From positions 1 to 46,524 of IMG/VR virus record IMGVR_UViG_3300032291_001936: a DNA stretch of 46,524 nt. The stretch is one strand, 5' to 3'. This DNA comes from a virus. The position numbers were made by a program, and so were the translations under genes. Below are positions 1-46,524 of this stretch, piece by piece; positions within the stretch are counted from its first letter, which is position 1, and every line of letters starts with the position of its first letter. The notes beneath the pieces are model-generated. The model saw only the letters and a program-made list of their open reading frames with translations, was not told the DNA's origin and made no database searches.

Positions 1-1
1 A

Positions 2-916
2 GTAGCAGACATTTCTGAAGAAGAAAATCCATTCGCTGACAAAGAAGATGACAAAGATGCAGAAATTGCAGAATTGAAAGCTAGACTTGCAGAATTAGAA
101 GGTGAAGATTCTGAAGAAGAAAATCCATTTGCAAAAGCAGAAGGTGAAGATGAAATGGGCATGGATGACATGAGCATGGATTCTGAAATGGGTGACGATT
201 CAATGGACATGGACTCTGAAGATGAAGAATCAGAAGATGATATGGACTTAGAAGCAATCATTCGTGAATTAGAAGCATCAATCAAAGGTGATGATGAAAC
301 TGAAGAAGGTATGTATGAAGCTGAAGAGGAAGAAGAAGCAAAAAATGAAAATTTAGCTGATGGTTCTGAAGCTGGTACTGACAAAGGTGAAACACCAAAA
401 GTTGTTGTAACCAATGAAGCGGAAGAAGATGACAAAGAAGATGACGAAAAAGTTGTTGACTTAGAAGAAATCTTACGTGAAATGGAAGCGGATATGAAAG
501 GTGATGATAAAGAAAAAGTTGACGAAGCTGAAGAAGAAGAAAAAGAAAAAGAACTTAACGAAGCTTACAAAGTAATTAAATCTTTACAAAAAACAATCAA
601 CGAAGTTAACTTATTAAACGCTAAGTTATTATTCGCAAACAAATTATTCAGAGCACACAATATGACTAACGAACAAAAAGTTAAAGTGATTGAAACTTTG
701 GATAGAACAAACTCAGTTAGAGAAGTTAAATTGGTGTATTCTACATTAGCAGAAAACTTCAAATACTCTTCTAACAAATCTACTAAAAAATCTATTTCTG
801 AAGGAATCGCTAGCAAAGTAACAAAATCTACTAAGCCAGCACAAGCTAAGCAAGTAATTGCTGAGAACACAGATTTCTCTGACAGATTTAAGAAATTAGC
901 AGGTATTATTAAATAA
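2..916 (+). CDS. Prohead core scaffold protein, gp22-like (5' end outside window)
   Basis: The reading frame is open from base 2, so the first codons lie upstream; the TTG at 74 is only an internal codon. The visible 304 residues are extremely acidic (long Glu/Asp runs, Met-Asp-rich patches) for about two thirds of the length, then become a Lys-rich, probably helical C-terminus ending RFKKLAGIIK. Two internal repeats are visible: SEEENPFA occurs twice near the start, and a DLEEILREMEADMKGDD-type segment occurs twice. In T4 the gene directly before the major capsid gene is gene 22, the acidic helical scaffold degraded by the gp21 protease during head maturation; several (L/I)xE tripeptides here would suit such cleavage. 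The assignment rests on position, acidity and helical character, not on clear sequence identity. It could instead be a fusion with another core protein or the protease C-terminus. Confidence 0.6.
   Translation, partial: VADISEEENPFADKEDDKDAEIAELKARLAELEGEDSEEENPFAKAEGEDEMGMDDMSMDSEMGDDSMDMDSEDEESEDDMDLEAIIRELEASIKGDDETEEGMYEAEEEEEAKNENLADGSEAGTDKGETPKVVVTNEAEEDDKEDDEKVVDLEEILREMEADMKGDDKEKVDEAEEEEKEKELNEAYKVIKSLQKTINEVNLLNAKLLFANKLFRAHNMTNEQKVKVIETLDRTNSVREVKLVYSTLAENFKYSSNKSTKKSISEGIASKVTKSTKPAQAKQVIAENTDFSDRFKKLAGIIK
14..129 (+). repeat. Direct repeat in scaffold gene (two 20-nt copies)
   Basis: The same 20 bases occur at 14-33 and 110-129 in the same reading frame and encode SEEENPF both times. 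It looks like an internal duplication of an acidic segment. Confidence 0.8.
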
Positions 917-936
917 AAATATTAAAAAAACAAACA

Positions 937-2562
937 ATGGACATTAAAAAATTAATGACTGGCGCTAACCCTCAAAGCGTAATGCTTGAACAAACTAGAG
1001 GTTTGAAAAGCAAATGGGAAAAAACAGGATTACTTGAAGGAGTAGGTTCTGAAACAACTAAGCATGGTATGGCAGTAATGTTAGAAAACCAAGCTAAACA
1101 ATTATTAGATGAGGCTACAAGAACAGGTACATCTGCAGGTTCTGAAGAGTGGGCTGGTGTTGCGTTACCTTTAGTAAGAAGAATCTTCGGTTCTATCGCA
1201 GCTAAAGAATTCGTTTCGGTTCAACCAATGAACCTACCTTCAGGTCTTATTTTCTACATGGACTTTAAATATGGTACCAACACAACAGTAGGTAGACCAG
1301 CATCTGGTTCTTCTTTATTTGGTAATGGTGGTACTTTCGGTAAAGATTCTTTATATACTGGAACTAACAAATTAGGTTCTACTCAAGCTACTGAAGGTGG
1401 TTTATACGGAGCAGGTCGTTTCGGATACACAATCAACGATACAGCAGCTAATTTATCAGCAACACTTGCATCTGCATCTTTAGCTGATATCTCATTTGAT
1501 TTATCTAATTCTACTATTTCTGCATCTTATGCAGCAGGTAAAATGAAAAAATTAACTGTAGCATTACCAACTGACGCTGATTTCAACGGTGTAAGAGCAT
1601 TTGACTTTGCACAAACTGGTTCTGGATTTACATTGTATCCTCAATTTACTGTAAAAAGTGGTTCTGATGTAGTATTTGTAGCAGAAGTTGCTGCAGCTGG
1701 TACTTACGCAGGTGCAACTGCAGTGGGTGGTGAATTACAATATCATTTACAACCAACTGATATCTCAAGAGGTGACTTCGAAGATAGAGGTTCTGATTTA
1801 GCAATCCCAGAAATCGAATTAGAATTGAAATCTGAGCCTATCGTTGCTAAGACAAGAAAATTAAAAGCAATTTGGACTCCTGAATTAGCTCAAGATTTAA
1901 ACGCTTACCATAGTGTAGACGCTGAAGCTGAGTTAACTCAAATGTTGTCTGAATATGTTTCTTTAGAAATCGACTTAGAAATCTTAGAAATGTTACAACA
2001 AAATGCATTCACAACTGAGTATTGGTCTGCAAAAGTTGGATATGATTATAACGCAGGTAATGGTACTTTCGCAATTGATTCTAACGCAGCGGCTGCAAGT
2101 GCATACCAAAAGAGCACTTGGTTCCAAACTTTAGGTATCAAATTACAAAAGGTATCTAACAAAATTCATCAATTAACTATGAGAGGTGGTGCAAACTTTA
2201 TCGTTGTATCTCCAAATGTAGCTACTATCTTAGAATCAATGAACGGATTTTCTGCTAACCCAGGAAAAGACGCATTGACTTTCTCTGCAGGTGTAACTAA
2301 CATTGGTTCTATCTCTAACAGATATGATGTTTACAAAAACCCTTATATGACTGAGAACGTTATCTTAATGGGCTTCAAAGGTTCTAACTTCTTCGAAACA
2401 GGAGCAGTTTACGCACCTTATGTTCCATTGATTATGACTCCATTAGTTTATGACCCAACTAACTTCACTCCAAGAAGAGGTGTTATGACTAGATACGCTA
2501 AGAAAATCGTAAGACCAGAATTTTACGGTAAGATTATCGTTGATGGTATGGAAACACTTTAA
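937..2562 (+). CDS. Major capsid protein, T4 gp23-like
   Basis: This 541-residue protein (T4 gp23 has 521) forms the capsid hexamers of a HK97-fold head. Diagnostic segments are MLENQAKQLLDEA near residue 48, LPLVRRIFGSIAAKEFVSVQ and PMNLPSGLIFYMDFKYG in the first 110 residues, and a C-terminal RRGVMTRYAKKIVRPEFYG block. The N-terminus resembles the gp23 propeptide; L57-D58-E59 before A60 fits the (L/I)xE prohead protease rule and lies close to the T4 cleavage site at residue 65. The ATG follows a short A-rich spacer 20 nt after the scaffold gene. The gene is followed by a strong hairpin terminator, sensible for the most abundant virion protein. Confidence 0.95.
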   Translation: MDIKKLMTGANPQSVMLEQTRGLKSKWEKTGLLEGVGSETTKHGMAVMLENQAKQLLDEATRTGTSAGSEEWAGVALPLVRRIFGSIAAKEFVSVQPMNLPSGLIFYMDFKYGTNTTVGRPASGSSLFGNGGTFGKDSLYTGTNKLGSTQATEGGLYGAGRFGYTINDTAANLSATLASASLADISFDLSNSTISASYAAGKMKKLTVALPTDADFNGVRAFDFAQTGSGFTLYPQFTVKSGSDVVFVAEVAAAGTYAGATAVGGELQYHLQPTDISRGDFEDRGSDLAIPEIELELKSEPIVAKTRKLKAIWTPELAQDLNAYHSVDAEAELTQMLSEYVSLEIDLEILEMLQQNAFTTEYWSAKVGYDYNAGNGTFAIDSNAAAASAYQKSTWFQTLGIKLQKVSNKIHQLTMRGGANFIVVSPNVATILESMNGFSANPGKDALTFSAGVTNIGSISNRYDVYKNPYMTENVILMGFKGSNFFETGAVYAPYVPLIMTPLVYDPTNFTPRRGVMTRYAKKIVRPEFYGKIIVDGMETL

Positions 2563-2602
2563 TCTTTGAGTAGATTAGATAAGTAATAGACTTACAATAA
2601 AG

Positions 2603-2636
2603 AAAAAGGGAGAGTAGAAATACTTTCCCTTTTTTT
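2603..2636 (+). terminator. Intrinsic terminator after capsid gene
   Basis: A 14-bp stem with one G-T pair joins 2603-2616 to 2621-2634 through a GAAA tetraloop, and the right arm runs into a T-tract. It lies 40 nt after the capsid stop codon. Confidence 0.9.
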
Positions 2637-2649
2637 ATTTATATAATTC

Positions 2650-2658
2650 ATATTTATA
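2650..2658 (+). promoter_or_regulatory. Candidate late promoter element ATATTTATA
   Basis: This 9-base element lies 25 nt before the neck gene at 2684, just after the capsid terminator, where a new transcript would have to start. It is one of 13 identical elements upstream of genes in the window. No TTTG box is visible at the expected distance. Confidence 0.55.
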
Positions 2659-2683
2659 GTAGTAAAACTATAACTTTTTATAT

Positions 2684-3877
2684 ATGTCTGTAAACACTTA
2701 TTGGTCAGGTGCAACATCTGGCTCATTCATCTCAGGTTCATCTACTCCATTTGGTATATATGATTCGGATAGTGAATTTAGAGTTGATGCACCAAAAACC
2801 GCAACATGGGTAGCAAAAAGATTGGGATATCCAATTATTAATATTGAATTAGATAACGAACAAATATTTACTTGTTTTGAAGAATCAACTTCGGAATATT
2901 CTGCACAAGTAAATCAATTCAATCTTAGAAACAACTTAGATATTTTAAGAGGACAACCTAAAGGTAAAGTTGCAAACTATTCTCAAACTCTTGTAGATGG
3001 TTCATACTTACCAACTACGGTTCGTATGGCACAACAATATGGAACATTGGCAGGTGTAGGAGGTTCAACTCCAATTAAAAGAGCATATGTAAATTTAACA
3101 GCGTCTGTTTCTACTTATGACTTAATGACTCAAGGAGTAGATAGTGAGTCAGGTAAAAAATTTAATGAAATATTTAGTGGGTCATCTACGGTTGATGTGA
3201 CTAAAGTATTTTATGAAGCAACACCTGCAATTGCTCGTTTCTTTGACCCATATTCAGTAGGTGCACAAGGTACATTAAACTTAATGAGTGAATTAGGTTT
3301 TGGACAATTCTCGCCTGCAGCACAATTCTTAATGATGCCTTTATATGAAGATGTATTAAGAATGCAACAAATTGAATTTAATGACCACATTAGAAAATCG
3401 GCACATACATTTAATATAGTAGATAATAAGTTACAAATATTTCCATTACCAACTACTACATTAACAAAGATTTATTTTGAATATATAAGTAGAGATGAAT
3501 TTGAACACGATTCACAAACTATTCAGGCAGACTCACTTTCCGACTATTCTGATATTCCATATGACTTTATTCAATATTCAAACATAAATGATGTGGGTAA
3601 ACAATGGATTAGAAAATATACACTTGCATTATCAAAAGAATTATTAGGAGCAATTAGAGAAAAATATAATTCAATTCCAATTCCAGATGGCGAAGTAAAT
3701 TTGGATGGAGCAGCATTGAGAGCAGAAGCACAAGTTGAAAAAGACGCATTGGTTACACAATTGAGAGAGAATTTAGAAGAGATGAGTAGAAAGAATGTGA
3801 TGGAAAATAAAACACACGAATCTAATCACCACCAAGAAATGTTAAGAAAAGTTCCTTTAAAATTATATGTAGGATAA
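2684..3877 (+). CDS. Neck/head-completion protein, gp13-like
   Basis: This 397-residue protein lies directly upstream of gp14- and gp15-like genes, the T4 order 13-14-15. No strong motif is recognised. A region around residues 165-275 (FDPYSVG, then PLYEDVLRMQQIEFNDHIRK, then QIFPLPTTTLTKIYFEYI) has the mixed helical and beta pattern of neck proteins seen in environmental T4-like phages. The C-terminus (about 340-390) is charged and probably coiled. It is longer than T4 gp13 (309 residues). The likely role is to close the filled head and make the tail-docking platform. Name and role are inferred mainly from gene order. Confidence 0.55.
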   Translation: MSVNTYWSGATSGSFISGSSTPFGIYDSDSEFRVDAPKTATWVAKRLGYPIINIELDNEQIFTCFEESTSEYSAQVNQFNLRNNLDILRGQPKGKVANYSQTLVDGSYLPTTVRMAQQYGTLAGVGGSTPIKRAYVNLTASVSTYDLMTQGVDSESGKKFNEIFSGSSTVDVTKVFYEATPAIARFFDPYSVGAQGTLNLMSELGFGQFSPAAQFLMMPLYEDVLRMQQIEFNDHIRKSAHTFNIVDNKLQIFPLPTTTLTKIYFEYISRDEFEHDSQTIQADSLSDYSDIPYDFIQYSNINDVGKQWIRKYTLALSKELLGAIREKYNSIPIPDGEVNLDGAALRAEAQVEKDALVTQLRENLEEMSRKNVMENKTHESNHHQEMLRKVPLKLYVG

Positions 3878-3878
3878 T

Positions 3879-4346
3879 ATGCCAAAGTTTATGTTAGATA
3901 GAGACTTGCAACTCTTCAGAAGTTTTGCAAGAGAATTGGTAGATACCATAATTGAAAATACTTGTGTTTTGTTTAAAATAAATTTGAATGAAACAAAAGT
4001 AAATTTATATGGTGAATCTACAAACAAAACCTGGTATCCTGGTGTCGAATTATTTGTATTGATTAATAAAGAATCACAAACTTCAGCATACGAAGGATTT
4101 GGTCCTGAAAGAAATCAAAATATAGAATTTAAATTTGATAGATTATTGTGTGAAGAAAGAAATACATATCCAGAAATTGGTGATGTTATTTTCTTTGATA
4201 ATGCATACTTTGAAATAGATAATACAACCGAAATCCAATTTGTGGGTGGTTTACCTGGTGAAAATAGTGATAGAAATTGGAGTATCGTATGTTCTACATT
4301 TATGGTAAGTAAATCTAATTTAAACATTGAAGAAAGAATAAAATAA
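3879..4346 (+). CDS. Neck protein, gp14-like
   Basis: The 155-residue product starts one base after the previous stop codon and so is part of the same operon. The segment PEIGDVIFFDNAYFEI (about residues 98-113) matches the gp14 pattern in which a GD-(I/L)-I-(Y/F)-F strand is followed by a FEI strand, and GYEGFGPERNQ-like residues precede it. The protein is shorter than T4 gp14 (256 residues) and lacks an equivalent of its C-terminal part. gp14 joins gp13 to make the neck ring that lets the tail dock. Confidence rests on that motif plus the gene order. Confidence 0.65.
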   Translation: MPKFMLDRDLQLFRSFARELVDTIIENTCVLFKINLNETKVNLYGESTNKTWYPGVELFVLINKESQTSAYEGFGPERNQNIEFKFDRLLCEERNTYPEIGDVIFFDNAYFEIDNTTEIQFVGGLPGENSDRNWSIVCSTFMVSKSNLNIEERIK

Positions 4347-4347
4347 T

Positions 4348-5460
4348 ATGTCTACAAATCCACTAAGAGCTGATTTAAATAGAGCAAAACAAACTAAATC
4401 CAAAAAAGGAGATTTAAAACAAAGTGTGTCCCTCTTTGACATTGACTATGCAATTATGTCATATTTGGAAGAAACGGTTTTACCTGAACTGGATGATAAT
4501 GGTAAAGCATTGAAAATTCCTGTTATCTATGGTAATTCGGAAAGATGGAATGGTGCAAGAAGACAGGGTGTTTATAGAGATGCGCGTGGTAAGTTACAAT
4601 TACCTTTAATGATGTTGAGAAGAACTAGTGTTGCAAAAAATGAGTCAATGCCTATGTTAAATAGACAGGTTTCATATCAAGCGGTTACAAAATATTCAAA
4701 AGATAATCGATATAGTAGATTTACATTATTAGGCAAAGCAACTACACCAAAATACGAAATTCATAATATAACAATGCCAGACTATGTAGAAATAAACTAC
4801 GAATGTATGGGTTGGACTAATTATACAGAACATCTTAATGCTGTAATTGAATCTTTAACATACGCATCCGATGAATATTGGGGTGATAAGCAAAAGTTTA
4901 AATTCAATACAACAATTGCAGATTATAATGTAGTTAATGAAGTTGGTGAAGGAACTGAAAGAATTAATAGAGTTGAATTTACTTTGAATGTTAAAGCGTA
5001 CTTACTTCCAGAGAAATTTGATGGAGAAGCTACAACTAAAAAATCATTTAATAGTAGTAAAATAGTTGTTGCAACCGAAACCGATGTAACTGGAAATGGT
5101 AGATTGGAAGGTTTATTAACAACACCATCACCATATTATGATAACAAAGACTTAATTGATTTCTTATCTTTAAATAATAGTAAAGTAGTAGCCGGTGGAA
5201 TTGATACCGCAACATTCTCAGGAGTAAAATTAATACAAGCACCTGCACAATTAAGTGGGGTAATTACTTCCGGATTGACCTATGATGGAAGCTCTTACGA
5301 TATTAAATTATATATAAATGGTGTTAGGTATTATCAAACAACACATTTTACGGTAATATCATATACAAACAATATATTAACATTATCATTATCTCCTGGA
5401 TTTTCAGTAAATAGTGGTGATGAAATTACTATTACAGGTAAATTTATTGATATTGTATAA
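4348..5460 (+). CDS. Tail sheath stabiliser/completion protein, gp15-like
   Basis: The first 230 residues show the gp15 plan: an N-terminal helix (FDIDYAIMSYLEETVLP), a KIPVIYGNSERWNGARR strand region, LPLMMLRRTSVAKN, then NYECMGWTNYTEHLNAVIESL and RVEFTLNVKAYLLPE. gp15 caps the tail tube and sheath and joins them to the head neck. At 370 residues it exceeds T4 gp15 (272); the extra C-terminal part (about 315-370) is a small beta domain (IKLYINGVRYYQ, then GDEITITGKF) that reappears in the next two genes. Its stop codon shares one base with the next ATG. Confidence 0.75.
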   Translation: MSTNPLRADLNRAKQTKSKKGDLKQSVSLFDIDYAIMSYLEETVLPELDDNGKALKIPVIYGNSERWNGARRQGVYRDARGKLQLPLMMLRRTSVAKNESMPMLNRQVSYQAVTKYSKDNRYSRFTLLGKATTPKYEIHNITMPDYVEINYECMGWTNYTEHLNAVIESLTYASDEYWGDKQKFKFNTTIADYNVVNEVGEGTERINRVEFTLNVKAYLLPEKFDGEATTKKSFNSSKIVVATETDVTGNGRLEGLLTTPSPYYDNKDLIDFLSLNNSKVVAGGIDTATFSGVKLIQAPAQLSGVITSGLTYDGSSYDIKLYINGVRYYQTTHFTVISYTNNILTLSLSPGFSVNSGDEITITGKFIDIV

Positions 5461-5789
5461 TGAAAAGAAGTTTATTAGATATAACACAAAAAATCAGTAG
5501 AAATCCTGGTAAAACAAATCTAACTCCAAAAGATTTAACAAATTCTACTTATTGGATTTATGAAGCAACAGGTTGGAGATTTGTAGATATATTAAGAGAA
5601 ATTCAATATAGAACTACACAAGATAGATTAAAAATTTACATCAACACACAAAGTATAAGTGCAAAAGACTATATAGTTGAAGATGGTGGAAATGGTTTAT
5701 TGATTAAATTTATAAAAAATAATTTTCAATTTAATTTGGATGCACAAGATTATATTCAAATAGAAGGAGATATAGAACAATATGCTTAA
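5460..5789 (+). CDS. Small structural protein with neck-associated beta domain
   Basis: This 109-residue protein begins on the last base of the gp15-like stop codon. Residues about 56-108 (LKIYINTQSISAKDYIVED, then IKFIKNNFQF, then DYIQIEGDIEQ) follow the same strand pattern as the extra C-terminal domain of the gp15-like protein. That pattern, a YxNG-like strand, an FTV/YIV strand and a GDxIxIxG strand, is common in marine phage appendage proteins. The N-terminus is basic and has no recognised motif. Translational coupling suggests it is made with, and works with, the neck/tail-completion complex. No enzymatic function is visible. Confidence 0.5.
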   Translation: MKRSLLDITQKISRNPGKTNLTPKDLTNSTYWIYEATGWRFVDILREIQYRTTQDRLKIYINTQSISAKDYIVEDGGNGLLIKFIKNNFQFNLDAQDYIQIEGDIEQYA

Positions 5790-6330
5790 ACAATTTAATT
5801 CAAATAGTAGAAAACTTAATAAAGTTGTTCCAAAGGTTAATATTAATAATCTTACTAATAATGATTTGACTGGAAGTTTGTTAAATATTGAAATTCCAAC
5901 CAATACTAAATTTCAATCCAAAACTCGTTCCAATCCAAACCCAACTAAATTAGTAAATAACAAAACAAAAATATCGGATTTTTATCAAGAGATATTAGAA
6001 AATAGTGCAAGATATAATCAAAGAGTAATTGATGAATTTGACAATAATACAAATACATTAACAATATACAATGTTACATTAGATTATGGAACCGAAGGAG
6101 CATCTCCTAATAATTTTGAAGTATTAGTATTTGGTTTACATATTCCAGGAAACTATACAATAAAAGAAGTTGGAAATAATGTAGTAATAACTTTAAATGA
6201 AGAATATATAGATTACGATAATGTGACTATTAATGATATTTATGTTATGGGTAAGTTAAAAGATATACCAATAGGAACAGAATTAGACATAGTTTTATCA
6301 ACTGAAAATGACGAAGAAATAATATTATAA
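5782..6330 (+). CDS. Small structural protein sharing the same beta domain
   Basis: The 182-residue product overlaps the previous gene by 8 nt (ATGCTTAA). The first 75 residues are Asn/Lys/Ser-rich and look disordered. Residues about 113-167 (FEVLVFGLHIPGNYTIKE, then VVITLN, then NDIYVMGKLKDI) repeat the domain plan of the two preceding proteins. The acidic C-terminus ends ENDEEIIL. It may be an accessory neck, whisker-like or fibre-adaptor protein at the head-tail junction; this is inference from position and the shared domain only. Confidence 0.5.
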   Translation: MLKQFNSNSRKLNKVVPKVNINNLTNNDLTGSLLNIEIPTNTKFQSKTRSNPNPTKLVNNKTKISDFYQEILENSARYNQRVIDEFDNNTNTLTIYNVTLDYGTEGASPNNFEVLVFGLHIPGNYTIKEVGNNVVITLNEEYIDYDNVTINDIYVMGKLKDIPIGTELDIVLSTENDEEIIL

Positions 6331-6332
6331 AA

Positions 6333-8348
6333 ATGGCACTAAGACAAACTAAAAAAATATCCGAGCTACCTGCATTAAGTCCGGCATCATTAGATACGAC
6401 TTTTGTAGTTGGTATATCAGGTAGCACAACATATAAAATTTCTATAAACAATTTAACATCTTCATTAGATACTACATTTGCAACGGACTTAGTAACTTCT
6501 GCATTAAGTAATACATTAGATACAAAATTATCTACATCATCTTTCAATTCTTATACTGCAAGTGTAACCACAAGTGTAAATATAAACACAGGTTCATTAG
6601 TAACTACATCATCTTTCAATTCTTATACTGCAAGTATTTCAACTGCAAGTTTGGTAACATCTATTTCAAATTTAAACACATTTACGGCATCACAATCTAC
6701 ATCATCATTAGTGGATAGATTAAACGCAATTGAGAGTGTAAGTGGTAGTTGGATTACGGAAAGTGAAACGGGTTCATTTTTGACATCATTAAGTGGAGCA
6801 ATAAGTTCTTCATCTCAATTAACATCATCATACGATACAAGATATACATTGAGTGGTAGTGTTCAACCATTACCTTCAAATTTAGTAAGTTCATCTGCAC
6901 AAATAACTGCATTTGGGTTTATCAGTTCTTCTCAAACTATAAACACATCTTCATTTGCAACAACTGGTTCAAACTCATTTAACGGAAATCAAAATATTAC
7001 GGGGTCGTTAGTAGTAAGTGCAGTAGCAGTTGTAGCAGGTGCATTAACTATACCATCGGCATCGATAATATCTTTGACAAGTGGTAGTAGTATTTCAGTA
7101 GATGCAAGTGGAGCAATCACAGGTTCATTAACTGGTTCTGTTTTTGGAATTGGTGATGTTGTAGCATTTAGTGCATCACTTAATAGTAGAATTATTAGTG
7201 GTAGCGCGGTAGCAGGAACTATTAGTGGTTCATCACAATTAACATCTTCGTATGATAGTAGATACTCTTTGAGTGGTAGTGTTTTAACATCTTTCTCTTC
7301 TTCGGTAGATAATAGATTAGATACATTAGAAGCAACTATCATAAGTGGAAGTCCAAATTATACACAAGTTTTAGGAAATAGAAGAACCGGAATTACAACA
7401 ATTGGAGTGTCAATAATAAGTGGAAGTATAACAACAACGGGTAACCCGGTTCAAATTATGGTAACGGGTGATGCAAACCCAGTAGGTGGAGCATCTTACA
7501 CTAGATTACAAATGTTTAGAGATGAAAATGGAATAGGTGGTATTGTTCAAGTTGAAAATAGTGCAAACCTAAATGTTCCATATTGTGTAAATGTAATAGA
7601 TACTCCATCAGCAGGAACTTATACATATAGTATGAGAACCGTTGGTACATTTGGTGGTACTTTTGATTTCGGTGAAGCATCTGGTCCTCTTTTAACGGCA
7701 TTAGAATTAAAAACAAATACAAACTTACCATCTACAAATAATACATTCACCGGTACAAACACATTTAGAGGTGAAACAACATTTAGTAGTTCAGTAAAAA
7801 TTGCAGCGCTAGGTGGTGATGAAGGTGGTGAAATTTTATTAGCAAAACCACAAACGAATTCAACTATATCCGGAAGTGCAGTTGCAATAGATATTTATCA
7901 GGATAGATTAAGAATTTTTGACGGTGGTGGTAATGCTAGAGGTGCACATTTGGATTTAAGTAAATTACCGGAAGGTGTTGCAGGTGAGTTGATGTGGAAA
8001 GCAAGTGGAATGGTAAACGCCGGAACATTTGTAACTTTGGATAATATCAAAGCAACTGTCACAACAACGGGTAGTAGAGGATTAAGTATTGCAGCAGTAT
8101 CAACTACATTCTCCGCAAATATATCTGCTTATCACGCTTACACAGGTGGTATTGCTGGTACTCAGGCAAATAATCAATCAATAACAACCACTCCAACAAC
8201 TTCTTTATTTGCTTGGAGTTTTACAACGGAAGGTGATGGTGCATATTATACGATAGTAGATAAAACAAATAGTAGAGTGTATAGAATTACAATGATGATT
8301 GGTAGTGGATTTAACAATAACTTCATTTCAATAGAAAGATTATATTAA
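6333..8348 (+). CDS. Ser/Thr-rich tail fibre or appendage protein
   Basis: This 671-residue protein opens the adhesin island. The N-terminus (LRQTKKISELPALSPASLDTTFVV, given here in spirit as KISELPALS plus TYKISINNL) is a typical virion-attachment start of phage fibres. Residues about 45-230 are Ser/Thr/Ala-rich with repeated SSFNSYTAS units and SGSSQLTSSYD seams, predicted to be a repetitive shaft. The C-terminal third is more complex, with Gly-rich strands (DRLRIFDGGGNARGAHLDLSK; GAYYTIVDKTNSRVYRI), and is the likely receptor-binding or tip domain. It follows the previous stop codon by 2 nt. No catalytic motif is seen. Confidence 0.7.
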   Translation: MALRQTKKISELPALSPASLDTTFVVGISGSTTYKISINNLTSSLDTTFATDLVTSALSNTLDTKLSTSSFNSYTASVTTSVNINTGSLVTTSSFNSYTASISTASLVTSISNLNTFTASQSTSSLVDRLNAIESVSGSWITESETGSFLTSLSGAISSSSQLTSSYDTRYTLSGSVQPLPSNLVSSSAQITAFGFISSSQTINTSSFATTGSNSFNGNQNITGSLVVSAVAVVAGALTIPSASIISLTSGSSISVDASGAITGSLTGSVFGIGDVVAFSASLNSRIISGSAVAGTISGSSQLTSSYDSRYSLSGSVLTSFSSSVDNRLDTLEATIISGSPNYTQVLGNRRTGITTIGVSIISGSITTTGNPVQIMVTGDANPVGGASYTRLQMFRDENGIGGIVQVENSANLNVPYCVNVIDTPSAGTYTYSMRTVGTFGGTFDFGEASGPLLTALELKTNTNLPSTNNTFTGTNTFRGETTFSSSVKIAALGGDEGGEILLAKPQTNSTISGSAVAIDIYQDRLRIFDGGGNARGAHLDLSKLPEGVAGELMWKASGMVNAGTFVTLDNIKATVTTTGSRGLSIAAVSTTFSANISAYHAYTGGIAGTQANNQSITTTPTTSLFAWSFTTEGDGAYYTIVDKTNSRVYRITMMIGSGFNNNFISIERLY

Positions 8349-8349
8349 T

Positions 8350-9024
8350 ATGCCAATTTCATTTTCAAAAGGATTTAGTATATTACCCACCATAATAACC
8401 AATGGATTATTACTTCAATTGGACGCAAGTAATTCAACAAGTTATCCTGGTAGTGGAACAACGGTTTATGATTTAACTAATTCATATAACCATACATTGA
8501 CTGGTGCTACATTTACTACATTGAATGGAATAAAATGTTTTGAGTGTACATCGGGAAATAATAGAGTTGTTGTAAATGGAACAGGTCCAACTTTACCAAC
8601 AACAGGATATACCTATGTAACTTGGGCAAGATTGATAAATAATAATTCCGGATTTAGAACATTACTCTATACAAATTCACCTAAATATACACCAATTACC
8701 ATTCCCAATGGAACAAACACATTAGGATATTGGGATAGTGCATTTAGAAGTTCAACATTTGACCTTACATCTTTTGTTGGGGTTTGGACTCAATATACAG
8801 TAGTTGGAGATAGTGCATCTCAAACATTCTACATAAATGGTTCACAGGCAGGAAATACAATTGCTTTCGGTTCGGGTGGAAGAACACATTGGGGGTGGGG
8901 TAATAATGATACCGCCGGTCAACCTTTTGGACATGTTGCAAATCTTTATTTGTATAATAGAAAATTATCAATTGAGGAAATAACACAAAATTATAATGCA
9001 ATAAAACCGACTTACGAATTATAA
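8350..9024 (+). CDS. LamG-like (concanavalin A-fold) appendage protein
   Basis: The 224-residue protein has the LamG/Laminin_G_3 pattern: LLLQLDASNSTSYPGSG, then VYDLTN, a YTYVTWARL strand, VGVWTQYTVVGD, FYINGSQAG and a C-terminal VANLYLYNRKLSIEEITQNY. These folds usually bind glycans. There is no signal peptide. It starts one base after the preceding fibre stop codon, so the two may form a complex in which this protein supplies the sugar-binding tip. A second LamG-like domain occurs at the end of the Hint-containing protein at 26043. The exact ligand cannot be read from sequence. Confidence 0.7.
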   Translation: MPISFSKGFSILPTIITNGLLLQLDASNSTSYPGSGTTVYDLTNSYNHTLTGATFTTLNGIKCFECTSGNNRVVVNGTGPTLPTTGYTYVTWARLINNNSGFRTLLYTNSPKYTPITIPNGTNTLGYWDSAFRSSTFDLTSFVGVWTQYTVVGDSASQTFYINGSQAGNTIAFGSGGRTHWGWGNNDTAGQPFGHVANLYLYNRKLSIEEITQNYNAIKPTYEL

Positions 9025-9033
9025 TAAAGAAAG

Positions 9034-9042
9034 ATATTTATA
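9034..9042 (+). promoter_or_regulatory. ATATTTATA element only 4 nt before a start codon
   Basis: The element ends 4 nt before the ATG at 9047. If it is a -10/-7 box, the transcript would begin at or inside the start codon and be leaderless. It may instead act on the operon as a whole or be fortuitous. Confidence 0.4.
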
Positions 9043-9046
9043 GGAT

Positions 9047-9406
9047 ATGGCAAACTTAATAAGATTAAAACAAATAGAGAGTGGTTCTGCATTGAGTACC
9101 GCAGCATCGGTTGGACAAGACTTTAGTGCATCGGTATTTGAAATTATAGACGGAGCAGGACTTATTTCATCATCTGCACAAGTTTTATTAATATCAGCAT
9201 CAGGATATAACCAATTAGCAACCGATTTAGAAGTGTCAGTAATAAGTGGTTCAATATCAAGTACAATAAATTTTATAGCATCTGGCTCCGGATTTGTAAC
9301 AACTGCATCTTTCCATTCTTACACCGCATCATTGGCAGACACATTTGCAACCGATGTGGAGGTTTATCAAACGGCATCTGCTATTATTGACCAGGGTGAG
9401 TTTTAA
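9047..9406 (+). CDS. Short fibre-like protein with DxGEF C-terminal tail
   Basis: The 119-residue product starts ANLIRLKQIESGSALSTAASVGQ and continues with Ser/Ala/Ile-rich sequence including a GLISSSAQV seam and SFHSYTASLADTF, both seen in neighbouring fibres. It ends AIIDQGEF, matching the DAGEF/DAGEL/DGGTY ends of other proteins in the island. It looks like a small shaft or adaptor subunit. An alternative is that it is a remnant of a larger fibre, but the conserved C-terminal tail argues that it is complete. Confidence 0.6.
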   Translation: MANLIRLKQIESGSALSTAASVGQDFSASVFEIIDGAGLISSSAQVLLISASGYNQLATDLEVSVISGSISSTINFIASGSGFVTTASFHSYTASLADTFATDVEVYQTASAIIDQGEF

Positions 9407-9418
9407 TAATAAAAACTC

Positions 9419-9427
9419 ATATTTATA
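9419..9427 (+). promoter_or_regulatory. Candidate late promoter element ATATTTATA
   Basis: The element lies 21 nt before the fibre start at 9449, in a 42-nt gap between genes. Confidence 0.5.
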
Positions 9428-9448
9428 AACAATATTACGACAAAATAG

Positions 9449-11506
9449 ATGGCTCAATTAATACAACATAAAAGAGGTAGGTTAGAAAGGTTATCCACAA
9501 TTACAGGTTCTCTACAAAAAGGAGAAATATTAATTGTAACCGGTTCGTCAAATATTACATCTTCAAATGGTTCGGCTATTTTATTTGCAGCAACTGAAAG
9601 TGGTTCGGTTCAAGCTACCAATAGATTTATAATAGGTAGTTCGGCACCAAATGTATTTCCTGCATCGACTTATGGTGGTTTGGTAAATGGAGTTCCTTAT
9701 TACGATAGTGGTAGTGGAACTTTATATTTGTTAGGTAGTGATGGTAATACTCCAATCAACTTAACAGGTAACATTAGTACATTTAGTGCATCGGTAGCAA
9801 CATCATTTAGTGCAAGTAATGCAAGTATAGCAAGTATAACAGGAGATTTTAGTTCGTCAGTTGCAACTTCATTTAGTGCGAGTAATGCATCACAAATTGC
9901 ATTAAGTTCTTCGGTAGCAACATCAATATCTGCAAGTAATGCAAGTATAACAACATTGAGCTCTTCGATATCTGCATCTATTATTGAAATTGTAAGTGCA
10001 TCATTGAGTAGCTCATTATCAGTAATAGCAACCGATTTTGAAATAGCAATAGTTAGTGCATCGTTATCAGCATCACAAAATTTAATATCTTCTTCTATAA
10101 GTTCTTCAATTGCAGAAACTTTAAGTGGAAGTGTAGCATCAATAAGTAGTTTGAGTTCATCATTAGCTACATCAATATCTGCAAGTAACGCAAGTATAAC
10201 ATCATTAAGTTCTTCAATTTCTCAATCCATTGTCGATATTGTAAGTGCATCGTTAAGTAGTTCATTATCAGTAATAGCAACGGATATAGAAGTTGCAATT
10301 GTTAGTGCATCATTATCATCGTCACAAGCTTTAATATCATCTTCAATTAGTACATCAATTGCAGAGACTTTAAGTGGAAGTGCAGCATCATTAACAACTT
10401 TAAGTTCATCGGTATCGGCTTCATTGGCAACTTTGAGTGCAAGTAGTGGATTTATTAGTTATGTAACAAATAGTGTTCAAAACTTAACAGGAATAGAGGT
10501 TGCAGATTATAGTGCAGATGTTGCAGTGACTTTTGTAAATGGAACATTGAAATTTATTTTTGGAACACCATTAGCACCAACATCGGTAGCAGCATCCACA
10601 AGCGGATTTGAAACTAATAGATTTAATAATGTAACGGACGCATATTCAGTTAATGGAACTTGGAATAATCAGGGATATACATTAGTAAGTGCATCTTTAT
10701 ATGAAGGAGCAACTCTATTAACAGAAGTTGGTAGTGGAACATCTTTAACATATAGTACGACAACATCAGGTTCTCACACATATAGATTAGAATATACGGC
10801 AAGTTCACCATTAGATGGTACAATATATAAGACATCAACTACAACAACAGGAACAGTATCTAAAACAAATCCTGCAGCACCTACATTGACACCAACTACA
10901 ACAATTCAATTAGGAACTACTTCAAATCAAATTGAACAAGGTGCAACCGGTAGTATTTCATTTACATCATCATCAGCAAATCCATCTAATAATTGGAATT
11001 TGACAAGTGTGACAACAAATGTGGCATCACCTTATTATGTAACAGGTTCTGCAACGGGTTCTACTTCAATTAGTATAACTGCAACTGCAAACTACGCATC
11101 TCCAACGGGTGAGAATGTTCCTGATACTACAACTACATCAACTACAACTGCTACATATTCAAAAATTAGAAGTTTAAGATATGGTGCAAGTGCAGCAACA
11201 TCGTTTACTGCAGGAGAATTAGAAAACTTAGCATTGTGGGATACTACATTGGGTGGAACGATAGGAACGATTGCAAAAGGAACAACGACTGCAAGTGGAC
11301 AAAGTGTAACTATAAGTTGGACAGGAGACAAATACCATTATATTGTATTCAATAGTTCTCTATCAAACTTAACAAATATCACAACAGGTGGATTTGGTGT
11401 ATTTGGTTCGTTTACATTAACAACGGTTGGACAATATAAAGTTTATAAGATAGGTACTTTACAAGCAGGTGGTGCAGGAAGTAGCATAACATACATATTA
11501 ACATAA
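9449..11506 (+). CDS. Large Ser-rich fibre protein with Ig-like C-terminal part
   Basis: The 685-residue protein has three parts. Residues 1-110 are an N-terminal module (KRGRLERLSTITGSLQKGE, then AILFAATESGSVQ, PYYDSGSGTLYLLGSD) shared with the protein at 12038. Residues about 110-335 are low-complexity Ser/Ala/Ile/Leu repeats (SASNASITTLSSSIS) containing an 83-residue tandem duplication, probably an elongated trimeric shaft. Residues about 340-685 contain Thr-rich beta domains with Ig-like character and a tip-like end (RSLRYGASAATSFTAGE). It is probably a receptor-binding fibre. The shaft is an obvious candidate for O-linked modification by the enzymes at 18992-26031, but no modification site can be proven. 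Confidence 0.7.
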   Translation: MAQLIQHKRGRLERLSTITGSLQKGEILIVTGSSNITSSNGSAILFAATESGSVQATNRFIIGSSAPNVFPASTYGGLVNGVPYYDSGSGTLYLLGSDGNTPINLTGNISTFSASVATSFSASNASIASITGDFSSSVATSFSASNASQIALSSSVATSISASNASITTLSSSISASIIEIVSASLSSSLSVIATDFEIAIVSASLSASQNLISSSISSSIAETLSGSVASISSLSSSLATSISASNASITSLSSSISQSIVDIVSASLSSSLSVIATDIEVAIVSASLSSSQALISSSISTSIAETLSGSAASLTTLSSSVSASLATLSASSGFISYVTNSVQNLTGIEVADYSADVAVTFVNGTLKFIFGTPLAPTSVAASTSGFETNRFNNVTDAYSVNGTWNNQGYTLVSASLYEGATLLTEVGSGTSLTYSTTTSGSHTYRLEYTASSPLDGTIYKTSTTTTGTVSKTNPAAPTLTPTTTIQLGTTSNQIEQGATGSISFTSSSANPSNNWNLTSVTTNVASPYYVTGSATGSTSISITATANYASPTGENVPDTTTTSTTTATYSKIRSLRYGASAATSFTAGELENLALWDTTLGGTIGTIAKGTTTASGQSVTISWTGDKYHYIVFNSSLSNLTNITTGGFGVFGSFTLTTVGQYKVYKIGTLQAGGAGSSITYILT
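9992..10400 (+). repeat. 83-codon tandem duplication in fibre shaft
   Basis: The copy at 9992-10240 and the copy beginning at 10241 both start with codons for VSASLSSSLSVIATD and run through SSSISSSIAETLSGS or a near variant. The period is 249 nt, and the two copies differ mostly at third positions. Confidence 0.8.
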
Positions 11507-11521
11507 ATAGAAAGATAAGAA

Positions 11522-11911
11522 ATGGCAATTATATTACCTAGTGGTTTTAACATAACGAATAGTGACCCAGTTGATGCTAGATTTGCATTAGCTAATCAGT
11601 CAGCTCGTTATGCTCTATCTGCTGCTAATATTTATAAGGGATTGGTTGTATTTCAACAAGATGACTCTACTATGTATGTATTAACTGATACCACAAATGT
11701 AGGAAATTCAAATGGTTGGACACAAATACAAATCGGTGCAGTAACATCAAATTTACCATCGGGTGTAATATCATCTTCACAACAGGTGATTGACATATTT
11801 AACGCAAATTTCACAGCAGGTTCTACAATGGCTACAACGGTAGATACTACATTTGCAACAGATAATGAGTTATTTGTTACATCTTCGAATTTGGACGCAG
11901 GAGAGTTTTAA
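11522..11911 (+). CDS. Short structural protein of the appendage island (DAGEF tail)
   Basis: The 129-residue product begins AIILPSGFNITNSDPVDARF and continues ARYALSAANIYKGLVVFQQ with a YVLTDTTNVGN strand, a compact beta domain recurrent in marine T4-like phage structural genes. The second half has a LPSGVISSSQQVIDIF seam and ends SSNLDAGEF, the tail motif shared with several neighbours. No transmembrane or catalytic features are seen. It may be an adaptor or small tip bound to the large fibres on either side. The start follows an A-rich spacer (GAAAGATAAGAA). Confidence 0.6.
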   Translation: MAIILPSGFNITNSDPVDARFALANQSARYALSAANIYKGLVVFQQDDSTMYVLTDTTNVGNSNGWTQIQIGAVTSNLPSGVISSSQQVIDIFNANFTAGSTMATTVDTTFATDNELFVTSSNLDAGEF

Positions 11912-11985
11912 TAGTTACATAAGACATTAAAAATAAAAATATATAGAATTAAATCCAATTTACTACATTGTTTGTACAAAATTGT

Positions 11986-11994
11986 ATATTTATA
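11986..11994 (+). promoter_or_regulatory. Candidate late promoter element ATATTTATA
   Basis: The element lies 43 nt before the ATG at 12038, within the longest spacer of the window (126 nt). The spacer holds no other recognisable feature. Confidence 0.5.
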
Positions 11995-12037
11995 TCGGAA
12001 TACTAACATAAAGTAAAGAGAATAACCCCAAAAAAAT

Positions 12038-15000
12038 ATGGCACAAATCATTAAAAACAGACGTGGTTCGTTAGAACGTATATCGGCAGTAAGCTCATCT
12101 TTCCAGAAAGGTGAATTAATAATAACCTCAGGTTCGTCCAATTTAACGACAACCAATGGTTCATCTATTCTATTCGCAGCAACCGAAAGTGGTTCAGTTG
12201 AAGCAGTTAATAGGTTCTTAATGGGCACTAACGCACCAAATGTATTTAGTTCATCTATTTATAATGGTTTAGTTAAAGGTGTTCCTTACTACGCAAGTGG
12301 TAGTTCAACTTTATACTTACTTGGTTCTGACAAAAATGATATCCCAGATTTAACGGGTAACATTAGTAACTTTAGTGCATCGGTTGCAACTTCATTTAGT
12401 GCAAGTCAAGCTTCTCAAACTGCTTTATCTGCATCGGTTGCATCGGTAACTGGTGATTTTAGTTCTTCAGTAGCAACTTCATTCTCAGCAAGTAATGCAA
12501 GTATAACTTCATTATCAGCATCGGTTGCATCGGTAACTGGTGATTTTAGTTCTTCAGTTGCACAAACATTTACAACTCAAAGTGCTAGAATTTCTTCATT
12601 AGAATCATTTAGTGGTTCTACTTTAGGTAGATTGACTAATTTAGAAACAACTTCAGCAAGTGTAAATACTTCAGTTGCAGCTTTAAATGTTACATCAGCA
12701 GCTTTAAACTCATTTACTAACTCATTTAATACTGCAATCCAATTAACAGGTTCAAATGTTAATATCGCTGGTAACTTAACAGTAGCAGGAACAACAACCG
12801 CAGTAAACTCTACTACGATTCAATTGGGAGATAACATAATTGAATTAAATGGTACAGGTGTTGCAAATGGTGGTTTATTAGTTAAAGACCCAACTGCACC
12901 AAATACGGTAAGTGGTTCATTACTTTGGGATTCTACAAATGACTACTGGAAAGCAGGAGCATTGGGAGCTGAAAGTAAATTATTAAGAGCTGATGGTGAT
13001 TCAGTAGTAAGTGGTTCATCACAAATTACATTATCATCAACAACAGGATTTGATACATATAGTGGTTCAGTATCGGCATCATTAGCATCAATTGTTGAAA
13101 ATGTTGGGTCTGGTGTTGGAGTTTCTATAACAAACTTAAACTCATTCAGTTCTTCTACATTAGGTAGATTAACAAATTTAGAAACTACTTCTGCAAGTGT
13201 AAATACTTCAGTTGCAGCTTTAAATACTTCATCGGCATCTCAACAAACAAGTATAGATGCTTTAAATGTTGTAAGTAGTTCAAACTTAGGTAGATTATCT
13301 CACTTAGAAAGCACATCGGCAAGTGTAAACACATCGGTAGCTGCTTTAAATACATCAACTGCATCTCAACAAATTAGTATTGACGCATTAAATACATTTA
13401 GTGGTTCTACTTTAGGAAGATTAACAAATATTGAATCAACTTCTGCAAGTGTAAATGTATCAATCACAGCATTAAATAGTTCATCGGCATCTCAACAAAC
13501 AAGTATAGATGCATTGAATAGTTATACTAGTTCAAACACTTCAACAACTGCATTAAACGAATTTACTGCATCTGCAAACGGAAGATTATCAAACTTAGAA
13601 GCAACAACTGCAAGTTTAAATACTTCGGTAGCTGCTTTAAATACGGTAAGTGCATCAAACTTAGGTAGACTATCTAACTTAGAAGCAACATCTGCAAGTG
13701 TAAATAATTCTGTAACTGCTTTAAATAGTTCAACCGCATCTCAACAAATTAGCATTGACGCTTTAAATGTTGTAAGTGGTTCAAACTTAGGTAGATTAAC
13801 TAACTTAGAATTAACTTCTGCAAGTGTAAATACTTCAGTAACTAATTTAAACTCATTTAGTTCTTCTACATTAGGTAGATTATCTAATATTGAATTAACT
13901 TCTGCAAGTGTAAATACTTCAATAGGAGCATTAAACACAACAACTGAAAGTTTAAATAATTCAGTATCGTCTTTAAATACGGTAAGTGCTTCAAACTTAG
14001 GTAGATTAACAAACTTAGAAAGTAAATCTTCAAGTGTTGATATATCAATTGCAGCTTTAAATTCATATACTAGTTCAAATACTTCAACAACTGCTCTAAA
14101 CGCATTTACAGCATCTGCAGACGGAAGATTGACAAACTTAGAAAGTACATCAGCAAGTGTAAATACTTCGGTAACAGCTTTAAATACTTTTAGTTCATCA
14201 CAAGAAACTAAAAATTCAACTTTAGCAACTTATACGAGTTCAGTTTCATCATCATTAGGTGATATTCAAAATTACACTTCATCATTAAGAGCAGCATTTA
14301 CTGCAAGTGGTGCCAATGTAACATTTAGCGGTGATGTAACTATTCCTGGTAACTTAACAGTTAGAGGTACTCAAACTATTGTAGATTCTACAACTATTCA
14401 ATTGGGTGATAATATTATTGAATTAAACGGAAGTGCAGCTGCAAATGGTGGATTATATGTTAAAGATGTAACCAATCCAAACACTGCAACGGGTTCAATA
14501 ATTTGGGATTCTACAAATGACTACTGGAAAGCAGGAGCTAAAGATGCTGAATCAAAAATATTATTAGTAGGTGGAGATAGTGTAGTTAGTGGTTCATCAC
14601 AAATTACGATTTCATCAACAACTGGATACGATACATTTAGTGGTTCAATTGTAACTTCATTCTCAGCAAGTAATGCAAGTATTACTTCATTATCAGCGAG
14701 TGTAGCAAGTGTAACTGGAGACTTTAGTTCATCAGTAGCAACATCGTTTAGTGCAAGTGCAGCATCTCAATTATTATTGAGTTCTTCATTCGCATCTTCA
14801 CAAACTGCACAAAATGTTAGATTAGGATTATTAGAAGCATCAACAGGAAGTTTAAATTCGTTTACTTCTTCGATTGATACTACTATTAAAACTAAATTAA
14901 ATTTAGATACTGTAGTAAGTGGTTCATCACAAATTGATATCACATCAACAACAGGATTTACTACATATAGTGGTTCAGTTGCAACGGCAATAAGTGCATC

Positions 15001-15154
15001 AACTGCAGCAGCGACTTGGGAAAACCTTAATGGAAAACCAGGTGGAATTGTAAGTGGTTCAGTACAAGTTGACATAACGGCAACTACCGGATTTAGTACA
15101 TTTAGTTCATCAATTGAAACAAGAATTCAAACAATAGACGGAGGAACTTATTAA
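12038..15154 (+). CDS. Giant repetitive fibre protein, paralogue of the 9449 product
   Basis: At 1038 residues this is the longest fibre. Its first 115 residues are clearly paralogous to the 9449 protein (RRGSLERISAVSSSFQKGE; AILFAATESGSVEA-like). A shaft of about ten GRL(T/S)N(L/I)E units separated by SASVNTSVAALN segments fills the centre and suggests a long trimeric coiled or beta shaft. A roughly 100-residue domain (TIQLGDNIIELNG, then WDSTNDYWKAGA) occurs twice, before and after the shaft. The end, IQTIDGGTY, fits the DxGxx tail family. It is probably a main long fibre. Overall Ser/Thr/Asn content is very high. No enzymatic motif is seen. Confidence 0.75.
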   Translation: MAQIIKNRRGSLERISAVSSSFQKGELIITSGSSNLTTTNGSSILFAATESGSVEAVNRFLMGTNAPNVFSSSIYNGLVKGVPYYASGSSTLYLLGSDKNDIPDLTGNISNFSASVATSFSASQASQTALSASVASVTGDFSSSVATSFSASNASITSLSASVASVTGDFSSSVAQTFTTQSARISSLESFSGSTLGRLTNLETTSASVNTSVAALNVTSAALNSFTNSFNTAIQLTGSNVNIAGNLTVAGTTTAVNSTTIQLGDNIIELNGTGVANGGLLVKDPTAPNTVSGSLLWDSTNDYWKAGALGAESKLLRADGDSVVSGSSQITLSSTTGFDTYSGSVSASLASIVENVGSGVGVSITNLNSFSSSTLGRLTNLETTSASVNTSVAALNTSSASQQTSIDALNVVSSSNLGRLSHLESTSASVNTSVAALNTSTASQQISIDALNTFSGSTLGRLTNIESTSASVNVSITALNSSSASQQTSIDALNSYTSSNTSTTALNEFTASANGRLSNLEATTASLNTSVAALNTVSASNLGRLSNLEATSASVNNSVTALNSSTASQQISIDALNVVSGSNLGRLTNLELTSASVNTSVTNLNSFSSSTLGRLSNIELTSASVNTSIGALNTTTESLNNSVSSLNTVSASNLGRLTNLESKSSSVDISIAALNSYTSSNTSTTALNAFTASADGRLTNLESTSASVNTSVTALNTFSSSQETKNSTLATYTSSVSSSLGDIQNYTSSLRAAFTASGANVTFSGDVTIPGNLTVRGTQTIVDSTTIQLGDNIIELNGSAAANGGLYVKDVTNPNTATGSIIWDSTNDYWKAGAKDAESKILLVGGDSVVSGSSQITISSTTGYDTFSGSIVTSFSASNASITSLSASVASVTGDFSSSVATSFSASAASQLLLSSSFASSQTAQNVRLGLLEASTGSLNSFTSSIDTTIKTKLNLDTVVSGSSQIDITSTTGFTTYSGSVATAISASTAAATWENLNGKPGGIVSGSVQVDITATTGFSTFSSSIETRIQTIDGGTY
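12615..14170 (+). repeat. Shaft repeats, ten GRLxNxE units
   Basis: Ten copies of a GRL(T/S)(N/H)(L/I)E segment occur in frame, most followed by SASVNTSVAALN-like spacers. They are diverged copies rather than exact DNA repeats. Confidence 0.8.
12770..14648 (+). repeat. Duplicated 300-nt domain flanking the fibre shaft
   Basis: Two homologous segments, 12770-13070 and 14348-14648, each encode GNLTV, TIQLGDNIIELNG, WDSTNDYWKAGA and VVSGSSQIT in the same order. They bracket the GRLxNxE shaft. Confidence 0.8.
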
Positions 15155-15186
15155 TAACAAACAGAAAGAATAAATAAAAATATATT

Positions 15187-15735
15187 ATGGCATTACCTAA
15201 TCAACCAACTTCATCGATTTTATTAAAACGCTCGGGTGTTGCAGGTTCAGTACCTACAACCACATCGTTAAAAGTAGGTGAAATAGCATTAAATACCTAT
15301 GATGGTAAAGCATTTTTACACAAATCGGGTTCAACCGATGAGGTAGTAGAAATCGTAGTTGCTGGAGCAAATGTAACCGGTTCAATTAGTTTGACTGGAG
15401 CAGTAACCGCATCACAATTTGTTGGTAGTGGTCAATACTTAACAGGTGTTACCGCATCAATGAGACCTGATGACTTTGATTTCAACTCTGACCCGTTCGC
15501 AGGAACAATCGGATACATTCAAGGTAGTGGTTCTCTTTATAAAGTAGCAACTACAACAAGTTCCGTTGATTTTAGATATAACGATGTAACAATCGCAACT
15601 ATCACAACTGCACAAGGATTTAGTGGTTCTCTTTACGGAATTGGTGATGTATTAGCATTTAGTGGTTCAGTAGCAACTAGATTATTCAACTTAGAATTCT
15701 CTGCGTCATTCGGTCCAGATGCAGGAGAACTTTAA
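15187..15735 (+). CDS. Fibre protein with LKRS..GE-type N-terminal module (DAGEL tail)
   Basis: The 182-residue protein starts with a module (ILLKRSGVAGSVPTTTSL, then VGEIALNTYDGKAFLHKSGS) strongly similar to that of the next gene. It resembles the N-terminal attachment domain of phage tropism/fibre proteins of the Mtd_N type. The middle carries TGSISLTGAVTASQFVGSG, also shared with the next gene. The end is SFGPDAGEL. It is probably a short appendage held to the virion by its N-terminal module. The gene is followed by a terminator, so this transcript ends here. Confidence 0.65.
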   Translation: MALPNQPTSSILLKRSGVAGSVPTTTSLKVGEIALNTYDGKAFLHKSGSTDEVVEIVVAGANVTGSISLTGAVTASQFVGSGQYLTGVTASMRPDDFDFNSDPFAGTIGYIQGSGSLYKVATTTSSVDFRYNDVTIATITTAQGFSGSLYGIGDVLAFSGSVATRLFNLEFSASFGPDAGEL

Positions 15736-15756
15736 TAGTAAATAAAATTATAATAG

Positions 15757-15785
15757 AAACCCCTCTTAGTAGGGGTTTTTTATTT
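15757..15785 (+). terminator. Intrinsic terminator inside adhesin island
   Basis: An 8-bp stem (15757-15764 with 15771-15778, AAACCCCT and AGGGGTTT) with a 6-nt loop is followed by a T-rich tract. It lies 22 nt after the DAGEL-tailed gene. Confidence 0.88.
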
Positions 15786-15791
15786 TATAGT

Positions 15792-15800
15792 ATATTTATG
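15792..15800 (+). promoter_or_regulatory. Candidate late promoter, variant ATATTTATG
   Basis: The element has one mismatch to ATATTTATA. It lies just downstream of a terminator and 50 nt before the ATG at 15851, where a promoter would be needed. Confidence 0.45.
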
Positions 15801-15850
15801 TTCGTAGTATATACTACATTTTTGTTAGATAACTTTAAAGGATTAGACAT

Positions 15851-16492
15851 ATGTCATCAATTGTTCAACTCAAACGCTCTGCGTTATCGGGTAAGGTACC
15901 TGGTACAGGTTCACTTAATTTAGGAGAATTAGCATTAAATACTTACGATGGTAAGATATTTTTTAGACGTTCGGGTTCGACAGACACAATCCAAGAAGTA
16001 GTAACAACAAATGTAGTAAACACAGGTTCCGTAACTCTTACAGGAACATTGACGGCAGAGTCAATTAGAACGAATTTAACGGCTTCATTTGGTTCTTTGA
16101 AGGTAAATGATACACTTACTGTTAATCATGGTGAAACGATAATTAGTGGGTCTGCATTAGTAACATCCGACTTAACTATATTAGGAGCAGTTAATGCAAG
16201 ACAATTCAATATTTCAGTAATTTCTTCATCTGTCCTTTTTGAAAGTGGTAGTTCTAATTTTGGTAATACCTCCGATGATATACATTCATTCACAGGTTCA
16301 GTTCAAGTAACAGGAAGTGTAACCGCAACATCTTTTGTAGGAAATGGTAGTGGTTTAACGGATTTAGTGGTGGATTTAGGTACTGCACAATTAAATGATG
16401 TGGATGGTAATAATATTCCAGCCCGTTCATTTGCAGAATTATATTTAGCATGTGCAGTTGCAGAAATTGTAGATTTGGATTTTGGAATATAA
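15851..16492 (+). CDS. Fibre protein, paralogue of the 15187 product in its N-terminus
   Basis: The 213-residue protein begins SSIVQLKRSALSGKVPGTGS and LGELALNTYDGKIFFRRSGS, nearly the same module as the preceding gene. Its second half (SSVLFESGSSNFGNTSDD, then HSFTGSVQVTGSVTATSF) recurs in the collagen-like protein that follows (SSAIFTSGSTKFGNTNDD). The C-terminus, IVDLDFGI, is a weaker version of the DxGxx tail. This is evidence for modular exchange between neighbouring fibres. Its exact role on the particle is not readable. Confidence 0.65.
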   Translation: MSSIVQLKRSALSGKVPGTGSLNLGELALNTYDGKIFFRRSGSTDTIQEVVTTNVVNTGSVTLTGTLTAESIRTNLTASFGSLKVNDTLTVNHGETIISGSALVTSDLTILGAVNARQFNISVISSSVLFESGSSNFGNTSDDIHSFTGSVQVTGSVTATSFVGNGSGLTDLVVDLGTAQLNDVDGNNIPARSFAELYLACAVAEIVDLDFGI

Positions 16493-16494
16493 TG

Positions 16495-16503
16495 ATATTT
16501 ATA
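16495..16503 (+). promoter_or_regulatory. Candidate late promoter element ATATTTATA
   Basis: The element begins 3 nt after the stop codon at 16492 and lies 20 nt before the collagen-like fibre start at 16524. The sequence after it (ATAAACAGAAAAG) resembles that after other copies. Confidence 0.5.
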
Positions 16504-16523
16504 ATAAACAGAAAAGATAATAA

Positions 16524-18938
16524 ATGGCAACACTCATATTAAATAATACAACAAGTCCAGTAACTACGGCAGGTCAATTAGAGTTTAATACAACTAAAAA
16601 CACATTGGTTGTAGGAGATGGCATATCGGAAATTAATATGGCTACAACCGGTTCTAATACATTTACCGGAGACCAATCAATAACAGGTTCAATTAGTATA
16701 ACAGGAACTATAACTGCAAATGAATTTCATACAACATATGTAACATCATCTGCAATTTTTACATCAGGTTCGACTAAATTCGGTAATACAAACGATGACA
16801 CACACGAATTTACAGGAAGTGTTGACATATTGGGTACAGTTAAATTACCATCATTATCAGCAAATTCAAATGCAACAGTTGTAACATATGACGCTGCAAC
16901 AAAAACAATAGGATATAATACAGTAGCAGGCCCGCAAGGAACAACCGGTGCACAAGGAACAAATGGTTCTCAAGGTGTACAAGGTATAATCGGTTCTCAA
17001 GGTGCAACAGGTATACAAGGTACAACTGGAGCACAAGGTACTGAAGGATTGCAAGGAGTTCAAGGTACAAATGGTTTACAGGGACTAACAGGTATACAAG
17101 GAACCAATGGTTTACAAGGTATTCAAGGCATAATTGGCTCGCAAGGAGTTCAAGGTACAAATGGTATACAAGGTTTAACGGGAGTACAAGGTACTGAAGG
17201 ATTGCAAGGAGTTCAAGGATTGCAAGGTACACAAGGAGTTCAAGGTGTTCAGGGTATAATTGGAGTGCAAGGATTAGATGGTGCATACGCTGCACAAGGT
17301 ATTCAAGGAACTGCGGGAACTATTGGAATAAATGGTGTTCAAGGTATACAAGGATTAGATGGTGCATATGCTGCACAAGGTATTCAGGGTACAACTGGAG
17401 TACAAGGAACACAAGGTGTACAAGGTTTAACTGGAACAGGAACACAAGGAACAACTGGAATACAAGGTACAGATGGTTCAAATGGTACACAAGGTACAGC
17501 AGGAGTGCAAGGAACAACTGGAGCACAGGGTATACAAGGTTTAACTGGAACAGGAACACAAGGTTCAACTGGAGCACAGGGTGTAGCGGGAACAGTTGCA
17601 GATTTACCACCGGGAGTAGTAAGTGGTTCATCACAATTAACAAGTTCATTTGAAACAACTGGTAGAGGTATTATAAGTGGTAGTTCACAAATAACCCTTA
17701 ACTTACCAACGGGAGTAGTAAGTGGTTCTGCACAGATTAATATATATGATACAGAAAATATTGCCAATATTACCGATAGTATTTTAGATAAAGAGGAGGT
17801 GGCATCCACAACACATACATTAGTGTCGGGTTCATCTCAAATAGTTTATACAAATATCTCTTCAATTCCTGCAGGAATTATTAGTGGTTCTTCTCAATTA
17901 AGTGGAACTACCATTACTAATTTAACTATTACAAATTTGACAACAGTTAACGAAACTGCAAGTGTTTTATTTAGTAGTGGTTCTAATAGATTTGGTGATT
18001 TCGGAGACGATATCCATTCTTTTACAGGCTCTCTTCAATTATCGGGAAGTTTATCAGTAAAAGTTGCACAAGGAACAACTGAAGCAAATATATTAGTAGC
18101 AGATGGTAGTGGTAATGTAAAAACTAGAAGTAATTTAAGTTTACAAGGAACAACCGGTGCACAAGGAACAACGGGTACCACGGGCCCAGTAGGTGGAACC
18201 GGTGCACAAGGAACAACGGGTACCACAGGCCCAGCAGGACCAGCAGGTGCACAAGGAACAACGGGTACCACGGGCCCAGCAGGACCAGCAGGTGGAGCAG
18301 GCCCCGCAGGACCAGCAGGACCAGTTGGGCCAATCGGGCCAGCGGGTGGAGCAGGACCAGCAGGACCAGCAGGACCAGCAGGACCAGCAGGACCAGCAGG
18401 TGCACAAGGAACAACAGGTGGAGCAGGCCCAGCAGGACCAGCAGGCGGAGCAGGCCCCGCAGGACCAGCAGGCCCAGCAGGCCCAGCAGGCCCTGCAGGT
18501 GGATTTTCAACTAATTCGGATGCACAAGTTAATTCATTAGGTGTTGGTGTAGCTGCATCAGGAACAGCAGGTGATGTTAGAGCAACAGGAAATATTACGG
18601 CATATTATTCGGATAAAAGATTAAAAGATAATATAGAAAATATTACAAATGCATTATCCAAATTGGATAAAATAAATGGTGTATATTATACTCAAAATCA
18701 ATTGGCAGAAGAGTATGGGTATAATGATTATAGACAACAAGTGGGTGTAATTGCACAAGAAATTCAAAATGTTTTACCTGAAGCAATTTCGCCTGCTCCA
18801 TTTGACTGGATAGATGGTAAATCAAAATCAGGTGAAAATTATTTAACTGTTCAGTACGAAAAAATTATCCCACTTTTGATTGAAGCTATAAAAGAATTAC
18901 AATTAGAAGTTGATATTATAAAAAAGAAAGTATTATAA
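16524..18938 (+). CDS. Collagen-like tail fibre with S74 self-cleaving chaperone
   Basis: This 804-residue protein has an N-terminal fibre module (about 1-135), a first Gly-X-Y block (about 136-357, mostly GVQGTQG/GIQG triplets), a beta/Ser-rich linker with VVSGSSQLT seams, a second Gly-X-Y block (about 542-660, largely GPA triplets), and a C-terminal peptidase S74 intramolecular chaperone (about 680-804). In the S74 domain YSDKRLKDNI supplies the expected Ser-Lys dyad, S696 and K701, followed by VGVIAQEIQNVLPEA. Gly-X-Y repeats should form a collagen-type triple helix; the S74 domain trimerises the fibre and then cleaves itself off. The Pro-rich block has far higher GC than its surroundings. 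The next genes encode prolyl-hydroxylase-like enzymes. Confidence 0.88.
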   Translation: MATLILNNTTSPVTTAGQLEFNTTKNTLVVGDGISEINMATTGSNTFTGDQSITGSISITGTITANEFHTTYVTSSAIFTSGSTKFGNTNDDTHEFTGSVDILGTVKLPSLSANSNATVVTYDAATKTIGYNTVAGPQGTTGAQGTNGSQGVQGIIGSQGATGIQGTTGAQGTEGLQGVQGTNGLQGLTGIQGTNGLQGIQGIIGSQGVQGTNGIQGLTGVQGTEGLQGVQGLQGTQGVQGVQGIIGVQGLDGAYAAQGIQGTAGTIGINGVQGIQGLDGAYAAQGIQGTTGVQGTQGVQGLTGTGTQGTTGIQGTDGSNGTQGTAGVQGTTGAQGIQGLTGTGTQGSTGAQGVAGTVADLPPGVVSGSSQLTSSFETTGRGIISGSSQITLNLPTGVVSGSAQINIYDTENIANITDSILDKEEVASTTHTLVSGSSQIVYTNISSIPAGIISGSSQLSGTTITNLTITNLTTVNETASVLFSSGSNRFGDFGDDIHSFTGSLQLSGSLSVKVAQGTTEANILVADGSGNVKTRSNLSLQGTTGAQGTTGTTGPVGGTGAQGTTGTTGPAGPAGAQGTTGTTGPAGPAGGAGPAGPAGPVGPIGPAGGAGPAGPAGPAGPAGPAGAQGTTGGAGPAGPAGGAGPAGPAGPAGPAGPAGGFSTNSDAQVNSLGVGVAASGTAGDVRATGNITAYYSDKRLKDNIENITNALSKLDKINGVYYTQNQLAEEYGYNDYRQQVGVIAQEIQNVLPEAISPAPFDWIDGKSKSGENYLTVQYEKIIPLLIEAIKELQLEVDIIKKKVL
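16929..17595 (+). repeat. Gly-X-Y coding repeat, Gln-rich block
   Basis: This stretch encodes an almost uninterrupted run of Gly-X-Y triplets dominated by GVQ, GIQ, GTQ, GTT and GLQ. Its DNA repeats (CAAGGTATACAAGG-like) are imperfect. Confidence 0.88.
18147..18503 (+). repeat. Gly-X-Y coding repeat, Pro-rich and GC-rich block
   Basis: This stretch encodes GPA, GAQ, GTT and GGA triplets. It includes five perfect tandem copies of GCAGGACCA at 18351-18395, and near-identical longer repeats around 18170-18290. Its GC content is visibly much higher than that of the rest of the window. Confidence 0.9.
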
Positions 18939-18941
18939 TAA

Positions 18942-18975
18942 TTTGGTTTTATCAAAAAAATATTGTATATTTATA
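18942..18975 (+). promoter_or_regulatory. Promoter: TTTG-N20-TATATTTATA
   Basis: TTTG at 18942-18945 is followed after 20 nt by TATATTTATA at 18966-18975, 16 nt before the hydroxylase start at 18992. It combines the Bacteroidota -33/-7 spacing with the phage ATATTTATA element. Confidence 0.55.
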
Positions 18976-18991
18976 AAATAAAATTTTAAAA

Positions 18992-19585
18992 ATGAATATA
19001 CAACCAATTTTTGATACAGACCAAAGTATAGACCAAACTAATTACTATTGGTTTGAAAATTCATTATCAAATAATGAATTAATTTGGATAGATATATTAC
19101 AAAATAAATATCAATACGAAAAAGCAAATACTATTGGTAATCCAGATGATATATTAGGTCAATTTAGAAAATCACTAATTAAGTGGTTACCACATGATTC
19201 TAACACATATATTCTTTATGATAAATTCAAAGATATGATGATAGAAGCTAATAATTCAATTTGGAAATTTGATTTAGGAACTATTAGAGATTCAATACAA
19301 TATACCGAATATTTAGAAGGTGGAGGACACTATGATTGGCATGTTGATATAGGGCCAGGTAGTATAAATCATAGAAAAATAAGCTTAGTAACACAATTAT
19401 CAGATTCGGATGAATATGAAGGTGGTGATTTAGAAATATGGACAGGTGGTTCACCCAAAAAAATACCAAGACAAAAAGGTACAACTGTTATATTTCCTTC
19501 TTTTTTAATGCATAGAGTAACTCCCGTAACAAAAGGAATTAGAAAAAGTTTAGTTCTTTGGGCAGGTGGTTCAAGTTATAAATAA
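18992..19585 (+). CDS. 2OG-Fe(II) oxygenase, prolyl 4-hydroxylase/PKHD-like
   Basis: The 197-residue protein has the double-stranded beta-helix signature: H117-V-D119 (in GGHYDWHVDIG), a downstream GGDLEIW strand, distal H174 (FPSFLMHRVTPV) and R184 for 2-oxoglutarate (KGIRKSLVLW). All iron ligands are present, so it should be active. Family members hydroxylate protein Pro or Lys side chains or small substrates with O2 and 2-oxoglutarate. It follows the collagen-like fibre gene directly and is followed after one base by a second oxygenase, so fibre hydroxylation is an attractive but unproven role. In the fibre the prolines sit mostly in the X position of GPA triplets, unlike the classic Y-position substrate of animal enzymes. 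Confidence 0.85.
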   Translation: MNIQPIFDTDQSIDQTNYYWFENSLSNNELIWIDILQNKYQYEKANTIGNPDDILGQFRKSLIKWLPHDSNTYILYDKFKDMMIEANNSIWKFDLGTIRDSIQYTEYLEGGGHYDWHVDIGPGSINHRKISLVTQLSDSDEYEGGDLEIWTGGSPKKIPRQKGTTVIFPSFLMHRVTPVTKGIRKSLVLWAGGSSYK

Positions 19586-19586
19586 T

Positions 19587-20264
19587 ATGATATTACGACA
19601 ATATAAACATTCATGGGATAAATCCAACGCAGTTGTTTTGGATAATTTATTAACCGAAGAAGCAGCTAATGAAACGTGGGAATATTATAATAACCAACCA
19701 AATGATTATTGGGATTTGGCAATATATCCTGATAATAAAAAAGATTATGGTGAAGGTGGTTACCCATTATATAGATGTAAATCTGATGATGAAAGTATAG
19801 AAGAAAGAATAAAATATACCAGAGAATGTAATAATAATGGTATATTTTCATATTTGTATAAAAGAACGGAAGATTTTCATCCAAATTTATCAATATTTGA
19901 AACTCCAGAATTTATATCAGCAATTGAATTTATAACAGGTATACAAAATTTACAATTTGATTGGAAAAATACATTTATAACTTGTTATGAAGAAGGACAT
20001 TTTAACGGCCCACACACCGATGGAACAAATGGAAGATTGGCATTTGTATTTCATTTATCAAAAGATTGGAAAGTGTGGGATGGTGGACTATTTATACGAA
20101 TGGATAATGATTGGAAAACCGCAGATAAAATAATAGTTCCTGATTTTAATAAATTGGCTATGTTCAATGTATTTGGTGATGGATATGGTGCACCACATTT
20201 AGTTAGCGAAGTTGCATTGGGTTGTAATAAAAAAAGAATTAGCTTCACAGGATGGTATAAATAA
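19587..20264 (+). CDS. 2OG-Fe(II) oxygenase, second copy
   Basis: Starting at the ATG at 19587 gives 225 residues and leaves one base after the upstream stop codon; an in-frame GTG at 19566 would overlap that gene and is less likely. Ligands are H143-T-D145 (GHFNGPHTDGTNGRLAF), distal H204 (GAPHLVSEV) and R217 (KKRISFTGWY). The arrangement HTDxxxGRxAFVFHLSxxWxxxDGG resembles OGFOD1/Ofd1-type protein hydroxylases. It is only distantly similar to its neighbour, so it is not a recent duplicate. Its substrate is unknown; position suggests a virion protein or a glycan. Confidence 0.82.
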   Translation: MILRQYKHSWDKSNAVVLDNLLTEEAANETWEYYNNQPNDYWDLAIYPDNKKDYGEGGYPLYRCKSDDESIEERIKYTRECNNNGIFSYLYKRTEDFHPNLSIFETPEFISAIEFITGIQNLQFDWKNTFITCYEEGHFNGPHTDGTNGRLAFVFHLSKDWKVWDGGLFIRMDNDWKTADKIIVPDFNKLAMFNVFGDGYGAPHLVSEVALGCNKKRISFTGWYK

Positions 20265-20280
20265 AATTAATTGTATTTAA

Positions 20281-21255
20281 ATGGTTATGAATAATTTAGT
20301 AAAAGAAGTTATAAAAAATGGAGGAAGTATTATACCTTTGATAATTCCGTCTGAACATACGAACGGTACGGGATTAATGAATCCATCCGTATTTGTTGAT
20401 AATGGTAAGATAATGTTAAATCTTCGACATGTACAATATACTTTATATCACACAAATGGTAATTTTGAAAGCAGATACGGCCCACTTGCATATTTAAATC
20501 CTGAAAATGATATTACTCTTAGAACTACCAATTTTTTGTGTGAAGTGGATAATAGTGGAATAAGTAAATTTACTAAAGTAGACACTTCTAAATTTGATAT
20601 AGAACCTGTTTGGGAATTTGTAGGATTGGAAGATGCGAGATTATTTAAATGGGAAGATAGATGGTATTTGTGTGGTGTTAGACGAGATGTAAAACCGAAC
20701 GGAGAAGGTAGAATGGAACTATCGGAAATAGAAATTGGAAGTAATTATGTTAAAGAAATAAATAGATTTAGAATACCCCCTCCAATAGTTGCAAATACAT
20801 ATTGTGAAAAAAATTGGATGCCTATATTAGACAAACCATTTCATTTTGTTAAATGGAGTAACCCAACCGAAATAGTTAAAGTCAATCCAATTGAAAAAAC
20901 ATGCGAACAAGTTAGTTTATCTAAAACTATAACCACAGATAGAGATTTAAGAGGTGGTAGTCAAATTATAAAAATAGGAGATAATTATATTGCTATAACA
21001 CATGAGGTTGATTTATGGAAGAATAAAAATCAAAACAAAATGGCAACCTATAAACATAGATTTGTTGTTTGGGACAACCAATGGAATATTATCCATACCA
21101 GTGAAGAATTTGATTTTATGACAGGCCAGATTGAATTTTGTTGTGGTTTGGCAGAATTCAAAAATGAAATATTAGTTACTTTTGGTTTCGAAGACAATGC
21201 CGCATATTTACTTAAAATACCAAAAGAATACTTTATAAAAATAGTTTATGCTTAA
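20281..21255 (+). CDS. GH130-like five-bladed beta-propeller, glycan-acting
   Basis: The 324-residue protein carries motifs typical of GH130/GT108-type propellers: LMNPSVFVDNGKIML (about 32-46), VGLEDARLFKWEDRWYL (about 114-130), EKNWMPI (176-182) followed by FHFVKWSNPTEIV, and a late GQIEFCCGLAEFKNEILVTFG. The clan includes mannoside phosphorylases and related mannosyltransferases. The GLEDAR strand holds the acidic residues that usually face the active site. An alternative start three codons into the frame (20287) is possible. It overlaps the next gene by 8 nt (ATGCTTAA), implying coupling to the methyltransferase. Likely substrates are sugar chains on fibres or host; the exact reaction is not determinable. 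Confidence 0.6.
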   Translation: MVMNNLVKEVIKNGGSIIPLIIPSEHTNGTGLMNPSVFVDNGKIMLNLRHVQYTLYHTNGNFESRYGPLAYLNPENDITLRTTNFLCEVDNSGISKFTKVDTSKFDIEPVWEFVGLEDARLFKWEDRWYLCGVRRDVKPNGEGRMELSEIEIGSNYVKEINRFRIPPPIVANTYCEKNWMPILDKPFHFVKWSNPTEIVKVNPIEKTCEQVSLSKTITTDRDLRGGSQIIKIGDNYIAITHEVDLWKNKNQNKMATYKHRFVVWDNQWNIIHTSEEFDFMTGQIEFCCGLAEFKNEILVTFGFEDNAAYLLKIPKEYFIKIVYA

Positions 21256-22480
21256 AGAATTAAAAGATTTTATTAATAATCCATATGATGGAGAAGTTGT
21301 TTTTAAGTTAGCCAATTTATATTTTAATCAATCACAAACTGCAACGGCATTAAGTTATTATTTGAGAGTTACCGAATGTGAAACTAATGATGAATTAACA
21401 TATGAAAGTTTAATTAAGGGTGGACTTTGTCTTTACAAACAAGGTAATAGAATACATTCCGTCAAATCGTTATATATGCATGCCATTTCATTATTACCCC
21501 AAAGACCAGAAGCATATTTTTTACTTGCTAGACTATATGAGGAAAATAAAGAATGGTCTGAAGCATATACATTATCTACTATGGCTTTGGCTGTTTGTGA
21601 TTTTGATTTAAAAGAATTAAAAACTTATGTTGAATATCCTGGCTTATATGGTTTCTTATTTGAAAAAGCAGTTAGTAGTTGGTGGATGGGAAAAATTGAA
21701 GAATCTTTAAATTTATTTTTAGATTTGGATAAGAATTATAAAATGCAAGATATTCACATAAAATCAGTTAAAGAAAATATTAAATATTTAACTAATAGTT
21801 GGCATATTCCTGTATTCTATTCTAAAAATAAAATGAATAATTTACGATTTAAATTTGATGGATATGATAGTATTCAATCAAATTATTCTCAATGTTTTCA
21901 AGATATGTTTGTATTATCAGCATTAAATGGTAAGAAAAAAGGAAAATATTTAGAAATAGGTAGTGCAGACCCATTTTTTTATTCTAATACGGCTTTATTA
22001 GAAATTGATTATGAGTGGACAGGAATTTCATTAGAAATAAATAAACAAGAAGTTGATAAATTTAGAAAAGCTAGAAAGAATGAATGTTTACATACCGATG
22101 CTCTTAAAGTAAATTATAAAGAATTATTAGATAATGCAAATTTAGGTAACGATTGGGATTTTTTACAATTAGATTGTGAACCACCAATTAACACTTATTT
22201 AATTTTATTGGAAATACCTTTTGATAAATATAGATTTGCTGTTATCACATATGAACATGATTACTATTGTGATGAAACAAAGTCATATAGGGAAAAAAGT
22301 AGAAGGTATCTGCAGACAATGGGATATAAATTAGTAGTGGGCAACATATCACCAGATGATAATTCACCATTTGAAGATTGGTGGGTACATCCTGATTTAG
22401 TAGACCCAAAAATAATAGAAGTTTTAAAATCTTCAAAAGAAATAAACCCGGCTAACAAATATATTTTTGAAATTGAATAA
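21248..22480 (+). CDS. TPR domain fused to FkbM-like methyltransferase
   Basis: Residues about 15-180 form TPR-like helical pairs (VVFKLANLYFNQSQTATALSYY; EAYFLLARLYEENKEWSEAY). Residues about 205-410 are a Rossmann methyltransferase of the FkbM/Methyltransf_21 type: SQCFQD at 214-219, KYLEIGSADPFFYSNT at 233-248 as the SAM-binding loop, a SLEIN acidic strand end near 261-265 and WDFLQLDCEP near 303-311. FkbM enzymes usually O-methylate sugars or hydroxyl groups. TPR fusions are frequent in enzymes acting on surface glycans or repeat proteins. With the adjoining propeller and glycosyltransferase it suggests glycan modification. Confidence 0.72.
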   Translation: MLKELKDFINNPYDGEVVFKLANLYFNQSQTATALSYYLRVTECETNDELTYESLIKGGLCLYKQGNRIHSVKSLYMHAISLLPQRPEAYFLLARLYEENKEWSEAYTLSTMALAVCDFDLKELKTYVEYPGLYGFLFEKAVSSWWMGKIEESLNLFLDLDKNYKMQDIHIKSVKENIKYLTNSWHIPVFYSKNKMNNLRFKFDGYDSIQSNYSQCFQDMFVLSALNGKKKGKYLEIGSADPFFYSNTALLEIDYEWTGISLEINKQEVDKFRKARKNECLHTDALKVNYKELLDNANLGNDWDFLQLDCEPPINTYLILLEIPFDKYRFAVITYEHDYYCDETKSYREKSRRYLQTMGYKLVVGNISPDDNSPFEDWWVHPDLVDPKIIEVLKSSKEINPANKYIFEIE

Positions 22481-22484
22481 TCAT

Positions 22485-22493
22485 ATATTTATA
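22485..22493 (+). promoter_or_regulatory. Candidate late promoter element ATATTTATA
   Basis: The element lies 14 nt before the ATG at 22508, within a 27-nt gap that also follows the methyltransferase stop codon. Confidence 0.45.
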
Positions 22494-22507
22494 CAAAAGT
22501 AGATATT

Positions 22508-22969
22508 ATGGCATTACAAGGTTCAGGACAAATTTCAATATTAGATATAAAAAATGCATGCGTAGAAGCTACAGGCGGCCCTGCATTGGTAAGTAGTGGT
22601 ACTTCCGGAACCGCAACATTTACAGTAACAAATGTAACTGTAAGTGATTTACAATCATTAACAACGGCAGTATATGCAAATGACTCAAATATGAATAATA
22701 CTGCACCATATGGAATGAATGAATTTTATAGTAAAGCTCCAGAAACTATAATACTTAGATATACTCTTTCACATTATGGGACTCCTGCAGGTACATATGC
22801 GACTGAAGTTAGTTTAAATGGCCAAGTTTATACTTTAAGTAGGTCAATGGCAGGTAATGCTACACCAACATTAATACTTTTACCAACCGGAACATATCCA
22901 TGCAATATTTACAAAATGCAAGGAACAACCAATGGCCAATCGGGTGTAGCAAGGTATCCAAATACATAA
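22508..22969 (+). CDS. Small appendage protein with MALQGSGQIS start
   Basis: The 153-residue product begins MALQGSGQISILDIKNAC, a start found in many phage tail-associated proteins, and has PYGMNEFYSK around residue 72, the usual partner motif. The remaining half has beta-strand character (TIILRYTLSHYGTPAGTY; TLILLPTGTYPCNIYKM). It is probably a small tail appendage or adhesin tip. No catalytic residues are recognised. It sits between two enzyme genes, so the enzymes are interspersed with structural genes. Confidence 0.6.
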   Translation: MALQGSGQISILDIKNACVEATGGPALVSSGTSGTATFTVTNVTVSDLQSLTTAVYANDSNMNNTAPYGMNEFYSKAPETIILRYTLSHYGTPAGTYATEVSLNGQVYTLSRSMAGNATPTLILLPTGTYPCNIYKMQGTTNGQSGVARYPNT

Positions 22970-22983
22970 ATAAAATAAAATAT

Positions 22984-23166
22984 ATGACAATAGCAGAATT
23001 AAAAGAAAGATTAAATAATTTAGATGCATCATTTGATGATTGGGAAATTTTAAATGGTGAATATAGTTTTGAAACAAATCAATTGGTTAAACAAAATCCA
23101 ATTATTGCAGATTTATATGATAGTGCTAATAAACACTATGTACTATTAGACCAATTAATTAATTAA
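22984..23166 (+). CDS. Small unknown acidic protein (60 aa)
   Basis: The frame is open upstream, but the ATG at 22984 is the best start: it follows an A-rich spacer and clears the upstream gene by 14 nt, whereas the ATG at 22900 would lie inside that gene. The 60 residues (TIAELKERLNNLDASFDDW, then NPIIADLYDSANKHYVLLDQ) are acidic and predicted helical, possibly two helices. No known family is recognised. It could be a small chaperone or regulatory protein for the fibre genes, but nothing in the sequence proves that. Confidence 0.55.
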   Translation: MTIAELKERLNNLDASFDDWEILNGEYSFETNQLVKQNPIIADLYDSANKHYVLLDQLIN

Positions 23167-23203
23167 ATATTTTTAATTTATTCTTTTTTTATTATATATT
23201 TCT

Positions 23204-23212
23204 ATATTTATA
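23204..23212 (+). promoter_or_regulatory. Candidate late promoter element ATATTTATA
   Basis: The element lies in a 96-nt spacer, 50 nt before the fibre start at 23263, and is followed by AAGGGTATAATG. No TTTG box is visible at the right distance. Confidence 0.5.
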
Positions 23213-23262
23213 AGGGTATAATGAATTTATTATACTTTAACTAAAAAAAAGAGTAAACTAAA

Positions 23263-25029
23263 ATGGGACTTAAATTTAGACGCGGTACCACCGCACAGAA
23301 ATCAGGTTCGTTAGCATTCGGAGAGCCGTATGTAAACACAGACTTAGGAACATTACAAATTGGTGGAGCAACTGGTGATATTACACTAGGAGCATCGGGA
23401 ACAGGAAGTGCAGCTACATTCGCTGGTATTTCGGGTTCATCATTAGACATCACAGGAAACGCAAAAATTGATGGTAACTTAAGATTGGGTGGTAACATTA
23501 CAATTGGTGATAATACTGCCGATAATGTAACCGTTGTAGCATCTTTAAGTTCTTCAATTATTCCTTCATTAGATAGTATATTTGATTTAGGTTCTCCTAC
23601 TAAACAATGGAGAGACTTATATTTATCATCTGCATCATTATATATTGATGGAACTCAAGTACTTTCATCAAACGCAACCGAATTAGTATTTACAACTGAT
23701 ACTGGTCAATCAATTAAATTTAACGAATTAGGTACTGATAATATTGTACTTCAAACTGTGGACGGAGATATTGAATTAAAATCTTCAGGTGGTGGTGATG
23801 TATTATTAGACCCAACTACTGGTATAATTTCGGTAAAAGGAAATGTTAGCATGCAAGATGGTACTGCTAAATTTTTAAGTTCAGGTGGAAATGATATAGT
23901 ATTTGGAAACAATTTAGTAGTAACTGGTTCTATTACTACTACTGGAAATGCAAATATTGCAGGTAACTTAACAATAGGAGATACCTCATCTGATACTGTA
24001 AATGTTGTTGCATCTATAAATTCATCACTTATCCCACAAACAACAAATACATTTGACTTAGGTTCTGCAACTAAATTTTGGAGAGACCTTTACATTTCAA
24101 CTGGTTCAATCAAATTTGTTGGAGCAGGTGGTAGTGTTGTAGGAACTTTAACAAATACTGGAAACGGATTAAATTTAGATGGTGGTGTGATTACAAATGG
24201 TAATAGTTCATTTGGTACTGCATCAGTATCGGTAACATCCGTAACTGGTTCATTAAGAGTTAGTGGTTCACTTACAACAATAGGAGAATCAACTGCAACC
24301 TCATTCAACGGAACAATAAACGCAAACAATAATGTTGTATCAAGTTCAGCACAAACAATTGCAAACTTACCAACGGGTACGGTAAGTGGTTCATCTCAAA
24401 TTACATACGCAAGCATCTCATCTATCCCAGCAGGAATAGTAAGTGGCTCATCTCAAGTAAGTTTAGGTTCTGCTAGTGGAAATATCGCATTGGCAACTCA
24501 AACAACCGGTGATTATGTTGCAAGTTTAGTAGCATCAACGGGTGTTACAATCACAAATAATAGTGGTGAAAATGCAACCCCATCAATCGCAATCGGTCAA
24601 GCAGTAGCAACATCATCAAATGTTCAATTTAACTCATTGGGTATTGGTATGGCCGCAACTGGAACTGCAGGTAGAATTGACGCAAGTGGTGATGTTGTAG
24701 CATATTCTACATCAGATAAAAACTTTAAAGAGAACATTACTCCAATCGAAAATCCAATCGAAAAAATCAGAATGATTAGTGGTAACACTTATGATTGGAA
24801 AGCAGATATGAAAGAGTTCCATGGTTTTGAAGGAAATGATGTCGGTGTTATTGCACAAGAAATTGAAGCAGTATTACCACAATTGGTAACAACAAGAGAA
24901 ACAGGATATAAAGCAGTTAAATACGACAAATTAGTAGCATTATTAATTGAAGGTATGAAAGCTCAACAAAATCAAATAGATAATTTAACAATCGAAATCG
25001 AAAAGTTAAAAGAATCAAAAGGGTTATAA
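23263..25029 (+). CDS. Tail fibre with S74 self-cleaving chaperone domain
   Basis: The 588-residue protein starts GLKFRRGTTAQKSGSLAFGE, the same kind of attachment module as other fibres here. A beta-rich module (GNITIGDNTADNVTVVASLSS-like, then FDLGSPTKQWRDLYLSSAS) occurs twice. Seams with VSGSSQIT and VSGSSQVS precede the C-terminal S74 domain: SDKNFKENI with S484 and K489 as the presumed dyad, then DVGVIAQEIEAVLPQL and a final coiled coil. It is a trimeric fibre matured by removal of its own C-terminal chaperone. The gene is the second S74 fibre in the window. Confidence 0.85.
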   Translation: MGLKFRRGTTAQKSGSLAFGEPYVNTDLGTLQIGGATGDITLGASGTGSAATFAGISGSSLDITGNAKIDGNLRLGGNITIGDNTADNVTVVASLSSSIIPSLDSIFDLGSPTKQWRDLYLSSASLYIDGTQVLSSNATELVFTTDTGQSIKFNELGTDNIVLQTVDGDIELKSSGGGDVLLDPTTGIISVKGNVSMQDGTAKFLSSGGNDIVFGNNLVVTGSITTTGNANIAGNLTIGDTSSDTVNVVASINSSLIPQTTNTFDLGSATKFWRDLYISTGSIKFVGAGGSVVGTLTNTGNGLNLDGGVITNGNSSFGTASVSVTSVTGSLRVSGSLTTIGESTATSFNGTINANNNVVSSSAQTIANLPTGTVSGSSQITYASISSIPAGIVSGSSQVSLGSASGNIALATQTTGDYVASLVASTGVTITNNSGENATPSIAIGQAVATSSNVQFNSLGIGMAATGTAGRIDASGDVVAYSTSDKNFKENITPIENPIEKIRMISGNTYDWKADMKEFHGFEGNDVGVIAQEIEAVLPQLVTTRETGYKAVKYDKLVALLIEGMKAQQNQIDNLTIEIEKLKESKGL

Positions 25030-25032
25030 TAA

Positions 25033-26031
25033 ATGTATGATGTTTATTACACCACCGCAGGAGGACCCTGGTTCAATAGCGGTGCTGATATATGGGTAAC
25101 TAATTGGATAAAAGAAGTGGCACCTGATTTAGAAGTCAAGCCACTTCTTCTTTTCCACCGTAAGAAGCCCGATAATTACGAAGAATTTCCAATTGACATT
25201 GACCATATTTGGGAAACCAATGAGTTAAAAATTGATGAAATTCTTAAAGGTGCAAGAAAGATACATATATTACATGGTCATTACACCCCAACAACCGCAA
25301 TTCACAACAATTTAGAAACAATTGATTCCATTGTGTTTCATAATCTTACTAAAGTTTCTTTAATAGGACAAATGGGTAAAGATGAATATTTACATTGGTA
25401 CGGAAATTGGGAATGGGAAACTGAGTTAATTAACAAAATAAAAAATAAAGTTTGGGTAGGATTGTATAATTTTCCATATAAAACAGAAAATTTACACCAT
25501 ATTCCAAATAATTACGAATTTACACAAAACAAAGAACTTTCAAACTCAATAGAATTAGGATATGCAGCAAGAGTTGAAGGTAGAAAGAATGTTGAATATA
25601 TGGATGGGTTGGGTGGATTTATTTCTACCAATTCGGAAACATTTAATAAATATTATAAAAAGAAGTATGGACACAAATTTGAAAAAGCAAAAGTTTACAA
25701 GTTTGATTACAAATATAAAGAAAGGTTCTATGGACTTGATTGGGGAATATCTCATTCTTGCTTTCAATATGAACCATTTGGATATGGAATATTTGAAGCA
25801 GTCGATTGGGGTAAATTACCAATATTACATGAAACATGGCATGTTCCACTTGACTATAAGTACAAGGCGAATAGTGAGGAAACATTTAAAGAAACCTACG
25901 AAACAATTTGTCAGGATGATTACGAAACCCGTAAAGCAGAATTTGAAAAACTTAAAAATTGGATGATTAAAAACTTTTCTAATAAAGATGAGTGGAAAGA
26001 AAAACTTTTAGATATTTATAACGGAGAATAA
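25033..26031 (+). CDS. GT4-type glycosyltransferase (GT-B fold)
   Basis: The 332-residue protein shows a GT-B C-terminal domain: LGYAARVEGRKNVEYMDGL (175-193) as the donor-binding strand-loop, then SCFQYEPFGYGIFEAVDWG containing the E247-x7-E255 motif of GT4 enzymes, and KLPILHETW. The N-terminal acceptor domain starts GGPWFNSGAD. It starts 3 nt after a fibre stop codon and ends 11 nt before the Hint-containing fibre, so it is co-transcribed with its probable targets. The likely reaction is transfer of a nucleotide-activated sugar to fibre Ser/Thr/Asn or a glycan. The donor cannot be told from sequence. No membrane segment suggests cytoplasmic action. Confidence 0.78.
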   Translation: MYDVYYTTAGGPWFNSGADIWVTNWIKEVAPDLEVKPLLLFHRKKPDNYEEFPIDIDHIWETNELKIDEILKGARKIHILHGHYTPTTAIHNNLETIDSIVFHNLTKVSLIGQMGKDEYLHWYGNWEWETELINKIKNKVWVGLYNFPYKTENLHHIPNNYEFTQNKELSNSIELGYAARVEGRKNVEYMDGLGGFISTNSETFNKYYKKKYGHKFEKAKVYKFDYKYKERFYGLDWGISHSCFQYEPFGYGIFEAVDWGKLPILHETWHVPLDYKYKANSEETFKETYETICQDDYETRKAEFEKLKNWMIKNFSNKDEWKEKLLDIYNGE

Positions 26032-26042
26032 CACTTTATACT

Positions 26043-27779
26043 ATGGCAAGAACAAATTTATCGTTAGGAAATTTATATAGAGCAGTAAGTGGTTCAGCGA
26101 GACCAGGAACAGTTTCAATTGGTGGGTTAGGTGGACAAACTGCAAATGGTTCATTATTAGGATTTGCAACCGATGCTATTACAGTAACAGTTCCAACTTT
26201 CACTTACATAGTAGAAAGTACGGCTGAAAATGCACAATTTTCTTTTAACTCAACTGGTTCACTTTTTTATTCTAAAGTTCAACAAGTTGCAAACAATTAT
26301 ACTTGTTCATTTGATAATGCAAATTTTTCAGCAGGAACTAGAACTTACGCAACAGGACCAACAATAGTTCCGTTAACACCGGCAGCAGTTGGTACTACGA
26401 CATATGCAGAAGCTAGTTCAGTTTTAACAATGAAATATGAAGATGGTTATAATGTCAATGCAACTAATTATGGTACAGTAACCACTAAAACATTATACGC
26501 AGTAGATGTTTACAATACAATTAACCAACCTGATTTTTGTTTATTATTTGGTACTAAAGTAACTTTGGCAAACGGAACTGAAATAAATATTGAAGATTTA
26601 AATGTTGGTGATGAAATTAAATCTTGGGTTCCTGCAGGATTGCCTGATGAATCTCAACCATTAGATAGTGAAAATATTGAATGGAGATTTTATTACTCTG
26701 ACGAATTATCAGGTGCTGCACAAAATGTTATCGTAAAAGATATTACATTTAATTTCGCATCTGGATACTTTTCTTTAAATAATGGTTTAATAAATGCAAC
26801 CGAAACTCACCCATTATATGTTTGGGATAATGAGATTAGTAAATATAAGTTTAAGAATGTAGGTGATATTTTACCTGGAGATAGACTTGTAATGCAAGAT
26901 GAAACTGAAGTTGAAATAACAAATATAGAAATAGTAACCGCAGATGTTGAAATTGCAACAGTGAATGTGGAAAATGCCGATGTATTCTTATCAAATGGTT
27001 TAATTTCACATAATAAAGGTACAACAACTCAACCTTATATTCCATCTTCTGGATTAAGATTGTACGCAGACCCAGGAAAAGCTTACTCATTTGCATCACA
27101 AACCTTACCAGCAACAGGTACACCAACAACGGATTTATTAGACCTTTCAGGATATAATACAGGTGTAAGACCTGCAGGTGTAACAAACGCAGCGGGTATA
27201 ACGGGTGGTAATCCATCTTATAACAATGGTGCAACTAAAAAAGATGAATATTTTGCATTCAATGGTACAAACCAATTTTTCTATAAAGATACTACTACAA
27301 ATATCAATGGTGGCATTTCTCAATTCAATACTAATACCGGTACAATTCATATGTGGGTAAGACCAACTACAACATTAGGAGTTGGGTCTAGACATATTTT
27401 TGACTACGCAGGTTTTTATGGTTTAGCAATTGAGTCAACAGACAGTTCTACTTTAAATAGAGTAAAATTCTATGGTAGTACATTAGGAAATAGTGCACAA
27501 TTAACGACTTCATTATCAGCAAATGTTTGGTATATGATTTCAGCAACATTTCAACCATCTGGAACTGTAACGGTTTATGTGGATAAAACATCAGTAGGAA
27601 CATTTACCGCAGCAGCGTTTACGGCACCATCATCAACAAACTTTTTAACAATTGGAGCTAATAGTGCAAGAACAACATTTTGGAACGGACAAATCGGACC
27701 AGTATTATTCTATAACACATTACAAAACTCAACAGTAGTAGGACAAGTATACGATTATTTCTCTCCAACATACAAATAA
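26043..27779 (+). CDS. Fibre protein with internal Hint (intein-like) domain and LamG-like end
   Basis: The 578-residue protein has an N-terminal fibre-like region (1-165), a Hint domain (166-324) and a LamG-like C-terminal region (about 335-578). The Hint domain starts at C166 (CLLFGTKVTLANGTE), continues with GLINATETHPLYVW whose T253-xx-H256 is the block B motif, and ends LSNGLISHN with H323-N324. The next residue is K325, not Cys/Ser/Thr, so classic splicing lacks its downstream nucleophile; this resembles A-type bacterial intein-like domains. At 159 residues there is no room for a homing endonuclease. The expected outcome is cleavage or atypical ligation, separating or rejoining the adhesin tip. 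The C-terminal part has TGTIHMWVRP and NVWYMISATFQPSGTV strands. Confidence 0.82.
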   Translation: MARTNLSLGNLYRAVSGSARPGTVSIGGLGGQTANGSLLGFATDAITVTVPTFTYIVESTAENAQFSFNSTGSLFYSKVQQVANNYTCSFDNANFSAGTRTYATGPTIVPLTPAAVGTTTYAEASSVLTMKYEDGYNVNATNYGTVTTKTLYAVDVYNTINQPDFCLLFGTKVTLANGTEINIEDLNVGDEIKSWVPAGLPDESQPLDSENIEWRFYYSDELSGAAQNVIVKDITFNFASGYFSLNNGLINATETHPLYVWDNEISKYKFKNVGDILPGDRLVMQDETEVEITNIEIVTADVEIATVNVENADVFLSNGLISHNKGTTTQPYIPSSGLRLYADPGKAYSFASQTLPATGTPTTDLLDLSGYNTGVRPAGVTNAAGITGGNPSYNNGATKKDEYFAFNGTNQFFYKDTTTNINGGISQFNTNTGTIHMWVRPTTTLGVGSRHIFDYAGFYGLAIESTDSSTLNRVKFYGSTLGNSAQLTTSLSANVWYMISATFQPSGTVTVYVDKTSVGTFTAAAFTAPSSTNFLTIGANSARTTFWNGQIGPVLFYNTLQNSTVVGQVYDYFSPTYK

Positions 27780-27782
27780 AAT

Positions 27783-27815
27783 TTTGTTGTTTTGATTGAA
27801 AATTTTATATTTATA
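27783..27815 (+). promoter_or_regulatory. Promoter before sheath: TTTG-N19-TATATTTATA
   Basis: TTTG at 27783-27786 is followed after 19 nt by TATATTTATA at 27806-27815, 35 nt before the sheath start. It has both the host-type spacing and the phage element, fitting a strong promoter for an abundant protein. Confidence 0.6.
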
Positions 27816-27850
27816 TTCAGAATTAATAAATTTAAATTAAAGCATAAAAG

Positions 27851-30145
27851 ATGGCAGACAAAATAGTATCACCAGGCGTATTTACAAAAGAAAACGACCT
27901 ATCATTCTTGCAACAAGGTATTGCAGACATTGGAGCAGCATTCATCGGCCCTTTCAAAGAAGGCCCATTAGTTCCAACAATTGTAAATTCACAAGCTGAA
28001 TTTGTACAATTATTTGGAGAAGTTGATGGAACATATTATACTCCATTAGCAGTACAATCATATTTAAGAGAAGCAGGAACTGCAACCATTTGTAGAGTAG
28101 CTGGAAAAACGGGTTATACCGAAAAAGCTCCTTTATTATTAATAGCAGCCACCGGTTCATTCACAGGTGCATTGGGTATCTTGTTTAATACAACAGGAAG
28201 TGCACTTGGTTTCCCATCATCATCTTTATCTGATTTAGATGGTAGTGGTGATTTTTCTATTATATTAAGTGGAAGTGGAGTATCGGCAGGATATAGTTCA
28301 TCAATTGAATTAGTAGATGCAAACAATATTGAAGCAGTATTTGGTACTTCTCCTTATGGTTCAACAAAAGCTTATTCATACGCATTCTTTAAGGAAAACG
28401 GATTTATATATAATACAGGTAGTTATTCATTATCAGGTGTAAATGGAGTGGGAACAGGTTCATTCACAGGTTCTTTTGCAGCAACAACTGCAAGTCTAGT
28501 AGTTTTAGCTGACCAAGACTTCACAAACGAAGCTCAAGAAGCTAAAACTCCAATGATTAAATCTCAATTAATTTCAGGTGATAGATATGATTTATTCCAA
28601 TTAGAAACAATAACTGCAGGAAACGCAGCAAATACTAAAGTAAAAGTTGGTATTTCAAATGTAAAAGCAGCTGGCACATCAAACGGAACCGATTATGGTA
28701 CATTTACTGTAGTTGTTAGAGATTTTAACGATACTGATAAGAAAAAGAATATTTTAGAAACATATTCTAATGTAAACTTAGACCCCAATTCTCCAAACTA
28801 TATTAGTAGAGTAATTGGTGATAGAAAAAGAGAAATCAATTCAACAACCGGAAAAATAACTGAAACTGGTGATTGGATTAATAATTCAAAATATATTAGA
28901 GTTGTAATACCAGCAACAGCAGCACCAGTTCAAGCAGTACCTTTCGGACACGCTGCATATCAATTACCTGTAAACGCAGGAACATACGCAAACTTTATTC
29001 CAAGAGTAACATTCTCAACAGGTTCGGCAGTATCGGGTTCTACATCATACTCTGGTATCGATTTAGATAACAATGCTGATAATAAGATTTATATGAAACC
29101 AATTCCTGTAAATGCAGGAAACGGAGCTAATTCTGTATTCTCATTAGACACTATTTGTGGATTGTCATTATCAACAACAGATTCTTCTACAGTTGCAATG
29201 AGACAATTTATTGTAGCATTCCAAGAAGGATTTGACGGATACGCACCAAATACAAACGCAGCAGATATTGAACCATCAACAACTGCAGGTAAATTAGCAT
29301 ACGGAAAACATATCGCAGCTTTATCAAACTCTGACGAATATGATATCAATATGGTAGTTGCACCACACGTTAATAAAATAGACCACTCTTCTGTATTTAC
29401 TTCAATTGTAGATATGGTTGAACAAAGAGCTGATGCATTTTTTATTGGTGAAATGGGTAACGCTTCAACCGATATAGCAGCAACAATAGGTATTAATGGA
29501 GCAACTGATATTGACTCCAACTATGTAGGTACATACTATCCTTGGATTAAAACAATTGATGTTAATACAAATAAACTTATCACAGTTCCACCATCAGTAT
29601 TACTTCCAGGTGTATTTGCAGCAAACGATAGAGTAGCAGCAGAATGGTTCGCACCAGCAGGTTTGAATAGAGGTGGTTTAACAGGAGCAGTTAGTGTATT
29701 GGATAGATTAACTCAGTCTGAAAAAGATACATTATACGAAGGAAAGGTAAACCCAATCGTTCAGTTCCCAGGACAAGGTATCGTAGTATTCGGTCAAAAA
29801 ACTTTACAAGATAAACCATCTGCATTAGACAGAATTAATGTTAGAAGATTATTATTAACTGTAAGAAAATACATCGCATCTACTTCAAGATACTTAGTAT
29901 TCGAACAAAATACATCGGAAACAAGAAATAGATTTTTAAATATCGTTAACCCTTATTTAGATTCAATCCAACAAAGACAAGGTCTTTACGCTTTCAAAGT
30001 GGTAATGGATGATTCAAATAATACTCCAGATGTAATTGATAGAAACATTATGAAAGGTGCTATCTACTTACAACCAACTAAGACCGCTGAATTCATTCAA
30101 ATTGATTTCAATATTTTACCAACTGGAGCAACTTTTAACGGATAA
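27851..30145 (+). CDS. Tail sheath protein, T4 gp18-like
   Basis: The 764-residue protein (T4 gp18 has 659) begins SPGVFTKENDLSFLQQG and GPFKEGPLVPTIVNSQAEF, the usual sheath N-terminus. The conserved C-terminal third includes WFAPAGLNRGGL, KVNPIVQFPGQGIVVFGQK, SALDRINVRRLLLTVRKYI, YLVFEQNTSETRNRF and NNTPDVIDRNIMKGAIYLQP. It forms the contractile outer tail cylinder. The extra length lies in the middle of the protein (about 100-420), the variable domain exposed on the sheath surface. The tube gene follows after 46 nt as in T4. Confidence 0.95.
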   Translation: MADKIVSPGVFTKENDLSFLQQGIADIGAAFIGPFKEGPLVPTIVNSQAEFVQLFGEVDGTYYTPLAVQSYLREAGTATICRVAGKTGYTEKAPLLLIAATGSFTGALGILFNTTGSALGFPSSSLSDLDGSGDFSIILSGSGVSAGYSSSIELVDANNIEAVFGTSPYGSTKAYSYAFFKENGFIYNTGSYSLSGVNGVGTGSFTGSFAATTASLVVLADQDFTNEAQEAKTPMIKSQLISGDRYDLFQLETITAGNAANTKVKVGISNVKAAGTSNGTDYGTFTVVVRDFNDTDKKKNILETYSNVNLDPNSPNYISRVIGDRKREINSTTGKITETGDWINNSKYIRVVIPATAAPVQAVPFGHAAYQLPVNAGTYANFIPRVTFSTGSAVSGSTSYSGIDLDNNADNKIYMKPIPVNAGNGANSVFSLDTICGLSLSTTDSSTVAMRQFIVAFQEGFDGYAPNTNAADIEPSTTAGKLAYGKHIAALSNSDEYDINMVVAPHVNKIDHSSVFTSIVDMVEQRADAFFIGEMGNASTDIAATIGINGATDIDSNYVGTYYPWIKTIDVNTNKLITVPPSVLLPGVFAANDRVAAEWFAPAGLNRGGLTGAVSVLDRLTQSEKDTLYEGKVNPIVQFPGQGIVVFGQKTLQDKPSALDRINVRRLLLTVRKYIASTSRYLVFEQNTSETRNRFLNIVNPYLDSIQQRQGLYAFKVVMDDSNNTPDVIDRNIMKGAIYLQPTKTAEFIQIDFNILPTGATFNG

Positions 30146-30157
30146 TTTAAGAAATAG

Positions 30158-30166
30158 ATATTTATA
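30158..30166 (+). promoter_or_regulatory. Candidate late promoter element ATATTTATA
   Basis: The element lies 25 nt before the tube start at 30192. A promoter here would allow more tube than sheath message. Confidence 0.5.
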
Positions 30167-30191
30167 ATAGAAACAATAAAAATAAAAAGAA

Positions 30192-30680
30192 ATGCCAGAA
30201 ATATTAGAGTTTGACAAAATGTTCTATAAGAATTTTGAACCAAAGTTAGGTAATAGATTCATTATGGAAATCAACGGAATAGAATCTTATCTTATTAAGA
30301 CTGCTGCGAGACCAACATTTACATCGGAAATTGTAGAATTAGACCACATCAATGTAAAAAGAAAGATTAAAGGAAAATCTACATGGGATGATATCACTAT
30401 CACTCTTTATGACCCAATTGTACCATCAGGTGCACAAATGGTAATGGAGTGGGTTAGACAATCACATGAGTCATTAACAGGCAGAGACGGATACGCAGCT
30501 TTCTATAAAAAAGATATTACATTCTTCTTATTAGGACCAGTAGGTGATAAAGTTGAACAATGGACATTAAAAGGAGCATTTATCAGTTCAGCAAACTTTG
30601 GTGAGTTGGATTGGGCTTCAAACGACCCATTGTCAATTGAATTAACTTTGACTTACGACTACGCTATTTTAGAGTATTAA
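30192..30680 (+). CDS. Tail tube protein, T4 gp19-like
   Basis: At 162 residues it matches T4 gp19 (163). The N-terminal PKLGNRFIMEINGIESYLIKT, the central VELDHINVKRKIKGKSTWDD, the DPIVPSGAQMVMEWVRQ helix and the C-terminal NDPLSIELTLTYDYAILEY are the conserved tube landmarks. It builds the inner tail tube around the tape measure. The gene is followed by a terminator, as for the capsid gene. Confidence 0.93.
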   Translation: MPEILEFDKMFYKNFEPKLGNRFIMEINGIESYLIKTAARPTFTSEIVELDHINVKRKIKGKSTWDDITITLYDPIVPSGAQMVMEWVRQSHESLTGRDGYAAFYKKDITFFLLGPVGDKVEQWTLKGAFISSANFGELDWASNDPLSIELTLTYDYAILEY

Positions 30681-30703
30681 TATTTAACTGGAAAATTATA
30701 TAG

Positions 30704-30745
30704 GAAAGGGGATGCAGAAATGTTATCCCCTTTTCATTTTTTTAA
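30704..30745 (+). terminator. Intrinsic terminator after tube gene
   Basis: A 9-bp stem (30705-30713 with 30725-30733, AAAGGGGAT and ATCCCCTTT) with an 11-nt loop is followed by a T-rich tract. Confidence 0.87.
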
Positions 30746-30752
30746 AAAGTTT

Positions 30753-30761
30753 ATATATATA
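30753..30761 (+). promoter_or_regulatory. Possible promoter, variant ATATATATA
   Basis: One mismatch to ATATTTATA, 20 nt before the ATG at 30782 and just after the tube terminator. The position is right but the sequence is a simple alternating AT run, so it is weak evidence. Confidence 0.3.
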
Positions 30762-30781
30762 ATAAACAACAAAGTTATATT

Positions 30782-31606
30782 ATGGAAGAAAAATTAGAAC
30801 AACAAGTTACTAGAGGTTTACAATCACAAACTGTACAACAACAATCTACACCAAAATCTTATCCTTTCCCAACGGAAATAATTGGTTTACCATCAAAAGG
30901 ATTAATATATCCTGAAAGTAATCCATTATCAAAAGGAGAAGTTACGGTTAAATTGATGACCGCTAAAGAAGAAGATATTTTAACTTCAACTACATTAATT
31001 AAAAAGGGTATTCAATTAGATAAATTATTAGAATCAATTGTAATTGAACCAGGTGTTGATATTAATGATTTAGTTATCGGAGATAAAAACGCAATTTTAG
31101 TTACATCTAGAATCTTAGCATTTGGACCTGAATATCAGGCAAAAATAACCGACCCATTTGATAAAGAAGAAGTAGAAGTTACTATTGATTTATCTCAAAT
31201 CAAAATTAAAGAAATTGATGAAGATAAATTAAATAGAAATAATGAATTTGAATTTTTCTTACCTATTTCTAAAACTCCAATTAAATTTAAATTATTAACT
31301 CATGGTGATGAATTGATTATTAATAAAGATATTGAAGCAAGTCAAAAAACTTTAAAACAATCAAACGAAATCACAACCAGATACAGAAGAATAATTACTG
31401 AAGTAGATGGTGTAAGAGATACTGGAACAATTAGTAATTTTGTTACCAATCGTTTATTGGCAGGAGACTCCAAAGCATTACGAAAAGCTATTATGGAAAT
31501 AAGTCCAGATTTGGATTTAAAATTTGATTATACATCCCCTGTAACTGGTGACACGGAGGCACTTCGTATTCCTTTTGGGATTGGATTTTTTTACCCTTCC
31601 GAGTAA
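30782..31606 (+). CDS. Baseplate hub/tail assembly protein, gp26-like (T4_baseplate family)
   Basis: The 274-residue protein carries the family pattern IIGLPSKGLIYPESNPLSKGEVTVKLMTAKEEDILTS (written here by its blocks GLPSKGLIYP and VKLMTAKEEDILTS), LIKKGIQLDKLLESI, a DLVIGDKNAILVTSRI block and FGPEYQAKI. T4 gp26 (208 residues) is a baseplate hub assembly factor. The gene lies directly before the tape measure region and overlaps, in another frame, a gp51-like segment. Its end IPFGIGFFYPSE reaches a run of seven T's at 31586-31592 just before the stop codon at 31604. This layout resembles the G/GT tail-assembly chaperones of other phages, in which frameshifting joins two products. Confidence 0.75.
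   Translation: MEEKLEQQVTRGLQSQTVQQQSTPKSYPFPTEIIGLPSKGLIYPESNPLSKGEVTVKLMTAKEEDILTSTTLIKKGIQLDKLLESIVIEPGVDINDLVIGDKNAILVTSRILAFGPEYQAKITDPFDKEEVEVTIDLSQIKIKEIDEDKLNRNNEFEFFLPISKTPIKFKLLTHGDELIINKDIEASQKTLKQSNEITTRYRRIITEVDGVRDTGTISNFVTNRLLAGDSKALRKAIMEISPDLDLKFDYTSPVTGDTEALRIPFGIGFFYPSE
31586..31592 (+). promoter_or_regulatory. Candidate +1 frameshift site (T7 run)
   Basis: The upstream frame reads TTT TTT TAC here. A ribosome slipping forward one base on TTT re-pairs perfectly and continues as ACC CTT CCG AGT AAT into the gp51-like frame. Direction and use are inferred. Confidence 0.4.
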
Positions 31607-31811
31607 TTATAGTTCCTATCTTCATAAAAAGATTTTTCAAATGGCTTACTACGCAAATGGTGGGTTCAATTGGAATGACTTATACTATATGCCGATTAAA
31701 TTAAGAGAATTCTATTATAGAGAACTACTCAGTGCAAAAGAATCGGAAAAAGAAGAGATGGATAAAGCAAATACAAAAGCAAAATCAAATTCTAAAGTAA
31801 GAAGAAGGTAA
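31593..31811 (+). CDS. gp51-like segment, probably reached by +1 frameshift
   Basis: In the frame one base ahead of the gp26-like gene, the sequence encodes NYSSYLHKKIFQMAYY, NGGFNWNDLYYMPIKLREF and YYRELLSAKE, the pattern of gp51-like hub proteins, then a basic tail ending KSNSKVRRR. The gp51-like similarity begins upstream of the first internal ATG (31641, which would give 56 residues), and the only earlier initiator is a GTG at 31548 buried in the gp26-like gene. A gp26-gp51 fusion made by a +1 shift at 31586-31592 explains this best. The coordinates given are the segment after the proposed shift. Independent translation from 31641 is the alternative. Confidence 0.6.
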   Translation, partial: TLPSNYSSYLHKKIFQMAYYANGGFNWNDLYYMPIKLREFYYRELLSAKESEKEEMDKANTKAKSNSKVRRR

Positions 31812-31826
31812 TAAATTATTTGTTTA

Positions 31827-31835
31827 TATTTATAC
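31827..31835 (+). promoter_or_regulatory. Candidate late promoter element ATATTTATA
   Basis: The element lies 20 nt before the ATG at 31856, upstream of the tape measure pair. Confidence 0.5.
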
Positions 31836-31855
31836 ATAAACATAAAGAGTAAAAT

Positions 31856-32107
31856 ATGCCCAAGCAAACATTAATAGAAGTTAAATTACTTGATAAAATA
31901 CTAAACTTTTTTGGTGGTGGAAGTAGTAGTTCTACCAAGGAGAAATTTTTAGATACTGTTAGACAAAGTGACCCACAATTAGCAAAAGCATTTGATGGAT
32001 GGGAAGATTCATTTTTAAAATTACTGAGCAGTACTAGAAAAATATATATCAAAAACGGAAGAGATACTAAGGAAATTGATAATCTTATCAGAAAATACAA
32101 AGGATAA
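31856..32107 (+). CDS. Small unknown protein before tape measure (83 aa)
   Basis: The product has a short hydrophobic-amphipathic N-terminal helix (LIEVKLLDKILNFFGGGSSSS), then a charged helical part (EKFLDTVRQSDPQLAKAFDGWED) and a basic C-terminus (NGRDTKEIDNLIRKYKG). No family is recognised with confidence. Its place between the gp51-like segment and the tape measure, 17 nt before the latter, suggests a tail-assembly role such as binding the tape measure. The FDGWEDSFLKLL segment could form an amphipathic helix. Confidence 0.6.
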   Translation: MPKQTLIEVKLLDKILNFFGGGSSSSTKEKFLDTVRQSDPQLAKAFDGWEDSFLKLLSSTRKIYIKNGRDTKEIDNLIRKYKG

Positions 32108-32124
32108 TAATTCTACTATAATTA

Positions 32125-35100
32125 ATGCCTCCAAAGACCAATTATACAACTGAGCAAGCCAAACTGGTTAGGGATATTAAAAAAACTAATGAAGAAATAG
32201 CAAAACTTCAAAGTAATTTAATTGAAGGGGATAAAGTGCAGCTAGAAATTATTGCTGAACAAAGTAAAAAACTTAGAGATTTACAAAAAATATATAAAGA
32301 TAATGTAAAAGTTATTAATAAAGCTACATTAGAATTCGAAGATATGGATGATACTTTAATTAGTATTGGAAATACAATGAAAACTAATAATAAATTAGTA
32401 GAACTTCAATCTGATAATTTTACAAAAGTTAAACTTGTAGCAACAAGTATTGCAGATGAATTGGCAAAAGGAGGAGCTAGTAATGAAAAAACTCAAAAAC
32501 AAATTATTGCGGCTCAAAATGCATATAAAAGTATGCATATATCAATTGCAGACGCCAATAAAGAATATGCATTAGGTAGAATATCAAATGAAGAACGTGT
32601 TGAATTAATTAAAAGACAATCTGAGGCATTTCAAGATATGGTATCTGTTATTGATATGACTAAAGTATCATCGGAAGAATTAACAGAGCAAATAAAAAAT
32701 ATGACGGATGAGGCTGAGCATTTCGGTAATAGTATGAAAGAAGCTCAAGTTAAATCTGAAAAATTAGATAGTATATTTGAATCATTTGAAGGTATCCCAG
32801 CATTAGGACAAGTAAACCAATTATTAAAAACAAATATAAAAGATACAGTTGCATTCAAAGCAGCTGTATTTGCATTAGGAGCAGCATTAGGTAAAGCCGC
32901 ATTTGATTATTTTGGCGCACCTATGAAAGCAGCAATGCAGCAACATAAAGAAATTGAACAACTTGGAATAGATGGTGAGGCTGAAAGAGCTAAAATGACA
33001 ATGGATAGGGGGTTCATTGATAGAGATGCAGCCAAAGGTTATAGTAAAATACAAGAAGAATCTGATAATAATAGAATTGATACTGCACATAATGTAGCAC
33101 AAGCTATGAATGAAGCAGCTTTTGCCGGTCAAAAAGCAGCAAATAGTTTTTCTGCATCAATGAAAAGTGGAGCAGCACAATTTGATAGAGCAGCTAAAAC
33201 AGCATTATTTGGTAAAAGTATTGGTAGTATAGGATATGGTGCTGCCCAAATGCAATTAGCAGGTATTGGTGCAGATAAAATAGCATCCGCAATGGAAGCA
33301 GCCGGAGCAGCAACTGGTAAAATGCCAACTGCAAAAGCAGCCGCTGATATGGCAGTTATGGCCGAAAGAACGGGACAATCCGTAGATGATATATCAACAA
33401 TCAATGAGGCATTCCAACGTATGGATGGTATGAGTGCAGAAGTTGCTATGAATATGCAAGAAGGGATGCGTAATATGGCAGACCAGGCTGGTATAGGTTT
33501 AGGTAATTTAATGAAAGAAGTTGCACAGGCATCCAAAGAAGCATTGGGTTATCAAATTAAATCTGGACCTGCGTTAGCAAAAGCAGTTGCATATACACAA
33601 TCAATGGGATTAAACTTTGGTGATGTAGCTAAAGCGGGTAAGAATATGGTAATGAACTATAAAGATAGTATCAAAGCCGAAATGCAATTAAGTTCTATGT
33701 TAGGAGAACAAGTTGATTTAGCGGAAGTAAGAGCTAAATTTGCAGCAGGTGATACCGAAGGTGCATTGAGTTCGTTAAAAGCACAGGGATTAAATCCTGA
33801 GGATATGGATATGTTCCAACAACAGGCATTACAAGATGCATTGGGAGGGATGGATTTAAGTTCATTACAAAAAGTAGCACAAAATACAGGCAAAGAAGTT
33901 GGTTTATCCGGAGGAAATGCAAAAGCAGGTAATCAGGATTTCTTATCAAGAACTCAATCTGCGGAAGCAACATTAAATGCACAAGAAGCAAGTATATCGG
34001 CACAACAAGCAATAGTTGATGCAAAATTAGCAGGCCAAATTGCAGATTCATTTATAAATTCGCCAGGCCATATAGCGTTTTTAAAAGCTCAGGCAGACCA
34101 AGCTATAAAATCTCAACAACTTAGTGAAGAGATGGAAAAGCTTTTTAAAAATTCCGATGCATATAATAAACAACTAACCAAAACTATGCAATTAAACTTC
34201 GTAGATACTATAAAAGAAGGTTTAATGAGTGGATTGGCAATGGTATCTGGTGGAGTAATAACTTCATTTTTAGCTAGTAAAATTGGTGGAGGTGCCGGAG
34301 CTAGTGCAATGAGTATGATTACCGGTGGAGGAGGAGCTCCTGCCGCAGTTGCTTCACCCGCAGCAAAAGCAGTTAGTGGTGTACAATCGGCAGCAGCTGG
34401 TGTGGGAGGAGCGGGTGGAGGTGGAATGGGTGGTGCATTATCTGGAATAGCTACTGGTCTTGCAGCGTTTGCAAATCCGGCAACGTTAGTAGGTTTAGCC
34501 GCAATTACTGCTGCATTGGTATTATTACAACCTGTTATAGAAACAATGGTACCTGTAATGGTAGAAATGGCTAGAGTGGTTGGTGAAGTAATAGTAAAAG
34601 CATTGGAAGTTGCTGGCCCAATAATCACTGCTATTTTAGAAGGAATAGGATATGTAATAGAATCAATAGGAAAAGCAATTGCAATGGTAATAACTGCCAT
34701 CGGAGATTCTCTTGTTAAAATAGGTAGTATCGATGGTGGAAATTTATTAGCAGTAGCAGCAGCATTGATACCACTTTCAGCTGGTTTAGTAGCTTTAGGT
34801 GCAGGAGAATTGATAGCAGGTGTTCTTGGGTTTGTTGGTTCTCTTTTTGGCGGCGGCGGCCCGACAATATGGGAAAAATTAAAGGAACTTGGTGATTCAG
34901 GACCAGCGTTAATGCAAGCAGCAACCGCAGTTAGTGTATTAGCACCTGCATTCGCAATGCTTTCGCAAGTAGATGATGGTGAGAATTTGGGAGCATTGAT
35001 GGACAATCTTAAATCAGCATTAACTAAGCTTGATGATAAAGCACAAGCAACATTAAAAGGATTAGCTGGAGCAATGCATGATTTTGGATATGGTGCATAC

Positions 35101-35709
35101 GCATTGGGTGTGGTAAGAAGTAATCCAAATTTAGAATTATTAGCAGCACAAATAAAATTATTATTAGCAGATGATGTAACAAGTGCAATAACAAAAGGTA
35201 CACCGATAATACAAGGACTTCAAACAACGTTAAATTCATTTAATACATCCACAATGGGATTAGCAAATTCTTTATACATGGTTAATCCACAACTTATGAT
35301 ATTATTAAATACAATGAACACCTTCAGTAATATTTCGGCCGGTATAGATACAACAACTTTAGCTTTGACAAATATGGCTTCAGCATTGAGTGAAGTTGCT
35401 AAAATAAACACTACAAATTTAACAAAAGTTCCTTGGGATAAAATGTCAGGTTTCAGTAAATCAAACGGAAACTTCGTATTAGCACAAAGTGCAAATAATA
35501 ATTTTAACATAGCACAAGAAAGTGCTAAAAATTTACAAAAATTAGCTACGGACTCAAAAGCAAATTTACAAGTATCTAAAAACTTACAAGCTTTAATTGC
35601 AGTATTAGCAAATGAACAAACTGCCGGAACACAATTGATTATAGATGGTAAAGCGGTTGCTAATATGTTAACAAGACGAGATGACAATCGTAGAGCAACA
35701 AAGGCTTAA
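32125..35709 (+). CDS. Tail tape measure protein
   Basis: This 1194-residue protein is the longest gene of the tail module and lies just after the putative chaperone pair, as tape measures do. The first 230 residues are charged and coiled-coil-like (KKTNEEIAKLQSNL; EQSKKLRDLQKIYKDN). The middle is Ala/Met/Gln-rich helix. Residues about 690-940 contain long hydrophobic stretches (NPATLVGLAAITAALVLLQP; LLAVAAALIPLSAGLVALG), as expected for a protein that may enter the host membrane during ejection. It is twice T4 gp29 (590 residues); at about 1.5 angstrom per residue this predicts a tail near 180 nm, an inference. No lysozyme or peptidase motif was recognised. Confidence 0.88.
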   Translation: MPPKTNYTTEQAKLVRDIKKTNEEIAKLQSNLIEGDKVQLEIIAEQSKKLRDLQKIYKDNVKVINKATLEFEDMDDTLISIGNTMKTNNKLVELQSDNFTKVKLVATSIADELAKGGASNEKTQKQIIAAQNAYKSMHISIADANKEYALGRISNEERVELIKRQSEAFQDMVSVIDMTKVSSEELTEQIKNMTDEAEHFGNSMKEAQVKSEKLDSIFESFEGIPALGQVNQLLKTNIKDTVAFKAAVFALGAALGKAAFDYFGAPMKAAMQQHKEIEQLGIDGEAERAKMTMDRGFIDRDAAKGYSKIQEESDNNRIDTAHNVAQAMNEAAFAGQKAANSFSASMKSGAAQFDRAAKTALFGKSIGSIGYGAAQMQLAGIGADKIASAMEAAGAATGKMPTAKAAADMAVMAERTGQSVDDISTINEAFQRMDGMSAEVAMNMQEGMRNMADQAGIGLGNLMKEVAQASKEALGYQIKSGPALAKAVAYTQSMGLNFGDVAKAGKNMVMNYKDSIKAEMQLSSMLGEQVDLAEVRAKFAAGDTEGALSSLKAQGLNPEDMDMFQQQALQDALGGMDLSSLQKVAQNTGKEVGLSGGNAKAGNQDFLSRTQSAEATLNAQEASISAQQAIVDAKLAGQIADSFINSPGHIAFLKAQADQAIKSQQLSEEMEKLFKNSDAYNKQLTKTMQLNFVDTIKEGLMSGLAMVSGGVITSFLASKIGGGAGASAMSMITGGGGAPAAVASPAAKAVSGVQSAAAGVGGAGGGGMGGALSGIATGLAAFANPATLVGLAAITAALVLLQPVIETMVPVMVEMARVVGEVIVKALEVAGPIITAILEGIGYVIESIGKAIAMVITAIGDSLVKIGSIDGGNLLAVAAALIPLSAGLVALGAGELIAGVLGFVGSLFGGGGPTIWEKLKELGDSGPALMQAATAVSVLAPAFAMLSQVDDGENLGALMDNLKSALTKLDDKAQATLKGLAGAMHDFGYGAYALGVVRSNPNLELLAAQIKLLLADDVTSAITKGTPIIQGLQTTLNSFNTSTMGLANSLYMVNPQLMILLNTMNTFSNISAGIDTTTLALTNMASALSEVAKINTTNLTKVPWDKMSGFSKSNGNFVLAQSANNNFNIAQESAKNLQKLATDSKANLQVSKNLQALIAVLANEQTAGTQLIIDGKAVANMLTRRDDNRRATKA

Positions 35710-35724
35710 TATTTTATTTAATGG

Positions 35725-35733
35725 ATATTTATA
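35725..35733 (+). promoter_or_regulatory. Candidate late promoter element ATATTTATA
   Basis: The element lies 18 nt before the ATG at 35752, after the tape measure gene. Confidence 0.5.
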
Positions 35734-35751
35734 GTAAATACATTATTATAA

Positions 35752-37110
35752 ATGGCAACAATCTTAGACTTATTTAAATCACAAAAAAAGGATATATACG
35801 GAAAATTGGACAACATCCGTATAGAAAGTAGAGGTTTAATAAACCCACCAAGAGGTGCTGCATTGATTGCATCGTCTCCAAATGCTTTAGCTGATTTAAT
35901 AGGTGGCCAGATTGGAGGCGCATTGGGTGGTTCGGCAAATAGACCATCCGATACTATTTTTAGAAATGATTCATTTTTAGCAAAACCAATATCTTTATTT
36001 AAAACACCGGAAGCATTGAGAAATGCGGTTGATGCTGGGACAATATATTTTGTAAAAAAATCACCTTCACCGGAATCTATTTTTAATAAAATAAAACAAG
36101 GTAGTTCATCTCCATTAGGTGTTGCTGCAAATATTGGATTTGGTTTATTAAAAGGATTGAAAAATAGAAACCCAACAAGAGATAATCCATATGGTGCAAA
36201 ATATACTACAACATTTGATGGTAAAACAATAAATGAAACAAAAACTTTTTCAAATTTTGCAACAACAGATAAAGTTGGATTTTATCAAGAATATGTAAAG
36301 TCAATAAATCCAATTACAGGAGAAACCGAATATGTAGCGGGTACCATTAATAAACGAGATGAAAACAGCTTACTAAAAGGTAAAAGTTTTGATATTATAA
36401 ATAAAGATATTTTAGAATCATTATCAGCTGCCGATGATTATACCGATAAGGTTTATGAAGAATTTAAACAAAAAAATACATTAAATACACCATTTGTTTA
36501 TATAAAAACTTATGGAAAAGCAGATAGTGGTATATTGTTACCAGGAACAGTAACAGGCCTTGCAGAAGATTTTGCACCAGAAATTAGTGAATTTAAATAT
36601 ATAGGTTCACCTTTTAATGTATACAAATATGCTGGAGTTTCTAGAAATGTTCATTTTGAATTAAAACTTTATTATTATGATTATAAAACAAAAGTAACAA
36701 TGAAGAAAAATTTGGATAAGTTAAGAAAATTAGTTTTTCCAGATGAAAATATAAGTGTAAATAAATATAATAATAGTGCAGGTGCATCTCCAATGTTATT
36801 TAATCCAAATTTAGTTCATTTAACTATTAATGGTATGTATGATAATTTATTTGGTATAATAGATACATTATCAATTGGTATAGACGAAACAGTATCATGG
36901 GGAAGTATGGATATAGGAGATAAGAGTTTATCTTCATCAACAAAAGCACCTGAAATATTTCCAACGGTTATTAATATAAGTATGGGTATGAAGGTTATTG
37001 AAAATCCAAAGGTTGAAAATGATAAATATCTTTATAATTTTACAGGATACACTGCTCAAACTTTAAAAGAGTATTTAAAAAATGTAAATGAATTGGTAAA
37101 TAATAAATAA
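35752..37110 (+). CDS. Baseplate tail-tube cap/initiator protein, gp48/gp54-like
   Basis: The 452-residue protein has an N-terminal Gly/Ala-rich helix (LADLIGGQIGGALGG), a poorly conserved centre, and a C-terminal beta domain (HFELKLYYYDYKTKVTMKKN, then LVHLTINGMYDNLFGIID, LSIGIDETVSWG and PTVINISMGMKVIE) that resembles tube-like domains of tail-tube initiator proteins. In T4, gp48 and gp54 cap the baseplate and seed tube growth. Its place between tape measure and a LysM baseplate gene supports this. Its stop codon shares one base with the next ATG. Precise equivalence to either T4 protein is uncertain. Confidence 0.5.
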   Translation: MATILDLFKSQKKDIYGKLDNIRIESRGLINPPRGAALIASSPNALADLIGGQIGGALGGSANRPSDTIFRNDSFLAKPISLFKTPEALRNAVDAGTIYFVKKSPSPESIFNKIKQGSSSPLGVAANIGFGLLKGLKNRNPTRDNPYGAKYTTTFDGKTINETKTFSNFATTDKVGFYQEYVKSINPITGETEYVAGTINKRDENSLLKGKSFDIINKDILESLSAADDYTDKVYEEFKQKNTLNTPFVYIKTYGKADSGILLPGTVTGLAEDFAPEISEFKYIGSPFNVYKYAGVSRNVHFELKLYYYDYKTKVTMKKNLDKLRKLVFPDENISVNKYNNSAGASPMLFNPNLVHLTINGMYDNLFGIIDTLSIGIDETVSWGSMDIGDKSLSSSTKAPEIFPTVINISMGMKVIENPKVENDKYLYNFTGYTAQTLKEYLKNVNELVNNK

Positions 37111-37412
37111 TGTCTAATAGATACACATACACAAAACAATTGAAAGATATTGATACTAAAAAAAATTATTTAGAAAGTACAATATATCCATTGATAAAAC
37201 CAAACGATAATGATTTATATATCATATCGGAACAAGGTGATAGATTGGATTTGTTAGCATACAAATATTATAATGATGTATCGTTGTGGTGGATTATAGC
37301 AACTGCAAATAATTTAAATGATGCCAATTTTTTTGTACAACCTGGTTTACAATTAAGAATACCATCCGATTTAACATCTATATCTAATAATTTGGCAAAA
37401 ATAAATAAATAA
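37110..37412 (+). CDS. LysM-like baseplate protein (gp53/gpX-like)
   Basis: The 100-residue protein contains a LysM-type module: ISEQGDRLDLLAYKYYNDVS, then WWIIATANNLNDANFF and VQPGLQLRIP, in residues about 39-90. In phages this module, as in T4 gp53 or P2 gpX, joins baseplate wedge or tube to the hub. It is about half the length of T4 gp53 (196 residues), essentially the LysM part only. It is coupled to the previous gene through a one-base overlap and followed after 3 nt by the hub gene. Confidence 0.7.
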   Translation: MSNRYTYTKQLKDIDTKKNYLESTIYPLIKPNDNDLYIISEQGDRLDLLAYKYYNDVSLWWIIATANNLNDANFFVQPGLQLRIPSDLTSISNNLAKINK

Positions 37413-37415
37413 GTT

Positions 37416-39878
37416 ATGGGATTTCCATTTTTAGCACCATTAAGTCCTTGGGTAGTTGAAGTATTAAAAGAACGAGAAGAGAGTACATTTGACACCGCTT
37501 TCAGAAATCCATATGCAATATTGACATCTGGAGCATTGGTAGTAAAGGGAACCGCAGAAACTGACCCAAATAAAAGAAAAAAACAATTACAAGATTTAAT
37601 TAATAATCCAGGAGATAATTCTTATAAAGGTTGTATTATATCAAATAATTCAAACGATATTGGATTATCATATCAAACAGGTAAAACAACCATAGGAATT
37701 GATTTTACAGGTAAACCAATAGTAGTTGATGATGAAGAGGGTAGAAAAGTTTCAACACCAATTATTACCTCAATTGAAATAGATACCGATGGTGCAAACA
37801 ATACATTAAAAACTGCTAGAATTAATGTTGTATGTTTTACTTTAAAACAATTGGAAATGTTTGAATTGTTTTTTATGAAACCCGGTATGAATGTATTATT
37901 AGAATGGGGTGATTCATCTTTATTAAAAACAGAATTTAATTATGAAAAATTAGCTAATATTCCACAAGTTAAAAAAAGAAAATATAATAGATATAAAGAT
38001 GGTAAAGAAATTGAAAAATTTGACCCATTTAAGAGACCAGAGCAGGCATTGATTCCAAAAATAGGTGACTACGATACATGGTGTAGAAATTTTTCAGATT
38101 ATTATAGGTCGGACACGGATGCAATAGTTAAATATTTAGAAAGAATAGAACAATCATTGGGTACATATGATTTGGTTGCCGGTAAAGTATTGGATTACAG
38201 TTTTTCAATGGGTGATAATGGTACCTATCAGATAATGTTAGAAGTAACACAGGGTAATCAAGTTAGTCTTGCAATTCCACATAACCCAAATAAAACAAAT
38301 AGTAAATTGGGAACACAGATGGCTGATTCAAATATAAAACCATATGACCAAATAGTAGAACTAATTGCAACGGATTTTAATTTAAATAAAGAAAATTTAA
38401 TAAAAATATTAGACTTTCCTCATCCGATAAAAGGTGGTAAATGGGAAAATGATTGGTTTAATTTTTTAAAAGTAAATAAAGAACAAAAAGATACAACGGC
38501 ATCACAAGATGCATATATTTCTTTAAGATTTGTTTTAAAAATTTTAATGAATTATATTTTAGTAAGTGGAAATGTGGATGAAAAATTTTTTACTTTTCAT
38601 TTACCCGTAGTTAATAGATTACCTGACCCCGATGGTTTAGAAAAGGATGGTGATAAATTTAAAGAATATAATGTATTACCTGTCACATCTAATAGATTTA
38701 TAATGTCTAGTTCAGATGAAATTATATTTCCATCTGCAGAATTACCAAATATAGTTGCACCAATACAACCAAAAGAAAATGAACCAGCATTATCAGATGA
38801 CCAAAATGTTATAGGTATGGATATTAGTTCTAAAGTAAATGGAACAATTAATGGATACTCATTTCATATAACAGATGTATATGCGGTAGTAAATTCAAAA
38901 CCAACAATATATATTTCCAATGAAAATTTAATTGATTTAATTGGAGATGCTTTAAATATATTTTTAAAATACGAATCGGTTGTAAAACTTTGGAATAGAA
39001 CTCAAACTAGAATAGATTTTTTAGAAAGTATATTAAATATGATTAATTCAAATAGTTATGGATTATTTACTTTGGTGTATGGTTTACAAACTGAAAATGG
39101 ACTACCTACCGTTGTTGATTATAAAATGGCAACAAAGGAGATACAATTACAAAATGCCCAACAAGAAATTTATAGATTTAAACCAACAACCATAAAATCA
39201 ATTGTTAAAAATTTTAGTTTTAATTTTGAAATGAGCAATTTGGTTGCAGGTAGAACATTATTTAATTCAAATAAAGCAATTGCAGAAGCTAAAGAAAATT
39301 TAACTGACGAACAGAAAAAAAATACTACAACGGATACTTTACAATTACCACCAAATGCATATAAATCGATAGATAATTCTACATTTGCAAATTCGGATGG
39401 TTGGTATTCCATTAATAATGTTGAATTAAAAAGAATAGAAGCCTCTTTTGAAAAAGCAAAGAAAAATATAAATAGTAGTGTATCAAATGAGGGAGATAGC
39501 AATACTGCAACAAAGGCGGCAGAAAATTTAACAGATGTAATTAATACTAAAACTACAAAATTTATATTAGATAAAGCCGGAAAAAATATCCAACCACTTA
39601 TTTATAAAGACCCAACATTTATACAAAATTATATAACACAAATGCAAATTCAATCTCCAACTAAAAAATCAACACTATCACCAATAGATATTACACTTAC
39701 AATAGATGGATTTAGTGGTTTTAGGTGTGGACAATACTTTAATGTAGATGGTATTCCTGAAATATATAACCAAATAGGTGTATTTCAAATCACTAATACA
39801 AAGCATAATATTGAAAAAGATGGTGGATGGAATACAACAATTGAAGCTGGATTTAGAATTATAAACAAAAAGAAATAA
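37416..39878 (+). CDS. Baseplate hub protein, gp27/gpD-like
   Basis: The 820-residue protein has an N-terminal region with GCIISNNSNDIGLSYQTGKT, STPIITSIEIDTDGANNTLK and LKQLEMFELFFMKPGMNV, a conserved hub-like pattern in marine T4-like phages. The C-terminus (LSPIDITLTIDGFSGF, RCGQYFNVDGIPEIYNQIG, FQITNTKHNIEKDGGWNTTI) is the barrel domain typical of hub proteins such as gp27 and P2 gpD. It is about twice T4 gp27 (391), suggesting additional inserted domains. It would form the trimeric hub through which the tube ejects DNA. No lysozyme domain like gp5 was seen. Confidence 0.6.
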   Translation: MGFPFLAPLSPWVVEVLKEREESTFDTAFRNPYAILTSGALVVKGTAETDPNKRKKQLQDLINNPGDNSYKGCIISNNSNDIGLSYQTGKTTIGIDFTGKPIVVDDEEGRKVSTPIITSIEIDTDGANNTLKTARINVVCFTLKQLEMFELFFMKPGMNVLLEWGDSSLLKTEFNYEKLANIPQVKKRKYNRYKDGKEIEKFDPFKRPEQALIPKIGDYDTWCRNFSDYYRSDTDAIVKYLERIEQSLGTYDLVAGKVLDYSFSMGDNGTYQIMLEVTQGNQVSLAIPHNPNKTNSKLGTQMADSNIKPYDQIVELIATDFNLNKENLIKILDFPHPIKGGKWENDWFNFLKVNKEQKDTTASQDAYISLRFVLKILMNYILVSGNVDEKFFTFHLPVVNRLPDPDGLEKDGDKFKEYNVLPVTSNRFIMSSSDEIIFPSAELPNIVAPIQPKENEPALSDDQNVIGMDISSKVNGTINGYSFHITDVYAVVNSKPTIYISNENLIDLIGDALNIFLKYESVVKLWNRTQTRIDFLESILNMINSNSYGLFTLVYGLQTENGLPTVVDYKMATKEIQLQNAQQEIYRFKPTTIKSIVKNFSFNFEMSNLVAGRTLFNSNKAIAEAKENLTDEQKKNTTTDTLQLPPNAYKSIDNSTFANSDGWYSINNVELKRIEASFEKAKKNINSSVSNEGDSNTATKAAENLTDVINTKTTKFILDKAGKNIQPLIYKDPTFIQNYITQMQIQSPTKKSTLSPIDITLTIDGFSGFRCGQYFNVDGIPEIYNQIGVFQITNTKHNIEKDGGWNTTIEAGFRIINKKK

Positions 39879-39882
39879 TTAG

Positions 39883-40257
39883 ATGTATAAAGATATATCC
39901 AAAAATATAGATTTTTTTAAAATTCAATATCCAAATACAGTTGTGCCAATTCCGACCACCCAAGATTATGAAAATGGATTTATTAGAAGATATTTTATTA
40001 GACATGCAAATGATATAGATGGCCACATTTTTGAAATATCGGAAGATACATATTCACAATATTTAGAAAATCCATTTTGGAAAGTTCAACAAATTAAATG
40101 GAGAATAACTGGACCTATCGAAGCAACTTATAAAGATAGTGGTGAAATTAATGATGTGGGGGTAAAAAATTCAAATACATCTGCATTAAATATTGCAAGT
40201 ATAAATTTAAAAAATTTAAAATTATATTTTCCAAACATTTTACAATTTCATAAATAG
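39883..40257 (+). CDS. Conserved baseplate-linked protein of unknown function
   Basis: The 124-residue product follows the hub gene by 4 nt. It contains YENGFIRRYFIRHANDIDG, HIFEISEDTYSQYLENPFW and VQQIKWRITGPIEATYKDS, a pattern that I associate with small proteins beside hub genes in marine T4-like phages. No catalytic or membrane features are seen. The likely role is a baseplate component. The family name is not known to me. Confidence 0.6.
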   Translation: MYKDISKNIDFFKIQYPNTVVPIPTTQDYENGFIRRYFIRHANDIDGHIFEISEDTYSQYLENPFWKVQQIKWRITGPIEATYKDSGEINDVGVKNSNTSALNIASINLKNLKLYFPNILQFHK

Positions 40258-40280
40258 AATTGACTAAAATCATATAAAAA

Positions 40281-40312
40281 TTTGGTAATTTAAATATTTT
40301 TCATTATATTTA
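40281..40312 (+). promoter_or_regulatory. Host-type promoter: TTTG-N20-TATATTTA
   Basis: TTTG at 40281-40284 and TATATTTA at 40305-40312 fit the Bacteroidota -33/-7 consensus apart from the last base. They lie in the 75-nt gap before the oxygenase at 40333, with a 20-nt leader after the box. Confidence 0.55.
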
Positions 40313-40332
40313 ATTATATAAATAAATTAGTT

Positions 40333-41109
40333 ATGAAAGAATACAAACACTTATCCTTTGAGGAAAGACAACAAATGACCTTTGATTGGAGATACAGAGG
40401 TTGGACAGTTTTAGAATTATTAACCGAAGATGAGGTTGATGAATTAAATGCAGAATTAGCAAAATTAAGATTGGAAAGAAATCAAAACGAACCTGAAAAA
40501 TGGCAAGAGTTTGAACCAATCATGCACCCACACAAAGTTTCTGAAAAAATTGAAAAGATGTTTTCACATCCTAAAATGATTGAAGCATGTGAATTTTTAA
40601 TGGAAGGTGATATTGTCGGAATGCAAACTTGGGCATACTACAAACCAAAAGGTGAATTAGGAAGAGACCAACATCAAAACGCATTCTATACAGGTTGTGG
40701 GCATAATGAAATTGTAAACACTGCATTGGCATTAGATAATCACGACCCTGAAAACGGAGCAGTGTGGAACTATGAGGGTTCGCATAGATTACCTACATTA
40801 CCAATTGAAGATAATGAGGAAAGAAAGAAAACAAACACAGGCAATTGGAGAAGTGAGAGAGGTAAGAGTTGTGTGATGCCAGAAGGACATGATTTTAAAA
40901 AGATTGAAGGATATTTAAGAAAAGGACAAGTTGCACTATTACACTCACACATTGTACATGGTAGTGAACCAAATAGAGATACAACAAGAATGAGAAGAAA
41001 TTTCCTTTGTGGTTATTTAAAGAAGGGTGCATATTTCAATCCAGGTAACCAAATGAAAAGAGAACCAATTGACATCTATGAGATGAAGCAAAAACATTGG
41101 GGAGAATAA
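40333..41109 (+). CDS. PhyH-family oxygenase-like protein with H-x-N motif
   Basis: The 258-residue protein has the phytanoyl-CoA dioxygenase layout: a GWTVLELLTEDEVDELNAEL start, a metal site around residues 109-121 (GRDQHQNAFYTG), NHDPENGAVWNYEGSH at about 136-151, distal H209 (HSHIVHGSEPN) and R219 or R221 for 2-oxoglutarate. The first site normally reads H-x-D/E; here it is H114-Q-N116. The acid ligand is thus missing, as in iron halogenases, where Ala or Gly replaces it, so altered chemistry or loss of activity is possible. Substrate is unknown. It has its own host-type promoter and sits apart from the other two oxygenases. Confidence 0.75.
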   Translation: MKEYKHLSFEERQQMTFDWRYRGWTVLELLTEDEVDELNAELAKLRLERNQNEPEKWQEFEPIMHPHKVSEKIEKMFSHPKMIEACEFLMEGDIVGMQTWAYYKPKGELGRDQHQNAFYTGCGHNEIVNTALALDNHDPENGAVWNYEGSHRLPTLPIEDNEERKKTNTGNWRSERGKSCVMPEGHDFKKIEGYLRKGQVALLHSHIVHGSEPNRDTTRMRRNFLCGYLKKGAYFNPGNQMKREPIDIYEMKQKHWGE

Positions 41110-41111
41110 AT

Positions 41112-41141
41112 TTTGTAAATCAAAATATTTTTAGTATATTG
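41112..41141 (+). promoter_or_regulatory. Host-type promoter: TTTG-N19-TATATTG
   Basis: TTTG at 41112-41115 and TATATTG at 41135-41141 are 19 nt apart, one base short of the full TAnnTTTG. The ATG follows after only 6 nt, so the message would be leaderless or nearly so. Confidence 0.5.
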
Positions 41142-41147
41142 TAGGGT

Positions 41148-42422
41148 ATGATTAATCTAATTGAAGATAAGTCTACCCTACTTTCTTTTTTGGGTGGAAA
41201 TGTAAATATTGACCTTATTATTCCTGTGTGGAGTTCTCATAGAGCACACCCATTGGGAAATCGTTTATCGTTCATTTATTATAGACAAAGTGACGGAAGT
41301 GATGGTATAATCAATTTCAATCACATAGACGCAAAGAAGTTGGACAAATTTGACATATCTAAAATAGTTCATGTCAATACATTAGTTTTAGACAATAGAT
41401 ATTTAAAGACCATAGGGTTGGATTATGAGTGGGTATCGTTTGAAGAGAATGGGAAACCATTTATCTTTAGTGAGGTCGTAGAATTGGTTTATAGAGGGTA
41501 TAGAAACGACTTTAAAGAGTTGAATGATTGTGTACCTTTAATGAAGTGGTATGAAGTTCTAAAGACAATCCCAAATATCAGTACACGAAGAGAATGGGAT
41601 AGAAAATATACATCAGCAATCAACACATTAGGAAGGTTGGAAGGGGCCGGGGTAAAAGTCGTTAGAGAAAAATTTATTGATAGTTTTAACTTTAACGAAC
41701 AATACCTGCGAAAGAATGATATCGTCTACACGCAGTATAATCCATATACAACAACGGGTAGACCATCCAATAGACATCTTAATGTGAACTACTCTGCTCT
41801 AAACAAATCCGATGGTACAAGAGAAATGTTTATAAGTCGTCATCCACACGGAACCCTAATTCAATTTGACTATGAGTCGTATCACATTCGTTTGATTGCG
41901 AAAATGGTTGGATATGAATTTCCAACGGGTACAACGGCTCACCAACACCTTGCAAACCTTTATGGGTGTGATTTAGAGACGGCAAAGAAAATAACCTTTA
42001 CATACCTTTATGGTGGATTAGATGATAACGCTCGACAAATTCCGTTTTTCCAAAAGGTTGATGAGTATATTAAGAAATTATACCAATCGTTCGTCATTTC
42101 GGGAAAACTTACGACACTCTTATATAAAAGAGAAATTCCTTTTAGTAGAATTGAAGGTGGTAACGAACAAAAGGTATTCAACTATTTACTACAATCATTG
42201 GAGACTGAAATCAATTATATGAAGATTGGTGAGGTATTAGAATATTTGAGTGGGAAAATGTCAAAAATGATACTTTATACCTATGATGCCTTTCTTATAG
42301 ACACCCATCCTATTGAAAGAGAAAATATCTTAAACGACATTAAAGAGATAATGGAGAAGGGTGGTTTCCCAGTTAAAATAGAAGAAGGAGAGAATTATAA
42401 CAATTTAGAGGTTATAAGTTAA
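41148..42422 (+). CDS. Small divergent family A DNA polymerase
   Basis: The 424-residue protein keeps the polymerase I core in order: TTTGRPSNRHLNVNYSAL at 201-218 (the TGRxSS region), motif A FDYESYHIRLIAKM with D241, motif B AKKITFTYLYGG with K280 and Y-G, an NYLLQSLETEIN helix near 345, and motif C LYTYDAFLID with D380. In motif C the usual HDE is Y379-D-A381. The N-terminal 140 residues look like a remnant exonuclease-like domain without clear DEDD residues. Both catalytic aspartates remain, so activity is possible. T4-like phages normally replicate with a family B enzyme, so this may be a repair or specialised polymerase. Confidence 0.8.
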   Translation: MINLIEDKSTLLSFLGGNVNIDLIIPVWSSHRAHPLGNRLSFIYYRQSDGSDGIINFNHIDAKKLDKFDISKIVHVNTLVLDNRYLKTIGLDYEWVSFEENGKPFIFSEVVELVYRGYRNDFKELNDCVPLMKWYEVLKTIPNISTRREWDRKYTSAINTLGRLEGAGVKVVREKFIDSFNFNEQYLRKNDIVYTQYNPYTTTGRPSNRHLNVNYSALNKSDGTREMFISRHPHGTLIQFDYESYHIRLIAKMVGYEFPTGTTAHQHLANLYGCDLETAKKITFTYLYGGLDDNARQIPFFQKVDEYIKKLYQSFVISGKLTTLLYKREIPFSRIEGGNEQKVFNYLLQSLETEINYMKIGEVLEYLSGKMSKMILYTYDAFLIDTHPIERENILNDIKEIMEKGGFPVKIEEGENYNNLEVIS

Positions 42423-42428
42423 AAATTT

Positions 42429-42437
42429 ATATTTATA
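42429..42437 (+). promoter_or_regulatory. Candidate late promoter element ATATTTATA
   Basis: The element lies 33 nt before the ATG at 42471; TTTA occurs 20 nt upstream of TATATTTA at 42404-42407. It would make the following internal-protein-like genes late. Confidence 0.5.
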
Positions 42438-42470
42438 TCATATAATTATATACAATTAATAGACAAAAAT

Positions 42471-42986
42471 ATGCGTTTAATAAACCTTATCCCATTACAT
42501 GAGATTGATTTTCCATCTCAGGCAGCATTTGATAGATACAATAAACAACATAAATTAAGACCTGATACAAAGGTAGTAGTTGCAGGTAGAGTAACTACTG
42601 CAGGTAGAGCATCTAAAGTTGGTGGAACATCAGTATTTGGTAACGATGACAAACTAAAAAAATATGGTGATAATGCATTTAATCAAATGATGGCCGATAA
42701 GGATAAAAAAGAACCTAAAAGAGTATCTTTATCCGATGAACTGAACAACATAGCAGATTTAACCGATAATAACGACCACAATGGTGCGGTAATGGCATTA
42801 GCAAAAATGATGAACGATAAATCATCAGCTGCTGAAATGCAAAAAATTCAAAAATATCACAATTCAAAAGGTCATATGCCACAATCTTTAATTAAATATA
42901 GAAGTTCAATTTTGAATAACTTATTGGCACAGGCTAAAAAGACATATGGTGATAAATTTGCAAAACAATTACAAAATTCATTTTAA
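42471..42986 (+). CDS. Putative capsid-targeted or structural protein, unknown
   Basis: The 171-residue protein starts MRLINLIPLHEIDFPSQAAF, in which L9-H10-E11 fits the (L/I)xE rule of the T4-type prohead protease, suggesting that a short N-terminal peptide is removed. It continues DRYNKQHKLRPDTKVVVAG, RVTTAGRASKVGG and a basic helical C-terminus (SLIKYRSSILNNLLAQAKK). No enzymatic family is recognised. A late-type promoter element and its neighbour, which has a similar start, support a virion-internal protein. This remains inference. Confidence 0.5.
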   Translation: MRLINLIPLHEIDFPSQAAFDRYNKQHKLRPDTKVVVAGRVTTAGRASKVGGTSVFGNDDKLKKYGDNAFNQMMADKDKKEPKRVSLSDELNNIADLTDNNDHNGAVMALAKMMNDKSSAAEMQKIQKYHNSKGHMPQSLIKYRSSILNNLLAQAKKTYGDKFAKQLQNSF

Positions 42987-42996
42987 TAATATAAAG

Positions 42997-45072
42997 ATGT
43001 CAATAAATTTCCAAGAAATCCTTAAAGAATTAGAATATCGTGTAGAACATGGTATTATTGATTTGACAAAAGAGGAACAAGTTACAAAATTAACACAAAT
43101 CTTAAAAGAGAATGGTGTTTCCAATGCCAATGAAATGGCACAAAAAGCAAGAGTATATTTTTCTTATATTAACGAAGATGATGTAGTTAAGAATAAAAAA
43201 ACGGGCAATGTATATGTAGTAAAAAACTTTGACTCAGAAAAACACGATAAACCAAGTTCTGCAGAAATTGATAAAGCAAAAGCAGCAAATGGTGGCCAAT
43301 TACCATCGGGTGAAACACCAGCAAAACCTACTGCAAAAGTGGGTACACAAAAAACGGCCCCAAAAGCAACTATTAAAGTAAGTGATGCCGAAAAACGAGC
43401 AAATGATAAAAAAACATCTTCTTCAAAAGAAGTTGATGTAAAAAACGGTGTAGCAGTGGTAGTACCAAAAAGTAGATATGGTACAAAAGGTTCTAAAGAA
43501 GTTGACCAACAAAAGGCATCTAATAGATTAAAGTATTTACCAAAAAGTAAAATAACACCACAACAGGCAGCTCTTAATTTTAAGAAAGCATACCCAAAAG
43601 CAGTAACTACAAAATATCAATTTCCTAAACAATCAGATGCATTACTTAAAGCAAAATTACCACCAGCTGGATATGAAGCTTTGAAAAGTCTTTTGCAAAT
43701 GTCTAAACAAGGAGATTTTGACCCACCTATTAGTATAATAACAGACCAATATGGTGCAGGTAAAATTTCAGCACAAACAAATGAATTAGCAATGCAAGCT
43801 GCATTTTGTTTCCCTGCAACTCCAAAGGGTATTGCAGCTAGAAATGAATTTTTAAATAGTTTGGCACAAAACGCAGATGCAATTGAAAAAGCAGGTGGTG
43901 TTCCAATTTTAGATAAATCGTGGATTAAAGAAATGGGTGGAGCACATGATGCATTTGTTACCAATATGAATACAAAATTTGGTGCAGGAAAGTGGGATGT
44001 AACGGGTATGACATGGGATGTTAGAGCACAACAAGAAGCATTGGGAATTGATTATAATTCTAAAGGTGACTCAACCGATATGAATGCACAAATTAAAGTA
44101 AATGGTAAAATATATAATGAGGAAATAAGTTGTAAAAAAGATTGGGCGATTTTCTTATTAAATGCGGGATTAGGAGATGCATCTAACTGGTATTATACAT
44201 TAGGCCAACAAAAAGAAATGAGAGCAGAGGAATTACAAAGATTATCAGATGCAAAGGATGAAAGATTTGGAAAAAACGAAAAAGCAGAATTACAACAATT
44301 ACAAAAACAAGCTCTTTCAAAAGCACCTGTTAGTAATAAAGAATTGCAAGATGCTCAAATGAAGAGTGCGGAAACAGGATGTTTATCAATTAGAGAAATA
44401 CCATCAAAAGATGTTAATTCGGTTCTTAAAGATTGTATGAGTCGTAAAAAAAATGACCCATATAATATGGATGCAGGTGAAGCAGCATTGGCTAAACAAG
44501 TTGCAACTTATTTAAGTAAAACTAAAACAGTTGATGTAAATGAATTAGCAAATTATGTCGGTGGTGGTTCAAAGAATTTTAAGAAAGCAGTAATGGTTTA
44601 TCATAAAATGATGGGAGTATATCAGGGTAGTGATAAATGGTTGGACGGACATAGACAAATAACATATGATTTTATTGAACAATCTGCAAAAAAAATGGCA
44701 ACTAACAAAGATTTCCAAGGTATGTTGTTAAAAAAATTACAAGAAGCAATTCCTGTAAAAACAATGGTTGAAGGTGTAGAAAGTATGCAAATTGATAGTA
44801 TGTATGTTACACAAAAGCATATGCAAGAAATGTTTGGAACAACAAATTGGGATGATGTAAAAGAATTTTTAAGTATCAAAGTTACAAATGGTGTCGCAGC
44901 ATTAACATATTCAGCAAAAGGTAATAATGCAAAACCATTAAAAATTGCAAATATTCAAATGAGAGAAAAAGGAGTTGGATATAATGGTTCAGTTGCTTTA
45001 GAATGTACACCTGCAAAAGAATTTGAAGTTGGTTGTAAGGAAATTGATGCAAGAATAAATAAAAGAAAATAA
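42997..45072 (+). CDS. Large internal-head-protein candidate with T4-like capsid-targeting start
   Basis: The ATG at 42997 gives 691 residues; an earlier ATG at 42946 would overlap the previous gene by 41 nt. The start MSINFQEILKE resembles the T4 capsid-targeting peptide MKTYQEFIAE: an aromatic residue, then QE, then a hydrophobic pair and a final E suited to cleavage by the prohead protease. Residues about 110-190 are Lys/Ala/Ser-rich and disordered. Residues about 355-395 (GDSTDMNAQIKVNGKIYN, EEISCKKDWAIFLLNAG) carry D361, E376 and K380 in an order reminiscent of PD-(D/E)XK nucleases, with low confidence. It could be an injected enzyme packaged in the head. Confidence 0.55.
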   Translation: MSINFQEILKELEYRVEHGIIDLTKEEQVTKLTQILKENGVSNANEMAQKARVYFSYINEDDVVKNKKTGNVYVVKNFDSEKHDKPSSAEIDKAKAANGGQLPSGETPAKPTAKVGTQKTAPKATIKVSDAEKRANDKKTSSSKEVDVKNGVAVVVPKSRYGTKGSKEVDQQKASNRLKYLPKSKITPQQAALNFKKAYPKAVTTKYQFPKQSDALLKAKLPPAGYEALKSLLQMSKQGDFDPPISIITDQYGAGKISAQTNELAMQAAFCFPATPKGIAARNEFLNSLAQNADAIEKAGGVPILDKSWIKEMGGAHDAFVTNMNTKFGAGKWDVTGMTWDVRAQQEALGIDYNSKGDSTDMNAQIKVNGKIYNEEISCKKDWAIFLLNAGLGDASNWYYTLGQQKEMRAEELQRLSDAKDERFGKNEKAELQQLQKQALSKAPVSNKELQDAQMKSAETGCLSIREIPSKDVNSVLKDCMSRKKNDPYNMDAGEAALAKQVATYLSKTKTVDVNELANYVGGGSKNFKKAVMVYHKMMGVYQGSDKWLDGHRQITYDFIEQSAKKMATNKDFQGMLLKKLQEAIPVKTMVEGVESMQIDSMYVTQKHMQEMFGTTNWDDVKEFLSIKVTNGVAALTYSAKGNNAKPLKIANIQMREKGVGYNGSVALECTPAKEFEVGCKEIDARINKRK

Positions 45073-45479
45073 TGAATACACAACTACTTTGCCTTTTTAC
45101 GACAAAGGAGGAATTGGATAAGTCGGTTGATTTTATATTAACAAATTATACTCTAACTAATCCAAATGTTTTCATTTTAGAAAGTAAAGTGAGACCTGAA
45201 GAAGCATTTATTACTTTTAATGTCGAAAAGGGTTCTAATGCAATACCTTCGGAATGGAAAACTATTTTAGTACATAGAAAGAAACAATCTAATTCAATAT
45301 ACACTATTAATGCTTTGAATGAAGTAGTTAAGTCAAAAACGGGTGGTATGTTAGATAATTCTTATATGATTGATTGGGAAGAATTTAGAAATTGTATCTT
45401 AACCACATCTAATACAGGTTATAAAATGATACCTACAAAAGTATTCAAAAGTTTTAATACTCAAAATTTGGAGAATTAA
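45072..45479 (+). CDS. Conserved hypothetical protein
   Basis: The 135-residue product begins on the last base of the preceding stop codon. It starts NTQLLCLFTTKEELDKSVDF, with a beta/alpha pattern, VFILESKVRPEEAFITFNVE, and a later NSIYTINALNEVV helix; it ends with a basic KVFKSFNTQN. Translational coupling to the putative internal protein suggests related timing. No catalytic motif or membrane segment is visible. The family is not known to me. Confidence 0.6.
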   Translation: MNTQLLCLFTTKEELDKSVDFILTNYTLTNPNVFILESKVRPEEAFITFNVEKGSNAIPSEWKTILVHRKKQSNSIYTINALNEVVKSKTGGMLDNSYMIDWEEFRNCILTTSNTGYKMIPTKVFKSFNTQNLEN

Positions 45480-45498
45480 GATATTTTTCTTATATTTG
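45467..45498 (+). promoter_or_regulatory. Host-type promoter: TTTG-N20-TATATTTG
   Basis: TTTG at 45467-45470 and TATATTTG at 45491-45498, 20 nt apart, match the Bacteroidota consensus exactly. The ATG of the next gene starts 4 nt after the box, which suggests a leaderless transcript. Confidence 0.65.
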
Positions 45499-45502
45499 TT
45501 TC

Positions 45503-45817
45503 ATGACAAAGAGAAATAGATATACTCCAATTCAAATCCACGCAAACGTACCTTCGGACATTTTTGAACTTAATAGACGAGAACTTGCAAAAGCAATCGT
45601 AGATGGTATTGCATTCGGAATAAGAAATAAAAAGAAGAGAGTTGATTTCGCAAAAGTCTTAATTAAAGAGGTTATAGTTATTACATTATCCATTGATAGT
45701 AGAGAATTTACAGAATTATTAGACGAACAATTACAAATACTCATCGATTTTGAAGAGTATGAAACTTGTGCTCTTGCAGTAAAATTGAAAAACAAATTAG
45801 AAACAATAAAAGAATAA
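45503..45817 (+). CDS. Small unknown protein (104 aa)
   Basis: The 104-residue protein is basic at the N-terminus (TKRNRYTPIQIH) and in the middle (RNKKKRVDFAKVLIKEV), with a helical C-terminus rich in Glu, Leu and Lys (ELLDEQLQILIDFEEY). There is no other in-frame Met, so this ATG is the only start. It stands just behind an exact host-type promoter and heads a short operon with the next two genes, spaced 3 nt apart. Function is not recognised; a host-taken-over early or middle gene is plausible. Confidence 0.6.
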   Translation: MTKRNRYTPIQIHANVPSDIFELNRRELAKAIVDGIAFGIRNKKKRVDFAKVLIKEVIVITLSIDSREFTELLDEQLQILIDFEEYETCALAVKLKNKLETIKE

Positions 45818-45820
45818 GTT

Positions 45821-46129
45821 ATGGGTGAACAACATGTACCACTTACATTTGATGAAAACGGATTAGTTACATCGGTAGGAAAACAAAACGATGAATTAGA
45901 GATTTATGAAATCTGTGTTATGTGTGGAAAGAAAACCACAACACTTAAAACTGCTCATGTCGATTTTAGATATGGTTATGTAGAGGGAGCAGGACAATTA
46001 TGTAGAGAATGTTATTTAGGTGAGGATAGAAATCTTATCACTGTAAATAGTAGAACAATTTTAGATACACCCAACGATGCCGAATTAGGAGCAAAGGTTA
46101 GAGAATTATATTGGGAAAGTAAAAAATAA
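45821..46129 (+). CDS. Small zinc-finger-like protein
   Basis: The 102-residue product contains two CxxC pairs, C32-V-M-C35 and C61-R-E-C64, separated by 25 residues (AHVDFRYGYVEGAGQ before the second). This is a plausible zinc ribbon. The N-terminus is acidic and the C-terminus is helical (AELGAKVRELYWES). It starts 3 nt after the previous stop codon with the same AAGTTATG junction as other genes here. Possible roles are nucleic-acid or protein binding; no family is recognised. Confidence 0.6.
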   Translation: MGEQHVPLTFDENGLVTSVGKQNDELEIYEICVMCGKKTTTLKTAHVDFRYGYVEGAGQLCRECYLGEDRNLITVNSRTILDTPNDAELGAKVRELYWESKK

Positions 46130-46132
46130 GTT

Positions 46133-46426
46133 ATGGCAGAAAAGAAAAAAGATTCGGAGTTATTTTTAGGTGGAGGACACTTAAACATTCAATCATCACA
46201 ATATGTTGAAACTTACAATTCATTAAAATTGATAACAGTTACAGACGGAGCAATTGAATTAAATGTAGAAATAAAAGCTGATTTTAGTAAGATACCTGAA
46301 AAATATCACGAAGTATTTTTAAATATGTTTTCATCAAAATATGTAGGAACAACATCATTTGGAGATAATCCATTTAGTTTATGTAAACCTGCACCTAAAA
46401 GAAAATGGTATCAAATATGGAAGTAA
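46133..46426 (+). CDS. Small unknown protein (97 aa)
   Basis: The 97-residue product begins AEKKKDSELFLGGGHLNIQ, has a beta/alpha middle (SLKLITVTDGAIELNVEI; EKYHEVFLNMFSSKY) and a basic Pro-rich end (KPAPKRKWYQIWK). The stop codon lies 5 nt before the next likely start. Family and function are not recognised. It is third in the operon behind the host-type promoter at 45467-45498. Confidence 0.55.
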   Translation: MAEKKKDSELFLGGGHLNIQSSQYVETYNSLKLITVTDGAIELNVEIKADFSKIPEKYHEVFLNMFSSKYVGTTSFGDNPFSLCKPAPKRKWYQIWK

Positions 46427-46431
46427 AAGAA

Positions 46432-46524
46432 ATGGTAAACGGCCCTCAACACTACGGGGGAGTAGACAATCCATACGAAGTAATTAAAGTATGTGAAGCA
46501 TGGGGATTAGACAAAGATGCTTAC
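46432..46524 (+). CDS. DUF3310-like protein (3' end outside window)
   Basis: Translation from the ATG at 46432 gives MVNGPQHYGGVDNPYEVIKV followed by CEAWGLDKDAY, matching the start of DUF3310 proteins (PxHYxG, then a helix with IKVxEAWGLD). An in-frame ATG at 46417 would add five residues and overlap the previous gene by 10 nt; the later start clears it and has an A-rich leader (GTAAAAGAA). These small proteins are common in phage genomes and their function is unknown. The frame continues past the end of the window. Confidence 0.65.
   Translation, partial: MVNGPQHYGGVDNPYEVIKVCEAWGLDKDAY

Follow-up and report, generated by a model that had tools for sequence, protein, structure and literature searches.

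A probable programmed +1 frameshift in the tail assembly chaperone genes of a T4-related phage lineage

Introduction

Phage lambda (gpG/gpGT) and the HK97/P2-type pairs produce a short and a long tail assembly chaperone (TAC) by a frameshift just ahead of the tape measure gene, and the shift in these systems is −1 (PMC5009743). The same review describes G-T frameshifting as conserved in long-tailed phages ‘except T4’, and regards a +1 shift in a TAC-type gene of the haloarchaeal myovirus HSTV-2 as very likely (PMC5009743). In T4, the proteins listed as chaperones of hub assembly include gp26 and gp51 (PMC3004832). These two are encoded by separate genes on opposite strands, without a frameshift. 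Vladimirov, Gautam and Davidson reportedly described in 2022 a frameshift that several T4-like groups have conserved, whereas T4 uses genes 26 and 51. Two papers cite Vladimirov et al. (2022), one for two separate TAC genes in some T4-like phages (PMC10885494) and the other for poly-T signals in T4-like TAC genes that it calls −1 (PMC12846349).

Here we analyze a 46,524-nucleotide viral sequence (IMG/VR record IMGVR_UViG_3300032291_001936, positions 1 to 46,524; hereafter the window). A first-pass annotation, made from the sequence alone, had proposed that a +1 slip on a run of seven T’s joins a gp26-like and a gp51-like reading frame, and that this would extend programmed frameshifting to T4-like hub genes. 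The frameshift is supported by the comparison of relatives described below. The novelty is not, since frameshifting in T4-like TAC genes as such is already known (PMC10885494; PMC12846349). Our literature search, to which Vladimirov et al. (2022) was known through citing papers only, found no report of a +1 direction across a large T4-related lineage, of a register rule or of upstream elements. The +1 direction in a T4-related lineage, together with the register rule, appears to be new.

Results

The window encodes gp23, a tail sheath and a gp25-like baseplate wedge protein, and it therefore represents a T4-related contractile-tailed phage. It also carries fibre-type genes at 16524–18938, 23263–25029 and 26043–27779; the domains found among them are collagen repeats with an S74 chaperone, an Mtd N-terminal domain with S74, and a laminin-G-like domain. 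The TAC locus, like the gp19 and probable tape measure genes, is on the + strand. It lies between the gp19 tail tube gene (30192–30680; PF06841, E=1e-8; phrog_4542, E=2e-31) and a large gene at 32125–35709 that encodes 1194 residues. The latter is the probable tape measure gene, to judge from its position, which is that of the annotated tape measure in phages immuto and SP-15; PF- and phrog-type profile searches returned no family match for it. The placement ahead of the tape measure is that of a G/GT-type pair, as had been claimed. An 83-residue open reading frame at 31856–32107, between the TAC and tape measure genes, has no convincing family match.

The first gene of the pair, TAC-N (30782–31606, 274 residues), belongs to the T4 gp26/PF12322 family of short tail assembly chaperones. 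It scores 36.1 bits against PF12322, above the curated cut-off of 24.5 (E=7e-9), and matches phrog_150, ‘baseplate hub’, with E=1e-11, which bears out the gp26 relationship. Its predicted model (pLDDT 85) matches gp26-type proteins from other phages in a fold search. In a search of PDB folds no match was significant; HK97 gp13 (2ob9) was the sole tail chaperone among the top matches, and a weak one. Direct reading of the 3′ end gives GGA TTT TTT TAC CCT TCC GAG TAA, with the stop codon at 31604–31606 and a protein ending in FGIGFFYPSE, confirming the coordinates first given for the frame and for the T7 run (31586–31592). The run comprises codons 31586–31588 and 31589–31591 and the following T. 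It is located five codons ahead of the TAC-N stop and directly 5′ of TAC-C, the putative +1-frame extension (31593–31811), which would be read only after the shift, starting ACC CTT CCG and ending at the TAA at 31809–31811. A +1 slip on T7 yields the junction GFF-TLPSNYSSYLHK. The +1 open reading frame as a whole spans 31548–31811, and its first codon, a GTG, sits within the TAC-N gene.

In-frame TTTTTTT occurs twice in the ~14,900 codons of the window. The second instance is at 21974–21980, in a glycosyltransferase-like open reading frame (21248–22480), and T7 by itself has little meaning. The case therefore depends on the relatives, in which conservation far exceeds chance. The comparison drew on 193 loci, some on viral contigs, some on MAG contigs and some in isolated phages. 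The TAC-N stop was readable in 189 of these, and loci below 85% nucleotide identity gave a set of 105 representatives. A TAC-C profile matches the +1 frame in 187 of the 189 relatives. All 105 representatives have a +1 frame that stays open for 50 codons, and 100 of them have a closed −1 frame. As in G/GT-type systems, a second frame is joined by a conserved frameshift near the 3′ end of the first.

Conservation of the T run in relatives, which had been suggested as a check, takes the form of a codon rule. In all 187 relatives with a +1-frame TAC-C, an in-frame TTT is followed by T or C (UUU_Y), and therefore re-pairing of tRNA-Phe after a +1 step, as first proposed for the window, is always possible. 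Among the representatives the Phe-Phe pair reads TTTTTTT in 79, TTTCTTT in 16, TTCTTTT in 5 and TTTCTAT in 2, with TTCTTTC, TTTTTTC and TTTTTTA found once each. The T run is thus interrupted in 26 of 105, and TTTCTAT has at most three consecutive T’s. Only one relative, L237, exceeds seven (T8). The −1 register is absent. A T directly 5′ of a TTT-first pair is expected at about 80 of 138 sites from gene-wide codon usage and is observed at none, the one T scored, in L237, being due to a site boundary that fell a codon late in its T8 run; the −1 slippery heptamer of the form X_XXY_YYZ, here T_TTT_TTY, is in register in 0 of 187 relatives, where codon usage predicts about half. By this comparison of sequences, selection acts against the −1 register at the slip site.

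Codon usage around the run is unusual at the third position. Over the last 100 codons, the largest deviations from the gene’s own usage fall in four places: −9, −3 (the codon that precedes the run), the G-rich stretch from −33 to −27, and +6 (TAC). The −9 position corresponds to the GGG codon at 31577–31579, the strongest synonymous-site anomaly in this region (64 of 105 G-ending versus 10.7 expected). Two elements can be recognized. One is an internal Shine-Dalgarno (SD)-like GGAGG (31555–31559; −31 to −27), 26 nt 5′ of the slip codons; GGAGG, AGGAG or GAGGA occurs at this fixed offset in 75 of 105 representatives, compared with a background of 1.7%. The other is a weak stem-loop, AUUCC-UUUU-GGGAU (31568–31581), which ends 4 nt before T7 and in the family alignment pairs −18 to −14 with −9 to −5. 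The wobble positions −16/−7 of the stem covary, with 45 Watson-Crick pairs versus 28.6 expected (33.3 if shuffled within slip classes), and stem stability exceeds that of synonymous recodings, with 39% of the family in the best tenth versus 11.5% of control segments; the permutation figures overstate significance, as the sequences are related by descent. In the window itself the hairpin is weak, at −5.7 kcal/mol for 31560–31592 with the flank included. A candidate long-range helix, in which the G-rich block upstream would pair with a C-rich block downstream, was rejected (own pairing 10.70, shuffled partners 10.65).

These patterns indicate that the upstream GGAGG and the weak hairpin are under nucleotide-level selection. 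Both may serve to stimulate +1 and suppress −1 slippage. Such a role agrees with results from a 70S in vitro system, in which hairpins or SD duplexes placed upstream, near the E site, raise +1 and attenuate −1 frameshifting (PMC6321510).

The homology of the two halves to T4-like TACs is seen at the level of families. In a phrog_150 search, T4 gp26 aligns to the N part and T4 gp51 to the full N+C length. In P-SSM2, S-PM2, HTVC008M, Cr30 and phiM12 the same search finds the C part in a frame that is −1 relative to the N part, and all five have T_TTT_TTY at the homologous FF codons. TAC-C of the +1 group aligns with that of the −1 group (cyanophage TAC-C and the T4 gp51 C-terminus) at an hhalign probability of 95% (P=2e-8; reversed control 0.4%), in line with the gp51 relationship noted at the outset. 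Single T4 gp26 or gp51 sequences compared directly gave no significant similarity, and alignments and family profiles were used instead. In the TAC-N tree, which is unrooted and has several long branches, a fully supported branch splits the +1 group from the −1 group, and T4 falls with the latter. The two groups share the FF pair, a poly-T slip and the position in the tail module; they differ in that the −1 T4-like TACs shift at T_TTT_TTY whereas the window phage would shift +1 at TTT_TTT_T. They also differ upstream: P-SSM2, S-PM2 and Cr30 (L114, L115, L118) carry GGAGGGA ~10 nt before the −1 heptamer, compared with GGAGG at 26 nt in the window. An internal SD stimulates −1 shifting in dnaX, and the GGAGGGA spacing in these three phages is close to it. 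No sequence similarity was detected between the window TAC and the lambda or HK97/P2-type TACs.

Taken by comparison of sequences, the relatives establish joint coding of the two frames, the +1 direction, the UUU_Y rule and selection against the −1 register, and they show that both halves are homologous to T4-like TACs. On comparative grounds, a programmed +1 frameshift is very strongly supported. We infer further that the slip is ribosomal, and its efficiency and the chaperone function in the window phage are likewise matters of inference.

Our preferred reading, which we consider probable, is a programmed ribosomal +1 frameshift that joins TAC-N and TAC-C and makes a short and a long tail assembly chaperone. 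The majority of ribosomes would stop at 31606 and give the short, gp26/gpG-like TAC-N. In a minority, tRNA-Phe on the UUU at 31586–31591 would move one base forward and re-pair with UUU (UUC in relatives), and reading would go on in the +1 frame. The shifted product would be TAC-NC, a minor gp51/gpGT-like form, whose TAC-C tail of ~70 residues would connect the tape measure-chaperone complex to the tube subunits. A comparable step is known in prfB (RF2), where peptidyl-tRNA slips +1 on YUU_U at CUU_UGA_C; sites of the immuto class, CUU_UGG_C, differ from it by one base. The RF2 site is autoregulatory, and has a stop codon in the A site and an SD 3 nt before the slip codon, whereas the TAC site has a sense codon and other spacing and is not autoregulatory. 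Two of these differences count against a ribosomal +1 shift: the A-site codons UGG and UAC are sense and not obviously hungry, and GGAGG is 26 nt upstream.

A U run preceded by a hairpin also suits slippage by RNA polymerase, and hairpin-assisted transcriptional slippage is the main rival, although an unlikely one. A hairpin in the nascent RNA would cause the polymerase to drop one U of U7, and normal translation would then give the fusion. The T7 of 79 representatives and the covarying hairpin 4 nt before it fit this explanation, and stem-loop-mediated forward realignment during transcription is known in a Roseiflexus insertion sequence (PMC5009743). However, the 26 interrupted runs, some with three T’s or fewer in a row, all keep a codon with which tRNA-Phe can re-pair, and apart from the single T8 no run is longer than seven. 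What is kept is a codon-level rule instead of a homopolymer; transcriptional slippage is therefore disfavoured as the general mechanism.

A −2 ribosomal shift of the phage Mu type would arrive in the identical frame with one extra Phe, and an intact T7 would allow P-site re-pairing. It is highly improbable, as TTCTTTT, TTTCTTT, TTTCTAT and TTCTTTC bar re-pairing two bases back but permit +1 re-pairing by tRNA-Phe.

Slightly less credible still is that two separate proteins are made, with TAC-C initiating independently at the GTG (31548–31550) or at an ATG at 31641. The window has both codons, and T4 itself and two relatives use separate genes. The GTG that had been noticed within the first gene does exist, but only 30 of the 105 representatives have it and we reject it as a start; internal initiation at GTG or TTG is not conserved across this set. 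For 38 of these representatives, the +1 frame lacks any ATG, GTG or TTG from the preceding stop up to the slip site; a start first becomes possible 5–46 codons downstream, within conserved sequence. Thus, separate initiation cannot be the general mechanism. Conserved +1-frame sequence also begins ahead of the first ATG, and the slip codons go with a +1-frame TAC-C: every relative that has one keeps them, and the two relatives that do not have lost them. A sequencing error in T7 is excluded by ~190 separate records, isolated phages included.

The two exceptions, L227 and L232, are the only relatives among the 189 with TAC-C in another frame. The slip site is replaced by TTC TTG or TTC CTT, and an ATG a few bases past the TAC-N stop opens a separate TAC-C reading frame. 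Both are placed deep within the +1 clade of the TAC-N tree. On the sequence evidence, loss of the site accompanies gain of a start codon in these phages, which would thus have reached a two-gene state like that of T4 by a second route of their own. In LR756511 (L088), a 595-kb phage genome, a TAC-C-like open reading frame with its own ATG follows TAC-N outside the +1 frame.

The +1 arrangement is also present in isolated phages: Rhodothermus phage RM378 (TCC TTT TTT TGG), Flavobacterium phage immuto (TTT CTT TGG), Microcystis phage Mel-JY01, Bacillus SP-15, Listeria LIS04 and Streptococcus GXN1. Among viral contigs, SP-15-like and RM378-like queries recovered only themselves. Relatives L237–L242 of the locus come from MAG contigs; four of these contigs carry the label Winogradskyella, Flavobacteriaceae or Flavobacteriales, a hint of Bacteroidota hosts for the lineage.

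Discussion

The locus is best described as a G/GT-type pair of T4-like TAC genes in which the shift would be +1. It may be, and we put this forward tentatively as a reading with somewhat less than even support, that a whole T4-related lineage uses +1 instead of −1: the same gene and the same Phe-Phe codons, with the U run moved by one base. The shift would then be driven from upstream by a new signal with two parts, an internal SD-like element ~26 nt away and a hairpin abutting the E site.

The analysis also corrects annotation. In isolated relatives TAC-C is mostly unannotated or present only as a stub. It is absent or a short stub in the public records NC_055915 (150651–150761), NC_031245 (35810–35929), LIS04 and GXN1, because the frameshift was unrecognized.

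More broadly, nature has provided a large series at this locus: one and the same shift site is +1 in some phages, −1 in others, and in still others has given way to separate genes. The determinants of frameshift direction therefore become testable.
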